From Methanomassiliicoccales archaeon PtaU1.Bin124 (lineage in GTDB: Archaea; Thermoplasmatota; Thermoplasmata; Methanomassiliicoccales; UBA472): a stretch of DNA of 64,000 nucleotides. Under the pieces are notes generated by a model. That model ran no database searches and was not told where the DNA came from. It saw nothing but the letters and a program-made list of their open reading frames with translations. Positions 1-64,000 of the stretch are shown here, one piece after another (position 1 is the first letter of the stretch; every line of letters starts with the position of its first letter). Location: NCBI GenBank assembly GCA_002067865.1, contig MVRC01000012.1, positions 157,395 through 221,394 on the forward strand. The letters run 5' to 3'. The position numbers and the translations under genes are program-made.

Positions 1-973
1 GCTTGGGGTCGGAGAGCAGGGAGTAGATGCGGGGCAGAAGCTCCACAGACTCCTCGCCGGCCGGGACGGGGTCCAGGCCGAATAGGTGCATGAACTGCCG
101 GTTGCAGGTGAGTATCTCCCCCTTCCAGCCGACGGACATCATCGGGACTGGCATGGAGTCGGCGGTCATGCGCATGAGGCGCTTGCACTTCTCCATCTCG
201 TCCTCTTCGCTCATCTGCGCGGTGATGTCATTCCCGACGCTCTTCATTCCAGTGATCTTGCCGTTCTCGTCCCTGGAGGCCTTGGAGGACCAGGCGATCC
301 ATACCGGCTCGCCGTTGCTCTTCTGGTTCTTCACCACCACGGAGTTGAAACGGTCCGGGTCGTTCAGCCAGCCGTGCCTCATGCGGACCAGGTCCATGCG
401 GGAGTGGTCCGAGAGCGGCAGGATGGTGCCGATCAGGTTCTTGCCCACCACTTCGTCGGAGAATCCGAAGAAACGGCGGGCGTAGCGGTTCATGAAGGTG
501 ATCTGACCTCTGATGTCGGTCGTGACGATCAGCGAGTTGCTGTTCTCCAAAAGGTCCTGGTACTTGTGCTCGCTGATGCGGCTGGCCTTCTCCGCGTTGG
601 ACATCTGGAAGAGCTGCTTGACGGCGTTGCCCAGCTCCAAGCACATGCTCCGGGTATCGGTGCCCTTTTGCAGGTAGAGGTTGGCCCCAAGGTTCAACGC
701 CTCGGTTACGACCTCCTCCCTGCCTTTCCCGGTGAATATGATGAATGGGGTCTGGTCTCCCGCCGTCCTGATCTTCTTGAGAAGCTGCAGCCCGTCCATT
801 CCCGGCATCTGGTAGTCGGAAATGATGATGTCGTACCGCTTCTTGTGGATGTGGGAAAGCAATTGCGATGCGGATGAGCAGGTCTCCACGGCGATGCCCC
901 CGTCCACCTCGAGGAACTCCTTGACGATCTCCAGGAGGTTGGGTTCATCGTCCACGTATACTGCCCTTATCAT
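1..973 (-). CDS. Response regulator with receiver and PAS domains (C-terminus outside window)
   Basis: The protein starts MIRAVYVDDEPNLLEIVKEF and has a receiver domain over about residues 1-120: the acidic pair in VDDEP, the phospho-acceptor Asp in SDYQMPGMDG, and Thr in FIIFTGKGREE. A PAS domain follows (about 135-245, containing ITFMNRYARRFFGFSDE), and a second PAS starts near 260 (ILTCNRQFMHLFGLDP). The frame stays open to base 1, so the 3' end and any kinase or output domain are missing. It lies 138 bp downstream of flaJ with its own TATA box and a dyad shared with the archaellum and che promoters, so it probably acts in motility signalling. The start is the first ATG in frame. Confidence 0.9.
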   Translation of the reverse strand, partial: MIRAVYVDDEPNLLEIVKEFLEVDGGIAVETCSSASQLLSHIHKKRYDIIISDYQMPGMDGLQLLKKIRTAGDQTPFIIFTGKGREEVVTEALNLGANLYLQKGTDTRSMCLELGNAVKQLFQMSNAEKASRISEHKYQDLLENSNSLIVTTDIRGQITFMNRYARRFFGFSDEVVGKNLIGTILPLSDHSRMDLVRMRHGWLNDPDRFNSVVVKNQKSNGEPVWIAWSSKASRDENGKITGMKSVGNDITAQMSEEDEMEKCKRLMRMTADSMPVPMMSVGWKGEILTCNRQFMHLFGLDPVPAGEESVELLPRIYSLLSDPK

Positions 974-1010
974 TCGGTACTTCCCCTAATTTAGGAAATA
1001 TGTACAATTT

Positions 1011-1058
1011 ACGATAATATATAGGGGGCCGAGCAAATTACCAGGATTGATAATCTGG
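1011..1058 (-). promoter_or_regulatory. Promoter of the receiver-PAS gene with motility dyad
   Basis: Read on the minus strand, a TATA box (about 1015-1024, CTATATATTA) lies 40-50 bp before the ATG. Upstream is ACCA-GGAT-TGATAAT (plus-strand orientation, TGATAAT at 1048-1054). Its first base is 24 bp from the TATA end. The 12-mer TTGATAATCTGG here (1047-1058) recurs exactly at 15628-15639 in the che promoter. Confidence 0.6.
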
Positions 1059-1110
1059 ACCGTCCCGCTGGACGTGCCAGCAGGGGCCTGCTACGACGTT
1101 TCACCTCTCT

Positions 1111-2790
1111 CTATCCTGAGAACAGGCCCGCCATCATGGAGTCCACGATGAAGCCGGAGAGCGCGCCGATCCAGACCAGGATCACGAAGTGGATGGCCGC
1201 GGTGGCGATATGCCCTCCCTTGATCAGCGGCAGCATGAGGGACGAGAAGAACGCATGGATGATGATGACGCAGACGACCATCATCTTCAACGGTTCGACG
1301 CTGTAGCTGGCATTGAACATGGTGCTGAGGAAACCTCCTCCGAAGGCGGAGGTGTCGCCCAGGTCCAGGGCCGAGACGGTGCTGCTCATGTACTCCGTGA
1401 TGGCCACTGTGACCCACATGGTGAACGCCAGTGCGACGGCCACACCGTACAGCACACCGAGGAAGTTGGAGCTGATGGTGACGCGCTTCTTCCTGATGGC
1501 CAGGATCTTGAACATGTTGTTGCTGATGAACATGCTCGTGGCGTCGGGCTTGGAACCGCTCAGCACGCACTGGGTGTAGATCGAGCTGAACTTCTTGATG
1601 GTGTTGCTGCCGGTCTCGCAGGCGAAGTGCATCCAGGATTCCCTGGGGTTGATATGCATCGCCAGGCGGCGGGACAGGTTGCGCACCATGTTGGTGAGCG
1701 GTCCGAACTTGTGCAGCGCCAGCTTACGCACCGATTCGGCCATGGTCTGGCCGCTGACGCTGGACGACCGGCCTAGGGAACGTATGAACGCTCCGAAGAC
1801 CAGGTCGCGGTTTTCGATCTTCCTCTCCTCCCTGAATATCAGCACGCCCGGAATCAATATGGGCAGCGATACCGTGGAGGCGAAGAGCATCCAGGGCAGA
1901 CCCAGCGGCAACAGGAAGAACGCAAGCACGGTGCTTCCCAGGAGGGCTATGAACACGGACACCACTAGTATGCGGTCCGTATCCGTTAGGAATCCTCCTT
2001 TCTTTTTCTGGCGTAGGGGGTACCATATATCGTCCTTGGGCACCTTAGATAGGATCAGATATACGAACGCCCCCTCCAGAATAGCGAAGCCACCGATGAT
2101 TCCGTACATCAGGTAGTCCACTGAGGTCTGCCCCAGAAGAGGGATGATGGCCACGAAGACGCACACGAATATCAGCGAGGTGATGATGCCGGTGAACATC
2201 TCCTTCAGGAAGTCGATGTCCTTCAACGACGCCTCGCACTTCAGGACGTACTCGTCCATCATGATATCGTGCTCGTTCTTCATGAACCGGTCCAGCTTCT
2301 CGCCCACGTCGATCGAGTGGGCCAGGCGGGAGTAGAAGTCGTTTTCCATCTTGCTCGGCGAGCGGGCCGCCACGAAGCGGCACGACTCAGCAGCAGAGAC
2401 GTTGTACTGCTTCACCAGCCGGAAGATGCGTTGTGCATCCTCGGCCAGCGGGCCGTACTCTTTCTTCAGTGATAATATGTAGAATATCTTGTCGAAGCTC
2501 ATGTCCGAGGTGGACAATGCTGCGATCTCGGTGACGAACCAGGACATCTGCCGGTCGATCTTGATCTTGCGCTGGGACGCCAGTACTATTGGCCAGATGA
2601 TGACCACAACGGTGAGGAAGAGGGGCAGCGCCAGCATGGTGTACAGCGTCAGCGGCTCCAGGAACGGGGCCAGATAGACGATCATGACCAGCGGGGCCAC
2701 GATGCCCATGCCGATGATGGACGCGGCCAGCATCATCATGTACTGCTTCTTGTCCATCTCCATGATGCGCAGGGCTTGGCTGTACTTCAT
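1111..2790 (-). CDS. flaJ: Archaellum membrane platform protein FlaJ (ArlJ)
   Basis: This is the integral-membrane platform of the archaellum motor and partner of the FlaI ATPase. The 559-residue protein has a hydrophobic N-terminal pair (from MMMLAASIIGMGIVAPLVMI), a cytoplasmic region rich in charged helices, a middle membrane group (MFTGIITSLIFVCVFVAIIP onward), a second cytoplasmic region, and C-terminal membrane helices ending at GFIVDSMMAGLFSG. That is the usual FlaJ layout and length. The ATG at 2790 is chosen because GAGGTG precedes it by about 7 nt; the open frame extends 16 codons further but overlaps the flaI stop at 2801. It is the last gene of the fla operon. Confidence 0.95.
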   Translation of the reverse strand: MKYSQALRIMEMDKKQYMMMLAASIIGMGIVAPLVMIVYLAPFLEPLTLYTMLALPLFLTVVVIIWPIVLASQRKIKIDRQMSWFVTEIAALSTSDMSFDKIFYILSLKKEYGPLAEDAQRIFRLVKQYNVSAAESCRFVAARSPSKMENDFYSRLAHSIDVGEKLDRFMKNEHDIMMDEYVLKCEASLKDIDFLKEMFTGIITSLIFVCVFVAIIPLLGQTSVDYLMYGIIGGFAILEGAFVYLILSKVPKDDIWYPLRQKKKGGFLTDTDRILVVSVFIALLGSTVLAFFLLPLGLPWMLFASTVSLPILIPGVLIFREERKIENRDLVFGAFIRSLGRSSSVSGQTMAESVRKLALHKFGPLTNMVRNLSRRLAMHINPRESWMHFACETGSNTIKKFSSIYTQCVLSGSKPDATSMFISNNMFKILAIRKKRVTISSNFLGVLYGVAVALAFTMWVTVAITEYMSSTVSALDLGDTSAFGGGFLSTMFNASYSVEPLKMMVVCVIIIHAFFSSLMLPLIKGGHIATAAIHFVILVWIGALSGFIVDSMMAGLFSG

Positions 2791-2800
2791 CCAGAACACC

Positions 2801-4474
2801 TCAATAGGTAAACGGCAGGGACTCCGGCCCCTTCTCATAGTAATCGTTGAAGATCTTGACCACTTCCTTGTAGCCGACGATGTTCAACTCCACCATCTTC
2901 TGGATGATGCGTTCGCGCTTCTTCAGTTCCTTGTAGATGTCCTTCTTGTCGACGTAACCATGCTCTGCCGCCACCCTGTTTTCCAGGATGTGCGAGTTGT
3001 TCATGCCGCGGAAGAAGTGGCGGTCACGGGCCGGGTCCCACTTGAACACGACCCTGGTCATGATGCCGCCGACCTCACGGTTGTAACCGACGAACTCTTC
3101 CACGTGGGTGATGCGCCTCAGCTGCCTGCCGTGGACGTTCACTGCGGATTGGAAGAGGATGACGTTGACGTTGTCGATGAAAGAGAGGGGGATGTTGACC
3201 GGCTGGCCGGTCATACGCTGGATGAACTTGGAGGAGGTGGATGCGTGGAAGGTGGCGATGACCGGGATACCGGTCTGCATGCATTGGAAGGCGACACGCG
3301 CCTCCTCACCACGGATTTCACCGATGACGATGTAATCAGGACGGGAACGCAGCGCGGCCCTGAGCAGGTCGAACATCATGACCCTCGCCTCTTCCGGACC
3401 GGACTCACGCGTGACGCAGCGCTGCCAGGAACGCTGGCACGGCTTGACTTCTGGAGTATCTTCCACAGAGTAGATCTTGCCCCTGTGGTCGATGAACACC
3501 AGGATACCGTTCAGGGTAGATGTTTTACCGGAAGCCGTTTCTCCGCAGATCATGACGTTCTGCTTGTTCTCCAGGCATAACCAGATGTACGCCGCCACTT
3601 CAGTGGAGAACGTGCCGAACTTCACCAGCTGGATGGGCGAGATGGGCTCGGCGGCGAACTTACGGATGGTGAAGCTGCTGCCGCGGGCGGATATCTCGTT
3701 CGAATAGATCATGTTGATACGGGAGCCGTCCGGCAGCGTACCATCGACGATGGGTTTGGACGCGGATACAGGTCTGCCCATGCGCTCGGACATGGAGATG
3801 AAGAACTCGTTCAGGGCGATCTCATCCTCGAAACAGATGTTGGTCTCCAACGCATACTGGAACGCCTTATGGGAGACACGTATCTTCGACGTTCCGACCA
3901 AGTGGATATCTTCGATGTATGGGTCGAGGATGAGCGGCTCGATCGTGCCGAAACCGACGATGTCCCTGTTGATGTAGTACTTGAAAAGGTCGTACTCGCG
4001 GGCGGAGATCTTCAGCTTGTCTCCGCCGGTGAGGAACTTGGAACCGGGCAGCTTCTTCAGGAACGCCAGGTTGTTGTTGTCCCCGCCGCTGCCGACGTCG
4101 ACGACCTGGTCGAACAGCTTGCCCAAGATACGCTCCAGGTCTTCCTTGGTTTCCGACGATTCCTCGTTCGAGGCCTTATCCAGGATGGCCTCCTTTATGG
4201 CCCGCAGCCTATCCTTCTCGTAGTCGTTCAGCTGCTTTTCGATAGAAGTGTAAGAGTTCTTGTGGGCGTTGATGTGGATATAACCGCTACCGCACTTGTA
4301 GATGAAATTGCAGGACTTGGGATCGGTGACTGACTCCTTCCTGAGGTCGTTCAAGTCTTTGACTGAGAGTGCCTCATAATATCTAGGGAGCTTTCCCGTC
4401 GTCTTGGACAGCTCGTCGATGTAATCCTTCAGATTAGGATTACCTGCTGCCGCTTTTGTTAGTCCATCATCCAT
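2801..4474 (-). CDS. flaI: Archaellum assembly and rotation ATPase FlaI (ArlI)
   Basis: This is a secretion superfamily (type II/IV) hexameric ATPase that powers archaellin assembly and filament rotation. It is 557 residues. The core contains the Walker A motif CGETASGKTSTLNG (around residue 310), an Asp box (IYSVEDTPEV), Walker B with the following Glu (DYIVIGEIRGEEA) and a His box (PVIATFHASTSS). The N-terminal ~200 residues form the substrate- and platform-facing domain. It is followed after 10 bp by flaJ and preceded by flaH with an 86-bp gap. All catalytic motifs are intact. Confidence 0.97.
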   Translation of the reverse strand: MDDGLTKAAAGNPNLKDYIDELSKTTGKLPRYYEALSVKDLNDLRKESVTDPKSCNFIYKCGSGYIHINAHKNSYTSIEKQLNDYEKDRLRAIKEAILDKASNEESSETKEDLERILGKLFDQVVDVGSGGDNNNLAFLKKLPGSKFLTGGDKLKISAREYDLFKYYINRDIVGFGTIEPLILDPYIEDIHLVGTSKIRVSHKAFQYALETNICFEDEIALNEFFISMSERMGRPVSASKPIVDGTLPDGSRINMIYSNEISARGSSFTIRKFAAEPISPIQLVKFGTFSTEVAAYIWLCLENKQNVMICGETASGKTSTLNGILVFIDHRGKIYSVEDTPEVKPCQRSWQRCVTRESGPEEARVMMFDLLRAALRSRPDYIVIGEIRGEEARVAFQCMQTGIPVIATFHASTSSKFIQRMTGQPVNIPLSFIDNVNVILFQSAVNVHGRQLRRITHVEEFVGYNREVGGIMTRVVFKWDPARDRHFFRGMNNSHILENRVAAEHGYVDKKDIYKELKKRERIIQKMVELNIVGYKEVVKIFNDYYEKGPESLPFTY

Positions 4475-4560
4475 ACTACCAGGTGCCCGTCAGTAGTCAT
4501 TGGATTCGAAACTGTTGCTTCAATCCTACTGTCTTTTTTGGTTTGCTTATCTCTTCGAGC

Positions 4561-5274
4561 TCAGCCAGACACGTCGGTGATCTCGATCACCAGGCCGGAT
4601 CTTGCTTCCACTCGGTACTTCATGGTGTCATCGACTTGACCTCTAGCCCTCAAGAACCTTTTGACATGAATCTCGCGGGTGATTCCACCTCCGCCAGTCT
4701 TCATGTTCATGTTCAGGAACACGTCCGAGGCCAGTCTCAACGGCTCAAACGATGGTATGCCAGCTTCCGCCGTCATCACCACCGTCTTGTTCATCTTGGT
4801 GATCTTTTTCATGAACCCCATCATGGCCATGGCCTGATTGTCGTCCAACTTTCTGTTCACCAAGGATGAAAATGAATCAACGATGAGGATGTCGCGCTCA
4901 TACAGCGCGGGGGAATTGACCAGCTTGTCAAGGAAGTCGTCCCTGGCCATGCTGTTGCCCAGCAATGGGTACACAGGCATGAACGACAGCTTGTTGCTCA
5001 GCAGGAACGGTGCGATCCTGTACTCCAGGGAGTACATCTGGTCGATGAACGCCTTGATCGTCATCTCGGTGGAGACGAACGTGACCGAGGCGTCGTTCAT
5101 AAGGAAACCATATGCCAGGCGCTGGCTCAGAACGCTGCGGCCCGAGCCTTCCGGGCCCTCGATGTAAACTACAGAACCTTGAGGAACGCCTCCTCCGAGC
5201 TTCATGTGCAGCTCGTCCGCCTTGAGATTGATCGGGAAGATGCCCGGCTTCCTGTCCTTGTTTGGTTCTGCCAT
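4561..5274 (-). CDS. flaH: Archaellum ATP-binding protein FlaH (ArlH)
   Basis: FlaH is a RecA/KaiC-like ATP-binding protein that docks on FlaI and regulates the motor. The 237-residue length, N-terminal position of the P-loop and operon place match the family. The Walker A motif at residues 40-47 reads GPEGSGRS, so the usual Lys is Arg (R46). The Walker B region is ERDILIVDSFSSLV. FlaH proteins are known mainly to bind rather than turn over ATP, so the substitution may be tolerated or may make nucleotide binding weaker. The gene ends TGA 86 bp before flaI and starts 23 bp after flaG. Confidence 0.93.
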   Translation of the reverse strand: MAEPNKDRKPGIFPINLKADELHMKLGGGVPQGSVVYIEGPEGSGRSVLSQRLAYGFLMNDASVTFVSTEMTIKAFIDQMYSLEYRIAPFLLSNKLSFMPVYPLLGNSMARDDFLDKLVNSPALYERDILIVDSFSSLVNRKLDDNQAMAMMGFMKKITKMNKTVVMTAEAGIPSFEPLRLASDVFLNMNMKTGGGGITREIHVKRFLRARGQVDDTMKYRVEARSGLVIEITDVSG

Positions 5275-5297
5275 TTATGTTTCCCCGTTGTGCCCTA

Positions 5298-5744
5298 TCA
5301 GGGGATGCGGAAGTCCAGTTTGTCATAGATTCCGCTCGGTGTGATGATCTTGACGTAATGGTCGCCGCTCGCCAGCGGTTCGACGATGTTGATCTTGAGC
5401 GTGACAGACGGCCCCCAGCGGCCCTGGCTTTCGCCCATGACCTGCATGAAGGTGTCGTTGACTAGTATGCCGTCCAGAACGACGGCCAATGTGGTGGGGA
5501 GCAGCAGCGTATCGCCGGTGTTCTCCACATAGATGGTGAGGTTGTTGCCGGTGTACGGCATCATGGTGGGGTCGTTGATTATGCGCAGCTCAGAGTTCAT
5601 CCGATTCTCCACGTTCTTAGAGGATTTGTCGATGGACGAGGCCATGTCGAACCCCACGCTGAGGAATACTCCCGCCATCGAGGCGGCGATGAGGATCGCG
5701 GCCACGAAGAATATCATGTGGGTGACCGAAGTGTCCGCTGCCAT
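5298..5744 (-). CDS. flaG: Archaellum stator protein FlaG (ArlG)
   Basis: FlaG has one N-terminal membrane helix (MIFFVAAILIAASMAGVFLSVGF) and an external immunoglobulin-like beta domain (residues about 50-148, including LTIYVENTGDTLLLP). It works with FlaF as a pseudoperiplasmic stator that binds the S-layer. The 148-residue length, single-pass topology and position between flaF and flaH fit ArlG. The 6-bp gap to flaF and 23-bp gap to flaH indicate one transcript. Confidence 0.9.
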   Translation of the reverse strand: MAADTSVTHMIFFVAAILIAASMAGVFLSVGFDMASSIDKSSKNVENRMNSELRIINDPTMMPYTGNNLTIYVENTGDTLLLPTTLAVVLDGILVNDTFMQVMGESQGRWGPSVTLKINIVEPLASGDHYVKIITPSGIYDKLDFRIP

Positions 5745-5750
5745 GTGCCT

Positions 5751-6173
5751 TCAACCCCTGTAGTACGCTGAGGCCCAGCCGCTTGCCGTGACCTTTATCC
5801 TAGCTCCGTCCAGGTCGGACAGGCTGGTGATCGTGAGCGTCTCCTGGGGCGCCCACAGGTTGGTGCCGGTGATGTTCTCGACCGACATGCTGTAGAATGA
5901 CTTCTCCAGGTACGTTCCGTTCAGGAGGATGTCGATATCCACCAGCTGGATCGTGCTGGAGCCGCTGTTGAGCAGAACGATCTGGTCGGTGCTGGTGTTG
6001 ACAGAGACGAGAGTGATGGACATATCCCTGATCTCCTGCTGCCGGTCCAGGTTCTGCTGTTGTGCGTTGATCGTCGCCGATTGATAGCTGTCGATGGCTC
6101 CGAACACCACTCCGAATAGGATCACGAAAGTGGTGAACAGGATGGCGGCCGCCGCCGACACGCTCATTCCCAT
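5751..6173 (-). CDS. flaF: Archaellum stator protein FlaF (ArlF)
   Basis: This 140-residue protein has an N-terminal membrane helix (SAAAAILFTTFVILFGVVFGA), a short Gln-rich coiled stretch (NAQQQNLDRQQEIRD) and an exported beta-rich domain with VLLNSGSSTIQLVDIDILLNG. This is the organisation of FlaF, which interacts with FlaG and the S-layer. It begins 1 bp after the stop of the Gly-rich FlaC/D/E gene and is followed 6 bp later by flaG. Confidence 0.88.
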   Translation of the reverse strand: MGMSVSAAAAILFTTFVILFGVVFGAIDSYQSATINAQQQNLDRQQEIRDMSITLVSVNTSTDQIVLLNSGSSTIQLVDIDILLNGTYLEKSFYSMSVENITGTNLWAPQETLTITSLSDLDGARIKVTASGWASAYYRG

Positions 6174-6174
6174 C

Positions 6175-7185
6175 TTAGTTCACTTCCATCAGCCGAAGCT
6201 CCTTGAGCCATCGGTCCAATGCATCGAACTCGGCATCCGCGACCTTGATCCCCTTCTGCTTCTGCATGAATATCTTATCCATCTGATATTCGATGAGCTT
6301 GTAGATCTGGTTGATACAGAAGAGGTCGGTGCGGTAGGCTGACGCAGAGGACGGTCTGGGCTGCGGCACATCGTTGCTCGGCATGCGCAGCTCCGGCTCC
6401 GACATCATCGGCATCGTCGGCCTGATGTCGATCGTCTCCGGTTTCTTGGCCTTCTGATTGTTCATTACCACAGCCTCGAAATTATCCTGCGGTCTCATCA
6501 CCATGTCCAACGGGTCCTCGGAATCCTCGAGGCCGCCCAGTGACATCTCCTTCGGAAGTTCGGGAAGCTTCTCTTCCTTGGCCGGCAGGGCCGGTCCCTT
6601 GTTCTTGCCGTCTTCCACGAAGGGGTTGTACTCCTTGCTCACCGCCTCGTAGATGCACAGCAGGCTCTTCATGGAGTCATTGATCGTCCCGATGTCGGTC
6701 TTGATCTGCTCCATATCGTTCTTGACGCTCTTGCTGGAAAGCTGCAGCGTCTCGACCTGGCCCTTCAGGTCCTCGACGGTCCCGTTGATCTCGTTCATCT
6801 TCTCGTCGTTGCCCTTCAGGCCGCCCAGCAGGTCGTCCGACCCGCCCAGACCGCCGCCGAGGCCTCCGCCGAGACCGCCTCCCAAGCCGCCGCCCAGACT
6901 GCCGCCCAGGTCTCCGCCCAAGCCGCCGCCCAGACCGCCGCCTAGTGATCCACCAAGGGATCCTCCTGCGCCGCCCAGGCTTCCGCCTAGGTCGCCGCCG
7001 GGCTGTGCCAGGCCTCCGTTCAAGGAGCCGCCCAGCTGCCCTTCGAGTCCGGACCCTAGATGCATAGTGTCCCCATCAGGGATGTCCAGGTCCGCCCCGA
7101 TATCTGACAGGTCCTCCCCGCCCTTTTTCTTCTTTCTGAACGATAAGATGGCTAGAAATGGGAAAAAGGCAGGTAGAGGATTCAT
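6175..7185 (-). CDS. FlaC/D/E-type archaellum cytosolic ring protein with Gly-rich repeat region
   Basis: ArlC/D/E proteins form the cytosolic ring linking the archaellum motor to the chemotaxis signal through CheF. In this 336-residue protein the C-terminal part (about 270-336, with LFCINQIYKLIEYQMDKI and FDALDRWLKELRLMEVN) matches the conserved C-terminal region of FlaD/E, and a coiled-coil-like stretch (about 125-175) resembles FlaC. Unusual is a low-complexity segment at about residues 45-120 built of repeated GGxLGG units, plus an N-terminal hydrophobic patch followed by KKKKGG. The gene starts 86 bp after flaB and ends 1 bp before flaF. CheF is not in this window. Confidence 0.85.
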   Translation of the reverse strand: MNPLPAFFPFLAILSFRKKKKGGEDLSDIGADLDIPDGDTMHLGSGLEGQLGGSLNGGLAQPGGDLGGSLGGAGGSLGGSLGGGLGGGLGGDLGGSLGGGLGGGLGGGLGGGLGGSDDLLGGLKGNDEKMNEINGTVEDLKGQVETLQLSSKSVKNDMEQIKTDIGTINDSMKSLLCIYEAVSKEYNPFVEDGKNKGPALPAKEEKLPELPKEMSLGGLEDSEDPLDMVMRPQDNFEAVVMNNQKAKKPETIDIRPTMPMMSEPELRMPSNDVPQPRPSSASAYRTDLFCINQIYKLIEYQMDKIFMQKQKGIKVADAEFDALDRWLKELRLMEVN

Positions 7186-7271
7186 GCGGTTCGTAGTCGT
7201 AGCATCACTCTCCTTTCCTCTTGAATATGGAAATTAAAGGGTTTGAGGGGGTTTGGTCCGTCTCCACTTCA

Positions 7272-7904
7272 TCACGCCAAGGTGATGTAGTCGGCCGGGA
7301 ACGCCTCACCGGTGGTGAAGGTGATGTAGCTCATCTGGCCGTAGGCCGGGATGATCTTGATCTCCACCGTCTCGGAGAAGCCGATGTTCAGGCCGGTCGC
7401 AGCGTTGTGGGACACGTACAGCTTCAGCAGGTCGCCCTGACCGACAACGTGGGAGCTGTCAGCCCATGGGTAACCGGAAGCGTCCTTGATCCTCTCGCAG
7501 CCGAAGGCGGTGCCGTTGGTGACATCTGCCCAGGCGTTGGTGCTGTCGACCAAGCTGAAGGACATGATCTTGGTCAGGGATGCGGTTGTGACCTCGACCA
7601 TCACGTTGTCCAGGTTGATCTCAGGGCTGCCGGCCGCCAGGCGGACGAACAGGTAGGTCTCAGTGATCTCGAGCTTGTCAGTTCCGACCATACCGACCAC
7701 ATCCTGCACGACGAATCCGGATGCAACGTTGTTGATCGCCTGTTCGCCAGTGGCCTGGGCCTGCTCGCGAACGGTGTTCGCAGTGCTGATCAAGACAGAC
7801 GCGGCGACCGCGGCCACAAGGACCATGGCGATGAATATGATCATCGTACCGACGCCCATCTCGGCGCGCTTGTCGTTCTTCATTTTCAACCAGTTCTTGT
7901 TCAT
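7272..7904 (-). CDS. flaB: Archaellin FlaB, second copy (adjacent to motor operon)
   Basis: This is the structural subunit of the archaellum filament. The class III signal peptide MNKNWLKMKNDKRA is positively charged and is followed by the conserved hydrophobic helix EMGVGTMIIFIAMVLVAAVA; FlaK-type peptidase cleavage is expected after KRA. The 210-residue protein is identical or nearly so to the second archaellin over the first ~60 residues and at the C-terminus (GEAFPADYITLA), with a divergent middle. AGAGGG before the ATG is a plausible ribosome binding site. It has its own promoter and long leader, and the rest of the fla operon follows after 86 bp. Confidence 0.97.
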   Translation of the reverse strand: MNKNWLKMKNDKRAEMGVGTMIIFIAMVLVAAVAASVLISTANTVREQAQATGEQAINNVASGFVVQDVVGMVGTDKLEITETYLFVRLAAGSPEINLDNVMVEVTTASLTKIMSFSLVDSTNAWADVTNGTAFGCERIKDASGYPWADSSHVVGQGDLLKLYVSHNAATGLNIGFSETVEIKIIPAYGQMSYITFTTGEAFPADYITLA

Positions 7905-8095
7905 GGTTTTCCCTCTTTGCAGGCCAGCCGTTCCACTAGACTAGTGAGACTGCACTAACCCGTATCAGGCCCCTTGCATGAGGCTCGTTGCGGAACCTCA
8001 GTATGAGATTCCTTGCCCCTGCAAGAGTATGATTAGGAGTCGCCTTTAGGGTATAAAAAGAACTCAATCCGGCAATCAGGCGTGATAATTAAAAT
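7905..8095 (-). promoter_or_regulatory. flaB (second copy) promoter, operator dyad and long leader
   Basis: On the minus strand the TATA box CTTTTTATACC ends at 8060 (plus GTATAAAAAG at 8051-8060), giving an mRNA start near 8025 and a leader of about 120 nt. The dyad ATCA-GGCG-TGATAATT lies with TGATAAT at 8083, 23 bp from the TATA end. The leader holds the perfect inverted repeat CACTAG-A-CTAGTG at 7934-7946, 30 nt before the ATG. TATA, dyad and inverted repeat are all duplicated upstream of the other archaellin gene. Confidence 0.7.
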
Positions 8096-8439
8096 TGATA
8101 ATAACGCAAGGTGAAAATCGCTAGCCAGATTGTTTGTAAAAGCTGCGGTTTATCATTTCTTGAATCAAGATTTGGCGTATGCGTCCGTAGTGGTCATTCC
8201 GGACGCTGCGACGTAATCTCATCTATCCAAGACTTATTATGGGCCTGTAGATAGGCAGTTGTATTTGGACGTGCGACGGGATCATTGAGCTCATAAGGTT
8301 GGCAGATCCATCGTGCATGTCCGCGCTCATAAATGGTTCACAGAAAACTAAAATTGGGGGTGGGGCAGGGAATGGCACTCCCCCGCCCGTATGCATAAAG
8401 GGAATTGAAGGGGTTTGATATGGTTTAGCTCATCCTTGC
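8096..8439. other. Intergenic region between archaellin genes with possible terminator
   Basis: No ORF with coding character is seen. A GC-rich hairpin at 8358-8388 (GGGTGGGG against CCCCGCCC, one imperfect pair on the minus transcript) followed on the minus strand by AATTTTAGTTTTC could end the upstream flaB transcript. The remaining ~260 bp shows no clear feature. Confidence 0.4.
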
Positions 8440-9063
8440 TTACGCGAGGGTGATGTAGTCAGCCGGGAAGGCCTCACCGGTGGTGAAGGTCACGACGCTC
8501 ATCTGGCCGTAGGCCGGGATGATCTTGACCTCTACCGTCTGGGAGAACCCGATCAGCAGACCGTCAGTGTTGCCGAGGTAGATCTTGGCCATGTCCCCCT
8601 GACCGAGCAGGTGGGAGCTGGTGGACCAGGTCATTCCGCTGGCGGACTTGACGCTCTCGCAGCCGAACTCGGTGGAGTTGGTGCAAGCGGACCAGGCGTG
8701 ACCGGACGAGACCTCGGCGAACTTCAGCATCCTGTAGGAGTCGCCAGTGGTGATCTGCACCATCACGTTGTCCATGTTGATCTCAGGGCTGCCGGCAGCC
8801 AGGCGGATGTACAGGTATACTTCCTGGATGTCAGTTCCGGAGGATATCTTACCGACCGTGTCCTGAACGATGAATCCTGATGCAACATTGTTAATAGCCT
8901 GTTCGCCAGTGGTCTGTGCCTGCTCGCGAACCGTGTTCGCAGTACTTATCAAGACAGACGCGGCGACCGCGGCCACAAGGACCATGGCGATGAATATGAT
9001 CATCGTGCCGACGCCCATCTCGGCGCGCTTGTCGTTCTTCATTTTCAACCAGTTCTTGTTCAT
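8440..9063 (-). CDS. flaB: Archaellin FlaB, first copy
   Basis: This 207-residue archaellin has the same class III signal peptide and hydrophobic helix as the second copy, a variable central region (about residues 65-165) and a matching C-terminus (VEVKIIPAYGQMS and GEAFPADYITLA). It has a separate promoter and a candidate terminator, so it is probably transcribed alone. The high identity of the ends with a diverged centre is the pattern expected from recent duplication or gene conversion among archaellins, which often have distinct roles in the filament (major versus minor subunit). Which is major cannot be told from sequence. Confidence 0.97.
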   Translation of the reverse strand: MNKNWLKMKNDKRAEMGVGTMIIFIAMVLVAAVAASVLISTANTVREQAQTTGEQAINNVASGFIVQDTVGKISSGTDIQEVYLYIRLAAGSPEINMDNVMVQITTGDSYRMLKFAEVSSGHAWSACTNSTEFGCESVKSASGMTWSTSSHLLGQGDMAKIYLGNTDGLLIGFSQTVEVKIIPAYGQMSVVTFTTGEAFPADYITLA

Positions 9064-9262
9064 TGTTTTAACCCCATGATGTTTTCAGGCCAGCCGTTCC
9101 ACTAGACTAGTGAGACTGCGCTAACCCGTGGGTTCCTGGCGACGGCACCGGTACCTTATTGCTAAGGCCCTAGTCCTCGCAGGTCGTGATAATGAACTTG
9201 CCTTTAGGGTATAAAAAGGACTCAATCCGGCTATCATGGGTGATAATAAAAAATGATAACGA
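9064..9262 (-). promoter_or_regulatory. flaB (first copy) promoter, operator dyad and long leader
   Basis: This is a near copy of the region before the other flaB. The TATA box is at 9210-9218, with TATCA-TGGG-TGATA (TGATAAT at 9241) 23 bp upstream of it. Two further TGATAA units follow (near 9254 and 9262). The leader of about 120 nt carries the same CACTAG-A-CTAGTG inverted repeat at 9100-9112, 37 nt before the ATG. Confidence 0.7.
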
Positions 9263-9570
9263 TGATAATACATCTGGCTCGTGGTTTTTCTCATTTCGCG
9301 GAATGAAAAATTCGAGGCAAAAGTGATGTTGAAAAGGCATCTTTTTCTGCCATTTCTTATCGATCAATAAAATCAATCCAGATATCGGATTTTTTATCAT
9401 TTTTCACAATCACGGGCGATAGCAATTTGAGGTTACGGTGCGGCCGAACCCTTGAAACTCTACTTTAGTGCATCCTTTTCTGCGAATGACCGGGCAGAAA
9501 AACTCTCAGGAGGAGCTCCGATGTAAGTAATCGCACAGAAATCCTTCCGTTCTGACCCTCGCACATCAAT
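9263..9570. other. AT-rich intergenic region
   Basis: This lies between the divergent flaB and the transglutaminase-like gene. A 76-codon minus-strand frame here has no coding character and overlaps the flaB promoter. I see no clear promoter for the plus-strand gene and no other element. Confidence 0.4.
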
Positions 9571-10233
9571 ATGACTATCTCTCAAACGTGGTTGCGAGGA
9601 GGGATGCCACTAACGTCGACCGATCGCTTCCTTTCCCCCTCCAAGTACATCGATTGGCAAGAACCGACAGTGAAAGCGATGGCGGAGAGGCTGGCCTTGG
9701 GGCTGTCAAGCGACGAGGATATCGCCAAACGCTGCTTCATCTACGTAAGGGACGAGATAAGGCATAGCATAGATCACGACACAGGGCCAGTAACGATTAG
9801 AGCGTCCGACGTGCTTCGTTACAAGGTGGGCTTCTGCTTTGCCAAGAGCCATCTGTTGGCCGCCCTGCTGAGAGCGAACGGAATACGTGCCGGGCTATGC
9901 TATCAGCGCCTGACCCTGGATGATGCCGGTAACAAGTATTGTTTACATGGCCTGAACGCTGTGCTGTTGCGCGATCACGGATGGTACAGGATCGATGCCA
10001 GGGGGAACAAGGAAAACGTCTGCGCCGACTTCTGTCCTCCGAAAGAACGTTTGGCCTTCCCCGTCAGCACACCAGGCGAGGTCGATTTTGCAGGGATATG
10101 GGAGGCACCAATACCCACCATCGTCCGATGCCTTACTACGTTCAAGACCCACGTGGAGGTCCTTGAGAACATACCAGATGCGCGGCGGATCGAAATCGGA
10201 CCGACCCTAGATACGATCTGGAATACTGATTAA
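9571..10233 (+). CDS. Transglutaminase-like cysteine protease family protein
   Basis: The 220-residue protein has the transglutaminase-core triad in order: Cys89 in VGFCFAKSHLLAALLRA, His126 in YCLHGLNAVLL and Asp142 in YRIDARGN. The superfamily covers peptidases, amidases and crosslinking enzymes, so the reaction cannot be named. There is no signal peptide, so it is probably cytosolic. The ATG at 9571 has no ribosome binding site; the ATG at 9604 directly follows GAGGAGGG but too closely. It is divergent from flaB and has no obvious operon partner. Confidence 0.8.
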   Translation: MTISQTWLRGGMPLTSTDRFLSPSKYIDWQEPTVKAMAERLALGLSSDEDIAKRCFIYVRDEIRHSIDHDTGPVTIRASDVLRYKVGFCFAKSHLLAALLRANGIRAGLCYQRLTLDDAGNKYCLHGLNAVLLRDHGWYRIDARGNKENVCADFCPPKERLAFPVSTPGEVDFAGIWEAPIPTIVRCLTTFKTHVEVLENIPDARRIEIGPTLDTIWNTD

Positions 10234-10275
10234 GCATTCAAAACAATAGAAAAGGGATAGATCAAATCTTCAAGA

Positions 10276-10677
10276 TCAACGTACTACGATGACGACGCAG
10301 TTCGTGTTCTTGATGACGAAGTCGCTGGTGCTCTTGGAACCGCCCAGCAGGCCGCCCCCGCTCTTCTCCGGGTTCTTGCTCAGCACGACCACATCGGCCT
10401 TGATCCTGTCGGCGGCCAGGGCGATCGTCTCCATCGGATCTCCGGCCTCCAGCAGGGTGGCGACCTCGATGCCGATGTCGGCCCCGCGGATCTTCAAGCG
10501 GCCCAATATGCGCATGCCGTTCTTGATCTCCTTGTCCTTCTCCTCTCCGGACTTAGGATCTACCACGTACAGCGCCACGAAGGTCGGCTTGAACTGCTTG
10601 TAGAGGGCGAAAGCGTACTCTACCGCCTTATCGGACCATGGTTTCCCATCGGTGGCGACTAGCACACGCATCTTCAA
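10276..10677 (-). CDS. Universal stress protein (UspA family)
   Basis: This is a single-domain Usp of 133 residues, the standard size. It begins MRVLVATDGKPWSDKAVEYA, has the ADVVVLS strand, and ends with a glycine-rich nucleotide-binding stretch (GGGLLGGSKSTSDFVIKNTN) related to the ATP-binding G-2x-G-9x-G-S/T motif. Family members are small cytosolic stress proteins, often ATP-binding dimers. AGAGG precedes the ATG and a TATA-like CAATAAATCC lies about 50 bp upstream. It is convergent with the transglutaminase-like gene. Confidence 0.92.
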   Translation of the reverse strand: MKMRVLVATDGKPWSDKAVEYAFALYKQFKPTFVALYVVDPKSGEEKDKEIKNGMRILGRLKIRGADIGIEVATLLEAGDPMETIALAADRIKADVVVLSKNPEKSGGGLLGGSKSTSDFVIKNTNCVVIVVR

Positions 10678-10819
10678 AACCTCTCAAGCTTCGCTGAACT
10701 TGTAACCCTTTCAACGCCAAGGGGATTTATTGCGTTTTCGATTCCGCTATCAATAAGCATACTGGTGAATTCATCACTTCCAGCATAGAAAAAATGACCG
10801 GACGATGGATAAAATCGCC

Positions 10820-11674
10820 TCATGCCAGCACCGCCTGACCGTTGCGGACGTCAATGTGGGCATGACAGATCTCGCCGTCGGTATGGTCGTAGAAGAGGGT
10901 GAACTGCCACATGCCGGCGGGGATCGGTCCCGAGGTGCTCTGCACCCGGACGATGTCGCCGTAGTTGATGATGTGCGGCTCGCCCATGTCTATGATGGAT
11001 ATCCAGATGGTGTCGTTGAAGGAGAAGATGTTGGGCGCACCCTGCTGGAACTCCCACGTCTGGTTCTTCCCGTCCGGGGTGACGATCTGCAGGGCGGAGT
11101 AGTAGAACGGCACCGCCGTATCGATTATGCCGAACTGTACCAGCAGCTCGGTGCTGCTGGCCAGCGTGGGGCTGCGGAACGCCCCGGCCGGTGTGCTCTC
11201 GCTCGAAGGCATGGAGAAGTACTCCTCCAGGCTCGGCAGTTTGTTGCCGTCCACGAATATGCGGAAGGTCCACTTGCCCAGCTCCAAAGGCTTGGTATGG
11301 TAGAGGGAGAAGGCGTCGTAGGCATCCATCTCGCAATCGTAATCGTTGTCGAGCATTGTGACGGTGGTGAGCGTGAGCCTCTCTCCGTTCGTCATGTAGG
11401 ACCACCTGTCCGTCTCCAGGTCTACCGTCGTCACCTCGGTGTTGTCGGGCGAGAAGATGACCATCTGACATCTGTCATAGCGGAGCCCGGCCGTGGACGC
11501 GTCGAGGGTGAGGCGGACCTCGTTGGCCGAGATGGCATCCACAGTAGAGATCGATCCCAAGAACGCGGCGGTCTCGGTGCGCGGAGGGGGCAGATGGGTC
11601 AGTCCAACGTACGCCACCCCTCCGGTAAGGACGATGATGACGATGATGGAGGTGACGAACACGATGTGCTTCAT
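10820..11674 (-). CDS. Membrane-anchored extracytoplasmic protein of unknown function at the end of the che operon
   Basis: I do not recognise the family. The 284-residue protein has an uncleaved-looking N-terminal membrane helix (IVFVTSIIVIIVLTGGVAYVGL) and an exported beta-rich remainder with two Cys (YDRCQMVIF, YDCEMDAYD) and another near the end (GEICHAHIDVRNG). It starts 29 bp after the second cheC and on the same strand, so it is likely cotranscribed with the chemotaxis genes. An extracellular sensor or surface partner is possible, but nothing in the sequence proves it. Confidence 0.8.
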   Translation of the reverse strand: MKHIVFVTSIIVIIVLTGGVAYVGLTHLPPPRTETAAFLGSISTVDAISANEVRLTLDASTAGLRYDRCQMVIFSPDNTEVTTVDLETDRWSYMTNGERLTLTTVTMLDNDYDCEMDAYDAFSLYHTKPLELGKWTFRIFVDGNKLPSLEEYFSMPSSESTPAGAFRSPTLASSTELLVQFGIIDTAVPFYYSALQIVTPDGKNQTWEFQQGAPNIFSFNDTIWISIIDMGEPHIINYGDIVRVQSTSGPIPAGMWQFTLFYDHTDGEICHAHIDVRNGQAVLA

Positions 11675-11703
11675 TTCGATGCCCTACTGCCGGGCGCCTC
11701 GCA

Positions 11704-12336
11704 TCAAAGTGCCCCGAACTTCTCCAGGAGCATCGTCTGCGACTCGGGGTCGGGCAGGAAGACGAAGCATCCCTGGTAGATCTCGTTCTCGATCTGGAAG
11801 CTGGTCTTCAGGACGACCACCAGGTCAGAGACCTGTGCCACCAATGAGGCGGGGTACTGCAAGATGGCGCTGAGCATGTCGATGGCCACCATGGGCGGGG
11901 ACGGCAGAACGGTCGTGCCGAGGAACTGCGCCATGGCGTTCAGGTAGGCGGAGGTGCAGATGTTGCCCATCTCCGAGATGGCGCCGAGGCTCTCCTCGTC
12001 CAGCTCGGTCGGCATGGGCCCCATGTGCTCCAGCATGCGGGAGGACAGCCTGATGGCCGTGTCGTAGGACATCAACATCAGGAAGACCCCGGTGCCGCGT
12101 CCATATGTCTGGAACAGCGTGGCCACGGTCTGTTGCTCCCATGCGCCCAACTTCTCCGGCATCTGCTCGGTCTTGCATACGATGCAGTCAGGCACGTCGA
12201 TCATGACGGGAGCGCGAACCAGGCTAGACATGGCCGTGCTGGCATGCGATGCGCCGATGTTGCCGGCCTCGCGCAGCGCGTCTATCTCTATCTCCTGGAA
12301 ACTCTGCTCCCCCTCTTCGGTCTGGAACTCTACCAT
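11704..12336 (-). CDS. cheC: CheC-family CheY-P phosphatase (downstream copy)
   Basis: CheC proteins remove phosphate from CheY. This 210-residue protein has the two pseudosymmetric active-site helices: LREAGNIGASHASTAMS near residue 20 and AISEMGNICTSAYLNAMA near residue 120, both keeping the acidic/Asn pair. It is separated by 9 bp from the upstream cheC, with GTGAGG as a ribosome binding site. Two CheC paralogues in one operon suggest separate roles, for instance phosphatase versus adaptor. Confidence 0.93.
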   Translation of the reverse strand: MVEFQTEEGEQSFQEIEIDALREAGNIGASHASTAMSSLVRAPVMIDVPDCIVCKTEQMPEKLGAWEQQTVATLFQTYGRGTGVFLMLMSYDTAIRLSSRMLEHMGPMPTELDEESLGAISEMGNICTSAYLNAMAQFLGTTVLPSPPMVAIDMLSAILQYPASLVAQVSDLVVVLKTSFQIENEIYQGCFVFLPDPESQTMLLEKFGAL

Positions 12337-12345
12337 GGCGAAACC

Positions 12346-13008
12346 TCACATCACTCCGAACTTGGCGAACATCTCTGCCTGCGAATCGGCGTCCACTCCG
12401 AACTTCTTGAAAGTGAGCGCCTGCACGTCCTTCCTGGGAAGGAACATGATGAAACCGTTGAACGACTTCAGGCCGTCCGCGAACTCCGTCTCGATGACCG
12501 CGGCGTTGGTGGAATTGAGCATTGCCAGCGAGGCAGGAAGGTTCCCGATGGGAACCTGCTCCACGCTGACGTTGGGAGGCGAGGGCATGAGGTCCATCTT
12601 GAGGAACCTGGAGATGGGGTTTAGATATTCGCGGATGCATATGTCGCCGATCTCGACCAGCGCATCTGGGTCGCCCTCCTGCAGGCGACGGGCCACGTGC
12701 TCCTTGCCGAAGACCTGGTCCGACAGCCAGGTGGCGATGGCCTCAGAGAAGACCATGAGGATCTCTCCGCCCTCCTGGGCGTTCACATCGATGCGCACGA
12801 TGACGATGGTATCACCGGGCTTGGCGAAGCGCAGGGGCAGCTCCTTGAACGGGTCAAGGTGGCAGTACGTGACCGCTATGGCGATCTCCTTCTTGACCAG
12901 GTTCGACAATGCCGTGCTGGCGTGGCTGGCCCCCACGTTCCCCAGCTCCTTCAGTGCGTCCACCTGGAGCTCGTCCAGGGGCAGTCTCTCTGCGCTCTCT
13001 AGGTTCAA
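12346..13008 (-). CDS. cheC: CheC-family protein (upstream copy, second site altered)
   Basis: This 220-residue CheC homologue keeps the first active-site helix (LKELGNVGASHASTALS, near residue 20). In the second helix it reads LVEIGDICIREYLNPIS, so the catalytic Asn of the ExxN pair is Asp. Single-site CheC proteins are known, so activity may be reduced or confined to one site. Its start overlaps the cheA stop by 4 bp (ATGA), indicating translational coupling. Confidence 0.93.
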   Translation of the reverse strand: MNLESAERLPLDELQVDALKELGNVGASHASTALSNLVKKEIAIAVTYCHLDPFKELPLRFAKPGDTIVIVRIDVNAQEGGEILMVFSEAIATWLSDQVFGKEHVARRLQEGDPDALVEIGDICIREYLNPISRFLKMDLMPSPPNVSVEQVPIGNLPASLAMLNSTNAAVIETEFADGLKSFNGFIMFLPRKDVQALTFKKFGVDADSQAEMFAKFGVM

Positions 13009-14948
13009 ATGAATGCCCCCACATCTAATATCATCGCTACCTTTCCGTCGCCCAATATCGTCGCTCCGGAGAAGTAGCCAGTGCTACGCAGTCCCCTGCC
13101 GACGTTCTTGACGACTATCTCTTGCTGCCCGATCAGGCGGGAGACGAGCAGGCAGGCCCGGTTCTCGTTCTTCTCCACGATGATCGCCGGCATGTCCTTG
13201 GTCCCGTCGGCCATCAGGCCGCCGAACTCCGTATGCACGTTGAGGACCGGCAGTACCTCTTCCCTCAGGCGGAACATGCCGTGACTGGCGACCTCATGGA
13301 CGTTGTCCATGGGCACTTTGACCGTCTCGCGCACGTTCTCCAGCGGGATGGCGTACTTCTCGGTGTTGATCTCCACCAGCATGGCGCGGATGATGCTCAT
13401 GCTCGGCGGGAGCTTCAGCGTCATCTTGGTGCCCTTGCCTGTCTCTGATTCGATCTTGACGAAACCGCCCATGCCCTCGATCTTGGAGCGGACCACGTCC
13501 ATGCCCACGCCCCTGCCGGACACGCCCGTCACCTTCTCGGCGGTGCTGAATCCCGGTAGGAAGATGAACTGGATGATCTTCTTGTCATCCAACTTCGCCA
13601 CTTCCTCAGGCGTGACGAGGCCCTTCTCGATGGCCTTCTTGGCGATCTTCTGAGGATCTATGCCCTTACCATCGTCCTCCACGGTGATGACGATGTTGCT
13701 CTGCTCCTGGAAAGCGGACAGGATGAGCTGGCCCTTGGGCTTCTTGCCCACGGCGACACGGTCGGCCGGGGCCTCTATGCCATGGTCGATGGAGTTGCGC
13801 AGCAGGTGCACCAGTGCATCGCCGATCTCGTCCAGCAGGCCGCGGTCTATTTCGATGTCGTTCCCCTTCATGATGAAGTCGACGTCCTTGCCCAGCTCGT
13901 TGCCGGTGTCTCGGACCATGCGGGGGAACCGCTTGAAGATAAAATCCACCTGCACCATGCGGGTGCGGAGGACGATGTCCTGCATCTGGGTCATGAGGCG
14001 GGAGTTGTTCTGCAGCGACTGCTTCAGTTCACGGTGCTTCAGGTCCGCCGCGATCTGGTTGATGCGGATGTTGTTGATCATGATCTCGCCGACCAGGTCC
14101 AGCAACGAGTCCAGCAGCTTGCTTTTAACCCTGATCGTGGAGGAGTGCGACTGCGCCCCTCCCTTGGCCTCGCTCTTGCAGGAGCTGTTCTCCTCCTCGG
14201 CCTCCTCCTTGGGAAGCTCGAACTTGGAGGCCTTCGATTCAGCCACGCCGATGATGTCCATGGCAGCCTCCATCAGCGCCGCCTCGGTCTCGGCCGATGT
14301 GACGATGAAGGTTATCTCTGGCGTCTCGTCGGACACCTTCTCCCACTCCGGGTACATGACCAGCAGTTCTCCGGCAGAGGAGAGGCGCTTCTTCAGCTGG
14401 TAAGCCCGGCCCTCGCGCATCTTCAGGTCGTTCTCGAAGATCGCCCTGACGGCGTAGACCGGCTTCTTGTCCTCAATGGCCTTGGCGATCGCAGCCTTCT
14501 GTTCGGTGGTCAGCTCGACCCCGCTGGTCGGCGCCTCCGCCTTAGGTTCTGCGGTGGGGCACGGTCCCTTCGTCATGTCGAAGGCCTTCATCTTGGCCAC
14601 CACGTCCTTTCCGCTGGACGAGACCGCCTGGGTCGTCTCCAGCTCATGGATCATCGATTCGATGGTGTCCAGTGCCTGGAAGAATATGTCCAGTAGTTCC
14701 TTCTCGGGGGCCCGCTTCTCCTTGCGCAGGACGTCAAGGAGGTCCTCCATGACGTGCGCTACGGACTGGATCGGCTCCACGCCAACCACTCCCGCCGTCC
14801 CCTTGACGGTATGCAGGAAGCGGTATGCCTCGTTCATAGCGGCGTCATCGTAACCTGATTCCTCCAATTGCAGGAGGATCTTGTTGACGGACTCCAGGTT
14901 CTCCTTCGCCTCTTCTATGAACGCTTCGACATAGCTGGATTTGTCCAT
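13005..14948 (-). CDS. cheA: Chemotaxis histidine kinase CheA
   Basis: CheA autophosphorylates and passes phosphate to CheY. In order: an HPt domain with the phosphorylated His in RFLHTVKGTAGVVG (near residue 47), a P2-like CheY-docking region (about 165-250), a dimerisation domain (about 270-335), a HATPase_c domain with DALVHLLRNSIDHGIE (N box) and VSGRGVGMDVVRSKIEGMGG (G boxes), and a C-terminal CheW-like domain (about 515-647). The ATG at 14948 is chosen because AGGTGG precedes it; an in-frame GTG at 14957 overlaps that site. The stop overlaps cheC. Confidence 0.96.
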   Translation of the reverse strand: MDKSSYVEAFIEEAKENLESVNKILLQLEESGYDDAAMNEAYRFLHTVKGTAGVVGVEPIQSVAHVMEDLLDVLRKEKRAPEKELLDIFFQALDTIESMIHELETTQAVSSSGKDVVAKMKAFDMTKGPCPTAEPKAEAPTSGVELTTEQKAAIAKAIEDKKPVYAVRAIFENDLKMREGRAYQLKKRLSSAGELLVMYPEWEKVSDETPEITFIVTSAETEAALMEAAMDIIGVAESKASKFELPKEEAEEENSSCKSEAKGGAQSHSSTIRVKSKLLDSLLDLVGEIMINNIRINQIAADLKHRELKQSLQNNSRLMTQMQDIVLRTRMVQVDFIFKRFPRMVRDTGNELGKDVDFIMKGNDIEIDRGLLDEIGDALVHLLRNSIDHGIEAPADRVAVGKKPKGQLILSAFQEQSNIVITVEDDGKGIDPQKIAKKAIEKGLVTPEEVAKLDDKKIIQFIFLPGFSTAEKVTGVSGRGVGMDVVRSKIEGMGGFVKIESETGKGTKMTLKLPPSMSIIRAMLVEINTEKYAIPLENVRETVKVPMDNVHEVASHGMFRLREEVLPVLNVHTEFGGLMADGTKDMPAIIVEKNENRACLLVSRLIGQQEIVVKNVGRGLRSTGYFSGATILGDGKVAMILDVGAFI

Positions 14949-14973
14949 TGGGCCCACCTTTCGATCTAACGGA

Positions 14974-15342
14974 TTACTTCGCCACCTTCAGGGCGGCCTT
15001 GAGCAGATCGTCTGCCTCGAACGGCTTGACGATATAGTCCTTGGCGCCGTTCTCCATGGCCTGGATGACCAGGTTCTTCTGGTTCAGCCCGGAGACCATC
15101 AGCACGGACACGCTCGGGTCCAGGGCCTTGAGCTTCTTCACGCCCTCGATGCCCGTCTCGCCCGGCATGACCACGTCCATCGTGACGAGGTCAGGCTTGA
15201 GCTGGGGGTACATCGTGACCGCATCGGCCACGCACTTGGCCTGGCCGACCACGTTGAATCCGTTCTTTGTGAGGACGTCCCTGATCATGTTCCTCATGAC
15301 CATGGAGTCGTCGACGATCATGACTTTCTTCGGTTCGCTCAT
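14974..15342 (-). CDS. cheY: Chemotaxis response regulator CheY
   Basis: This is a single receiver domain of 122 residues with all key residues: Asp11-Asp12, phospho-acceptor Asp56 (VTMDVVMPG), Ser84 and Lys106 (YIVKPFEA). It carries the signal from CheA to the archaellum, in archaea usually through CheF. It lies 25 bp upstream of cheA and 27 bp downstream of a small acidic ORF in the same operon. Confidence 0.96.
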   Translation of the reverse strand: MSEPKKVMIVDDSMVMRNMIRDVLTKNGFNVVGQAKCVADAVTMYPQLKPDLVTMDVVMPGETGIEGVKKLKALDPSVSVLMVSGLNQKNLVIQAMENGAKDYIVKPFEADDLLKAALKVAK

Positions 15343-15369
15343 GCGTCCACTCTCTCAATCGATGCCGCT

Positions 15370-15537
15370 TCAGGCCACGCCTTCCGCGTCATCATAGTTC
15401 TCTTGGTCGTCCTGCTGCTCGACGCTCTCCTGCTCCTCGTATCTAGCGACCCAGCACTCCTCGGGAGTGCCGTTCCATCGCTCGCCCATTCTGACCTTCT
15501 TCATGGTCAGTTCGAGTTTCTTGTGGTAGGAAAGCAT
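15370..15537 (-). CDS. Small acidic protein, first gene of the che operon
   Basis: This is a 55-codon ORF beginning MLSYHKKLELTMKKVRMGER. A basic N-terminal half with two Trp and one Cys is followed by a strongly acidic Gln/Asp/Glu tail (EEQESVEQQDDQENYDD). CTGAGG lies about 9 nt before the ATG, and the start is about 40 nt downstream of the predicted transcription start of the che promoter, so it would be the first cistron. I do not recognise a family. The alternative is that this is simply a long leader; position and start signals make coding more likely. Confidence 0.55.
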   Translation of the reverse strand: MLSYHKKLELTMKKVRMGERWNGTPEECWVARYEEQESVEQQDDQENYDDAEGVA

Positions 15538-15598
15538 TGCATCTCGCCTCAGGTCAAAGACCAGAGTAACCGCTGCATCAGCTACCCTTTACCAAGAA

Positions 15599-15640
15599 TA
15601 TAAAAAGCGAAGACGTGGCAATCATCCTTGATAATCTGGT
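15599..15640 (-). promoter_or_regulatory. che operon promoter with motility dyad
   Basis: The minus-strand TATA box is at 15599-15607 (plus TATAAAAAG). Upstream is the dyad ATCA-TCCT-TGATAATCTGG, with TGATAAT starting at 15629, 22 bp from the TATA end. The 12-mer TTGATAATCTGG is shared with the promoter at 1047-1058. Confidence 0.65.
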
Positions 15641-15699
15641 CAGATGGGGTTTGGGTGTCCCGGGACTTATCGCAAATGATAATTGCGTCCGCACCGGGA

Positions 15700-18600
15700 T
15701 CATTTCTTCTTCTGCCTGAACTTGCCCATGGGGACGAATATCTCGAAGCGTGCGCCCCTCTCCGGGTCGCCCGACTCCGAGATGTCGATCTGGGTGGCGA
15801 ACAGGACCTCCCTGACGAAGTGGAGGTCATGGCCGTTCCGCCCGTTATGCGAATATTCGAATATCTCCTCCTTGGCGGCGGTGGGAACGCCGACCCCGTC
15901 ATCCTCGATGACGATGTATCCGCCCTTATCGCCCACGAAGAACTTCACGTCCACCTTGGTGACCTTCTTGCCGTGCACCAAGGCGTTCTCCACCAGCTTC
16001 GGCAGTACGTTCACCGCCAGCGGGTCCGCCAGTATCTCCACGCCGTCGATCTCTCCGGACGGGTCCACATCGTCGCCCATGTTGCTGGAGACGATCTGGC
16101 ACATGTCCTGCAGGGAGATCCACCGGGGCTCTGCCTTGCCGATCATGGGGTAGAACTTGGACAGCTGCTCCCACTTGTCGGCCGCGCTCATGATGGGGAA
16201 GGGTAGCTCCTCTTCCTCCTCTGCCACAATTGGAGTGCAGACGACCTCGGCCACCGCTCCCAGCGGCTCCTGCTCGATATGCATCCCGAGCGATTCGTCC
16301 GGCGCCGCCTGGACATTGAGGGCCAGGCTGCGCAGTATGAACAGGAACCCGGTCATGACACCGTCGGCGTTCAGCACCGGCTCCACGTCCATGGCGGTGA
16401 CATATTGCGTAAGGTCCTTTGCGATGAGATGTAACTTGACGTCGCTGCAGCGTCCATGCTGCCTGACGTTGGACAACAGTTCCTTGGCCGATTCCTGATC
16501 GAAGTCGGCCACGATGTGCATCCAGCCGGGCTTTCCGCCACCGATGTCGAACAGCTTGGTGGCCTTCTCACTGGCGAAGCTGACGGTGTCGGTCTCGTCC
16601 AGCAGGAACGCCGGGTCGGGGAAGGCCTCCATGAGCTTCCTGCCCAGGTCCTCCGTCGCCAGCAGCCGCTTCTTCATCTGCAGCTTCTCGGTGATCTCCT
16701 CACCGTGCACCTGGCAGGTGTCGTTGTCCATGCTCACGCCGGTCATGTGATAGGTTCGTCTATGCCCTTCGGTGTCCCTGATCTCCAGGTCGAACTGGCC
16801 TCCGCAGGGAGCATCGGTCCGTTTGGCCGGCCAGCCGGGGAAGACCTCGGACACTTCCCGTCCGATGACGTCGTCCCACTTGCGGCCCAGCAGTCCTTCG
16901 ATGACGCGGTTGCAGTAGGTGATGACGCGGCTTTGGTCCAGATTGAGCAGCAGGTCCGGTGAGTTATCGACCATGCGCTGGTAGAGGTCGACGGCGGGAA
17001 CGTCCCGCTTCTCCCTCGGCCCGACCATGGTGCAGATGCCCATGACCAGATGCCCCTTGTCGGTGGTGATGGGGTGCACCTCCACCTTGACCGCGGTGGA
17101 CGAGCCCGACCTCTTGGTCAGGACGGTCTCCACCTGGTTGTTGAGAATGAGCATGTCCTTGTGGTTCAGCTTCGACACGACCCTCTCATAGATGTCGGTG
17201 AAGCCCTGGCACAGCGGGTCCAGGTCCGGAAGCGCGCGGCCGATGGCCTCGGACGGCCGGATGGAGGTCATCTCCTCCATGGCCTCGTTCCACTGGATGA
17301 CCACGCCGCTCTCGTCCATCATCCACACTCCGTCATGGGTGTGCTCCATCAATGTGCGGAAGGCATGGACCATATCGACCAGGGAGCGCTCGGCCCGCTT
17401 GCGGTCGGAGACGTCCCCGCCGGCGATTAGGTGGCCTGTGGGCAGGCTGTTCTTGTCCGGCAGCCGCTTGATGTCCAGCTGCATGTATGCCAGGTTACCG
17501 TCGGCCCGGATCATGCGGACCTCGGCCCGATGCACGGCGCCGTCGGTCTTGGAGAGGATGTCCTTCAATTTGACGTGGTCCTCGAGGTCGACGAAGTGGA
17601 ACAGGTCGAGGCCTGCCATATCATCGACGTGGTGGCCGATGAGCTCTCCCAGGCCCTGGGATGCATATATGATACGGTGAGTGGAATCGATCTCCCACAG
17701 CAGGTCGGGTATGTCCTCCATGTGGAGGTCCGGCCTGTTCTCGGATGGTTCCATGCCCATCCATCTGCCCTGGGAGAACACCTGCTGGAAGGTCCAGACG
17801 ACGCAACCCTCATAACCTTCCACGGTGGCCTTGGTTCCCTGGCAGAGGAACTTCCTTCCGTCCTTCAGGTCCATGCTGAACGGACCGCCGGATGGATCGC
17901 TGAGGCGGATGGCCTTCTCCACGAAGGCGTGGTGCTCCACCACATTGAGAAGCAGAACGCTGAGCAATGTCTCGGGTGTGACGATATCCTTGGCAGGGTC
18001 TACCTTGAATATGTCAAGGAAACGCTTGTTCCATGCCACGATGACCCGGCCGCTGCCGACCACCAGCAACGGAGCCGGCACATCGTCGATGGCCGAGATC
18101 AGCGATGGCACCTGGGCCGTCGCCTCCTCCTTGCTCATCAAAACGGAATCGCTGATGTCGCGGGCGGTCCACATGATGCCCACGATGCCGCATTCCTCGT
18201 CATGCAGCGCTTCCACGCTGATGCTGAGCCAGCTGATGTTGTATACTCGATTGTAAGCGCGAACCACGATGTTCTGGAAGCGTTCCTGGCCGTCGAAGAA
18301 GTTCTGCCTGACCCGCTCCAAAAGGCGCTCCGATTCCTCGCCGCTCGAGATCATCGTGCCCGCGATGCTCTTACCGATGGCCTCGTCGCCCAGGCTGAGG
18401 AACTGCTTCGCCCTGTCGTTGATGAAAGTGATCTTGAAATCCCTGTCGGTCTGCACCACGATGCGCTGGTCATCGATGCTGGAGGCGTATTCCTGCTCTG
18501 CCTCCTCGTCGATGCGGACCCCCGCGACGCGATTCTTGATCCCCTCTATGAAGTCCCTGAAGCCCCCCTTGCGCTCCTGAGTCTCCTCAGCCTCCAGGCT

Positions 18601-18705
18601 AGCTTCGTCGATGATGTAGTCCAGAGGCTCCTCTTCCTGCGTCTCCTGCGCTTCCTGGGCCTCGGGCTCCTCTTCTTCATTTTGCTGGATCTTGCGCCAT
18701 CTCAA
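15700..18705 (-). CDS. Multi-PAS sensor kinase-like protein
   Basis: This 1001-residue soluble protein starts with an acidic Glu/Gln-rich tail (about 1-60), continues through a series of about six PAS-type domains (recognisable at KITFINDRAKQFLSLGDEA, IVAWNKRFLDIF, RIIYASQGLGELIGHHVDD, VIQWNEAMEEMTSIRPSEA and RVITYCNRVIEGLLGRKWDD) and ends in a HATPase_c domain with LPKLVENALVHGKK and IEDDGVGVP. No HDI/HE-type phospho-acceptor His box is visible before the ATPase domain. TTG at 18705 is taken as start because GGAGGT lies 8 nt upstream; an ATG at 18732 lies ahead of that site. Its promoter carries the motility dyad, so a sensor role for chemotaxis or archaellum control is likely. Confidence 0.88.
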   Translation of the reverse strand: MRWRKIQQNEEEEPEAQEAQETQEEEPLDYIIDEASLEAEETQERKGGFRDFIEGIKNRVAGVRIDEEAEQEYASSIDDQRIVVQTDRDFKITFINDRAKQFLSLGDEAIGKSIAGTMISSGEESERLLERVRQNFFDGQERFQNIVVRAYNRVYNISWLSISVEALHDEECGIVGIMWTARDISDSVLMSKEEATAQVPSLISAIDDVPAPLLVVGSGRVIVAWNKRFLDIFKVDPAKDIVTPETLLSVLLLNVVEHHAFVEKAIRLSDPSGGPFSMDLKDGRKFLCQGTKATVEGYEGCVVWTFQQVFSQGRWMGMEPSENRPDLHMEDIPDLLWEIDSTHRIIYASQGLGELIGHHVDDMAGLDLFHFVDLEDHVKLKDILSKTDGAVHRAEVRMIRADGNLAYMQLDIKRLPDKNSLPTGHLIAGGDVSDRKRAERSLVDMVHAFRTLMEHTHDGVWMMDESGVVIQWNEAMEEMTSIRPSEAIGRALPDLDPLCQGFTDIYERVVSKLNHKDMLILNNQVETVLTKRSGSSTAVKVEVHPITTDKGHLVMGICTMVGPREKRDVPAVDLYQRMVDNSPDLLLNLDQSRVITYCNRVIEGLLGRKWDDVIGREVSEVFPGWPAKRTDAPCGGQFDLEIRDTEGHRRTYHMTGVSMDNDTCQVHGEEITEKLQMKKRLLATEDLGRKLMEAFPDPAFLLDETDTVSFASEKATKLFDIGGGKPGWMHIVADFDQESAKELLSNVRQHGRCSDVKLHLIAKDLTQYVTAMDVEPVLNADGVMTGFLFILRSLALNVQAAPDESLGMHIEQEPLGAVAEVVCTPIVAEEEEELPFPIMSAADKWEQLSKFYPMIGKAEPRWISLQDMCQIVSSNMGDDVDPSGEIDGVEILADPLAVNVLPKLVENALVHGKKVTKVDVKFFVGDKGGYIVIEDDGVGVPTAAKEEIFEYSHNGRNGHDLHFVREVLFATQIDISESGDPERGARFEIFVPMGKFRQKKK

Positions 18706-18793
18706 GGGGGCAGACCTCCAATGAGCGTACACTGGGAATGCGGGCGATAAGCCTAATGTCCGCTCGTTGTTCGTTACGGCAGACGGGGTCTCT

Positions 18794-18835
18794 TTTTAAA
18801 AAGCTCCCTTCCTAGTTACCAGAAATGATATCGTG
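18794..18835 (-). promoter_or_regulatory. Promoter of the multi-PAS kinase gene with motility dyad
   Basis: The TATA-like CTTTTTAAAAAG ends at 18803. TTACCAG-AAA-TGATATC lies upstream with TGATA at 18826, 23 bp away. TTACCAG-N3-TGATA is shared with the receiver-PAS promoter near 1039-1053. Confidence 0.5.
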
Positions 18836-18903
18836 CACGAGCTGACTGGAGACATCGGCCAGCAAGAAAAATGGAAGAATAGAATGAAAACGTTTGGACG
18901 AAA

Positions 18904-18963
18904 TCACTTCTTCTTCTCGTCCTTCTTTCCCTTGCCTCCGCAGCCACATCCCTTTTCAGCCAT
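18904..18963 (-). CDS. 19-residue Cys/Gly/Lys-rich microprotein
   Basis: The whole product is MAEKGCGCGGKGKKDEKKK. It is preceded by a near-perfect ribosome binding site (GGAGGTGA, 6 nt before the ATG) and by a TATA-like TTAAATATG about 50 bp upstream (near 19005-19015). The CGC pair followed by a basic tail could bind metal or nucleic acid, but no function can be assigned. It is unrelated in strand context to its neighbours and stands alone. A second Lys-rich microprotein gene with the same type of start signals lies at 56043. Confidence 0.65.
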   Translation of the reverse strand: MAEKGCGCGGKGKKDEKKK

Positions 18964-19004
18964 TCAGATTCACCTCCTATGACTTAGGGTATCGAGTCAT
19001 TCAC

Positions 19005-19206
19005 CACATATTTAACAATTATACCGGAACCCGCCGGTTCCCTGAACCCTCCAATTGAAGTGGTCTCTCCAATTATGAATGAAATGTGCGATGAGAAATG
19101 ACATCTCGCCGTGCTCGTGGAGATGTGCCTCAACCAAGTGGCGATCAAATTATTAGGAGAAAGGGTGGGGAGAGAATGTTGGAGGATCCTCTCCCCTCGG
19201 TTTTTT
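19005..19206 (+). ncRNA. Candidate non-coding RNA ending in an intrinsic-type terminator
   Basis: No plus-strand ORF longer than 8 codons lies here, yet a strong hairpin with a T run (19167-19206) points rightward. A TATA-like CATATTTAAC (about 19005-19015) and a hairpin GGAACC-CGCC-GGTTCC follow. It could be a small RNA divergent from the 19-residue gene. No known RNA family is recognised. Confidence 0.25.
19167..19206 (+). terminator. Hairpin plus T-run terminator
   Basis: An 8-bp perfect stem GGGGAGAG (19167-19174) and CTCTCCCC (19189-19196) is followed by TCGG and six T on the plus strand. A second perfect hairpin (TCCAGGA/TCCTGGA, 19211-19231) lies just after it. Confidence 0.5.
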
Positions 19207-19271
19207 ATCTTCCAGGAGTTGGAGTCCTGGAGGAGTCTCTAGGGGTGTCCAGTTCAAAAACCAAAGACTGA

Positions 19272-19326
19272 ACGGAACGAGGCCATTAAGTTCCCCCTAT
19301 AAACGCTTAACGTTAGCTCGTTCCGT
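19272..19326 (-). repeat. Inverted repeat just downstream of acsA
   Basis: ACGGAACGAG (19272-19281) and CTCGTTCCGT (19317-19326) form a perfect 10-bp stem with a 35-nt loop, starting 16 bp after the acsA stop. On the minus strand it is followed by TCAGTCTTTGGTTTTTG, so it may end or stabilise the acsA transcript. Confidence 0.45.
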
Positions 19327-19342
19327 CATTTTCGAAGAATTT

Positions 19343-21319
19343 TCACTTTTTCATCATGCGCTTGTTCTCCGCGACCAGCTTGTCCACTACGGCCGGGTCG
19401 GCGAGGGTGGTCGTGTCGCCCAATTCCTCCGATTGACCGGAGGCGATCTTGCGCAGGATGCGGCGCATGATCTTGCCGCTGCGAGTCTTCGGCAGGCCCG
19501 AGGCGAATTGGATCACGTCGGGCGCGGCGATGGGTCCGACCATTCTGCGCACGTGCAGGACGAGCTCCTTCTTCAGCTCGTCCTTCTCCTCGATGCCAGC
19601 CTTAAGGGTGACGTAGGCGTAGATGGCCTCTCCCTTGATCTCGTGAGGCATCGGTACCACCGCCGCCTCGGCCACCTTCGGGTGGGAGACCAGCGCCGAC
19701 TCGACCTCGGCCGCGCCGATCCTGTGCCCGCTGACCTTGATGACGTCGTCCACGCGGCCCATGATCCAGACGTACTTGTCCTGGTCCATGCGGGCCGAGT
19801 CGCCTGTGAAGTATACGCCGGGGAAGCGGCTCCAATAGGTCTCCTTGAACCTCTCATGCTGACCGTAGACGGTCCTCATGATGCCAGGCCAGGGCTTCTT
19901 GATGACCAGATAGCCTCCCTCGTTCACCGTCGCCTCCTTACCGTCCTCCTTCAGGATGGCCGGCTCGATGCCGAAGAACGGCCTGGTGGCGGAACCGGGC
20001 TTTGTCACCGTGGCTCCAGGTATGGGGGTGATGAGGTGACCGCCGGTCTCGGTCTGCCACCACGTATCGACGATGGGGCAGTTCTCGTGGCCGATGTTCT
20101 TGTGGTACCACATCCAGGCCTCGGGGTTGATCGGCTCTCCGACAGTGCCGAGCAGGCGCAGGGAGCTGAGGTCCCTGCCGTTGGGCCACTTCTCGCCCTC
20201 CCTCATGAGGGAGCGGATGGCGGTCGGGGCGGTGTAGAACACGTTGACCTTGAACTTCTCCACGATCTGCCAGAAGCGGTCCATGGCCGGGTAGGTGGGG
20301 ATGCCCTCGAACACGATCTGGGTCGTGCCTGCGGACATCGGTCCGTAGGTGATGTAGCTGTGACCGGTGATCCAGCCGCAGTCGGCGGTGCACCAGTAGA
20401 CGTCCTCGTCATGGTGGTCGAAGACGTACTTGAAGGTCAGGGTGGCGTACACCATATATCCTCCAGTGGTGTGCAGCACGCCCTTCGGCTTGCCAGTGGA
20501 ACCGGAGGTGTAGAGGATGAACAGCGGGTCCTCCGCATCCATCCAGACCGGGTCGCACACGGGCGAGGCGGTCTTCATCTCCTCATGGTACCAGGTGTCC
20601 CTGCCCTCCTCCATGACGACCTCGTTGCCGGCCCTCTTTACGACGATGACGCTCTTGACGGACGTGCCCTTCTCCAGGGCCAGGTCGGCGTTGGACTTCA
20701 ACGTTACAAGTTTTCCGCCGCGGTGGTTCCCGTCGGCGGTGATGAGCACCTTGCACTCGCTGTCGGCGATGCGGTCGCGCAGCGATTCGGAGGAGAAGCC
20801 ACCGAACACGATGCTGTGGATAGCGCCTATCCTGGCGCAGGCTAGCATGCTGAAGACGAGCTCCGGGATCATGGGCAGGTAGATCGAGACACGGTCGCCC
20901 TTCTCCACGCCCTTGCTCTTCAGCACGTTGGCGAACTTGGAGACCTCATAGAGGACCTGTTGGTAGGTGAAGGTGCGGACATCCTCGTCGTTCTCTCCCT
21001 GCCAGATGATGGCGGCCTTGTTCTTGTTGGGGCCGAGGGCATGACGGTCGACGCAGTTGTAGCAGGCGTTGAGCTTGCCTCCCTCGTACCACTTGATCTT
21101 GGCCTCCTTGACGTCCCAGGAGTGAACGTTGTGCCACTTGGCGAACCAGTGGAGGCAGTCCGCGTGCTTTTCCCAGAAGGCGGCCGGGTCCTTGATGGAC
21201 TCGTCGTACATCTTCTGGTACTGTTCCATCGACTTGATGAGCGCGCGCTCGCTGAACTGCTTGGGCGGCTCGAACCTGCGGTCCTCCTCCATCACCGACT
21301 CGATCGTCTTTTCGCTCAT
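19343..21319 (-). CDS. acsA: Acetyl-CoA synthetase, AMP-forming
   Basis: This enzyme makes acetyl-CoA from acetate, ATP and CoA through acetyl-AMP. The 658-residue protein has the adenylation motif [18 protein letters not shown], the WWQTETGG motif, the hinge region [21 protein letters not shown], and the C-terminal catalytic Lys in [17 protein letters not shown], which is also the site of regulatory acetylation in this family. The length is standard. GGAGG precedes the ATG by about 10 nt. It is monocistronic; a repeat-rich AT region lies upstream. Confidence 0.97.
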
Positions 21320-21706
21320 GCGATTTTTTCCTCCATTAGCCCGTGAATTCTATGAAATGGTTGGAAGATATTGTTTGCTCGGCAGACATAATAGCATGCC
21401 TTTTTTAAGAGTTTCGAAAAGCGCATCAAGAAAACATTCATAATTATACTTTTCGAATTATTTCGACGATAATTGTCGATTATTTCGAAAAATTATAGTG
21501 ATTTTGCGAGAAAATACGTACGATTTGCGGGATTATCCGCACGACTCCCGCAGAAGTGCATCGGAATTCGTATGAGGGTTATGGGAATCCCTATTTCGAG
21601 GTAAACAATCATGGTCATCAATCGTTGAGACCGCCAATATGCTGGATAGAAAAATGGATTGTCTCGGGCATCGACTCGCGACGATGCCGTCATCGACCCT
21701 TGACGA
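21320..21706. promoter_or_regulatory. acsA upstream region with operator-like repeats
   Basis: TATA-like TCTTAAAAAAG (minus strand, about 21402-21412) lies some 85 bp before acsA. Upstream, ATTATTTCGA occurs twice (21457-21466 and 21479-21488), exactly 22 bp apart, and between them TCGAC-GATAATT-GTCGA is an inverted repeat. Two TTCGAA sites flank it. This looks like a regulator site for acsA. From 21500 to 21706 I see nothing. Confidence 0.45.
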
Positions 21707-22450
21707 TTATCTCCTGCTCTTCGCCGCCTCTATCGTGCTGGCGCTGGTCAGCACGACCTTCTCCTTGTCGATACGGGAGGCGAGCTGGTTTATGACCAGG
21801 AACGCCACCAGGCCGACCGCCGCGGAGACCAGTATGACGGAGATGTTCACCGCGCTTTCCCCGATGATGGCCGGACCGAGCGCCATCGAACCGAAGAACA
21901 TCACGAAGAAGGCGATCATGCTCACCATCGAGCTCGCCCTCATGTCCATGACCAGCGTGGTATAGCCGATGATGCCGGCCATGGCCAGCGTGAACAGCGG
22001 CGTGGTCAACAGTATCTGCAATGCTATGATCGCCGAAGGCAGCACGATCTTCGACGCGAAGATCATCGGCACCATCATGTAGATGCCGATGGCCAGCATG
22101 GCGAACGGCACCGAAATGACCGTGACCGCGATGAGCTTCCCGGTCCACAGCGAACGCAGGCCGAGCGGGGTGCAGAGCAGGGATTCCATGATGCCCCCGA
22201 ACTTCTCAGACTGGAAGACGCCAGATGTGAGGATGTAGGCCATCATTCCGCCCATCAGGGGGGCCATGGTGAATATCTGGGCGGTCATGAACTGCTCGGT
22301 AATCATGTCGGGGGACAGGGAGCCGATGCTCATCAGCGGGTTGATCAGCCCGAACCAGAGGGTGAAGAAGAGGGCCAGCAGGATGGTCTTGCGGCTGTTC
22401 AGCATCTCCCGCAGCTCCTCCCTCGCCACGATCTTCGTCTGCGCGTCCAT
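21707..22450 (-). CDS. ABC transporter permease (ABC-2 type)
   Basis: This 247-residue integral membrane protein has about six hydrophobic segments (from TILLALFFTLWFGLINPLM through ISVILVSAAVGLVAFLVINQ), a typical ABC-2/NatB-like half permease. It pairs with the ATPase gene just upstream: that gene's TAG ends 1 bp before this ATG, and the ribosome binding site GGGAGGTG lies within the end of the ATPase gene. The substrate is unknown; Na+ or drug export is common for this class. Confidence 0.9.
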   Translation of the reverse strand: MDAQTKIVAREELREMLNSRKTILLALFFTLWFGLINPLMSIGSLSPDMITEQFMTAQIFTMAPLMGGMMAYILTSGVFQSEKFGGIMESLLCTPLGLRSLWTGKLIAVTVISVPFAMLAIGIYMMVPMIFASKIVLPSAIIALQILLTTPLFTLAMAGIIGYTTLVMDMRASSMVSMIAFFVMFFGSMALGPAIIGESAVNISVILVSAAVGLVAFLVINQLASRIDKEKVVLTSASTIEAAKSRR

Positions 22451-22451
22451 C

Positions 22452-23381
22452 CTACGCACCTCCCTTGGTGCTTCCGACGGTCCTCAGGTAGATGTCCTCG
22501 AGAGAAGTGTCCACGGACCTTACCTGACGTATCCTCACTCCCTTCCCCGCCAGAAATGCGATGAGGTCGGGGGAGTCAGCCGTGGCCACCGGGACCACCA
22601 ACATGCGCCCGTCCCTCTGGGTACCGGCGTAGGAGGACAGCGGCTGAAGTAACTGTTCTGCCTTCTGGGCGTGGGCATCGTCCTCCATCTCGACCTCCAC
22701 CTGGGGCTTGGCGAAGTTGCTCCTGAGGGATTCCAGGTCGTTGCACGCGCGGATGCGGCCGGCGACGATGATGCCGACATGGTCGCAGATGCGCTGCACC
22801 TCGTCAAGGTTGTGGGTGTTGATGAAGATGGTCTTCCTGCCCTTCTTGGACAGGGAGATGATAAGCTCCCTCATGGCATGCTGCGCCTCCGGATCGAGAC
22901 CGGATGACGGCTCGTCCAGGAACAGGATCTCTGGCTGGTGGATGACCGCCCTGGCCAGACCGATCTTCTGCTTCATGCCCTTGGAGTACTTGCCGACCTT
23001 CTCGTCGGCCCGGTCGAGAAGACCGACCATTTCCAGCGTCTCCTTCACGGCGCTGTCCACGTCCTTGACCCCATACAGCTTGGCGAAATAGGACAGGTTG
23101 CTTCTGGCGCTGCGGTTGAGATAGAGGCCGTTGTTCTCCAGCATGACGCCGAAGCGCTTCATCTGCTCCCCGCCGTCAGTCAGCGGGACCCCCTCCACCA
23201 GCACCTCTCCGCTGTCGGGGCGGAGAAGGTTCAGCATGATGCGCAGGGTGGTCGTCTTGCCGGCCCCGTTGGGACCAAGGTAACCGAAGACCGAACCCTG
23301 CTTCACCGAGAAGCTCACATCCTGCAAAATCTGACGCCCCTCGATGCTCTTGGAGACGTTCATCACCCGGATCGATTCCAT
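22452..23381 (-). CDS. ABC transporter ATP-binding protein
   Basis: The 309-residue protein has Walker A at 36-43 (GPNGAGKT), signature YSKGMKQKIGLARA, Walker B EILFLDEPSSGLD and the switch His in IFINTHNLDEVQ. After the ATPase domain (about 1-220) it has a C-terminal extension of some 85 residues, as in the CcmA/NatA/DrrA type. With the downstream permease it forms an exporter. Confidence 0.95.
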   Translation of the reverse strand: MESIRVMNVSKSIEGRQILQDVSFSVKQGSVFGYLGPNGAGKTTTLRIMLNLLRPDSGEVLVEGVPLTDGGEQMKRFGVMLENNGLYLNRSARSNLSYFAKLYGVKDVDSAVKETLEMVGLLDRADEKVGKYSKGMKQKIGLARAVIHQPEILFLDEPSSGLDPEAQHAMRELIISLSKKGRKTIFINTHNLDEVQRICDHVGIIVAGRIRACNDLESLRSNFAKPQVEVEMEDDAHAQKAEQLLQPLSSYAGTQRDGRMLVVPVATADSPDLIAFLAGKGVRIRQVRSVDTSLEDIYLRTVGSTKGGA

Positions 23382-23518
23382 TTCATTTCACCGATTCCAG
23401 GCCTTCTGGCAGGGCATCCTATGTCCTGCCAAGACGTGTCCTGGATGGACCGCTCCGAGATTGTCCCAGCTATATCAAGCTGTTGCAGCTTCTAAAAAAT
23501 GATGTGCTGGAAGGTGCC

Positions 23519-24370
23519 TCAGTCCTCTTCCCTGATGAAGATGCCCTGGTCGATCTCCTTGAACGCCTGTTCCACCTCAGCATCGGTGTTCATGACCACC
23601 GGGCCGCCCCAGGCGATCGGCTCGCGCAGCGGTCTGCCCGAGGCGAAGAGGAATCTTGCCGCCCCCCTCCCAGCCTTTGCCACGATCGTATCGCCTTCGC
23701 CGAAAAGGACCGTGTGCTCGTCCAGCCCTACCCTTCCCGGGTCCGGGCCGAACGTGGGCCTGCCCTCATACACGTAAGCGAAGCAGTTGATGCCCGCCTT
23801 GACCTTGTGCTCGAAGGCCGCCCCCGGCCCCATATGGACATCGAACAGCTCCACCTGTATGGTGAGATCGCGCATCGGCCCCTCGACCCCTCCAAACTTT
23901 CCTGCGATGACCTTCACCTCGCATCCCTCCGATGGCCTCGCGATGCCGATATCATTGGCCAGGATGTTGTTGTAGCGGGGGGCCATCATCTTCATGGCAC
24001 GGGGCAGGTTGACCCACAGCTGGAAACCGTTCAATATCTTTCCTTGAGGCATCTCCTCGTGCATGACCCCGCGGCCGGCCGTCATCCACTGCACGTCCCC
24101 CACATTGACGACACCGGTGTTCCCGCTGGAGTCGCGATGGTGGATCTCTCCGGCCAGTATGTACGTGACCGTCTCGATGCCCCGATGAGGGTGGAGGGGG
24201 AAGCCTGGACGGAACTCGCTGGGGGCGTTGGAGCCGAAATGGTCCAGCAGCAGGAACGGGTCCAGCTCCTTGGCCTCATCCCGCCCGAACGCCCGTCGCA
24301 GCCTCACGCCCGCGCCGTCGCTCGTCTCCATGCTGGATAGCACTCTGGTGACTGATCTGATCATTGTCAT
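23519..24370 (-). CDS. Pirin family protein
   Basis: This is a bicupin of 283 residues. The N-terminal cupin has the metal ligands in FPLHPHRGIETVTYIL and the following GVMHEEMP, with FLLLDHFG ahead of them, all typical of pirins (iron-binding proteins, some with quercetin dioxygenase activity). The C-terminal cupin starts around residue 170. Function in archaea is not established. It stands between the ABC operon and an MFS gene with gaps of 137 and 54 bp. Confidence 0.93.
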   Translation of the reverse strand: MTMIRSVTRVLSSMETSDGAGVRLRRAFGRDEAKELDPFLLLDHFGSNAPSEFRPGFPLHPHRGIETVTYILAGEIHHRDSSGNTGVVNVGDVQWMTAGRGVMHEEMPQGKILNGFQLWVNLPRAMKMMAPRYNNILANDIGIARPSEGCEVKVIAGKFGGVEGPMRDLTIQVELFDVHMGPGAAFEHKVKAGINCFAYVYEGRPTFGPDPGRVGLDEHTVLFGEGDTIVAKAGRGAARFLFASGRPLREPIAWGGPVVMNTDAEVEQAFKEIDQGIFIREED

Positions 24371-24424
24371 GGAAGGAAGCTTGTCATCCTCGGGAATATA
24401 TCACTGCCGATTGCTCAAGGCCGA

Positions 24425-25651
24425 TCACTTGTGGTTCGCCTTGGCCTTCCTTCTCCCCTTCCAGTTCCGGCTGTCAGACCTCACATACATGAAGAGCGGG
24501 ATGGACGACAGCTGCAGACCGACCGCCAGCACTATCATGGACGGCATGGACAGGTCGAACAACAGGCCGATGAGCACGCTGCCCGAGAACCACGCTATGC
24601 CGAACACGGCGTTGTAGTAGCCGAATGCAGAGGCGCGGCGGCAGTATGGGGCCATGTCGGCCACGATGGCGCGCATGATCGATTCCTGCGCCCCGAACCC
24701 TATGCCATAAAGGACCATTCCCACCAGCATCAGCGCAATGTTGCCGGAGAATATCAGCGGCACGAACAGCGGCGCGATGAGCAGCCCTACGATCAGTATG
24801 CCCATCCCCTTGTGATCGTACAGCCTGCCGAACACCAGGGCGGAGAGGGCGTCAGCTCCCATGGCCAACGCGTAGAGTATGGGCATGAGGTCGTCGGCCA
24901 CCATCTGGGTGTCGGAGAGGTAATAGGAGATGATGGGGAAGTCGATGTAACCGGCGGCCACCAGCGCCGCCCCCGCCACGAAGTACCAGTAGGCAGATGG
25001 CAACCTCTTCCTGGTATCGATCTTGGTGCAGCTGCCCTCCATGTCCCTGGGCCTGGGGTTGATCTTCCATGCGTAGACCAGGAGGACCATGGCCATCAGG
25101 GCCGGTATCGCCAGCACGAGGAATCCCATGCGGTAGTTCCCGCCGATCAGCATGATTAGCACCACTATCATGGGGCCGAGCATCCCGCCGACCGATGACA
25201 GCGCCTCCTGGACGCCGTATGCCCATCCCCTTCCGGTATCGACCGATGCATGGGATAACATGGCGTCCCTGGCCGGGCCGCGGATGGCCCGACCGACCCT
25301 CTCCACCAGCATGAGCGATACGGCGAAGGGCCAATCCCCCGCGAGGGCCAGGGCCGGCACTGCCACGAGGTTTATGCCATAACCGATGAACGTCAGCGTC
25401 CAGTAGCGTCCGGTTCGGTCCGTGACCCAGCCGAAGACCACCCTGAGGCTGTAGCCGGCCAGTTCGCTCAGGCCTGAAATGATGGCCACGATCGCCGCTG
25501 ACGCTCCTAGCGCAGCGAGGAACGGCCCGGTCATGACCCGGGAGCCTTCGTTGGCCATATCGGCCAACAGACTTACGAGCCCAAGAACGATGACGAATAC
25601 GACGGCCAGCGGCCATTTCTTCCTTTCCGGCGCTTCCTTCTCTTCCTGCAT
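24425..25651 (-). CDS. MFS transporter
   Basis: This 408-residue protein has about 12 hydrophobic segments in two halves split by a cytoplasmic loop (near residues 200-215, INPRPRDMEGSCTKIDTRKR). The loop after the second segment reads FGWVTDRTGRYWT, the MFS motif A region. The substrate cannot be told. A ribosome binding site (GGAGGGATGGG) sits directly before the ATG. The C-terminus is basic (NWKGRRKAKANHK). Confidence 0.9.
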   Translation of the reverse strand: MQEEKEAPERKKWPLAVVFVIVLGLVSLLADMANEGSRVMTGPFLAALGASAAIVAIISGLSELAGYSLRVVFGWVTDRTGRYWTLTFIGYGINLVAVPALALAGDWPFAVSLMLVERVGRAIRGPARDAMLSHASVDTGRGWAYGVQEALSSVGGMLGPMIVVLIMLIGGNYRMGFLVLAIPALMAMVLLVYAWKINPRPRDMEGSCTKIDTRKRLPSAYWYFVAGAALVAAGYIDFPIISYYLSDTQMVADDLMPILYALAMGADALSALVFGRLYDHKGMGILIVGLLIAPLFVPLIFSGNIALMLVGMVLYGIGFGAQESIMRAIVADMAPYCRRASAFGYYNAVFGIAWFSGSVLIGLLFDLSMPSMIVLAVGLQLSSIPLFMYVRSDSRNWKGRRKAKANHK

Positions 25652-25854
25652 CCCATCCCTCCATCCCTCCGCGGCCTCGATCTGTCAGACAAATGTCAGC
25701 CGTCGAAGCCGGTAGGGCTTGATGCGTTATTTATACCCTTTCTTTGGTAGATGGCCAGATGTACAATTTCTCAGGAATACCAAAAAATTAGTCGGACGTC
25801 GATATGAACATCGACAAATGTGGAAGTTCGGGGGATTTGACCCCCTAAATGATT

Positions 25855-26370
25855 TCAAGCTAGGATGGGGAACCTTTTCACGATGCCCATCTCGCCCCAG
25901 CGCTTGCCGCATCCCAGATATTGTCCAGCCTGCACCCTTTCCAGCACGAACAGTGCGAAGATGTAGATGATGTGATCGTCGATGATCGGGTTGTTGGCCG
26001 GGGGGATGTTGCTGGACCAGAGCAGGAGCATCAACAATGTTCCTCCGTAGAACGCCAATCTCATCCCTATGCCCAGTATCAGGGCGACGCCCAACGCCAG
26101 CAGGGCAAGCATGAAGATAACGTCCACGACCGCGTTCCCTGCGATGCTGTGGTAGAACCCCTCCAACAGGCCGCTCGAGCCATACTTCAGATAGCCCTCG
26201 GTCGGCGAGAATCCGTTGATCCAGCCATGTCCTGATTGAGTGGCATAGCCCAGCCCGAACAGCTTGTCCAGGAACGCCCAGAGGAACAGCCACCCGAGCA
26301 ATATTCGCAAACCTCCCCAGCCCCATTCCGTCTTGAAGGCGGGGACCAGATGACCCGGATATTCGCTCAT
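25855..26370 (-). CDS. DoxX/DoxD-like membrane protein
   Basis: The 171-residue protein has four hydrophobic segments and the DoxX-type opening WGWGGLRILLGWLFLWAFLDKLFGLG, followed by a 40-residue loop (GWINGFSPTEGYLKYG). DoxD is a subunit of thiosulfate:quinone oxidoreductase in some archaea, but most DoxX relatives are of unknown function and a thiosulfate role is not supported by neighbours. Just after its stop on the minus strand is a hairpin GGGGG-TCAAAT-CCCCC. Confidence 0.8.
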   Translation of the reverse strand: MSEYPGHLVPAFKTEWGWGGLRILLGWLFLWAFLDKLFGLGYATQSGHGWINGFSPTEGYLKYGSSGLLEGFYHSIAGNAVVDVIFMLALLALGVALILGIGMRLAFYGGTLLMLLLWSSNIPPANNPIIDDHIIYIFALFVLERVQAGQYLGCGKRWGEMGIVKRFPILA

Positions 26371-26434
26371 GAAACTTGCTTGGGAAAAAATGGTATTTAA
26401 TGCTGTCTTAAAAGGAATGAAGGGGAAAGGGGTT

Positions 26435-27382
26435 TCAATTCACATGCTCAGGGGGCGGGCAGGCCTTCTTTCCCCGGTTCTTGATCAGCGAGGCCAGGAT
26501 CGTCACGACCAGGATGCCAACGATGACCAGCAGGGACAGGATGACCGGGATGTGGATGAAGCTGGCCAGCAGCATCTTCGTGCCGACGAACGCGAGGATG
26601 GCAGCCAGACCGTACTTCAGGTAGCAGAACAGGCCCATCACGCTGGCCAGCAGGAAGTACAATGACCTCAGGCCGAGGATGGCGAAGGCGTTGGAGGTGT
26701 AGACGATGAACGGGTCCTGGGTGATGGCGATGATGGCCGGGACGGAGTCTACCGCGAACACGATGTCGGTGGTCTCGACCACCAGCAAGGCCACGAAGAG
26801 CGGAGTGGCCATTAGGATCTCCTTCTTCCACACGAAGAACTTCGACCCCTCGTAGTTCTCGGTGACGCGGAAGACCTTCCTAAAGCCACGAACGACTATG
26901 TTGTGGTCTGGATGGACCTCAGCGTCCTCCTTCTTGATGGCGATCTTGATGGCGGTGAAGATCAGGAACGCCCCGAAGATATAGATGACCCAGTCGAACT
27001 GCTGCACGACCGCTATGCCGGCGAAGATGAACAGGCCGCGGAAGAGCAAAGCGCCCAGGACGCCATAGAAGAGCACCTTGTGATGGTCCTCCTTTGGCAC
27101 CGCGAAGTAGGAGAAGATGAGGATGAACACGAACATGTTGTCGACGCTGAGCGCCTCCTCCATGACGTATCCAGTGGTGAACTCGAGCGCCTTTTCTCCC
27201 CCATACCAATACCACACCAGGATGTTGAAGATGACAGCCAGCGCGACCCAGAACAGCCACATCTTGACGGCTTCTTTCGCCTTGATCTCATGGGCCTTGC
27301 GGTTGAAGAATCCCAGATCAAGGGCAAGCATTGCGATGATGAAAACGAAGAAAAGGATCCATATGAGATTTTGATCAACCAT
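26435..27382 (-). CDS. TerC family membrane protein
   Basis: This 315-residue protein shows the TerC/Alx organisation: MEEALSVDNMFVFILIFSYF and VVETTDIVFAVDSVPAIIAI carry the conserved acidic and Asn residues within membrane segments. Family members are linked to metal (mainly Mn2+) export to exoenzymes and to tellurite resistance. It is preceded by a leader with base-paired elements (27394-27450) and followed 63 bp later by doxX-like. Confidence 0.92.
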   Translation of the reverse strand: MVDQNLIWILFFVFIIAMLALDLGFFNRKAHEIKAKEAVKMWLFWVALAVIFNILVWYWYGGEKALEFTTGYVMEEALSVDNMFVFILIFSYFAVPKEDHHKVLFYGVLGALLFRGLFIFAGIAVVQQFDWVIYIFGAFLIFTAIKIAIKKEDAEVHPDHNIVVRGFRKVFRVTENYEGSKFFVWKKEILMATPLFVALLVVETTDIVFAVDSVPAIIAITQDPFIVYTSNAFAILGLRSLYFLLASVMGLFCYLKYGLAAILAFVGTKMLLASFIHIPVILSLLVIVGILVVTILASLIKNRGKKACPPPEHVN

Positions 27383-27393
27383 CTTGGTTAACT

Positions 27394-27450
27394 CCCAATA
27401 CGCCGTGGCCTACATGGCCACTGTGTGCCGTCATCCAAAGGGGGATTGGG
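27394..27450 (-). promoter_or_regulatory. Structured leader of the TerC gene
   Basis: Between the TATA-like TCTTTATTAACG (minus, about 27456-27467) and the TerC ATG is an outer pair CCCAAT/ATTGGG (27394-27399 with 27445-27450) that encloses a perfect hairpin GTGGCC-TACAT-GGCCAC (27405-27421). I do not recognise the yybP-ykoY consensus that controls bacterial TerC genes. Confidence 0.35.
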
Positions 27451-27503
27451 TGGGCGTTAATAAAGACTGCGGACGCACCACTTGGGAGATCGGGGTTATG
27501 CCA

Positions 27504-28595
27504 TCATGCGAACAGCACCACGCCGATGAAGACCGCGTAGAGGGCGCCGCCCAGCATCAGGCCCCGCACATGTATCTCGTCCTTCCTCGCCTCGAAGAAC
27601 AGGATGACCGCGCTCAGCATGGCGATGAAAATGCTCAGCGCCTGCAGCATCTGTCCCTTGTCGCTCAGGTCGATGGCCCAGTTCGTCATTAGGATACCGA
27701 TGGTCACAGGGATGCACGATTGGAACACCATGGCGCCTGTGATATTGCCGATGGCGAAGGTGTCCTTCCCCTCCCTGATCCAAAGGAACGAGTTGAACTT
27801 CTCCGGCAGTTCCGTGGCGATCGGGACAATGAGCAATGCCAGCACTATGGCCTGGATGCCAAGCGAATGGGACATGAGCTCGATCTGCTCCACGAAAATG
27901 TTCGCTCCTAATATTATCGCCCCGAGCGAGAGGATGATCTGCAGGATTATCTCCCAGGTGTCCGGCTCCTTGGTGCGCAGGACCGAGTCGATCTTCCGCT
28001 CCACCGGGTCTAGCAGACCGTCTATGACCTTTCCGCCCCTCAGCTCCACCTTATCGGTCAGTTTGCAGATGTATAGAGGATCGACCTCGTCATCGGCGCA
28101 GGTCTCGCCGGTCTTCATGGTGTAGTAGACGTAGACCACATAGATCGGCACCAGCAGGCAACCGATGGCCAGGTGGACCTCGTGCAGATCGGCCGGAAGG
28201 AACGCCGCCACCACGGCTATGGAGTAGGCGATGAGGAAGAACTTCAGGTCGCGGCGCATCAGTTGCCCGCAGACCTTCAATGTCTTGCGCTTTCTCTTCT
28301 TGGCGAAGATCAGTACGCTCAGGCCGCAGACGAACAAGGCCAGGGTGGCGAGCATGAACGGCGCGCCGAGGATGGAGCCTACGCCGATCTCCTCGCTGGC
28401 GCCGGTGGACATGAAGAATATGGCGATGATGGGAATGACCGTTTCCGGTAGGGCGGTCCCGACCGCGGCCAGTACCGAACCGACCGCCCCCTCTGAAAGA
28501 TGGAACTTCTTGCCGGCCCATTCCACCCCGTTGGTGAAGAACTCGCAGCCGATCAGAATGATGCCGAGACTGATGATGAACGTCAGTATGTCCAT
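27504..28595 (-). CDS. CaCA superfamily sodium/calcium exchanger-like protein
   Basis: This 363-residue protein has two inverted halves, each with an alpha repeat: GTALPETVIPIIAIFF with GSILGAPFML in the N-half, and IATELPEKFNSFLWIR with GNITGAMVFQ in the C-half. The acidic residues in the PE motifs coordinate the cation. A cytoplasmic loop of about 75 residues (around 165-240) separates the halves. Ion preference (Ca2+, K+, Na+ or H+ coupled) cannot be told. Confidence 0.92.
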   Translation of the reverse strand: MDILTFIISLGIILIGCEFFTNGVEWAGKKFHLSEGAVGSVLAAVGTALPETVIPIIAIFFMSTGASEEIGVGSILGAPFMLATLALFVCGLSVLIFAKKRKRKTLKVCGQLMRRDLKFFLIAYSIAVVAAFLPADLHEVHLAIGCLLVPIYVVYVYYTMKTGETCADDEVDPLYICKLTDKVELRGGKVIDGLLDPVERKIDSVLRTKEPDTWEIILQIILSLGAIILGANIFVEQIELMSHSLGIQAIVLALLIVPIATELPEKFNSFLWIREGKDTFAIGNITGAMVFQSCIPVTIGILMTNWAIDLSDKGQMLQALSIFIAMLSAVILFFEARKDEIHVRGLMLGGALYAVFIGVVLFA

Positions 28596-28649
28596 GCGAC
28601 CAGGGAGCCTATCATCGGTCGGTTAATAAAGGTATCAGATGCGATAATT

Positions 28650-29063
28650 CTACCATCCGCCCATGGAGCGCTGTAGGTAGGCCAGTATCTCGTCCCTCGA
28701 GCGACGGAAGGCCTGCAGCTTCTCCTCATCCGTGCCTTCCACGACGGAAGGGTCCTGGAATGGTCTATGGATTATCTTGTTGCCGGGGAAGAAAGGACAG
28801 GACCGGGCGGCATCGTCGCATACGGTCACGACCACATTGAACATCCAGCCCCGGAACTCGTTGATGCTCTTCGAGCGCTGGGCGGAGATGTCGATGCCTA
28901 TCTCCTTCATGCAGGCGACGGCCATTGGATGGACCGAAGAAGGTTCCACGCCGCCGCTGTACGCCTTCCATTTGTCCCCATACTTTGCGTTTACCAATCC
29001 CTCGGCCATCTGGGACCTGGCGGAATTATGCGTGCAGATGAAAAGGACGCTCCTCTTGTCCAT
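28650..29063 (-). CDS. Low-molecular-weight phosphatase / arsenate reductase (ArsC, thioredoxin-coupled type)
   Basis: This is a 137-residue protein with the catalytic CX5R loop at residues 10-16 (CTHNSAR), SQMAEG, the general acid region HRPFQDPS, and a second Cys pair region VVTVCDDAARSCPFF that matches redox Cys in arsenate reductases. Arsenate reduction is thus more likely than protein tyrosine dephosphorylation. The start at 29063 is used because CX5R normally lies at residue ~10; an open frame continues 30 codons upstream without family similarity. No other ars gene is near. Confidence 0.88.
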   Translation of the reverse strand: MDKRSVLFICTHNSARSQMAEGLVNAKYGDKWKAYSGGVEPSSVHPMAVACMKEIGIDISAQRSKSINEFRGWMFNVVVTVCDDAARSCPFFPGNKIIHRPFQDPSVVEGTDEEKLQAFRRSRDEILAYLQRSMGGW

Positions 29064-29187
29064 GCGAAGGGTATTGGTGGTGATAGGGATGAATAACTTG
29101 CCATATCCTGCAACGATGATCTGGTTTCTGGGAATAACGATATCATTGCCCACACCCTTGCACGAACGTCAAGGTGGCCAATTTCTG

Positions 29188-29517
29188 ATGACGGCGAAGG
29201 TCAAGGTCAACATGAGGCTGTGCGGCAAGACTCATCTGATTACGGTCGATTCGACTGACGAAGGTAATTATCGGGTGAACATCGAGACCGATTGTGCCAA
29301 TGTGAGGGAGTTCTCGGAAGGTCTGAACGATCTGAGCATGTCCGACCTGACAGACAAGCTGAGCAGCAAGGTCGTCAGCAGGTATCAGAACTGTCGCATG
29401 AGCGCCAACTGTCTGGCCCCGGCGGGCGTGCTCAGCGCCGCTTGGGTCGAGGCCGGCATGATCGCCCGGTCGAACGCTAAGAGGAACAAGTGCAACGACG
29501 TCGAGTTCCTTGAATAA
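29188..29517 (+). CDS. DUF6951-like small Cys protein
   Basis: The 109-residue protein has Cys at NMRLCGKTH, ETDCANVREF, QNCRMSANCLAP and RNKCNDV, in a pattern like small methanogen proteins of the DUF6951 type (C-G near the start, a middle C, then a C-x4-C plus AxxVLSAAWVEAG). The function is unknown; a metal or cluster site is possible. The ATG at 29188 has AAGGTGG 10 nt upstream; the frame is open further left but overlaps the ArsC gene on the other strand. Confidence 0.75.
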   Translation: MTAKVKVNMRLCGKTHLITVDSTDEGNYRVNIETDCANVREFSEGLNDLSMSDLTDKLSSKVVSRYQNCRMSANCLAPAGVLSAAWVEAGMIARSNAKRNKCNDVEFLE

Positions 29518-29549
29518 TATTATACAAATATTATAAATTTAGTTGTATT

Positions 29550-29578
29550 AAAAAAAGACCCTGGGACTAGTTCCCAGG
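29550..29578 (-). terminator. Terminator overlapping the DUF2769-like stop codon
   Basis: On the minus strand CCTGGGA-ACTAG-TCCCAGG is a perfect 7-bp hairpin followed by GTC and seven T. The stop codon TAG (29567-29569) lies in the loop. Confidence 0.75.
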
Positions 29579-29881
29579 TTCTATGGTTTCCCTGCCAGCT
29601 CCTCTTACATCGAGCTCTGCGCCATTGATGCAGTAGTACTGGTGCATGAGGCCCCATTCCTGAGCCACCGGACAGGACGCGCAGATGCATCCATTCTCCT
29701 CGAACGAGCAGGTGCCCTTGCCTATGATACAGAAGGCAAGGTCCGACTTCGCATCCGCACATTCGTTGTATGAGGGGCATTGAGGGCAGTTGCAGAGCAT
29801 CTTCAATTTTCTTGTTTCCTGCTCCCTTCCCTGCCTAGACATCCTGGACCATCTGTCCCGATTCTTCTCGAAATTGTCCAT
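29567..29881 (-). CDS. DUF2769-like Cys-rich protein
   Basis: This is a 104-residue protein with two Cys clusters: MLCNCPQCPSYNECADAK (residues about 28-45) and GTCSFEENGCICASCPVAQE with QYYCINGAE after it. The C-x-C-x2-C pattern resembles DUF2769, a small family frequent in methanogens. It probably binds metal; the role is unknown. The start at 29881 follows GAGG by about 9 nt. It is convergent with the DUF6951-like gene and ends in a terminator. Confidence 0.75.
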   Translation of the reverse strand: MDNFEKNRDRWSRMSRQGREQETRKLKMLCNCPQCPSYNECADAKSDLAFCIIGKGTCSFEENGCICASCPVAQEWGLMHQYYCINGAELDVRGAGRETIEPGN

Positions 29882-30006
29882 GGGTGTTTTCCTCATCTTC
29901 CTGATACAATTTACCTTCAACGACTAGATATTGATTTGCTTCCGCTAGGTGTTAATCCAGTTAGAAAAAAAATGGAAGTGGTTTGGTTCGGTCTGGCACG
30001 ATCGGC

Positions 30007-30351
30007 CTAGCGCCTTCCCATCTGCTGGGTGGCCTGCATGTTGCACTGGCCGGAGCATGCGCCGGAGCGCACGCAGTTCTGGTCCATGTTCTGAACCATG
30101 TTCCCGCTGCCGGTTCCGCTCATGTCGCAGGTCCTGTCCCTGGTCTGATTTTGCAACATGTCGGGCGTTCCGTCGCACGTTCCGTCGCATATGCCGTCGC
30201 ACGTACCATCGCACGTTCCGTCGCACGAGCCGTCACGGGCCTGTGTTAACGTTCCCGCGCCCGTGTTACCGGCCGCGAACGCGACCGGCATGAGCAAGGC
30301 CGCGCCGAGCAGCACCGCGAAGGATGCGATGAGAATTGTCTTGATCCTCAC
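30007..30351 (-). CDS. Secreted Cys-rich protein with CDGT repeats
   Basis: A 114-residue protein with a clear signal peptide (TILIASFAVLLGAALLMPVAFA, cleavage after AFA). The mature part has CDGT repeated about five times (residues 43-62), encoded by 12-bp tandem repeats, then CDMSGTGSGNM, NCVRSGACSGQCNMQ. All Cys are in the exported part. No family recognised; metal binding or disulfide crosslinking is possible. The start is GTG with GGAGGTGA 5 nt upstream. Three TGAAAAGTG repeats lie before its promoter, next to a winged-helix gene. Confidence 0.8.
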   Translation of the reverse strand: MRIKTILIASFAVLLGAALLMPVAFAAGNTGAGTLTQARDGSCDGTCDGTCDGICDGTCDGTPDMLQNQTRDRTCDMSGTGSGNMVQNMDQNCVRSGACSGQCNMQATQQMGRR

Positions 30352-30422
30352 TTGTTCACCTCCTAGCAGGCAAGTCCTGCACGACCGAACCTATCTCGGT
30401 GAAAAGGTTAATGAACCTATCG

Positions 30423-30453
30423 TGAAAAGTGATGAAAAGTGGCGTGAAAAGTG
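30423..30453. promoter_or_regulatory. Three TGAAAAGTG direct repeats upstream of the CDGT-repeat gene
   Basis: Exact copies lie at 30423-30431, 30433-30441 and 30445-30453. On the minus strand they sit just upstream of a TATA-like TCATTAACC (about 30406-30414), a position suited to an activator. The neighbouring winged-helix protein ends 10 bp away and is a candidate binder. Confidence 0.55.
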
Positions 30454-30462
30454 AAAACTGGC

Positions 30463-31017
30463 TCATTCCCGGGCATAGGTGAGGTCCACCTTCACCCGGT
30501 TCGTCGAGCCGTACCGTTCCTTGCTCACGACGCGCTTCTCGATGAGCTTGTCGATGGTGCGGGAGACCTTTGCGTCGGACCACTTCAATTTGGTGATGAG
30601 ATCCTTCTGCAGCATCTCCCCGCCGGCGTCTACGATGCTGCGATACATCTCCCTTTCATCCCCGTTAAGGAGGCGGAGGACGAGGTAGTCCGATTCCGAT
30701 ATGCTCTCATCCTTCTCCTCCACCTTCACCGGTTCCGCGGGGGTCGCGGGCGCCTCTTGCGCAGGTGCAGGCGCATTCACATTAACGACCGCGTCCTCAT
30801 GCTTCCCGCGATATAATAGGACCCAAGCTCCGATGGCGATCAGGGCCACGCCCACCCCCATGAGAGCGATGTTGGTCAGGCTGTAGTTGGCCGTTCTGCT
30901 CCCCATATCGCGCATACCGCCTGAACCCACTTCCGGGGTCAGCAGGCCGATCGCGATGGCCAGAACCCCGATGAGCATCAGACAGACCGCCAATACCTTC
31001 CTCGTTCTCGGGCTCAT
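30463..31017 (-). CDS. Membrane-anchored winged-helix regulator
   Basis: A 184-residue protein: two membrane helices (VLAVCLMLIGVLAIAIGLL and IALMGVGVALIAIGAWVLLY), a Pro/Ala/Glu-rich linker (about 75-105), and a C-terminal winged helix (SDYLVLRLLNGDEREMYRSI, LQKDLITKLKWSDAKVSRTIDKL). The DNA-binding domain faces the cytoplasm. It resembles archaeal membrane-bound MarR/DUF7343-type regulators. TATA TTTTTTAATGG lies about 30 bp upstream, so the mRNA is almost leaderless. It probably controls the CDGT-repeat gene directly downstream. Confidence 0.85.
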   Translation of the reverse strand: MSPRTRKVLAVCLMLIGVLAIAIGLLTPEVGSGGMRDMGSRTANYSLTNIALMGVGVALIAIGAWVLLYRGKHEDAVVNVNAPAPAQEAPATPAEPVKVEEKDESISESDYLVLRLLNGDEREMYRSIVDAGGEMLQKDLITKLKWSDAKVSRTIDKLIEKRVVSKERYGSTNRVKVDLTYARE

Positions 31018-31113
31018 GATGACTGCCTTCTAGATGGGCACACCATTAAAAAATCATTCACAATCATTTCACCGAACTAATAAATGGAATTGATTCGGTC
31101 CAGAACGGGCCGT

Positions 31114-32907
31114 TCACTTCTTCCGCTCTCTGAACTCGATCTCCTGGTGCAGCGGGATCAGGCCCCTCTCCTTCTCCTTGTCGGCCAGCGGGGAGGACAG
31201 CGGGTCCTTCACGAAGTCCATCTTCTGTTCCTTCAGATACCTGCTGCCGGTGCACGTTCTGTCGTAGACCATCTTCATCAGGTAGACGAACCAGCACACA
31301 TATCCCAGGGTGATGACGATGACCGAGGGCCACCAGACCGGGAACATGAAGCAGACCGTGGCGCACATGATCAGGCCCAGTGTTATGGCCTGGGCGATGT
31401 AGTTGGTCAGCGGCTTGTCCGAGCCCATGGCCGAGCCGAGGTTGGTATAATCGATCAGGCGAATGACAGACCTCATCTCCCTGGCCAGCATGCGGTACAC
31501 CTGCAGGCACAAGGCTATCGTGACAATGAATATGGCCAGGTGGAGGACCCCCTCGGTGGCCGCCGTGAGCATCAGGCCGATGACCAGGGCGCCGAGCACC
31601 ATGAGGAACTTCTTGGTGACCTTGAACGGGCGGAAGGTGGAGGGGAAGACCAGCTTGCCCAAGGTGCGGGCGACCACGGCGCCTCCATACTTCAAGAAGT
31701 TGGGCATCCTGAGGCCGACCCTGTCCGCTATCTTGTAGGAGTTCTTGATGAAGAACGGGCAGAGCGCGGACATGACGAAGGTGATCGCTCCTGCTATAGG
31801 GTTAAGCTCAGCGCCCTTGGTCGACGCGGGCAACTGGGCCCCGACCGATGCGTACATGACGGACTCCCCGCCGCGGGCGCTGAACGATGCCCCGATCGTG
31901 ACCGATGCGCCCTTATTGAAGCCGATGAGATATGCTACGAAGGGCATAATGACCATCTCGGCCAGTAGGATCAACACCACTGCCACTATGACGACCGGCA
32001 TCATGGTGATGAACATGGGCGGGTCGATCATCATGCCGAAGCTGACGAAGAAGATGGCCACGAAGGCGTCTCTGAGCGGCGAGATCTTCTTCTCCATGCG
32101 GTCCATGACCTTCGTCTCCGCGAAGACCATGCCGATGAAGAACGCCCCGATGAGCTTCGGGACGCCGCAGTAATCGGCGAAAGCGGCCGAGCAGAACACG
32201 ATGCCCAGCATGAACAGCACGAACATCTCGTCGCTCTTCATCTTGGAAAGGTACGTCACGGTGCGGGGAATGACGAACGCTGCCAGCACTGCAAAGAACG
32301 CGAAGAACGCGATCATGCCGACGACGAGGTTGACGATGGTGAAGTCCGGGTTTATCTTGATGACCAGGCCGCCCACCACTGCCAGGAACACCATGGAGAT
32401 GAACTCCTCCAGGATGACCATGCCCAGGATGTACTCGGTCTCCGGCTTGGACATGCGGTTCAGCTCGATGAGCGTCTTCATCGCCACGCCCGAGCAGGAC
32501 ATGGCCATGACCGCCGCCAGGAAGATGGAGTCGACCAGGGGCCAGCCCAGGCCGAACGCTAACAGGAAGCCGACGAACAGGTTGATGCCCACATCGATGA
32601 AGCTGAGGATGACCGCGGGGCCCTTGACCCTCTTGATCTTCTCCATGCTGAACTCCAGCCCGACGAAGAAGATGAGCAGAAGGATGCCTAACTGGCTGAG
32701 CGCATCGACGATCTGGGTGTCCTGCACGAGGCCATGGTAGACGTAGCCGCCGATCTCGATGTACATGAACGGGCCGAGAAGGATGCCGACGAGGATGTAA
32801 CCAAGAATGGCGGATTGTTTAAGGCGGTAGGCTAGCGCTGACCCTACGAAGGCTATCAGTAGGATAGCTCCCAGCTCAAGTAACAGGGTGCTTGATTCGA
32901 CTGCCAT
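31114..32907 (-). CDS. CPA2-type cation:proton antiporter (KefB/NapA-like)
   Basis: A 597-residue membrane protein with an N-terminal CPA2 core of about 12 helices (LLIFFVGLEFSMEKIKRV, AAVMAMSCSGVAMKTLIEL, LILLAEMVIMPFVAYLIGF, SFSARGGESVMYASVG). The ion-binding acidic pair that is Asp-Asp in NapA-type proteins reads Glu-Glu here (GMVILEEFISMVF). After the core (from about residue 430) are four further hydrophobic segments and a charged tail, with no TrkA-N domain. A palindrome overlaps its promoter. Confidence 0.87.
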   Translation of the reverse strand: MAVESSTLLLELGAILLIAFVGSALAYRLKQSAILGYILVGILLGPFMYIEIGGYVYHGLVQDTQIVDALSQLGILLLIFFVGLEFSMEKIKRVKGPAVILSFIDVGINLFVGFLLAFGLGWPLVDSIFLAAVMAMSCSGVAMKTLIELNRMSKPETEYILGMVILEEFISMVFLAVVGGLVIKINPDFTIVNLVVGMIAFFAFFAVLAAFVIPRTVTYLSKMKSDEMFVLFMLGIVFCSAAFADYCGVPKLIGAFFIGMVFAETKVMDRMEKKISPLRDAFVAIFFVSFGMMIDPPMFITMMPVVIVAVVLILLAEMVIMPFVAYLIGFNKGASVTIGASFSARGGESVMYASVGAQLPASTKGAELNPIAGAITFVMSALCPFFIKNSYKIADRVGLRMPNFLKYGGAVVARTLGKLVFPSTFRPFKVTKKFLMVLGALVIGLMLTAATEGVLHLAIFIVTIALCLQVYRMLAREMRSVIRLIDYTNLGSAMGSDKPLTNYIAQAITLGLIMCATVCFMFPVWWPSVIVITLGYVCWFVYLMKMVYDRTCTGSRYLKEQKMDFVKDPLSSPLADKEKERGLIPLHQEIEFRERKK

Positions 32908-32952
32908 CTATGCCGCCTGATGTGGCGCGGCGCGATCTATCATATATTACAG

Positions 32953-32972
32953 TCGCTTGGCGTCCCAAGCGA
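32953..32972. promoter_or_regulatory. Perfect palindrome upstream of the antiporter promoter
   Basis: TCGCTTGG-CGTC-CCAAGCGA, 8-bp arms. On the minus strand it lies directly upstream of TAATATATG (about 32941-32950), which would start transcription near 32918, 11 nt before the antiporter ATG. Possible operator. Confidence 0.45.
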
Positions 32973-33181
32973 TCGATTCTCTAACCCGTACCATCCCAGA
33001 ACGGGCCGCGTGCATCCCGAGCAAATAAATAACGTATCAATTAATTAAATGTTGGTAAAGAGTTTGGCTCCTGGGGTGTTCCGGGGCGGTGGAGGGATAG
33101 GAGATAATGTAAATCCGGCCTACCATCTGCCCTTGGGAAAAGAACGTCTTTCAAAGATGATCGGAAGAAGATGATGCCCGG

Positions 33182-34471
33182 ATGAGCGACAAGGAGACCT
33201 TCGACCAGATTCTCATTGAGGCCTCGAGGATGAGGAAGGCCATGGCGGAAGCGCCGGGCCGATACATCAAGGCCAAGGCGATCATGGCCGAGGCCAGGGA
33301 AAAGGTCGACCGGAACCCCAAGAGGGCGCTGAAGCTGATGACCTCCGCCAGGGAGGAGGTGGAGCAGGAGGCCGCAGTCCTCAGGCGCCTGGCGAACATC
33401 CGCCGGCGCAGGACCATCCTGCCCTCCTACCAGGCCATGGACGAGGAGGTCGTCAGGGAGAACCAGTTGGATGAGCTTCTGCAGAACGGCGATTATCAGA
33501 ACGCCCAGGCCAACCTCGACTTCCTGGAATCGGCGCTGCACGATGACGTGGAGCAGAGCGTGGAGAACGAGGTGGCGCTGGAGCTGCCCGAGGCCCAGCT
33601 CACGTTCGGGCAGGGCAACACTCTCGTTCTGAAGATCGCCAATCGGACGAAATTCCCCATGCGCATGCTGAAGCTGGCAGGAAGTTCGGCCCAGGCCCAG
33701 GTGATCGTCTTCGATGAGTTCAAGGGCGTGGTCCTGGCCGGGGCCTCCAAGGATGTAAGGGTCAACATCATCCCGAACATCGAAGGGGACCTGGTGATCG
33801 AACTGGAGGGAATGGTGGAGATGAGCTCCAGGCAGATCCCGGTGAAGAAACATTCGTCGATGAAGGTTAAGCCCGCGCCGGTCCAGACGATCTATGTGCA
33901 GGGGACGCCGGGTCAGATGCCGATCGCCCCGCCGAAGATGGCGCTGAGCGATCCGTTGGACCTGATCGATAAGGGGAGCGTGGACCAATGGTGCTCGCTC
34001 ATCACGACCTATTATGAGAGCAAAGCGGCGATGTCACTGGAAGGGCTGGTGCAGAAGGTGTCCGGTTTCCAGACGGCCGAGGGCTACCGTTCATTGTTCC
34101 AGGCGCTGCTGTTGATCGACTATTCCAATCCACAGGCGTGGCATGACTGGTTCTCCTCGCAGGGCATCGTCGGCGAAGAGATGACCAGGCGCTGCTCCGA
34201 GCTGTTCTTCCACCTGGCGTCTGCGAAGGGTGCTTACGAGCTGGAGCTGGACGGGAACGTGGGGTCGTCGAACAACCAGTACCTCATCAGCGCGCTTCAT
34301 GTCGCTTCTGGACTGATAGCGCTGGACCGGGAGAGGCGCAAGGACGTCATGAAATGGGAGATCACCGGGACGAGGAATGGCAAACCATTCCTCCTCACCG
34401 TCGAGCGGGCGATAAAGAAGGGAGAGGCGGGGGCGAGGTCCCGTTCCGTCTTCAAGATGGCCCTAAGCTGA
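33182..34471 (+). CDS. Unknown coiled-coil protein next to the GTPase pair
   Basis: A 429-residue soluble protein with no recognised family. Residues 1-115 are highly charged helices (ASRMRKAMAEAPGRYIKAKA, RALKLMTSAREEVEQEAAVL) likely to coil; 130-240 look beta-rich (ALELPEAQLTFGQGNTLVLK; VNIIPNIEGDLVIELEGMVE), like a small Ig-like or adaptor fold; 265-429 are helical (GYRSLFQALLLIDYSNPQAW). No signal peptide. It is convergent with the GAP1-like gene, overlapping it by 9 bp, and is the only plus-strand gene in the cluster. A scaffold for the GTPase system is a guess. Confidence 0.8.
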   Translation: MSDKETFDQILIEASRMRKAMAEAPGRYIKAKAIMAEAREKVDRNPKRALKLMTSAREEVEQEAAVLRRLANIRRRRTILPSYQAMDEEVVRENQLDELLQNGDYQNAQANLDFLESALHDDVEQSVENEVALELPEAQLTFGQGNTLVLKIANRTKFPMRMLKLAGSSAQAQVIVFDEFKGVVLAGASKDVRVNIIPNIEGDLVIELEGMVEMSSRQIPVKKHSSMKVKPAPVQTIYVQGTPGQMPIAPPKMALSDPLDLIDKGSVDQWCSLITTYYESKAAMSLEGLVQKVSGFQTAEGYRSLFQALLLIDYSNPQAWHDWFSSQGIVGEEMTRRCSELFFHLASAKGAYELELDGNVGSSNNQYLISALHVASGLIALDRERRKDVMKWEITGTRNGKPFLLTVERAIKKGEAGARSRSVFKMALS

Positions 34472-35260
34472 GTAGATCTTCTCGATCATCTCTTTCGCCT
34501 TCTCGGAACTGGCGCCCCCCAGTCCGGAGCTCGGGTCCACCAGCGAACTGATGGCCCTCCATCCCCTCTGCGGCAACGTCAACGGCAGCTTCGACAGCAC
34601 CAGGTTGCATCTGGACGTCGAGAGGGACAGCGGCGGTTCGGTCATGAAGGTGATCGGAACGAGGCCTAGCTGGATGTCGAGCAGCTTCGACAGCATGTAG
34701 CCCAGCTTGATGCGGTCCTTCTGCTCGGTCCCCTTGCACGTGACCACGAACTTCACTTGGGGGTCCTTGACGAAGCCGTCGACCAGGCGGTTCACGGATT
34801 CCTTGGATATGAGGCTCTTGAGCGGGGCGATCTCCTCTTCCAGCGGCACCGGTTCCCAGTTTATGTCGAGCTTAGGTACCTCGCCGATGGGGATGCCGTT
34901 CTTCTCCTCGTCGGCCACGAGGGCCTTCTCCACGTCGTAATAGGAGAGGCCTTGCGCCAGTGCGCTGCGGGGAATGAGGAGGGTGTGGGTCAGGATGCCG
35001 GTGCGGCCCTTCTCGTCCAGCTTGTTGCGGCGGAAGATCTTGCTGAAGTACACCCCTTCCAGCGCCGGGACCGATGCCACCAGCCTTGCTTCAGCGGTGA
35101 ACACGTCCTCGGCCTTCACGTAGTTAGGGTCCAGCGGGATATAATAGCCGATGAAGCGTTCATACTCATCGGGATTGATGTTAGATGACCTGGCCCGCTT
35201 CGAGTAACCCTTCTTCGGCACCGGTCCGTAGATGAAATGCTCCACGGAGGTGACGGTCAT
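34463..35260 (-). CDS. GTPase-associated protein (GAP1-N-like)
   Basis: A 265-residue protein that starts SVEHFIYGPVPKKGYSKRAR. This opening (short strand, Gly-Tyr, then ARSS) and the gene order next to a P-loop GTPase resemble the N-terminal domain of GTPase-associated protein 1, described in NTP-dependent conflict systems. The assignment is by eye and uncertain. The middle has RTGILTHTLLIPRSAL and the C-terminus RGWRAISSLVDPSSGLG. Its ATG overlaps the GTPase stop by 4 bp, so the two are translationally coupled. Confidence 0.6.
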   Translation of the reverse strand: MTVTSVEHFIYGPVPKKGYSKRARSSNINPDEYERFIGYYIPLDPNYVKAEDVFTAEARLVASVPALEGVYFSKIFRRNKLDEKGRTGILTHTLLIPRSALAQGLSYYDVEKALVADEEKNGIPIGEVPKLDINWEPVPLEEEIAPLKSLISKESVNRLVDGFVKDPQVKFVVTCKGTEQKDRIKLGYMLSKLLDIQLGLVPITFMTEPPLSLSTSRCNLVLSKLPLTLPQRGWRAISSLVDPSSGLGGASSEKAKEMIEKIYSA

Positions 35261-36300
35261 TTGTTCCCCTCGAACTCCTGCTCGTCCTTGACCTCGTCAG
35301 GCATCTTGTCTGCGATCTCACGGAAGCGGTCGATGAAACCCCGGTACTCCTTGTCGGAGTAGTCCAGTTCCGGCTTCCCCTTGATGGTGACGAGCCTGGG
35401 TATGATCTCCCCGTTCTCGTTCTGCTCGGTGTGTATCTCCGAGAAGAAGAACGCCGACTTGTCGAACGAGACGTTCGCCAGCACACCCCCCTTGGCCAGC
35501 GCCATGGTGTCGCCGTAGTACTTGGCCAGGATGGCCTTGGCGTAATCCTCCTTGCTGAACCCCTTCTTGGAGGAAAGGCCGGCGAACAGGCCCCGCTTCT
35601 CCGTCTCCAGCTCGGCGAAGGTCATGGGCCAGTTGTTCTGCTTCTTGATCTCGTTGTCCAGCAGGTCGAACTTCGTGAGTATGAAGACCGGGTAGATCTT
35701 GGCCTTGTCCGGGCTGGTACGGAAGACCTCGGACTTGTACTTCGAGACCGCCGAGATCAAAGTGGCCATGAACACGTCGTAGTTGCGCATCTCCTTGAAA
35801 CGCTCGGTCCTCGCCTCAGCGTTGACGCGGCTCAAATCGACCAGGAACACGAGCACGTTGCACTTCAGCAGCTCCCTGAACGATTCGCTCAAGGTGTCGA
35901 AGTTGAACTCGCCCTTGTAGGTGCCGGATGCTATGCTCTCGCGGTACTGCTCCAGCGAGCGGAGGATGTCGAGGTCCTCGCCGGCGATATCGTACACGGT
36001 GAAGTCCATGATGTCGAACTTCGAGGAGGACTTGTTGCCCAGCGACAGCATCTTCTTGTAACCGTACTTGAACTTGTACTTGGACAGGTTCCCTTTCAGC
36101 GTGCTGTCCGCCCATTGACCCGACATGAGGTCGGTACGGATGTCACCGAGGATCTTCTCGAACGAAGGGTCGGTGGTGAAGCGGAACTCGCCTGGACCGA
36201 CGTTCTTGATGTCATTGGTATATCGGACCTGCGACTCATAGAGCAAGCTGAGGAACACGGTCTTGCCGCAAGACCTGTCCCCGAATATCGCTACCGGCAT
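35257..36300 (-). CDS. P-loop GTPase of the conflict-system (DO-GTPase-like) type
   Basis: A 347-residue protein with G1 at residues 7-14 (GDRSCGKT), G3 in VYDIAGEDLDILRSL, and G4 in FILTKFDLL. An insertion between G1 and G3 (about 25-95) and the fragment NVLVFLVDLSRVNAEARTE fit GTPases found beside GAP1 proteins. TATA GATATTTAATC lies 22-32 bp before the ATG, so the mRNA is probably leaderless and separate from the upstream five-gene operon (97-bp gap). Substrate or effector unknown. Confidence 0.8.
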   Translation of the reverse strand: MPVAIFGDRSCGKTVFLSLLYESQVRYTNDIKNVGPGEFRFTTDPSFEKILGDIRTDLMSGQWADSTLKGNLSKYKFKYGYKKMLSLGNKSSSKFDIMDFTVYDIAGEDLDILRSLEQYRESIASGTYKGEFNFDTLSESFRELLKCNVLVFLVDLSRVNAEARTERFKEMRNYDVFMATLISAVSKYKSEVFRTSPDKAKIYPVFILTKFDLLDNEIKKQNNWPMTFAELETEKRGLFAGLSSKKGFSKEDYAKAILAKYYGDTMALAKGGVLANVSFDKSAFFFSEIHTEQNENGEIIPRLVTIKGKPELDYSDKEYRGFIDRFREIADKMPDEVKDEQEFEGNK

Positions 36301-36397
36301 GCGCTAAGCATCGTATGTTGAGATTAAATATCTTTTCCAGACAATAATTTGCCTTCTCCGATAGAAACTGGGCCGATGTTTGATTGGAAATGAGCCT

Positions 36398-37162
36398 TTA
36401 TTTGACTTCAGCTTCCTTTTCGACCTTCGCATGGCGTTCATCGTCCCTGAGCCAGAGCTGGTAGAGGAGGAACGCCAGCAGGGCGATGGTGAAAGCCAGG
36501 CCGATGACGCTGAACATGTTGCCTACGATGATGTCGGTGAGCGGTCTGACGGCTGGGGCCAGGTACCAGGCGGCCAGGCCCACCGCCGTTGCCATTACGG
36601 CCGCCAGACATACGCGCAGCGTGATGAACCGCATGTTCCTGTCGATGGCGATATCCAGTTCTTCCTTGGGGGCGCCCCGCTTGACCAGGCCCCTCTTCCT
36701 CTTCATGGCCTGCTGCCAGGAACGGAAGTAGAGGTCGGCCGCGACCAGCACTATACCGTTGATCATCACAACGCCGGCACCGAGATCGTTGGAGAATGTA
36801 TGGAAGAAGTCCACGTCGCTCTTGGCGATGAGCCAGTTCAGGTCCCCGTAGTACAGCACGGAGAAGATGAACATGAACCAGGAGAGATAGAGGGACAGCC
36901 ACAGCGCCCTGGCGTTCCAAAGGCCGTAGACGAGCAGCAGCAGGAAGACCATGGTGAGGATGAACTCGGAGCTGAAGCCGGTGAAGATGAAGCCGATTAC
37001 GCCGAGGATGCTGTGCATGGTGCTCTGGTACTTGGCGTTGTGATTGAAGACGATGAGGGAGAGCGCCAGCGTGGTTGAGATGACGAAGAATGGGAGCATG
37101 GAATTGCTCCACCAGAACACCTTCTTCGGCCGGAGCTTATTGATGACGTCCATGGCGTTCAT
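36398..37162 (-). CDS. Polytopic membrane protein of the MoxR/DUF58 operon
   Basis: A 254-residue protein with about six membrane segments (from SMLPFFVISTTLALSLIVF to GNMFSVIGLAFTIALLAFLLYQLW) and a basic cytoplasmic loop (around 150-175, KRKRGLVKRGAPKEEL). The family is not recognised; membrane proteins of this size accompany MoxR/DUF58 pairs in other archaea. It starts 1 bp after the DUF58 stop, with GGAGGGGATGAG before the ATG, and is the last gene of the operon. Confidence 0.8.
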   Translation of the reverse strand: MNAMDVINKLRPKKVFWWSNSMLPFFVISTTLALSLIVFNHNAKYQSTMHSILGVIGFIFTGFSSEFILTMVFLLLLVYGLWNARALWLSLYLSWFMFIFSVLYYGDLNWLIAKSDVDFFHTFSNDLGAGVVMINGIVLVAADLYFRSWQQAMKRKRGLVKRGAPKEELDIAIDRNMRFITLRVCLAAVMATAVGLAAWYLAPAVRPLTDIIVGNMFSVIGLAFTIALLAFLLYQLWLRDDERHAKVEKEAEVK

Positions 37163-37163
37163 C

Positions 37164-38453
37164 TCATCCCCTCCTTCCCACGCCGAACAGGAGCATGCGC
37201 TGCAAATTCTGCCTTTGCGGGTCCCAGGGCACGACGAACGTGCCTTCCTTCCTCAGCTCCTTCAGCTCCGGCAGGTCGTTCATGTTGGCCATGACCGAGG
37301 CCAGGTCGTCCAGCGGGCCCTCCGCCCCGAGGTGGTTGCCGCTCACATGGATGACGATCGAGGTGGCCCTCGGTCCCGAATACCGTTTCAGGTCCCGCAT
37401 CCCGTTCTTGATGTCGTCGACGTTCCTGTCGCGCACGTTCGTGATGACGATGAACAATGGGCTGGTGCCCTGCAGATGCCCCTTGAGCGAGCGGACCAGG
37501 TAGCGCAGGCCGCCGTCCATGAACGACATCTCCATGCGCATGAGAGTACGGCCGATGAGCTCCCTCTGCCTCCTGCCCAGGTCCGGATAGATGACCTTGT
37601 CCTTGTTGAACAGCACCATGCCGACGCTGCAGTTGCGGCCCAGATAATAATCGGCCAGGCCGCTCGCCGCCTGTACGGCGTACTCGAACGCGTTCTGCAC
37701 GTTGGTGCCCTGCGCCATTCCCGGTCCGCAGTCCAGCAGGATCCACACGGTCTTCCGTCCTTCCCGCTCATACTCGTTCACCATCAGCTTCTGGCCGTTG
37801 GAGAGGCGGGCGGTCGCCTTCCAGTTGATGCTCTTGAACATGTCGCCGGGCCGGTACTCCCTGATCTCCTTGAAGTCGGTCGTCAGGGGGCCGATCCTGC
37901 TGATGGATGTGATCGGCAACGGTATGCGGGAGGTGAGGCGGGGGTCGCGCATGCGGCGGGGGTCGATGGAACGGTGGATGACCAGCAGATCAGTGGACTT
38001 GTCGAAGCGCACCACCATCATCTCCTCCAGGCCCAGCGCGTTGTATGACTCCAGGGTGTGCGCCCCGATCTGGTACACGCCCCGCTTGGTGCACTTCACC
38101 TTGTACGAGAAGGAACGCTGCACCGCCCCGTCCTCCTTGAAGAAGACGTGGAAGTTGCTGCCTTCCACCAGCTGGAAATGCCTCGGCAGCTGCTCATGGC
38201 AGGTGACCATCCCGGTCCCCTCGCCCACATTGAACTCGGAGGTCACCTCCACCACCTCGTTCACGATCGCCAGCCTCTTCTGTTCCGGCAGCGATGTCCC
38301 GAGCCTCCAGGGCTGTCTTACCTCTACTCCGAGCACGAGGAAGAAGAACGGCACCAGCGATAGCACTATCAGCACTATGTTGCCGAACAGCAGCCCCGCC
38401 AGCAGCAGGGAGAGGAAGATGACGAACTCGGTGGAGACCCTTCTGGACAGCAT
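37164..38453 (-). CDS. DUF58 domain protein (vWA-like)
   Basis: A 429-residue protein with two N-terminal membrane helices (FVIFLSLLLAGLLFGNIVLI...PFFFLVLGV), a beta-rich region, the DUF58 signature IREYRPGDMFKSINWKATAR (near 215), and a vWA-like domain (KTVWILLDCGPGMAQGTN; MIDAS-like residues are DxGxG rather than DxSxS). DUF58 proteins are partners of MoxR ATPases. It lies 7 bp after moxR. Confidence 0.92.
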   Translation of the reverse strand: MLSRRVSTEFVIFLSLLLAGLLFGNIVLIVLSLVPFFFLVLGVEVRQPWRLGTSLPEQKRLAIVNEVVEVTSEFNVGEGTGMVTCHEQLPRHFQLVEGSNFHVFFKEDGAVQRSFSYKVKCTKRGVYQIGAHTLESYNALGLEEMMVVRFDKSTDLLVIHRSIDPRRMRDPRLTSRIPLPITSISRIGPLTTDFKEIREYRPGDMFKSINWKATARLSNGQKLMVNEYEREGRKTVWILLDCGPGMAQGTNVQNAFEYAVQAASGLADYYLGRNCSVGMVLFNKDKVIYPDLGRRQRELIGRTLMRMEMSFMDGGLRYLVRSLKGHLQGTSPLFIVITNVRDRNVDDIKNGMRDLKRYSGPRATSIVIHVSGNHLGAEGPLDDLASVMANMNDLPELKELRKEGTFVVPWDPQRQNLQRMLLFGVGRRG

Positions 38454-38460
38454 CTCAGCA

Positions 38461-39435
38461 TCATTTCCTGACGAAGTCCTTGGGCACCTCTACCTTGGAC
38501 ATGATCTCGGCCAGCACTCCTTCCGGACGGACATTGGACTCGATCTCGTACTCCATTTTCAGGATTATGCGGTGGCTCAGCGCATCGACGGCGAACAGCT
38601 TCACATCGTCCGGGGTGACGAAGTCCCGGCCCATCATGGCCGCGTGCGCCCTCGACACCTTCAGCAATGCCAGTGCGCCCCTGGGACTGGAACCGACCTC
38701 CACCGCCACATGGTCCCTGGTGGCCCGGACGACCGTGGAGATGTACGTCAGGATGGTCTCGTCCACGTAGATGCCGTTCTCGACCGTCCTCTGCATCTCG
38801 GTGAACTGCTCCTGGGTGACGGCCGATGGCAGCGATGAGACCGGGTCGTCAGAGCGCCACTTGATGCGGCGGCGCAGGATCTCGCTCTCCAGATCGACCG
38901 ATTTCACATATCCAGTGGCTAATTTCAAAAGGAAACGGTCCATCTGCGCCTCGGGCAGAGGGAACGTACCTTCCTGCTCGATGGGGTTCTGCGTGGCCAT
39001 GACGAAGTAGGGGTCGGTCAGTTTGTACGTGGTCCCTTCGATCGTGACCTGCCTTTCCTCCATGGCTTCCAGCAAGGCCGATTGGGTCTTCGGAGGGGAA
39101 CGGTTGATCTCGTCGGCCAGGAGGATGTTGGTGAAGATCGGCCCGCGTTCAAAGATGAAGTCCGAGGTCTGCGGCCTCCAGATGCGGTTGCCGAGGATGT
39201 CGACCGGCATGATGTCCGGTGTGAACTGCACCCTCTTCCAGCCGCACCCGGTCGCCTTGGCGAAGACCTTCGCCAGCAACGTCTTTCCCAGGCCAGGGTT
39301 GTCCTCGAACAGCACGTGGCCGTTCGCCAACGCGGCCGCCAGTAGCTTGCGCAGCAACAGTTCCTCTCCCACGAAGATGCTGCCAGTCGTCTCCAGGATC
39401 CGGTTGGCGTTCTGATTGAACTCATTCAGCTCCAC
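38461..39435 (-). CDS. MoxR-type AAA+ ATPase
   Basis: A 324-residue single AAA+ domain: Walker A around residues 45-52 (DNPGLGKT), Walker B NILLADEINRSPPKTQSALL, sensor 1 VMATQNPIEQEGTFPLPEAQ and the arginine-finger region QMDRFLLK. MoxR ATPases act as chaperones that load or remodel vWA-domain partners, here the DUF58 protein. The start is GTG with AGGTGAACAA before it. Ten bp separate it from the upstream membrane-protein gene. Confidence 0.95.
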   Translation of the reverse strand: MELNEFNQNANRILETTGSIFVGEELLLRKLLAAALANGHVLFEDNPGLGKTLLAKVFAKATGCGWKRVQFTPDIMPVDILGNRIWRPQTSDFIFERGPIFTNILLADEINRSPPKTQSALLEAMEERQVTIEGTTYKLTDPYFVMATQNPIEQEGTFPLPEAQMDRFLLKLATGYVKSVDLESEILRRRIKWRSDDPVSSLPSAVTQEQFTEMQRTVENGIYVDETILTYISTVVRATRDHVAVEVGSSPRGALALLKVSRAHAAMMGRDFVTPDDVKLFAVDALSHRIILKMEYEIESNVRPEGVLAEIMSKVEVPKDFVRK

Positions 39436-39445
39436 TTGTTCACCT

Positions 39446-40609
39446 TCAGATCTTCTCTCTCGTCTCCTCGATGTTGTGTGAAAGGTAATCGGCCTTCATG
39501 GCCTTGGCCGCGTTCTGCAGCACGTCGATGACCACGCCGGTCCGCTCCTTCTGATAGGACCGCTGGACGTCCCCCCTGGTCCAGATGGGATAGAGGTCCT
39601 TCGTGTAGGTGGTATAGATGACCAGGCGGTGGATGGCCTCGGATATCTGCTCGTCCTTGACGCCATTCATTTGCATGGTCTTGACGATCTGGACCAGGAA
39701 CGGTTCCTTACGCCCATAGACTACGAACTCGTCCACCGCCTCACGCACGGCCTTCATGTCGCCCCGGTCGCGCATGACCGACTGCACCAGAAGCCCCCAG
39801 TCGCCCATGGTCTCCCTGTGGCTCCCCTTCCTCAGCCAGCGGAGGGTGTAGAAGAGGATGACCGCAGCGACGACGATAAGGACGATCCACTCGGCCATGG
39901 TGGCGTTGGTGGCTGCCTGTCCTTCCCAATCGGGCCGTACGATGAAGAAGTAGATCGATATGGCCAGGGCGATGATGCACAGAACCACCTTGTGGACGAG
40001 GGATGCCATCCACTTTCCCAGCAATGCCACGGTCTCGTTGCTGTGCTTCTCGAACAGCGCCAGTAAAGATATAACGGCCACGATGGTCATGGCCACCAGC
40101 GGGGCGATGCTCCTGGCCAGGCTGTAATTGTAGTAGAGCAGGAAGAGCGAGACCACGGCCCCGACGGCCACGATGGCCGCGGCCTGCAGCACGGTCGAGG
40201 GGGTCGGCCGCCTCTCCCGCACCATGCTGTCGGCGCTGAGGGTGATGCCGATCAGCAAGGCCGGAATGGCCGCCGCATCGGCGTTCAGGTTCAGCACCTT
40301 CGGAGAACCGACGATGAAGAATGCCAGGAAGACGAAGAGGGACAACGTCGAGAACGCCTCCGAGACCCGGTAGGCCGTCTCGCCGCCGAAGAACACGCTG
40401 AACATGTAGCTGGCGTATGTCATGATGAGGAAGACGACCAGCGGGAACCACAGCTGCTGGAACTCCTTGACGTCCAGGTCGCTGAAGTAGTTGACCATGA
40501 TGAACTGCAGCACGACCAGGGCGATGATCAGGTAGAGGGTCAGGAACACTCCCCTCATCCAGAGCGGCCTCGGCCTCTTCTCTTCATATTCGCGATGGAA
40601 AATGTTCAC
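39446..40609 (-). CDS. Polytopic membrane protein with cytoplasmic helical C-terminus, MoxR operon
   Basis: A 387-residue protein with about ten membrane segments (GVFLTLYLIIALVVLQFIMV onward, through WIVLIVVAAVILFYTLRWL) and a soluble C-terminal ~110 residues with helices (VMRDRGDMKAVREAVDEFVV, EAIHRLVIYTTYTKDLYPIW). The family is not recognised. The start is GTG at 40609, overlapping the stop of the preceding gene as GTGA; the frame is open further left but only as overlap. An envelope anchor for the MoxR complex is possible. Confidence 0.82.
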   Translation of the reverse strand: MNIFHREYEEKRPRPLWMRGVFLTLYLIIALVVLQFIMVNYFSDLDVKEFQQLWFPLVVFLIMTYASYMFSVFFGGETAYRVSEAFSTLSLFVFLAFFIVGSPKVLNLNADAAAIPALLIGITLSADSMVRERRPTPSTVLQAAAIVAVGAVVSLFLLYYNYSLARSIAPLVAMTIVAVISLLALFEKHSNETVALLGKWMASLVHKVVLCIIALAISIYFFIVRPDWEGQAATNATMAEWIVLIVVAAVILFYTLRWLRKGSHRETMGDWGLLVQSVMRDRGDMKAVREAVDEFVVYGRKEPFLVQIVKTMQMNGVKDEQISEAIHRLVIYTTYTKDLYPIWTRGDVQRSYQKERTGVVIDVLQNAAKAMKADYLSHNIEETREKI

Positions 40610-43600
40610 TGCGTCACGTCCTTGAATGCCTTCCAGGCCGTCTCGTACTCCGCCCTGCCGATGGGGTGGTGGCTGTACTCGGCCAGCTCGAACATGCGCA
40701 CCAGTTCGTCCAACGACCTCTCGGGCAGCGTCCCCTTCAGACGGTAGTACAGCTCGCGGGCGCACATGCCATCGGTGATGCCCGGGTCCTTCTCCTTCCA
40801 GATGGCCAATGCCTGCTGGAACAGCGAGACGACCTCCTCGCGGTAATCCACCGCACGCAGGAGCCCCTCGGTCCTTTCCCCGGCAGTTACGGCGGTGAGC
40901 ATGTACTCTCCTCTGGGGTAGGCCTTCTCGATGCTCTTCGGTCCATCCTTGAGATCGAAGCTCTCGGAGGTGCCGTCGCCCAGATCGATGCGGGATGGTC
41001 CTGGCTGTCCTTTTACGATGAGCAAGAGCGGGTCGTCCTCCCTCCAGACCAGCGGCATGCCCTCGGCGTTGCCGAGTGAGAACGATATCTTGTCGCTGGT
41101 CATCAGGGCTGGACGGACCGGTTCGGCGGACGCCGATGCTGCCGTTTCCTCCCTCTTTTCCTTCCAGTGGCTGCGCAGGCCGTATGCTGCGACCGCCCCG
41201 ATGCCGATGACCACGAACGGCAGAAGGATGAGGTAGTCGAACGGTTTGGCGCTTATGGTTATGGATCTGCTGGTGGATGCGTAGAGCGCGTTGCCATCAT
41301 AGTCAAGGGTGGCAGTGTAACTGGTCCCGCGGTCGATAGGGATGATCGTCTTTCCGTTGTTGTCGGTGACGAACGACGTCCGTCCGGACGGGGTCTCGAA
41401 CCAGATGGTCTGGTCTCTGAGGGGCTCATTGTTCTCGGCCAGGAGGGTCACCTTGAGAGTTCTTTCATCCTCATCGATCTCCAGCATGGGTCGGGAGAGA
41501 AGTGTCAACGAGATGGACGATACTGGGTTGCCGGCGAACCTCACCTCGCATGAACGTTCACCTGGCAACAGGTCTGAAGGGACGATGACCGTGCTTGTGA
41601 AGCTCCCATCCGTCTCGGTCCAAAATTCGATGGCCGCATCCGGTCCCAGGGCGATCGAGATGTTCCCTATCCCTGGCGTCATGGGACCGATGGTCAGCGC
41701 ACCAGACAATGTGTTCATCTCCCCGATCACCAGGACATCGGTGTAGACGGTCAGTTCGCGATCATAGGCCGTCACCGGCCAATCCAGCATGGCAGTGGAC
41801 CAGTCGTTGGAACCATAATAGGTAGCATCGATCCAGATCCGTCCACTGCCGGTGAAGTACATTGGCACTAGGGCGATACCCTTTTCATCGGTCGTGGCCG
41901 AGACCGTTGTGCCAAGATATTGGAGATGAACCTCCTCGCCTGCGATGGGCGTGTGGGTGCCATATTCAAACAAATTGATCGGAACCATGACCGTCTTGTT
42001 GGTCTCGTACATCGAGTCTCCGGCCTCGAGGTATGATGTGCCCTTCACACGAACGACCGGGTCGCTGTCCGAACCGGCGAAGAGGTCATTGCCTATGGTC
42101 CTTACGATGATATTGAAGTTGCCGAACGGTGCGTCGAGCGGTACGTGGCATCTGACAGCGCATGTACCAGTGGTGATCACGCCTGCCCCGATCAGGATGC
42201 CGTTACGGTAATCCTTGTCCGGAGAGAGATATGCCAAGGCCCTCAGGCCATTTGCTGAGACGGTGGAGTTGATCAGCACATAGATATTGTACGAAATGCC
42301 GCGCGATATCTCATCGTCGAAAAAATACAGCGTTGTGTTGGTGGCATAAGGCACGAAATCCGGCCTGTATAGACCAAAATTCACATCCCTAAGAGAATAA
42401 ACGTCATTGAAAAGACCATAGGAAATTACGTTGCTCGTCCACCCGTCCGGCACATCTATCCAGATCGTGCAGTTGACCATGGTCACGTCCGTAGAAAAGG
42501 AGAATGCACCGCTCGGACCGGTCGTTCGGGTGGTCTCATAGGTGCCAGTGGTCCCATTGCAGAACATATGGACGACCACGCCCTCCATCCCGTTCTCGTT
42601 GGCATCGCGGCCGCCGTCATGATCCTTATCATAGTATACGACGCCCCAAGGCTCCGATGCGGAGTTGTCGAGCAAGGGGATCTCGATCTCATACGAGCTC
42701 ATCGTGCCGTCGATGGCCCGCCATTGCTGGACATAGGTCGTTTTCATGGTATTGTTGTCCTCGCAATATCCATGGATGAAATATTCGCCAGGCAGGACAT
42801 AGGGGATGTAAAAATAACCCGTTTCATTAGCGATCGCTTCATAACGCTGGGTCGCATTATCTAGGTAGATCCAGGCGTAAGGTGCATTTTTTTCGTAAAA
42901 GTCGCGTACCCCGTCCCTATCTGCATCTATGAAGCAGTAACCAGACAGACGACAGGTCGTCGGAGTAACGACGGGATCGTCCTGACCTCCATCGTTGCTC
43001 CCATTGTCTCCGCTGATCGAATCGGAGGTGGATGTGAGCGGGGTTGGATTTACTGTCATCCAGCCTGTCTCTGGGAAGTACACCTCGGCGTAATAGAACT
43101 TGTTCGTGATGCTGCCCAGATCGATATACTGGGTGGTGACGTTGGCGTTGATGTGATATCCCTGGACCAATCGGGCCGGGACGTTGGCCATGCGTGACAG
43201 CAGAACGAACGCCGTCGCGAACGTCAGTGAGTTGCCATCGGCATTTCCGTTCAGGAATGCGGTCAGCAATTGGTCGCCGGTCAGGTTCTGGCCGTTCTTG
43301 TTCTTCGAAGAATAAGTATGTTCCGAGATGTTCTGACAGATCTTCTTGACCATCTGGTAGGGGTCCTCCACTCTGCCGATCGCGTCCAAACGGTAGGTCA
43401 AGGAATATTGCAGGTCTTCAGGCACGTCCATGTAGCCATCCAGATCGATCAGTGTGAGATCTTTCAGCAGCCTTTCATCGAACTCCTGGACCACATAATG
43501 AAGGAAGATGCTGCCATTCACCCTGCCATTGGCCCCCACCATGTCATACATATCAGATTGCAGCAGCGCTCCAGTGGTGCTGGTCGCGTTATACAAATTC

Positions 43601-43980
43601 TTGAACGTGGGCAACCATCCGGAGACCGGTCCGGAGAGGGAGAACGTCACGTTGACATAGGTCTTGTTCGACAGGGTGGATAACCGTTCTGCCAGGCCAT
43701 CGAGGGCGCCGATGTCCCCCTTATCGATGGTCCATGAACCATCGATGTAGTTGGTAAAGACCCTCTGCCGGACATACGAGGTCATCGTCTTGTTGTTGAC
43801 ACAGATGACGACCTTCTGCTGCTCGAAATTCGTCTCGTTCCCAACCTTGGGAGAACCGCCGATGTTGAGCCAGGAGAGGTCGACCCCCGCCGGTGAGACG
43901 CGCTGGAACGCGCCGAAAAGCGTGGTGACCATTAGCGTGGCCACTATCACTATCGCCACCGACTTGACCAGCAGCTTCAA
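40606..43980 (-). CDS. Large surface protein with degenerate transglutaminase domain and SdrD-B-like domains
   Basis: A 1124-residue protein: signal/anchor helix (VAIVIVATLMVTTLFGAF), transglutaminase-like core (about 205-315), two SdrD/B-type repeats (about 345-425, GYCFIDADRDGVRDFYEKN; about 445-525, GVVYYDKDHDGGRDANENG), Ig-like domains, a membrane helix (about 965-985), then a cytoplasmic DUF4129-like domain (LYYRLKGTLPERSLDELVR). In the core all three catalytic positions are changed: Ser251 for Cys (GNSLTFATAF), Phe295 for His, Asn311 for Asp (GWMTVNPTP). Start TTG with AGAAGGGG upstream. First gene of the MoxR operon; TATA near 44040. Confidence 0.85.
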   Translation of the reverse strand: MKLLVKSVAIVIVATLMVTTLFGAFQRVSPAGVDLSWLNIGGSPKVGNETNFEQQKVVICVNNKTMTSYVRQRVFTNYIDGSWTIDKGDIGALDGLAERLSTLSNKTYVNVTFSLSGPVSGWLPTFKNLYNATSTTGALLQSDMYDMVGANGRVNGSIFLHYVVQEFDERLLKDLTLIDLDGYMDVPEDLQYSLTYRLDAIGRVEDPYQMVKKICQNISEHTYSSKNKNGQNLTGDQLLTAFLNGNADGNSLTFATAFVLLSRMANVPARLVQGYHINANVTTQYIDLGSITNKFYYAEVYFPETGWMTVNPTPLTSTSDSISGDNGSNDGGQDDPVVTPTTCRLSGYCFIDADRDGVRDFYEKNAPYAWIYLDNATQRYEAIANETGYFYIPYVLPGEYFIHGYCEDNNTMKTTYVQQWRAIDGTMSSYEIEIPLLDNSASEPWGVVYYDKDHDGGRDANENGMEGVVVHMFCNGTTGTYETTRTTGPSGAFSFSTDVTMVNCTIWIDVPDGWTSNVISYGLFNDVYSLRDVNFGLYRPDFVPYATNTTLYFFDDEISRGISYNIYVLINSTVSANGLRALAYLSPDKDYRNGILIGAGVITTGTCAVRCHVPLDAPFGNFNIIVRTIGNDLFAGSDSDPVVRVKGTSYLEAGDSMYETNKTVMVPINLFEYGTHTPIAGEEVHLQYLGTTVSATTDEKGIALVPMYFTGSGRIWIDATYYGSNDWSTAMLDWPVTAYDRELTVYTDVLVIGEMNTLSGALTIGPMTPGIGNISIALGPDAAIEFWTETDGSFTSTVIVPSDLLPGERSCEVRFAGNPVSSISLTLLSRPMLEIDEDERTLKVTLLAENNEPLRDQTIWFETPSGRTSFVTDNNGKTIIPIDRGTSYTATLDYDGNALYASTSRSITISAKPFDYLILLPFVVIGIGAVAAYGLRSHWKEKREETAASASAEPVRPALMTSDKISFSLGNAEGMPLVWREDDPLLLIVKGQPGPSRIDLGDGTSESFDLKDGPKSIEKAYPRGEYMLTAVTAGERTEGLLRAVDYREEVVSLFQQALAIWKEKDPGITDGMCARELYYRLKGTLPERSLDELVRMFELAEYSHHPIGRAEYETAWKAFKDVTQ

Positions 43981-44146
43981 CTTTTCCCCTTCTCCCCCGA
44001 GTCTTGGTTAAGTTGGGCGATTCTATTTCCATATCAGACTTTTAAACTTGCGATTGGACGGGTCGGTCGGAGAATCCGTCCTCCGGTCCGCATTGATGGT
44101 AATAAATACCTAATGCGATGTTTTTCCGACTTGGCCAGCATCTAAG

Positions 44147-44476
44147 GTGCACAGGGAATCGGTGGATGAAGTGAGCGGGGCCTTCAAGCAATGGATGGAG
44201 AGGCGTGACGCCGAGAAGGATCTGGACGACCAGCGCAGGAAGGAGGTCAAGGATGCCATCACCGCGCTGATTGGCGACGCGGGCGATTCATCGGCGGAAC
44301 TGGCAGAGATCAAGGAGATGGTCAAGGAGAACCAGGTCCAGGAGGAGAGAAGGCCAGAACCTCCAAAGCTGGGCGATGATGAGGACGATAATCATACTTG
44401 TCCGAAATGTGGCAGGGCGATGGAAGAAGGGGATGAGCGCTGCCAGTATTGCGGTGCATCATTAGCAAAAAGGTGA
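44147..44476 (+). CDS. Small zinc-ribbon protein
   Basis: A 109-residue protein: charged coiled N-terminal half (MERRDAEKDLDDQRRKEVKD, ELAEIKEMVKENQVQEER) and a C-terminal zinc ribbon, CPKCGRAMEEGDERCQYCG. The GTG at 44147 is the first start after the TATA-like TAATAAATACC (near 44100-44110); later in-frame GTG codons (44162, 44171) are possible. It is divergent from the pseudo-transglutaminase operon and could regulate or bind part of it. Function unknown. Confidence 0.7.
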   Translation: MHRESVDEVSGAFKQWMERRDAEKDLDDQRRKEVKDAITALIGDAGDSSAELAEIKEMVKENQVQEERRPEPPKLGDDEDDNHTCPKCGRAMEEGDERCQYCGASLAKR

Positions 44477-44539
44477 CAAAAATCCGTATATTCGGTGTAA
44501 TCGAAAATTTTATTTTTCGCATTTGATTAATACTGGCAT

Positions 44540-44896
44540 GTGGTAAAGATTAAACAAACCAAAAATTTTTACTTTGATGGGCCCGAAGGAATTACCTATG
44601 TGGACCTCATCGCAATCCTGGCTTATGTTAAGAAAAGAGGTTCCGTTTTGGAATTGAAGGCCGTCGAGAAAAAATGGAATTGTTTTGGTAGAAATGACGA
44701 TATCTCATCTCTTCTTCGAAATGTCTCTATCGACAAAGTAGTCATCGGTCGGATTGGCGATACCGTCCATATTAAGATCGTCGATCGCCCATGGGCCGAT
44801 TATCTGGCAATGAAGTTCGGTAAAGAACAACCTCATCACGGTCAACCAATTCTTGCGTCGGAAACTAGAAATCAACATATAAAAAATTATAAGTAA
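44540..44896 (+). CDS. Hypothetical protein
   Basis: A 118-residue protein with GTG start (TATA-like TTTGATTAATAC just upstream, so possibly leaderless). It contains ITYVDLIAILAYVKKRGSVL, a possible helix pair, then beta-like VVIGRIGDTVHIKIVDRP. Not recognised. The base composition is more AT-rich than its neighbours. It is 33 bp before a winged-helix gene on the same strand; a small DNA-binding protein is one option. Confidence 0.55.
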   Translation: MVKIKQTKNFYFDGPEGITYVDLIAILAYVKKRGSVLELKAVEKKWNCFGRNDDISSLLRNVSIDKVVIGRIGDTVHIKIVDRPWADYLAMKFGKEQPHHGQPILASETRNQHIKNYK

Positions 44897-44929
44897 CTTA
44901 TATTATATTTACAGTTAAGGAGACCTGGT

Positions 44930-45385
44930 ATGAGCATAGAAAAGACCACGCGGACAAGATCCGAACCCTTTGGTGGACTGATGCCTGATACGGTACAAGG
45001 TCGGGTGCTCCAAGAACTTGCGGCGGACCCCTTTTCCATGTACGCACCAAAAACAATGGCAGAACTCACCGATTGTTCTTTGATCAGCGTTTCCCGCGCG
45101 CTTAAGAAACTGGAGACCAAAGGGCTTCTATCAAACGTTTCAAAAGATAAGCAACATCCCATGTTTATCGTTCGGGAGGGTTCACGGGTCATCAACGCAT
45201 TGATCTTCCTTTCATTGGCCTGGCAGGATGATATGGATGGGACTGATCTGATGGATGAGGGCGTCAGAGACTATGCAAAAAACAGTCTGGACATGAGAGT
45301 TGTCAGGAAGGGTGACATCTCATCGGCCAGGAGGGAAGAGGGCCACACCATAACACCTGCCCTTAGGAGATCAAGGCCATCATGA
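44930..45385 (+). CDS. Winged-helix transcriptional regulator
   Basis: A 151-residue protein with a winged helix at about 25-90: QGRVLQELAADPFSMYAPKTMAELTDCSLISVSRALKKLETKGLLSN, a clear helix-turn-helix (TMAELTDCSLISVSRALKKL region) followed by a wing (KDKQHPMFIVREGSR). GGAGACC lies 8 nt before the ATG and TATA-like AACTTATATTA about 35 bp upstream. The C-terminal 55 residues have no recognised domain. It may regulate the surface protease gene that begins 61 bp downstream. Confidence 0.8.
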   Translation: MSIEKTTRTRSEPFGGLMPDTVQGRVLQELAADPFSMYAPKTMAELTDCSLISVSRALKKLETKGLLSNVSKDKQHPMFIVREGSRVINALIFLSLAWQDDMDGTDLMDEGVRDYAKNSLDMRVVRKGDISSARREEGHTITPALRRSRPS

Positions 45386-45446
45386 TATTCTCCGCCTTCA
45401 ACAAAATCTGACAAAACCTTATCTATCCAGCTTCCTTTCTTCTCTC

Positions 45447-48400
45447 ATGGCCTCGTCCAGACGTGTTGCCGGGCGAATGATGTTATTCCTTGGTTCTTTG
45501 ATCTTCATCGCGGTCCTGTGCTCCACCCAGGCGGCGGGCGCCCAGGCCGGGTCGGATAAGGTCCTGGCGAACACCTGGACGATCATGGTCTATCTGGATG
45601 GGGACAACAATCTGGAAGAGGACGCCATCGGCGACTTCTTGGAGATGGCCACGGCCCCCACCACGGACAATGTGAACATCGTCGTACAGATGGACCGGAT
45701 CGAGGGCTTCGATACCAGCTATGGGGATTGGACCGGCACCATGAGGTTCCATGTCACCTCGGGCCTGACGCCCATGCCGGACCATGCCGAAATGGACCTG
45801 GACGAAGTGAATATGGCAGACCCCGCTTCTTTGACAGACTTCATCGACTGGAGCCTGACCAACTACCCTGCGCAGAACTACATGCTGGTCATGTGGGACC
45901 ATGGCGGCAATTGGGGAGGGGTGTGCCAGGACTACTCCAGCTCGTACCAGATCATGGGCCTCACCGAGGTCAACTCTTCCTTGGCGGCAGTGAAGTCATT
46001 GCATTCCGAGTTCCATCTCACCATCCTCGGTTTCGACGCCTGCATCATGGCCGGGATGGAGATATGCGCGGAGCTGCACCAGTATACGGATTATTTCATC
46101 TTCTCGGAGCTGAACGAGCCCGGGTATGGGTGGAACTACGAGCTCAGTCTGAACTGGCTCACCTCTAACTACGCCGCGAAGGGGGAGGCGGTCGCCACCA
46201 GGTTCGCCCTTGATTACATCGATTCGTACACCCTGCCCATCTATTACGAGGCGGAGGTCTCGATGAGCGTCGTCAACTCCAGTCATGTTCCGGAGATGAT
46301 GACCTCGCTCGACGCGCTGGCAAAGAACATGTCCGCTTCCGCCAGCGCCTATCACAATTACATCTCCGCCAGCCGTTCGTACGGGCTATTCCTCAGCAGC
46401 AATGTCGACCTTTTGATGTTCGCAGAGGCGATGAGGGACAACTGCCTGGACAGCTCGCTGCACCAGAACGCGTACGATCTCTACATCGCTACATCGAAGG
46501 CCATCGTCTACAGCGGTGTCAACGACCTGCCTGGAGGTGAGGACTGCAGCGTGCTGCATGGCCTGGGCCTCTACATGCCTGCCAGCTTCTATTCCTACAA
46601 CAGCGATTACGAGCTCCTCGGCTTGGCCTTGATCGCCGAGACGCATTGGGAGGAGGCGCTGCATGCCTGGTTCACCGCCGATGCCGCCAGCAACGCCGCG
46701 CCCTCGATCGCTGCCTATTCCCCCACGGCGGACCTGACGATGATCCCGGGCGACCTGCAGGCGTTCAGCGTGACCGTGAGCGATGCCGACCCGGACGCCA
46801 TCCAGTACTATTGGTACCTGGACGGGGCATTGGTCCTTTCCATCCTGTCCCCGGGAGTGAACTACGGGCCTGCCGTGGAGGACATCGGGACGCACACCCT
46901 GGAAGTGGTGGTATGGGACGGTGCCGCCACGCAGGGCCATACCTGGAGCATCACCGTGGCCGCGTCGATCATCACCACTCCCACACTGACCGGAACGGCA
47001 GGACATGATGGCTGGTATCGCAGCGATGTGTCTGTCAGCTTCAGTGTGGATGACAACACCGGCTCCGGGGTCGAATTCACCAATTACTCCCTGGACGGAG
47101 GGGCATGGACCACCTATTCCGGCTCGCTCATCATCACGGCAGAGGGGACGCATACCCTGCAATTCTTCTCTCATAGCTTCGATGGTAAGGATGAAGAGGT
47201 CCAATCCATCGTCATCAAGATCGACCAGACGATGCCCTCGATGACCGCGGAGGTCAGCACTTACAAGGTATGGCTGAACGGCACCGATGCGGTCAGCGGC
47301 GTCTACCACATCTACTACCGCCTGGATGGAGGGTCATGGGTCATCTATCAGGGGGCGTTCCAGACCGCCTCCGGCTTCCATCACGCCCTCGATTTCTATG
47401 TTGAGGACTATGGTGGTAACATCATCGCCACCGCCACGATCGAGTTCGGAACGAACGACTCCATGACCCCGACCTCCGGCCATACCATCACCAACCCCAC
47501 CGGCAGCGATGGATGGTACGTCATCGCGCCGAACGTCTGGCTGACCGGTTCGGACGATGGCGGTTCTGGTCTCAAGGGGATCTATTACAGCATCGCCGGA
47601 GGGGCCTGGACCAAATACACAGCCATGGTCACGATCAACGTGCAGGGGACGGTGCAGTTCCGCTACTACGCGGTCGACAACTTCGGCAACACCGAGGGAG
47701 TGCATTCCTTCACGGTAAAAGTGGACACCGTCGACCCGGAGACGCATCTGTTCGAGATGACCGGATTCTCCTATGGGTGGGGGAATGCCACCTCGACATA
47801 TGCGGTGATCCCGGAGGATGTCACTTCCGGACCCGCCTCCACCTATTATCGCATCGATAACGGCACATGGACTCCGTACACCGCCCCGCTCTCCTTCGAC
47901 CAGGATGGGGTCTTCTTCATCGAGTTCTATGCGGTGGACGCGGCCGGGAACGTGGGTCCGATCGTGAACGTGACATTGAGGTTCGATGTCACATCACCAG
48001 ATTGCTATACCGTCATCGAAGGGCGTACCGATTCGGTCGGGACGTACCTCGATCTGGTCAACGTGACATTGGTGGGAAGCGATGTCGGCAGCGGCGTGGC
48101 CGGTTACGAGGTGAGCCTGGACGGCGGAGACTGGCAGCAATGCGGTGCCAAGTTCGATCTGGAGCTGGCGAACGGCACTCACTTGCTGCTCTACCGAGCC
48201 ATCGATATCACTGGCAATACCGGCGCCACCGGATCGACGACCTTCACCCTGGTGCATCCGACCGACCCCGCCCCGGTGGACGACCTGAAGGTGGAGGCGA
48301 AGGACGGCAATCTGGTCCTCACCTGGACCGCGCCGGACAATGGCGGAACGCCGATCACCGCTTACGTCATCTACCGCTCCACTGACAGTGGCGTGATGGT

Positions 48401-48638
48401 GCTGTATGACGTGACCACCAATACGACTTACACGGACCGGAACGTGGAGCAGGAGAAGGAGTACACCTACCAGGTCGTGGCCGCCAACATCATCAACACC
48501 AGCATATCGTCCAATTCCGCCTTGGGGAAGGTGCCGAAGCCCAGCGCGATCGGTCTGGACATAATACTGATATTGCTCGTCGTGGTCGCAGCGATCGTCA
48601 CGGCGGTGTTATTGTTACGTGTAAGGAGAAAGATGTGA
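45447..48638 (+). CDS. Clostripain-like (C11) surface protease with Ig-like repeats
   Basis: A 1063-residue protein: signal peptide (MMLFLGSLIFIAVLCSTQAAGA), peptidase C11 domain (about 42-410) with His152 in MWDHGGNWGG and Cys199 in GFDACIMAG, a PKD/Ig-like domain (about 415-510), four repeats of about 95 residues with YSLDGGAW-type cores (near 550, 630, 715, 805, 900), a fibronectin III domain (about 950-1035, DGNLVLTWTAPDNGGTPITA), and a C-terminal membrane helix followed by RVRRKM. It is therefore anchored outside the cell. TATA-like CTTATCTATCC lies 22-32 bp before the ATG (leaderless). Confidence 0.93.
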   Translation: MASSRRVAGRMMLFLGSLIFIAVLCSTQAAGAQAGSDKVLANTWTIMVYLDGDNNLEEDAIGDFLEMATAPTTDNVNIVVQMDRIEGFDTSYGDWTGTMRFHVTSGLTPMPDHAEMDLDEVNMADPASLTDFIDWSLTNYPAQNYMLVMWDHGGNWGGVCQDYSSSYQIMGLTEVNSSLAAVKSLHSEFHLTILGFDACIMAGMEICAELHQYTDYFIFSELNEPGYGWNYELSLNWLTSNYAAKGEAVATRFALDYIDSYTLPIYYEAEVSMSVVNSSHVPEMMTSLDALAKNMSASASAYHNYISASRSYGLFLSSNVDLLMFAEAMRDNCLDSSLHQNAYDLYIATSKAIVYSGVNDLPGGEDCSVLHGLGLYMPASFYSYNSDYELLGLALIAETHWEEALHAWFTADAASNAAPSIAAYSPTADLTMIPGDLQAFSVTVSDADPDAIQYYWYLDGALVLSILSPGVNYGPAVEDIGTHTLEVVVWDGAATQGHTWSITVAASIITTPTLTGTAGHDGWYRSDVSVSFSVDDNTGSGVEFTNYSLDGGAWTTYSGSLIITAEGTHTLQFFSHSFDGKDEEVQSIVIKIDQTMPSMTAEVSTYKVWLNGTDAVSGVYHIYYRLDGGSWVIYQGAFQTASGFHHALDFYVEDYGGNIIATATIEFGTNDSMTPTSGHTITNPTGSDGWYVIAPNVWLTGSDDGGSGLKGIYYSIAGGAWTKYTAMVTINVQGTVQFRYYAVDNFGNTEGVHSFTVKVDTVDPETHLFEMTGFSYGWGNATSTYAVIPEDVTSGPASTYYRIDNGTWTPYTAPLSFDQDGVFFIEFYAVDAAGNVGPIVNVTLRFDVTSPDCYTVIEGRTDSVGTYLDLVNVTLVGSDVGSGVAGYEVSLDGGDWQQCGAKFDLELANGTHLLLYRAIDITGNTGATGSTTFTLVHPTDPAPVDDLKVEAKDGNLVLTWTAPDNGGTPITAYVIYRSTDSGVMVLYDVTTNTTYTDRNVEQEKEYTYQVVAANIINTSISSNSALGKVPKPSAIGLDIILILLVVVAAIVTAVLLLRVRRKM

Positions 48639-48668
48639 GAGTTCCTTGATGGTCACCTTAGATACGAT

Positions 48669-48878
48669 ATGGCCAGATCGGTCGCTCCCTTCCGAGATGA
48701 ACCTAGAATGAAGGAGGGATTGAGCAATATCAAAGAGAAATTCTCTACCATCAATTCCTTTGGTCCGGCGTGGGTTGGAGAGTTCATGGCTTCTGCTGAC
48801 CCTCAGATGAAACGGAGACACCAAGCGGACTCCTTCGTTTTGGTCAGACAGTTCATCGACCATCTGGATAAGTTATGA
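48669..48878 (+). CDS. Possible small hypothetical protein
   Basis: A 69-codon ORF with protein-like composition (IKEKFSTINSFGPAWVGEFM, QADSFVLVRQFIDHLDKL) in the 250-bp gap between the protease and permease genes. There is no ribosome binding site and no clear promoter, and the opposite strand also has a frame (48615-48863) that looks less natural. It could be read through from the protease mRNA or not be a gene. Confidence 0.3.
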   Translation: MARSVAPFRDEPRMKEGLSNIKEKFSTINSFGPAWVGEFMASADPQMKRRHQADSFVLVRQFIDHLDKL

Positions 48879-48888
48879 GTTCCCAAAA

Positions 48889-51771
48889 TTACTCCGCCGG
48901 TTCCCTCTCCTGGCTCTGGAACAGGCCCATGGCCAGGTAAGCGGTGATCAGTATCACGGCCAGGATGACCGCGTCCCACAGGACGACGTCGATGCCCCAG
49001 CCCTGATATCTCAGGCCGCTCTGCTTCAGTATGGTCATCCAGGAGACGTAGTAGAGGACGTTCGCCGATACCAGGCCGACCACTAGACCGGCCAAGGACG
49101 GGATGGCAAGCTCCCTCAGCATCGTGCCCTGGCGCTGCCTTTTCCTCATCCCCAACGAACGGAGCAGACCGGTCTCCCTCTCCCTCAGCTGGGAGACATG
49201 GAGCATCTGTGCGACCAGGCCGGCCGTGAGCGAGAAGGACGTTGCGATCAGCAGCGAATCGAACATCCTGGTCCATTCGGTGATGCTTCTGTCGACCCAG
49301 GCCTTGGTGCTGCCGATGTCGATGACCATGAGGTCGGCCGGGAAGACCACGCTGCGCAGCATGTCCGACTGGACCATGGCGTCCAGGCCGTCCTTGTAAT
49401 CGATGGCGATGATCGTGGGGTGGGTGACGTTCATGGCCGAGGAGACCAGACCGCTGCCGACGAACACCGCCAGCAGGAACCGCTGCCTGGTGATGCCGAC
49501 GATGGTGACGTCGGACGCCCCGCCCGTTTCGTTCATGATGCGGACCTTGGAGCCGATCCCGGCCTTCTCCCCGGGATGGAGCAGGTCTGAGTAGGAGTTG
49601 ACCATCTCCGAATCGACGATGGCCAGGGTGGTGTTGGTGGAGACGGCGTTCCACACCTCCTCCTCGCTGGTGAAATTGGCATGGTCGTAGTTGGTCAGGC
49701 CCAGGCCGAACGTTCCTATCAGCGATCGGTCCATGCCCACGACGTAGTACTTCATCCCGCCCGATGTGATGTTGCCGACCGGATCGATCAATATGCGCTG
49801 CAGGCCGGCATAGATCGGCGTGACCGCGCTGATGTTCGCCGACCACAGCACCCCGTTGGTGTCGTTCACCATCTTCCAGACATCGGCATCGGTCTGGCCC
49901 AGATCGGGCCGGAGGACGACCGCGTCGATGCTGGCCGCCCCCTCCTGGAACTGCGCGTCGATGTTGGTGCGGGCCATGGCCAGCATGGACGAGGACAGCG
50001 AGGTGATGAGGAAGAGGGCGGCGATGGAGAGCACGATGATGGTGCGCCTGGAACGGTCCTGGCGCAGATGCTTGATGGAGAGGTAGCGGGAGGCGGTGCA
50101 TCCCTTCAGCTGCTGCAGGACCCACAACGCGCCTGCCGCAGAACGTTCCAGCAGGAGGGAGGCGGCCATGCCCAGGCAGACCAGCAGGACCCCGGCCAAT
50201 GCCAGGAGGGTCGGCAGGCCCGTATCCATCCATCCGTCCCGCACGCCTATGACGAGGACGATGATGAGAACGAAGGAGGCGGAGGTCCAGTAGAGGGAGG
50301 AGGCGCGCAGCCATCTGACCATGCCGGTGATGAGCAGGAGGACCGCCAGCGATGGGAAGGTCAGTTCGTTCCATCCCGCCGCCAGGCCGATCGATGTGAT
50401 CGCCAGGACGATGAGCAGGGCGGCGATGATTATGCCGTCCGCGATCTTCCTCCCGGACCCCTTCTTGATCGGGAGGAGAGAGACGGCCAACGCCGCCATC
50501 AGGGTGCATCCCAGCACCGAAAGGCCTGTCAGCGCCAGCGTGGTCGGGCGGAGCACCAGGCCGACGTTGAAGATGTACCCGGACGGCGCTCCATCACCTC
50601 CGATCAGGAAGAGGAGGAAGAGCGTCGAGGCGGCGAGACCGATCGTCACCCCTGGCAGGGCGCAGACGATGCACTCGGTCGCTCTCATCGCGGCGATCTC
50701 GCCCCGCTTCAGCCCGAGCGAGCGGAAGACCCTGGCGTCCCGGTCCCGGCCCTGCTGGGCCACCGTGATGAACCCCACCACGATGAAGATGCCGGCCATC
50801 ATGGAGAACCCTCCGACCGATCCCAGAGCGGTCAGCGGAACGGCGTAGTCGTCGTGGGCCTTGGCCATCTCGATGGCGCTGTTGTCGTAGACCCCGAGGC
50901 CGAGCGTCGAGAAGGTGGCGTTGAGCACCTGCCCGGTACGTTCGCTCGATGCGTGTACATCGTTTCCATCGGCATCGATGAGGATGCGGTTGAAGCCCCA
51001 GTGTGACTCGCTGACGAGGTTGGTTACGGTGCTGGAGCAGAAGATGGTGGCAGCCGAGGCGGAGAGCTCCCCGATGCCCACTTCCTTCACGATACCGATC
51101 ACGTGCAGCGGCACGGTGATGTTGCCATAGTGGATGAAGACATAGTTGTCGACGGTGACGGGGATGGTCTCGGTGAACGCCCGGTTCACCAATACCTCGT
51201 CCCCCTCCATCTCCCGGTCGAAGTGACCGCCCGAGTACGTGGTGAAGCCGCCGAAGTGTTCCACCGCATCGCCGTACATGGAGATGAGCTGGACATCGGG
51301 GGAGAAGCCGACCAGGTTGCCCCCGACCGCCGGCGCCGAGACGAAGGCGGCCGGGTAGGAAGGCCCGATGGACGATGAGAGCTGGGACAGGACGCCCTGC
51401 AGCTCCGAGGTGTTGTAGAAGCGCGAATCGTCGCGGGAGGCGTTGGTCACGGCGATGTCCACCGGACCTAATGCCGCCCGACCGGACCGGTCCACGAAGT
51501 CGACGAGAGAATCGTTCACCAGCAGCGCCGTTCCCACACCGGCCGTGACGACCGCCACGCCCAGCATGATCAGCAGCGTGCTTCGGCCATGGCGTTTCAC
51601 CTCCTTCCACGCCTGGCGGTTCAGGTACGATGGCTGCAGCAGGACGAGCGCCAGGATGGCTATGAGGAAGAGGACGGCGGCGAAGAGGACCAGGCGGAGG
51701 AAGGTGCATACCAGCCCGGCACCGATCAGACCGACCGCAGCAGGCACCCTCCAGCCGGTCCTGATGCTCAT
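48889..51771 (-). CDS. FtsX/MacB-type ABC permease, two-module
   Basis: A 960-residue protein of the LolC/MacB permease class: N-terminal membrane pair, first extracytoplasmic MacB-PCD domain after STLLIMLGVAVVTAGVGTAL, a three-helix FtsX core (MMAGIFIVVGFITVAQQGRD with SLGLKRGEIAAMRATE), about six middle helices, a second periplasmic domain after RRTIIVLSIAALFLITSLSS, and a second FtsX core near the C-terminus (LLIATSFSLTAGLVAQMLH; SLGMRKRQRQGTMLRELAIP). The ATG overlaps the upstream stop (ATGA). No ABC ATPase gene adjoins it, so it would use one from elsewhere. Confidence 0.9.
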   Translation of the reverse strand: MSIRTGWRVPAAVGLIGAGLVCTFLRLVLFAAVLFLIAILALVLLQPSYLNRQAWKEVKRHGRSTLLIMLGVAVVTAGVGTALLVNDSLVDFVDRSGRAALGPVDIAVTNASRDDSRFYNTSELQGVLSQLSSSIGPSYPAAFVSAPAVGGNLVGFSPDVQLISMYGDAVEHFGGFTTYSGGHFDREMEGDEVLVNRAFTETIPVTVDNYVFIHYGNITVPLHVIGIVKEVGIGELSASAATIFCSSTVTNLVSESHWGFNRILIDADGNDVHASSERTGQVLNATFSTLGLGVYDNSAIEMAKAHDDYAVPLTALGSVGGFSMMAGIFIVVGFITVAQQGRDRDARVFRSLGLKRGEIAAMRATECIVCALPGVTIGLAASTLFLLFLIGGDGAPSGYIFNVGLVLRPTTLALTGLSVLGCTLMAALAVSLLPIKKGSGRKIADGIIIAALLIVLAITSIGLAAGWNELTFPSLAVLLLITGMVRWLRASSLYWTSASFVLIIVLVIGVRDGWMDTGLPTLLALAGVLLVCLGMAASLLLERSAAGALWVLQQLKGCTASRYLSIKHLRQDRSRRTIIVLSIAALFLITSLSSSMLAMARTNIDAQFQEGAASIDAVVLRPDLGQTDADVWKMVNDTNGVLWSANISAVTPIYAGLQRILIDPVGNITSGGMKYYVVGMDRSLIGTFGLGLTNYDHANFTSEEEVWNAVSTNTTLAIVDSEMVNSYSDLLHPGEKAGIGSKVRIMNETGGASDVTIVGITRQRFLLAVFVGSGLVSSAMNVTHPTIIAIDYKDGLDAMVQSDMLRSVVFPADLMVIDIGSTKAWVDRSITEWTRMFDSLLIATSFSLTAGLVAQMLHVSQLRERETGLLRSLGMRKRQRQGTMLRELAIPSLAGLVVGLVSANVLYYVSWMTILKQSGLRYQGWGIDVVLWDAVILAVILITAYLAMGLFQSQEREPAE

Positions 51772-52619
51772 CCCTCCGTCTGCGGCAGCGATAGGCCCCA
51801 TCCGAACCCCTGCCACATCGCCCCGTCCTCGCGGAACATGGGGCCAGGCGGCCCCCTCCTTCCCAGCAGATCGCCGAGATTGCCGGCCCACTCGCCCCAT
51901 CTTCCCTCGTAGGTCAGAACGGTGTGATCGAAATCGACCATCTTGAAAACGCAGGCCTGTTCGTTCTCTGCCCTGGCGGTGAAGAACATGGCGTGGCTGC
52001 CCAGCTCCACGTGGACCGTCACCGACCCATCCACCTTCTCCAGCGAGGACCACATGGCCTTCTGTCCGGAATGATGCTGGCTGACCATGGCCCATTGCGG
52101 CACTTGATACTTGTCGAGCATCACCTGGTACATCTCCCAGTCGCCCTCGTGGCGGTTCATCTGGCCGTAGTTGAAGGCGTAGAAGAACCAGTACTGGATG
52201 ATCGTGCCGGTGCCGCTGTGGGTGATGGCGACATAGGAGAGCGGCATGCTGCCGTTCCAAGCGTAAGAATCGATGATGCCGTTGTCGTCCAGCCCGCCTG
52301 CCTTGCAGTCCAGGTAGCTGTACGAGGTGGAGTTCACGAGACCATCGAACGTGATGTTCTCTTCGACCAGAGTTGGAACACCCGTCCGCATGTTCCACAA
52401 CGAGCAGTTCTCCATGTATTCGAGCGCATCCATCGGCCGCAATCTCTCGTCCGGAGAGAACATCAGCACAGGGCAATAGTAGGACGCAAGTTCTTGATCG
52501 GTCATCTCAGAAGAAGGGACGGGAGGAGAAAAATTCAGGATGAGGGCCAGGCTAATGACCGGAGCTAGGAACACGAACGCCCTCTCCGGCCACCCGGCCC
52601 CCTCCCGCGCCATGCTCAT
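51768..52619 (-). CDS. Vps62-like exported protein
   Basis: A 283-residue protein with an N-terminal membrane helix (AFVFLAPVISLALILNF) and an exported region that contains the Vps62-type signature: YWFFYAFNYGQMNRHEGDWEMYQVMLD, MVSQHHSGQK and VHVELGSHAMFF. The biochemical role of this family is not established. TATA GGTATAAATCC near 52637-52646 places the transcript start at the ATG (52619 or the in-frame ATG at 52613). Coupled to the FtsX-type permease, it may be an accessory of it. Confidence 0.8.
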   Translation of the reverse strand: MSMAREGAGWPERAFVFLAPVISLALILNFSPPVPSSEMTDQELASYYCPVLMFSPDERLRPMDALEYMENCSLWNMRTGVPTLVEENITFDGLVNSTSYSYLDCKAGGLDDNGIIDSYAWNGSMPLSYVAITHSGTGTIIQYWFFYAFNYGQMNRHEGDWEMYQVMLDKYQVPQWAMVSQHHSGQKAMWSSLEKVDGSVTVHVELGSHAMFFTARAENEQACVFKMVDFDHTVLTYEGRWGEWAGNLGDLLGRRGPPGPMFREDGAMWQGFGWGLSLPQTEG

Positions 52620-52648
52620 CGCATGCGCTTCCAGGGATTTATACCGGT

Positions 52649-53995
52649 CTACTTCCTCCTCCGCAGGAAGAGGAACGCTACGACCAGGAACACCGCCACT
52701 GCTGCCACCACCACTATGAGTATGATGGTGGTGCTGTCGATGGAACCGCCACCGGTGCTCGTCGCCCCGGTGATGTCCTCGTAGGTGGACCGGTCCGTCA
52801 CCTGGTGCTCCACGTTGGTGATGCTGGTGTCGGCCGTGGCGACAGGCACAGCATGCAGCGAAAGGATGATCTCGGTCGAGCCCAACTCAAAGGTCGCGTC
52901 CGAGGCGAGCAGGTGCATGTTGGCCGGGTCCAGGTAGTAGGACTCGGTGTCGGAGGTGAGGCCGATGCAGTTCACGTTCACGCCGTTCGCGTCAGGCACG
53001 TTCTTGTTGCGGGCGTAGGTGACATGGGCGGAGATGCTCTGGTCCGAACCACTGAACTGGCCATGGTCGTAGATGAAACCGGAGGTGGCGCCGTTGGTCA
53101 GGTCCGCCAGGTTGATCGGGAATCCGGTTATGCCGTACTGTGCCAGGGCCTGGTTGACGTTCGCCTTGTACGCGTCCGGGACGCCGGTGATGTCGATGCT
53201 GCCGGTGATCTGGCCGCTGGTGATCATCGCATCGCTCAGGTACCAATCATCCCCCACGTTCATTCCGGCCGGGACCGCTATGAGCGGAGTGTCCAGTGTG
53301 GACATGGCGGACAGGACCATGTTGGCGTTGATCCCCGCGTTCACATCGGCGTAGGTGACATTGACCATCGAGTCACCGTACGTGTAACCGTACTCGGTCA
53401 TGGGGAAGTTGGTCAGGGTGATGCTTCCCTTGGCATACGAGGAGGCGCCGATCTTGGCGGAGACGATGGCCATGTCGGCCTTCTGCACCGTCAGGACGAT
53501 CGTTCCGTTCGTGGCGGCGGCGAACTTGGCGCTGCCGGTGATGGTCTTCTTGGCCTCAGGCGCGTTCTGGATGTCCACCTTCTCGGCCGACGGGCTCATG
53601 GTCCATGTGTAGTAGTGGCCTGCCACCGGCATGTCCCCGCTGACGCTCTGCGAGAACGAGAGGTAGAGGCTGGCGCCGAAGGTCACGGTCACGGTGTATG
53701 TCGTGGCAGAGACGGCCGTCACTTCGAACACCACGCTCATGTCCATCGAGCCGTTCGCGCTGTGGGACAGGATGGTGGCGTTGTCCGCGTACGAATCATA
53801 GATGGAGTTCTTCAGCCAGTTCTCGTCGATCGAGGAGTACATCACTCCCACGTCCTTGCTGCCGGCCAAGGCCCAGGAGTCGCCCACGCTCCATGTTGGT
53901 ACAGAAGTGGCGGCGCTGGCCTGCCCTGAGGCAAGGAAAGGGCATGCGCCCATCATCAATGCTATGCTGATAGCTATAAGGATCGTCTTTCTCAA
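52649..53995 (-). CDS. Secreted, C-terminally anchored protein of unknown function
   Basis: A 448-residue protein: signal peptide (ILIAISIALMMGACPFLASGQASA), a large beta-rich exported region rich in Thr/Ser/Asn with repeated WSVGDSWAL and MNVGDDWYLS motifs, a Ser/Gly linker (GATSTGGGSIDS) and a membrane helix with RRRK tail (TTIILIVVVAAVAVFLVVAFL). Typical archaeal surface layout; family not recognised. Start TTG at 53995 with GGGGGAT just upstream; TATA TCTTAAATAGA near 54040. Confidence 0.82.
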   Translation of the reverse strand: MRKTILIAISIALMMGACPFLASGQASAATSVPTWSVGDSWALAGSKDVGVMYSSIDENWLKNSIYDSYADNATILSHSANGSMDMSVVFEVTAVSATTYTVTVTFGASLYLSFSQSVSGDMPVAGHYYTWTMSPSAEKVDIQNAPEAKKTITGSAKFAAATNGTIVLTVQKADMAIVSAKIGASSYAKGSITLTNFPMTEYGYTYGDSMVNVTYADVNAGINANMVLSAMSTLDTPLIAVPAGMNVGDDWYLSDAMITSGQITGSIDITGVPDAYKANVNQALAQYGITGFPINLADLTNGATSGFIYDHGQFSGSDQSISAHVTYARNKNVPDANGVNVNCIGLTSDTESYYLDPANMHLLASDATFELGSTEIILSLHAVPVATADTSITNVEHQVTDRSTYEDITGATSTGGGSIDSTTIILIVVVAAVAVFLVVAFLFLRRRK

Positions 53996-54163
53996 TCATA
54001 TCCCCCATTAGATGGTATATCATTTTGCAGAGGTCTATTTAAGATATTCTGGAGCGAGCGGTTGTGCAAAAACACGCGGACCAGGAATGTTACACAAACG
54101 TGCAATGATTTCTCATTTATTGGAATCGGATGAGAAGGTATTCCAATGGCCGATCGTACGGGC

Positions 54164-55159
54164 TCACTTTCTCTTCAGGGGCTGAACGACCACATTGGGG
54201 AGCTGCGAGAGCGAGGAGAAGATGAACGGTCCCTTTCTTACCAGTGGGAGATGGATGTGCCTGACGATGTGATCGGAGCACCAGCAGAGGCAGAGGCCGA
54301 GGGTGATGCCCCAGGCCAGGAGCGATAACGTTCCGATGATGCCCGATATCGAATGGAAGTAGGTCAGGAGCAGGATGAACGCCAGCGTGAACGAAGGCAT
54401 GGTCGCTGCGTGACGGGAGAAGAAATGGAAGAGGCTGGTCAACGATCTCGATCTGAGCTGCGTGGTCCACCTTCCGATCTGCAGCAGGACGATGCCTGCG
54501 CCGACCGAGCCCAGGAGGAACAGGGCGTATTCGAACGGAGTTGCGGGAGAGAACGATGCCGGGCCGATGAGGACCGCCGCCGCGGACATCATGCCGGCGC
54601 CCATAATCAACGTGAGCGGACCGCTCTCGGATATCTGTAACAGGGGGGAGTGGGAATAGGCGAAGCCGATGTAAAGGAGAGGCTGGGAGACCAGTGCCGC
54701 CCGGACCTGCCATGGCAACGAGGGAAGGACCGTTCCGGCCAGACCCATCAGGACGATCGGGATGAACCGGTACTTCGGCATGGAGATGACGATCAGGACG
54801 AACGCTAATTCCGCTACGAGGAGAAGCGGCAGGAACCACAGCACCTCGGACATGATGCCGATGGAAGAGGGATCTCCGAGGACCAGTGCGTTTTGTAATT
54901 GATCCGCTCCAAGTCCGTGGGTCGCGATGACGACGGTGCAGAGCGCCAGGTAAGGGATGAGCGTCGATATGGCGATCTTGCCGATGGTCAGCAGAGGTTC
55001 TTCCCTTGCCTTCCGCTCATCGAACAGGTGGCCGATGGCGAGAAGGATGACAGGGAAGGTGAGATAGGAGAGGAAGGATGGAGCGCCGCCTACGAGAACA
55101 TCAAGGGCTGCCAGCGCTGCGGCGGCGGCCAGGGCTGCTTCTGCGGCATAGGGCTTCAG
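54164..55159 (-). CDS. Polytopic membrane protein with no standard start codon upstream
   Basis: From an ATG at 54853 the frame encodes a 229-residue protein with about seven membrane segments (FLPLLLVAELAFVLIVISMP to GTLSLLAWGITLGLCLCWCS). The same frame is open and clearly coding for another 102 codons upstream: AAEAALAAAAALAALDVLVG, FLSYLTFPVILLAIGHLF and IAISTLIPYLALCTVVIA are membrane helices. No ATG, GTG or TTG lies in that part; the only candidate is CTG at 55159 behind GGAG. An out-of-frame ATG with GGGGTGATT lies at 55188, so a 1-base shift is another reading. Function unknown. Confidence 0.6.
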   Translation of the reverse strand: MKPYAAEAALAAAAALAALDVLVGGAPSFLSYLTFPVILLAIGHLFDERKAREEPLLTIGKIAISTLIPYLALCTVVIATHGLGADQLQNALVLGDPSSIGIMSEVLWFLPLLLVAELAFVLIVISMPKYRFIPIVLMGLAGTVLPSLPWQVRAALVSQPLLYIGFAYSHSPLLQISESGPLTLIMGAGMMSAAAVLIGPASFSPATPFEYALFLLGSVGAGIVLLQIGRWTTQLRSRSLTSLFHFFSRHAATMPSFTLAFILLLTYFHSISGIIGTLSLLAWGITLGLCLCWCSDHIVRHIHLPLVRKGPFIFSSLSQLPNVVVQPLKRK

Positions 55160-55301
55160 AGGGCTTACGCTCCATTGCTTCTTTCTTCATAATCACCCCG
55201 TGAGGGGGAAGGGGGTTTCGGGGCATAGGAGGAAGGAAACTGCTTCCGATCTCGGGGGGAGGAATGAATGCCAAATGCCCCGTTCATTGGGAGTTCTGAG
55301 A

Positions 55302-55676
55302 TTATACTGGCTTGCAGGAGACCGAGCCGCTGCCATCCAGCATCATGCCCAGCTCGAGGTCGTACGATGCGTTCTCGCACGTTCCATCGACCATCTCGAT
55401 GCGCGCTGTGAGCTTGTTGCGCTCGAAGACGATCTGGGCGTTCTTCACTTTCGATTTGTACATTGAGATGCGCTTTCCTGCCTGGGTCAGCTTGCGTTCG
55501 CAGCAGGTGATGAGTCCGGCATCCTCCAGGAGTTTGATCTTCCTGTAACAGGCGGCGATGGGGATCCCGAGCTTCTCGCTGAGGTCGAAGGCAGACTTCG
55601 GCTTGCCCATGGTGGCGAGAAGGATCTTTGCCGCATATTCTTCTGTCAAGAGTTGTGAGGTTTCTAAAGCTTGCAT
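55302..55676 (-). CDS. Winged-helix (ArsR-like) regulator
   Basis: A 124-residue protein with an N-terminal winged helix: LTEEYAAKILLATMGKPKSA, DLSEKLGIPIAACYRKIKLLEDAGLITCCE, then a beta wing and a C-terminal beta-rich domain (NAQIVFERNKLTARIEMVDG) with three Cys (TCENASY, SVSCKPV). The start at 55676 follows GGTGG by 7 nt; TATA TTCATATACCC lies near 55725. The membrane-protein gene follows 142 bp downstream. A regulator responding to a small ligand is plausible. Confidence 0.8.
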   Translation of the reverse strand: MQALETSQLLTEEYAAKILLATMGKPKSAFDLSEKLGIPIAACYRKIKLLEDAGLITCCERKLTQAGKRISMYKSKVKNAQIVFERNKLTARIEMVDGTCENASYDLELGMMLDGSGSVSCKPV

Positions 55677-56042
55677 GATACTCCACCTATTGGGACTTCT
55701 TAGGTTATCATCGCCGATGAGGGTATATGAAGAGGCCGATGTGATTATCACTTTTGATTTGGTTAGAAACGACGGGCCAGATGTGTTATCAGGCGGTGGA
55801 AATAACGATTCTTGATGCTAGATATCGAAATGTGGAACGATGGCGGAATGCGATTTGAAAAATGGTGAGAATAATTAATGATCATTAAAGAGAACAATCG
55901 ATTTCTGAATAATATGCAATGAGAGATGTCAGATTATTAGTTATTCCTTTTTAATCAAATGGAAGGATAATATTCAAATACTTACTGGGTAAATGATACC
56001 TACAAGCCAGGGATTAGCAACCTGACTAGAGGTGAGAATTTC
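55677..56042. other. Transition region into AT-rich island
   Basis: No gene of normal size is seen. Base composition changes here from GC-rich to strongly AT-rich at about 55.8 kb. On the plus strand ATTCAAATACTTA (about 55972-55984) could be the TATA region for the 14-residue gene at 56043, with a leader of about 35 nt. On the minus strand the promoter of the winged-helix gene lies near 55725. Confidence 0.5.
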
Positions 56043-56087
56043 ATGGCATTCAAGGACAAGAAGAAGGACGACAAGAAGAAGAAATAA
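56043..56087 (+). CDS. 14-residue Lys-rich microprotein
   Basis: The product is MAFKDKKKDDKKKK. It has a strong ribosome binding site (GAGGTGAG, 6 nt before the ATG) and a textbook terminator right after its stop (56100-56128), so a transcript containing just this ORF is likely. It resembles the 19-residue gene at 18904: both begin MA, end in a run of Lys with Asp/Glu, and use GAGGTGA. A leader or attenuation role for the glycan genes downstream is unlikely because a terminator separates them. Function unknown. Confidence 0.6.
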   Translation: MAFKDKKKDDKKKK

Positions 56088-56099
56088 GTTCACAATTAC

Positions 56100-56128
56100 G
56101 TGCTGATCTATTCAGCACTCCTTTTTTT
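56100..56128 (+). terminator. Intrinsic-type terminator after the 14-residue gene
   Basis: Perfect 7-bp stem GTGCTGA-TCTAT-TCAGCAC followed by TCC and seven T. The glycosyltransferase gene begins 70 bp later. Confidence 0.8.
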
Positions 56129-56198
56129 AAAAAAATGTCTGGAAATAGTACAATCAAAATCCAATTAATTATATTGTAATTAAAACATGGCGTTTTAG

Positions 56199-57308
56199 AT
56201 GAAAATATTAATGGTCACAGATAAATATTTACCAAATGTGGGGGGTGTAATAAATACAATTAGAGAAATTTCCGAGAATTTGGTCGGCACGGGAAATGAG
56301 GTAACAATTGTATGTTTCGGAAATCAAAATAAGACCGATTTTATCAACGGAGTAAAAATTTTTTTTATAAAATCCCAATTGTCAAAATATTTTTTGGGTT
56401 TAAGTTTTCCAATATTAGTTAAAATCAATTCCATAATCAAAGAAGAGAATCCAGATATCGTTCACATTCATGGTTATCATACTTTATTATCTCTATCTGC
56501 ATTAATTCCTTTAAAAACTGGAATAAATATTGTTTTCAGTCCTCATTATCACAAAGTTGGCCACACTCCCTTAAATAATCTGCTTCACCATGGATATAAA
56601 TATATTGGATATGTATTATTTAAAAAATCAAGAATAATATTTACTGGATCCCATTATGAAAAAGAATTGGTGACAACAAATTTTCCGAATTTTCAACGCA
56701 AGGTAGTTTTGGTACCACTTGGTGTGAAAAAAATTATTATCTCCGAAAAAAAACAAACAAATTTGGATCGAAAAAGGATTAATCTATTATTTATCGGAAA
56801 TTTGATGGAATATAAAGGTATTCAATATATCATCAAATCACTTTCATATTTGATTAAAAAGGGATATTGTCCACATCTGACCATAATTGGAAATGGGTCA
56901 TATAAGAGTGATTTAGTTAGCTTAATTGAGGTAGAAAATGTTGGGAGCAACATAAATTTTTTTGAAAAGTTAAGCGATCATGAAATTGAATTAAAAATGT
57001 TAGACAGTGATATGTTATTATTGCTTTCGAAAGCTGAAGCATATGGATTGGTCGTAGCTGAATCACTTGGATTAGGAACACCTACAATTGTTAGTAATGC
57101 AAATGCGTTGAAAGAGTTCACTGAAATTCCAGGTTGTTTTGGTATAGATATCCCGCCCCGAATTGATGATTTGGCCGATTTGATCATCAATACGTTTAAT
57201 TATTCTGGTCCAGTTGGTCCTGCTGATAAAACAAAAATTCGAACCTGGGACGAAGTCGCCTCAAATTACTTTTTTATATACGAAAGAATAAAATTTGGTG
57301 CAAGATGA
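56199..57308 (+). CDS. Glycosyltransferase, GT4 family
   Basis: A 369-residue GT-B enzyme: N-terminal Rossmann half (MKILMVTDKYLPNVGGVINT with the G-G-V acceptor loop, DIVHIHGYHT) and C-terminal half with INLLFIGNLMEYKGIQYIIK, and the EX7E-type sugar-nucleotide site KAEAYGLVVAESLGLGTPTI. Retaining sugar transfer from a nucleotide sugar; donor and acceptor unknown. The stop overlaps the next gene by 4 bp (ATGA). First gene of the AT-rich surface-glycan island. Confidence 0.93.
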   Translation: MKILMVTDKYLPNVGGVINTIREISENLVGTGNEVTIVCFGNQNKTDFINGVKIFFIKSQLSKYFLGLSFPILVKINSIIKEENPDIVHIHGYHTLLSLSALIPLKTGINIVFSPHYHKVGHTPLNNLLHHGYKYIGYVLFKKSRIIFTGSHYEKELVTTNFPNFQRKVVLVPLGVKKIIISEKKQTNLDRKRINLLFIGNLMEYKGIQYIIKSLSYLIKKGYCPHLTIIGNGSYKSDLVSLIEVENVGSNINFFEKLSDHEIELKMLDSDMLLLLSKAEAYGLVVAESLGLGTPTIVSNANALKEFTEIPGCFGIDIPPRIDDLADLIINTFNYSGPVGPADKTKIRTWDEVASNYFFIYERIKFGAR

Positions 57309-58903
57309 ATATGGTATTTTCTAGAAAGCCATTGAAATTTTTGACAATTTTGATGTTAATACAGATATCATTATTTTTATGGATAATCTCCAGCGTATCT
57401 ATCCATACATTTTCTCCCGACTCTTTTTATTATGTTACACAAATGCCGATAATATTCTGGGTAGGTTTAGCAATTTGGGCAATTACTTTATCATTCAAGA
57501 TAAAATGGACAAATTTATTTTCAAAAAATATTAGTCACATTATCGATTTATGTTTATTACTTCTAATAATTTTGTTTTTGTTTGGTTTACCATGTTTTAT
57601 TTATGATAACTATCGATTTTCAGATAGCCTTAAAGTTATTAATGATGTTAATAATCTGATAAGCTCTGGTCAGTTTATTTTATCTGGGGAGTTAAATTAT
57701 CTTTCATCTGCACCAGGTTTTCATCTTTTTTCTGCGAATATTTCTATTATAACCGATACTTCTGTATTTGATATTGCAAAATATTATCCGATCTTCATAT
57801 TTGTGTTAATCTGTATTGTACTTTATTCAATAGCAATATTTTTTTCGGCTAAATACGCGATATTTGCCCCAATCATGTTTCTAGGTCTCTCTTGGACTCA
57901 GGAATACCATTTTGCCCCACAATCTTTTGCCATAATATTATATTCATTTTTTATTTATGTTATCATTAAAAATTGGAATGAAGATTCATCTTCATACAAA
58001 TATATATTAATCATGTTAATAATGATATTTTCAATTACTATAAGCCACTTGGGAACTCCTTTATTTGTCATACTAAATATTTTATTCATTATTATTTTAT
58101 TTTCCATTTCTAAAAAAAGGTCTCATAATCTTACATTGAAAAGTGTTCCTTCGTTCAATCTATTAATATTAAATATTTGCGTTTGGGTATCTTGGTTAAT
58201 TTATATATCTGATGGAATAATGAGTTTATTTATCAATTTAGTCACAAATTCAATTAACAATTTGCTCTTGGGCGAAGTATCTCTCTCGAATAGTATAGCT
58301 TCGAATCCGACTTATGATTTCGTTGTCGTTTCCGATATTCGCATTGTTATTGGTATTATACAAATTCTACTCGGATTCGCAATGTTATTTTTCTTTAGAA
58401 AAAATATCAAGTTGGCAACGATTTTAGGCGGTATTTTCCTTGGATCCTTTTCTTTTGCAATATTGTCGCCCTCCTTAGGAGGACTTTATTTTGGTCGATC
58501 ATTTATTTTTTCTTCAATTATTGTATCAATAATGTTCATTGCCGCAATCAAATATTTTCCCCGTCCCTCTACAAAAATATTTTTTAATATGATTATTTGT
58601 TTTATAATAATTACATTATTCTTAATCCCCGTTACTCATTATGCGGGAGATGGATTGGAATTTATTTCCGATTCGCAGCTCCAAGAAAAAATGTATGCAG
58701 AATGCCTCAATATTTCATTGTACCACCCTACAACATATGAAATATATAATAATATATATGATAATAAATATTATTCATATTCTACGGCATTTTATAATTA
58801 TTACTATCAACGTATGTCCGCTGGAGATATTTATAATAAATATTACATTTTAATGAATCATGACATTATTTATAATAATAATGAATTTAGAATATATGAT
58901 TAG
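57305..58903 (+). CDS. Polytopic membrane protein, glycan polymerase or GT-C-like
   Basis: A 532-residue protein with about 11-13 hydrophobic segments and an extracytoplasmic loop after the fourth (YDNYRFSDSLKVINDVNNLI, GQFILSGELNYLSSAPGFHL), a layout seen in polysaccharide polymerases and GT-C mannosyltransferases. No catalytic DD or DxD motif is certain. Very AT-rich codons. The C-terminus is exported, Tyr/Asn-rich (YNNIYDNKYYSYSTAFYNYY). Role in building or joining glycan repeats is inferred from neighbours. Confidence 0.75.
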   Translation: MNMVFSRKPLKFLTILMLIQISLFLWIISSVSIHTFSPDSFYYVTQMPIIFWVGLAIWAITLSFKIKWTNLFSKNISHIIDLCLLLLIILFLFGLPCFIYDNYRFSDSLKVINDVNNLISSGQFILSGELNYLSSAPGFHLFSANISIITDTSVFDIAKYYPIFIFVLICIVLYSIAIFFSAKYAIFAPIMFLGLSWTQEYHFAPQSFAIILYSFFIYVIIKNWNEDSSSYKYILIMLIMIFSITISHLGTPLFVILNILFIIILFSISKKRSHNLTLKSVPSFNLLILNICVWVSWLIYISDGIMSLFINLVTNSINNLLLGEVSLSNSIASNPTYDFVVVSDIRIVIGIIQILLGFAMLFFFRKNIKLATILGGIFLGSFSFAILSPSLGGLYFGRSFIFSSIIVSIMFIAAIKYFPRPSTKIFFNMIICFIIITLFLIPVTHYAGDGLEFISDSQLQEKMYAECLNISLYHPTTYEIYNNIYDNKYYSYSTAFYNYYYQRMSAGDIYNKYYILMNHDIIYNNNEFRIYD

Positions 58904-58971
58904 TTGATATTATTTAACGAATTATAACACAATTTAAATTAATTATTCTGTACCGAAACAAACAAACTATT

Positions 58972-60174
58972 TTGAATAAAGTCAATATTTACTTAAAAAG
59001 GTTCGATAGTTTGAAAATTCTAATCGTGTGTTCAACATTGGATTTAAAATTCAAACTTGGATGCACCCCATCATGGTGGCAATTGATCAAGGCATTAAAT
59101 GAAAAAGGAAACGAAATATTGGTATTGCCATATCTTGGAACGTGCATGGACACCATATGGTGGCGTTCGTATTCGAATCCCACTTTTTTTGAAAGTATAA
59201 TTTATTACAACTTATTAAATAAATTACCCGATTTTAAGACCTATCAACAGAAGAGTAAAAAATTTTTAAAAATTTTTATTCCATATATCAATTTCAAATG
59301 GAAAAATAAAATATGGGAAATAGTTAATCAAGAAAAAGATATAAATTTGGTATTCTTTATTAATATACCATTGGACCAAATTACTGATATCCCATCAAAA
59401 ATTAAGGAAGAATTTGGAATCCCCTCGTTTTATTTGGAGGGGGACATGCCTACGATTCTTCCAAAATATTCCGTTGGACGTGGTTTTAAATTTAATTATT
59501 ATCAAAATGCCGACCTATCTGTCTTTGATATTTTTTATTCCAATTCTATTGGGGTTACAAATGATATCAAAAGTATGGGGGCAAAAAAAATTGAATCTTT
59601 ACATTATGCGGTGGATCCTCAATTCTTTCAACCATTGCCGACAAGGAAAAAATTTGATATTTCGTTTTTTGGGTACGGGAGCCAATATCGTGAAGATTGG
59701 ATGGAAAAATTAATAACTAAACCTTCAAATGAAATGTGCAGATACAAATTTGCAGTGGCTGGGGGTGGATTCGGGATCTCTTTGGGAAATGCGGATTTGG
59801 TAGGGGATATTTCATTTGACAATTATCGTTTATTCTGTTCTCAAAGTAGGATCAATCTCAATATCACAAGATGGTCTCACACAAATGTTTACGGATCTTC
59901 AACGGCCAGGATTTTTGAATTGGCAGGATTTGGTTGTTGTATTGTTTCCCAACCATACAATGGGATGGATGAATGGTTCGACCCTGGTCGCGAAATTTTT
60001 ATGATAAAAAACGATGAAGAAATCAATGAATTATATAATTGGTTATTGGACGATGAAGAAATTCGTATTAAATCAGGCATGGCTGCAAGAGAAAGGGTAC
60101 TTAAAAATCATACTTATGGTCATAGGGCCCAACAAATAATCAATAATTTTAATGACCTAAAGGATAAAACATGA
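58972..60174 (+). CDS. Glycosyltransferase (CgeB-like GT-B)
   Basis: A 400-residue protein. The C-terminal half has FDISFFGYGSQYREDWMEKL, INLNITRWSHTNVYGSSTAR and IFELAGFGCCIVSQPYNGMDEWFDPGREI, a pattern typical of CgeB/Glyco_trans_1_2 proteins. The first start in frame is TTG at 58972; TTG at 59011 (before KILIVCSTLD), preceded by AAAAGG, may be the true one and gives a better N-terminal Rossmann strand. The stop overlaps the next gene (ATGA). Confidence 0.85.
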   Translation: MNKVNIYLKRFDSLKILIVCSTLDLKFKLGCTPSWWQLIKALNEKGNEILVLPYLGTCMDTIWWRSYSNPTFFESIIYYNLLNKLPDFKTYQQKSKKFLKIFIPYINFKWKNKIWEIVNQEKDINLVFFINIPLDQITDIPSKIKEEFGIPSFYLEGDMPTILPKYSVGRGFKFNYYQNADLSVFDIFYSNSIGVTNDIKSMGAKKIESLHYAVDPQFFQPLPTRKKFDISFFGYGSQYREDWMEKLITKPSNEMCRYKFAVAGGGFGISLGNADLVGDISFDNYRLFCSQSRINLNITRWSHTNVYGSSTARIFELAGFGCCIVSQPYNGMDEWFDPGREIFMIKNDEEINELYNWLLDDEEIRIKSGMAARERVLKNHTYGHRAQQIINNFNDLKDKT

Positions 60175-60611
60175 AGGTAGGATTAATTGGAGCTAGTGGT
60201 GGTCATCTTACTGAATTATTACAATTGGCTCATTCATTGGACCACTGCACTTTATTCATAATAACATATAAAACCAATCGCTTTATTAATTTGCCAATAC
60301 CTCAATTCTATGTTCCAGATATCGGCCAAAAGGGTAACTTTATTTCTGCCTCATTCAATATTTTTAAAATTCTGATTAGTGAAAGACCAGATTATGTCAT
60401 AAGCACCGGATCGGAGATTGCTATTCCCTCTTTTTTAATCTGCAAGAGTCTAGGTATTAAAACAATTTTTATTGAATCATGGTGTCGCGTTAATTGCAAA
60501 TCTGGCACTGGCAGAATTGTTTATTATTTTTCTGATTATTTCTTTGTCCAGTGGGAAGAGTTGATTAAAAAATATGGTAAAAAAGCTCAATATTTCGGAG
60601 GTCTCATATGA
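60171..60611 (+). CDS. Alg14-like glycosyltransferase membrane subunit
   Basis: A 146-residue protein of the Alg14/PssD/CpsF family, which anchors and activates an Alg13-type partner to add a second sugar to a lipid-linked carrier. MKVGLIGASGGHLTELLQL carries the conserved GGH, and PDYVISTGSEIAIPSFLICK the second motif, with ESWCRVNCKSGTGRIVYYFSD. No N-terminal membrane helix, as in PssD. It overlaps both neighbours by 4 bp. Confidence 0.92.
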   Translation: MKVGLIGASGGHLTELLQLAHSLDHCTLFIITYKTNRFINLPIPQFYVPDIGQKGNFISASFNIFKILISERPDYVISTGSEIAIPSFLICKSLGIKTIFIESWCRVNCKSGTGRIVYYFSDYFFVQWEELIKKYGKKAQYFGGLI

Positions 60612-61078
60612 TCTTGGTGACTGTAGGTACCATCGGATTTGATCGTTTAATCAATTATTGCGATTCCATTTCCGATTTTTTTAATGAACCCATGCTGCTA
60701 CAAATCGGTAACTCAACAACTATTCCGAAAAAATGTCCATATTTTAATATGATAGAATACGACAAAATGATGGGGGTCATCAAAGAGTCTCGATTAGTAA
60801 TTACTCACGGCGGTGCTGGAACAATTATGGATTGTATATTGCTGAACAAACCAATAATTGCCGTTCCCAGATTGAAAAAATTTGGGGAAGTGATAGACGA
60901 TCATCAGATTGAAATGTTAAATCAAATTAGGAAAAAGTATCAACTAGATGTAGTAACAAATATTACAGATTTGATGGATTTGATAATAATGAAACGTCCA
61001 GAATCTCATTGCGGAACATACGAAATAAATTCTAAATTATCAATGAAAATATCGGAAATAATTAAAGGTGTGCGATAA
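60608..61078 (+). CDS. Alg13-like glycosyltransferase catalytic subunit
   Basis: A 156-residue protein of the Alg13/PssE/CpsG family. MILVTVGTIGFDRLI is the opening, and LVITHGGAGTIMDCILLNKPIIAVPR the UDP-sugar binding region. With the preceding Alg14-like protein it forms a two-subunit GT-B enzyme using a UDP-sugar donor. Its 3' end overlaps the converging GT gene by 17 bp. Confidence 0.93.
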   Translation: MILVTVGTIGFDRLINYCDSISDFFNEPMLLQIGNSTTIPKKCPYFNMIEYDKMMGVIKESRLVITHGGAGTIMDCILLNKPIIAVPRLKKFGEVIDDHQIEMLNQIRKKYQLDVVTNITDLMDLIIMKRPESHCGTYEINSKLSMKISEIIKGVR

Positions 61079-62186
61079 ACTCAGAATAATTTATGATGGA
61101 ATATTCCTTTCGTACAATTTCCAAGGCTCGATCAGAATATTTTTGGGCAATTTCTGGATTATCTGATAACAGATCAATCGAATTCCTTAAAGCATCAACA
61201 TCTCCTTCAGGAATCAAAATGCCACCATCTTTTAATATCGTAGGAATCCCTCCGATATTCGATGCTATTATGCATTTATGACTCGCCATTGCCTCCATCA
61301 AAACATTTGGTGATATCTCAGCAACATGTTCAGTAATCGATGGCATTATTACGATGTCGACTGCGTTATAAAGGAATATCATGTTTTCAGGTTTTACTGG
61401 GTCTATCAAAATTATGTTATTCGATGGAATAATTTTGTTCAAATCTTTTAAATTTCCAAAATTTATAATAATTAATAAATAGTTTTTTTCAATGACATGT
61501 TGTTGGATTGATAGGACACTATCAATTCCTTTCACCTTATAAAAACCGCCAGCATACAGCACCACAGATTTAAATTTGTGATTTTTTAGCAAATCCGCCA
61601 AATTCTCATCAATCCCCAAAATTCCATTTTTAGAATATTTCTCCAAACAAATCCCATGTGTTTTTACAATTGAATTAGAAATTTTAAATTCCTCTTGTAG
61701 ATACTTCTTATTCATATCTGACTCAGCAACAATATTTATTATGTTTTTATATACAAATTTAATAAATTTTTTCTTGACACTTGATAAAAATTTTAAAACA
61801 CCTTTCATATTATTTGTCCGATCCAAATTATTTTCAATAATAATGACCATATTTGCATTGAGAATTTTTCCAACAGCAATTAATGATAGTGACGCGGTGG
61901 TTTCCGAAGCTAAAATAACAATTTTATTGGGTTTCAGAAAAATTAATTTTTTCATTAAATTAAAATTGGGAAAAAGATCGCCCGAAAATCTTTTTATTTT
62001 AAATTTATGAACATTTAGGTTGTCAATATTTATTTTTAAAAAACGAATTGCACTGGGATATTCATCTTCCTCATCAATAGTAAAAATGTACACGTCATTA
62101 AAATATTTATTAAATTGTCTCCCCATGTCTAGCATCCAGGGATATAAAAATGGAGCCCAAATTACACATTTTTGTTCAACCGACAA
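61062..62186 (-). CDS. Glycosyltransferase, GT4 family
   Basis: A 374-residue GT-B enzyme. The C-terminal half has VVLYAGGFYKVKGIDSVLSI, MIFLYNAVDIVIMPSITEHV and AEISPNVLMEAMASHKCIIASNIGGIP, with the EX7E-type site partly changed (SITEHVAEISPNVLMEAMA keeps both Glu). It is the only minus-strand gene of the island and overlaps the Alg13-like gene tail to tail. Acceptor unknown. Confidence 0.88.
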   Translation of the reverse strand: MSVEQKCVIWAPFLYPWMLDMGRQFNKYFNDVYIFTIDEEDEYPSAIRFLKINIDNLNVHKFKIKRFSGDLFPNFNLMKKLIFLKPNKIVILASETTASLSLIAVGKILNANMVIIIENNLDRTNNMKGVLKFLSSVKKKFIKFVYKNIINIVAESDMNKKYLQEEFKISNSIVKTHGICLEKYSKNGILGIDENLADLLKNHKFKSVVLYAGGFYKVKGIDSVLSIQQHVIEKNYLLIIINFGNLKDLNKIIPSNNIILIDPVKPENMIFLYNAVDIVIMPSITEHVAEISPNVLMEAMASHKCIIASNIGGIPTILKDGGILIPEGDVDALRNSIDLLSDNPEIAQKYSDRALEIVRKEYSIINYSEFIAHL

Positions 62187-62292
62187 GATATCCCAACAAA
62201 TAAAATATTTATTAATATTTACATTCTCTGATATGCCATTCTTGACAGAAAATCTTCTTCATATTATAATATTAGTTATTAAATATTGACAA

Positions 62293-63585
62293 ATGAATAT
62301 TAAGATTGGAATGTTGGATCCTATGAAAAATGTCCTCATTGTTTCTTTCTATTTTTCAGAAAGTGAGAATATTGGTTCCCATCGCTCTCGAGGCCTAGCT
62401 GAAAATCTTTCAAAATTTGGTTGGCATCCAATAATCATTACTCAACAAAATTCCACTCCCTTTAACTGTGCCAATTGTGAAATTATTGAAGTCCCTTTCT
62501 GTTCAAAACTATCATACTGGAAGCGCAAATTTGGTTATTCCGAACATTCCGCAATTCTTAAACCAAATCGTTTTGATGGCCAAAAGTACTCAATATTTGA
62601 TACCGGGTCTGAAATTATCCGTTTTATATTATTTTATCCTGACGAAGCTAATTCCTGGATATCACCTACAATTGAAAAAATTCAAGAAATCCTAAAAAAT
62701 GAAAAAATTTCAGCAATAATTAGTACATCATCTCCAATTTCTTCGCATTTTATCGCATGTAATATTAAGCGCAGATTTAACATACCATGGATTGCTGATT
62801 TTCGGGATCTGTGGTCTCAAAATCATTATTTGAGATCAAAAATTTGGAAAGCAAGACATATCATAAATGAAAAAATAACAATTTCTAATGCAAATATTTT
62901 GACTACTGTGTCGGCCCCACTAGCAAATAAACTCGAAAACATTCACCATCTCCGGGCAATTTCGATAATGAATGGCTATAATCGCCTTGATTTGAATTTA
63001 GGTGAGCCATTAGATCAAAAATTTTCTATCATTCATACGGGGAGATTATATGAAGGTCGGAGAGATCCAGAGCCACTATTTCGTGCGATTCATAATTTAA
63101 TTTTAACCAATAAAATTTCTCCTAATGAAATTTCTGTCAATTTTTATGGATGTGATGATGAATGGTTGAAGAAATGTATAGAACGATATCAATTGCAAGA
63201 TATTGTCAGTTCTGTAGGTATTATTTCGAGGGATGAATCAATTAAAAAACAACGAAGCGCGCAACTATTATTATTATTAACTTGGAATTCTTCTGATGAA
63301 AGTGGTGTATATACTGGGAAAATTTTCGAGTACATTGCCGCAAAGCGACCAATATTTTTGATGGGGTGTGAGGGTGGAGTGGCATCTCAATTAATTATGA
63401 ATGCCGGTATAGGGAAAGTGGCAGATAATAAAAATAGTATTGAAGAAATATTAATGGGGTATTATATCGATTTTAAAAAATACGGGTATGTTCCATATAA
63501 TGAAAAAAAAGAAATAACCAGCACATTAGATCAAGAAAGAATGGCAAGGCAGTTTGCTGAACTACTTGATGATCTGACCTCCTGA
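62293..63585 (+). CDS. Glycosyltransferase, GT4-like
   Basis: A 430-residue GT-B protein. The N-terminal half has VLIVSFYFSESENIGSHRSR and IPWIADFRDLWSQNHYLRSK (the ADFRDLW motif of a GT4 subset), then FSIIHTGRLYEGRRDPEPLF and VYTGKIFEYIAAKRPIFLMG. The ATG at 62293 or the later ATG at 62323 (MKNVLIVSFY) may be the start. It is followed 19 bp later by a flippase gene. Confidence 0.87.
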   Translation: MNIKIGMLDPMKNVLIVSFYFSESENIGSHRSRGLAENLSKFGWHPIIITQQNSTPFNCANCEIIEVPFCSKLSYWKRKFGYSEHSAILKPNRFDGQKYSIFDTGSEIIRFILFYPDEANSWISPTIEKIQEILKNEKISAIISTSSPISSHFIACNIKRRFNIPWIADFRDLWSQNHYLRSKIWKARHIINEKITISNANILTTVSAPLANKLENIHHLRAISIMNGYNRLDLNLGEPLDQKFSIIHTGRLYEGRRDPEPLFRAIHNLILTNKISPNEISVNFYGCDDEWLKKCIERYQLQDIVSSVGIISRDESIKKQRSAQLLLLLTWNSSDESGVYTGKIFEYIAAKRPIFLMGCEGGVASQLIMNAGIGKVADNKNSIEEILMGYYIDFKKYGYVPYNEKKEITSTLDQERMARQFAELLDDLTS

Positions 63586-63604
63586 TTGTATCGTATAAAA
63601 ATCT

Positions 63605-64000
63605 ATGAGCATGCTAAATAAAAGTGGTTCCAAGAACAAAAACCTCATCGACGTGTTAACAGTGATGAGTGGAACGACAGCAGCTCAATTAATAATAATC
63701 ATATCAGCTCCGTTAGTAACTCGCTTATATGGTGCAGATTCTTTTGGATTATCTTCACTATTCTCTTCAATTGTCAGTATTTTGGTCGTAGTAGTATGCC
63801 TTCGATATGAAATGGCGATTATGCTTCCGAAAAGCGATGAAGAAGCAATAAATATTCTAATTTTAAGTATAATAATATCATTCATTTTCAGTTTAATGCT
63901 GGTTCCTTTTATATTATTGTTTGAATCGAATTTGATAATAATCCTCAATGCGCCAGGGCTTCAAAATTATTTGTGGTTAGTTCCTCCAATGGTATTCTTC
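63605..64000 (+). CDS. Polysaccharide/oligosaccharide flippase (Wzx-like), partial
   Basis: 132 codons run to the window end. The protein begins MSMLNKSGSKNKNLIDVLTV and then MSGTTAAQLIIIISAPLVTRLYGADSFGLSSLF, the typical first helix and PLVTRLYGAxxFG motif of Wzx/MATE-like exporters, followed by RYEMAIMLPKSDEEA and two more helices. It would move lipid-linked glycan across the membrane. The 3' part is outside the window. Confidence 0.92.
   Translation, partial: MSMLNKSGSKNKNLIDVLTVMSGTTAAQLIIIISAPLVTRLYGADSFGLSSLFSSIVSILVVVVCLRYEMAIMLPKSDEEAINILILSIIISFIFSLMLVPFILLFESNLIIILNAPGLQNYLWLVPPMVFF

Follow-up and report, generated by a model that had tools for sequence, protein, structure and literature searches.

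The window (the whole stretch of DNA that was analysed, 64,000 nucleotides from Methanomassiliicoccales archaeon PtaU1.Bin124) contains, on its minus strand, a gene for a predicted membrane-tethered regulator and, 111 bases downstream on the same strand, a gene for a predicted secreted protein. The promoter between them carries an array of repeated half-sites around a TATA-like element. The features, in the order in which the coding strand is read, are as follows.

30463..31017, minus strand: membrane-tethered regulator, 184 amino acids (Pfam PF24034 and AlphaFold model)
30452..30458, minus strand: half-site O0, GTTTTCA, overlapping O1 by two bases
30445..30453, minus strand: half-site O1, CACTTTTCA
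30433..30441, minus strand: half-site O2, CACTTTTCA
30423..30431, minus strand: half-site O3, CACTTTTCA, 23 bp from O4
30407..30416, minus strand: TATA-like element TTCATTAAC between O3 and O4 (from sequence)
30400..30406, minus strand: half-site O4, CTTTTCA, directly downstream of the TATA-like element, a position kept in relatives
30007..30351, minus strand: secreted partner, 114 amino acids, GTG start, ribosome site GGAGGTG (open reading frame)
30166..30227, minus strand: 12-bp tandem repeat encoding CDGT (Tandem Repeats Finder, score 89, 5.2 copies)

The regulator is predicted to consist of a first transmembrane helix (about residues 3-26), an external, Met-containing loop (GSGGMRDMGSRTANY), a second transmembrane helix (47-76), a flexible Pro/Ala linker and a DUF7343 winged helix (108-177). 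This topology is based on hydropathy and one AlphaFold model, in which both helices are of membrane length, the linker has low confidence and the winged helix has a pLDDT above 90. The protein scores 47.2 bits (cut-off 27.6) against DUF7343 (PF24034), whose function is unknown according to Pfam, and the C-terminal domain of all 38 of the 38 aligned regulators matches this profile at E <0.001. With a predicted DNA-binding domain and a transmembrane region in one protein, the regulator has the anatomy of the transmembrane transcription regulators (TTRs), and on these grounds it would function as a one-component regulator of the transmembrane kind. We do not class it as a MarR or ArsR protein because it scores under the respective cut-offs: 20.9 bits (PF12802, cut-off 27) and 14.1 bits (PF01047, cut-off 24.6) for MarR, and 16.2 bits (NF033788, cut-off 55) for ArsR/SmtB metalloregulators. 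Many of its relatives match MarR profiles at E <0.001, so a distant MarR relationship of the winged helix is likely, and a Foldseek search with this domain placed ArsR- and MarR-type repressors near the top, none at E <0.001. A search for solved structures related to the regulator by sequence found none. The protein also falls outside the ArnR family, with the reverse domain order and no HAMP match. In a profile search of the host genome, there is a single DUF7343 gene above the cut-off.

The partner has a signal peptide followed by a mature part that is rich in Cys, Asp and Met and contains nine Cys and the CDGT repeats (signal peptides were assigned from hydropathy, ribosome site and position); it matched no Pfam family in a profile search and is a candidate metallothionein-like protein, a kind that binds metal through clustered Cys/His. 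The first-pass annotation had recognized a CDGT-repeat secreted protein next to a two-helix, winged-helix protein, and had read the repeats as a 12-bp DNA repeat. The open reading frames, the DUF7343 match, the modelled helices and the Tandem Repeats Finder array bear this out. The idea that the CDGT array is what is conserved in the secreted protein was rejected, as relatives have other repeats or none. The array is lineage-specific; what relatives share, judging from their sequences, is a secreted protein of small size with many Cys, Asp, His and Met residues. A radical-SAM-modified Cys-repeat peptide was also rejected (TIGR04114, 14.5 bits, cut-off 20); a pattern search of the window's long open reading frames found no radical-SAM Cys motif.

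Five TTTTCA half-sites stand in the promoter. In coding-strand order, they read GTTTTCA, three times CTTTTCA and then, 23 bp on, a further CTTTTCA, and the last two (O3 and O4) straddle the TATA-like element. Three repeats upstream of the TATA had been reported initially; all three are real, but the array is larger, with five half-sites that flank the TATA-like element. Those missed correspond to TGAAAAC at 30452 and, past the TATA-like element, TGAAAAG at 30400. The sequence TGAAAAGTG is found at 30423, 30433 and 30445, plus a stray copy at 58137; these four copies in the window compare with 0.35 expected, and no shuffle reached four. The combination CTTTTCA-N(1-26)-CTTTTCA is unique to this promoter in the 2.2-Mb host genome. 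A chance origin of the repeats was rejected on the strength of the shuffle excess, the uniqueness in the genome and the conservation across loci. We also rejected a multi-gene regulon that uses the same operator in the host genome, since no other paired site occurs there; with one DUF7343 gene and one paired-site promoter, the system therefore looks like one regulator with one target. No bacterial sigma-70 promoter was found, as expected for an archaeon.

Regulator homologues were detected in 16 of 101 relatives searched. Within the order, the partner is adjacent to the regulator in 14 of the 15 regulator-bearing genomes, and nearly every regulator found is directly followed by a gene for a signal-peptide protein with abundant Cys, Asp, His or Met. 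Across 61 genomes, 14 have both genes, 1 has only the regulator, 6 have only the partner and 40 have neither (Fisher p = 2e-8, uncorrected for relatedness); in the regulator-only genome, the regulator's secreted Met/His-rich neighbour is convergent. The genes flanking the pair vary by family (antiporter, gamma-lyase, isopropylmalate-type dehydrogenase), and thus the pair stays together while its surroundings change. In the class Thermoplasmata, 90 of 300 genomes have regulator homologues, a tally that includes distant DUF7343 relatives and in which membrane helices were checked for part only.

The pair and the operator geometry TTTCA-N18/19-TTTCA recur in Thermoplasmatota, Theionarchaea and DPANN archaea. 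Among 54 non-redundant loci with full flanks, 32 have this geometry downstream of the regulator, compared with a mean of 0.08 and a maximum of 2 in dinucleotide shuffles and with 5 of 5386 other windows taken from these loci as controls (because the sequences share ancestry, the shuffles and p-values make them look more independent than they are, which the holdout loci and the clustered correlations given below partly offset). The start-to-start spacing peaks sharply at 23 bp (21 cases) and 24 bp (11 cases), and in relatives a TATA-like sequence lies between the paired sites, for example CCATATACC in L040 and TTTTATACA in L003. The sequence GTTTTCACTTTTC of the O0/O1 region is also present in L002, L003, L004, L006 and L011. 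The holdout comprised twenty further, more distant Thermoplasmatota regions, which were kept out of the motif definition; 12 of the 19 new regulators in these regions have the site pair, and 14 have either the pair or a TGAAA-N4-TTTCA palindrome. In family f6, represented by one genus (L009, L010, L012, L013 and L015), the repeats read TTTGCA and O3 is degenerate, with the last TTTCA kept. The winged helix of this genus also differs (LQRDIV, MGN), and the two changes could possibly represent a coupled change in specificity.

At five partner-like genes that lack a regulator (L157, L159, L160, L161 and L162; L158, also listed as an orphan partner, is a different, larger protein), the site pair was not found. 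The operator is thus tied to the regulator rather than to the partner. That the repeats might be absent in relatives with both genes had been raised as an objection at the outset; they persist in such relatives and are missing where the regulator is missing. Together with the conservation of the pair, this pattern gives good support to the surface sensing loop that had been proposed. (Three of the orphan partners, L160 in G006, L161 in G013 and L162 in G010, have another promoter repeat, GGTTCGA-n-CTTG, with copies about 21 bp apart, which may be recognized by another regulator.) At L017 (1027-1749) and L018 (about 963-1743, reverse orientation), DUF7343 relatives that lack membrane helices have a TTTCA-N18-TTTCA operator ahead of a conserved DUF1638 gene; the operator therefore goes with the winged helix and is not limited to the membrane form. 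Nor does the operator itself report metal, since the regulators of L110-L112 have loops poor in Met, His and Cys, yet have the same operator, with other target genes. In L110 and L111, the operator precedes larger secreted proteins, and one of these loci also has a palindrome upstream of the regulator.

The loop between the two helices is short. It contains Gly-Met or His-Met in almost all Thermoplasmata members, with Gly-His also seen in Thermoplasmatota, and two invariant Cys, usually as CxHGxxCPM, in DPANN archaea and Theionarchaea. The loop of the window's regulator has two Met, and neither His nor Cys. The combined fraction of Met, His and Cys in the loop correlates with that in the mature partner (Spearman 0.65, n=51 pairs), and the correlation is 0.75-0.81 when regulators are clustered at 90-50% identity (39, 34, 23 and 16 clusters). 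When only Met is counted, the correlation drops to 0.31-0.51 and loses significance at 50% identity. Three genomes have two tandem pairs each (L093/L094, L095/L096 and L089/L099), which are within-genome controls of this match. In each, the loop matches its own partner, a Met-rich loop going with a Met/His-rich partner and a Gly/Gln loop with a Gln/Asp/Arg-rich one. Some marine Thermoplasmatota partners are rich in Tyr, Asp and Trp, with 0-3 Cys. At L085, L089, L093, L095, L105 and L107, often within tandem regulator-partner pairs, are secreted proteins with an extreme content of Met, His, Glu and Cys (e.g. MMDGNMMTGMG and HEHNEECEQHEYQECEE), which are likely metal sponges.

DPANN members have the palindrome GAAACTAGTTTC upstream of the TATA. 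In the form GAAAC[CT][AG]GTTTC, it occurs at 19 of 28 DPANN regulators, versus 5 background hits in 70.5 kb, and this relaxed palindrome was not found at the other 9 of the 28 loci. It is usually followed by CTTATAAGG and a TTTCA. In Micrarchaeota, the palindrome precedes the regulator gene, just downstream of the regulator's own TATA-like element, which suggests self-control. The genes neighbouring DPANN and Theionarchaea regulators encode HMA proteins, CPC-type P1B ATPases, cupredoxin, DsbD_2 and FtrD-like proteins. An HMA motif is encoded on the same strand within about 450 bases downstream at 15 of the 28 DPANN regulators, and the HMA gene is often the first behind the operator. The L054 cluster, which consists of regulator, operator, a secreted Cys-rich protein, a DsbD_2-cupredoxin protein, an HMA protein and a CPC ATPase, unites both kinds of partner (secreted Cys-rich protein and copper genes). 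In Thermoplasmatota, a P-type ATPase adjoins L036 and a plastocyanin-type copper protein adjoins L046. A regulator with a two-Cys loop is present in 138 of 279 genomes of L055's DPANN phylum (E 1e-20 or better), a frequency that is high for such small genomes.

With the gene pair, the operator geometry and its conservation, its absence at partners lacking a regulator, the loop-partner covariation and the copper-gene neighbours all observed, we consider it probable that the regulator is a repressor held in the membrane which, on sensing a soft metal outside the cell (probably a copper-like one), lifts its repression of a secreted protein that binds metal. Support for the circuit itself is strong; DNA binding, repression, the identity of the metal and the function of the partner are what we infer. 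The regulator would be anchored by its two helices, with the Met/His/Cys loop facing outwards and the DUF7343 winged helix within the cell. In the resting state, TTTTCA half-sites upstream and downstream of the TATA would be covered by winged helices, which probably act as dimers or higher oligomers, so that TBP/TFB are blocked, and the upstream array could allow cooperative binding by membrane-held dimers. An external soft metal (most likely copper-like) would bind the loop, the DNA-binding domains would let go, and the secreted partner, rich in metal ligands, would be made and bind metal at the surface of the cell. The DPANN version of the switch, which has two loop Cys, would control HMA chaperones and copper ATPases. 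The idea of a metal as the outside signal, put forward initially, is supported by the Met/His/Cys loop, its covariation with the partner and the copper genes that neighbour DPANN members. For the window's own copy, whose loop has two Met without His or Cys, this case is at its weakest, and copper is an extrapolation here.

Part of this evidence could be read in other ways. The signal might not be a metal: the regulator could respond to the secreted partner itself or to some other envelope cue, and the loop would resemble the partner because the two interact. The pairs L094 and L096, in which loop and partner covary although neither is rich in metal ligands (a Gly/Gln loop and a Gln/Asp/Arg-rich partner), would fit this, as would the single regulator and single target of the host genome. 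However, the HMA and copper-ATPase neighbours in DPANN archaea would be left unexplained, and some members there have no adjacent secreted partner; we regard this reading as unlikely. The loop might instead be a redox or disulfide sensor, responding to oxygen, oxidants or sulfide, an idea encouraged by the two invariant loop Cys of DPANN members, the FtrD-like and DsbD_2 neighbours and the Cys-rich composition of several partners. Against this, the Thermoplasmatota loops examined, including that of the window, have no Cys and contain Gly-Met or Gly-His instead, while DPANN loops carry a CPM or CPH motif, which is a usual soft-metal site, and occur beside HMA proteins and CPC ATPases. Redox sensing seems to us very unlikely.

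The direction of control could also be the opposite, with the regulator acting as an activator that recruits TBP/TFB from upstream sites. The many sites upstream of the TATA would suit activation too, with O0-O3 lying where archaeal activators bind, and ArnR, which is also membrane-bound, activates (PMC6396743). However, what varies least is the half-site just past the TATA, 23-24 bp from O3, and binding there should exclude TFB or RNA polymerase, which makes repression likelier than activation. The Micrarchaeota palindrome, just downstream of the regulator's own TATA-like element, likewise speaks against activation, which we judge quite improbable. Returning to the metal-responsive repressor, we see an even chance that it represents a widespread archaeal group of single-protein copper sensors that span the membrane, present in about a third of the sampled Thermoplasmata genomes (distant DUF7343 relatives included) and about half of one sampled DPANN phylum. 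In this group, the external Met/His/Cys loop would release the DUF7343 repressor from a TTTCA operator that straddles the TATA, and would co-evolve with a secreted metal-binding partner of matching composition.

To our knowledge, ECF sigma factors are absent from archaea, and in many archaea two-component systems are few. CnrYXH is an ECF sigma/anti-sigma metal sensor. Such systems likewise signal metal from outside to inside and control envelope metal handling, but do so with several proteins and a sigma factor, whereas here one protein carries the DNA-binding domain. CopR is a cytoplasmic Lrp-type protein with a TRASH domain. In Pyrococcus furiosus it also serves an archaeal copper response, but is a copper-sensing metalloregulator without membrane helices (PMC7830388). 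TTRs such as ToxR and TcpP share the fusion of a DNA-binding domain to membrane helices; their survey contains no DUF7343 group with a fixed TATA-straddling operator, and the terms MarR, metal, copper and operator did not turn up in a word search of it (PMC10269533). ArnR and ArnR1 of Sulfolobus acidocaldarius are also archaeal one-component, membrane-bound proteins with an HTH and two transmembrane helices, and both boxes of their target promoter are needed for binding (PMC6396743). However, in these proteins the HTH lies at the N-terminus and the two transmembrane helices at the C-terminus, with HAMP and sensor domains also present, an order opposite to that of the regulator described here, and they activate archaellum and pili on starvation through inverted-repeat boxes of another sequence (PMC6396743).

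In the openly readable literature on DUF7343, archaeal membrane-bound copper regulators and DPANN copper regulation, we found no earlier account of the domain or of this circuit, although one could have been overlooked. What appears to be new is that DUF7343 is combined with a membrane anchor of two helices and goes together with an operator and a partner, and the same-family regulators beside copper genes in other archaea suggest a widespread, undescribed form of external-metal sensing. If true, this would be a one-protein answer, in which operator, target and sensor loop are predictable from sequence across several phyla. DUF7343, a domain of unknown function, would gain a likely DNA motif, metal handling in small-genome DPANN archaea would gain a regulatory handle, and the loop-partner matching would let each copy's signal be tested.

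In the window, an ion/metalloid gene cluster lies near the pair at 25855-29153, with an ArsC-like LMW phosphatase and TerC-like and cation-exchanger-like membrane proteins (the latter two assigned by eye). These neighbours (ArsC-like, TerC-like, exchanger and antiporter) suggest ion or metalloid handling only in general. Directly downstream of the pair, on the same strand, is a gene for a Cys-rich DUF2769 protein (29567-29920), at which a terminator-like hairpin is found (29560-29578).
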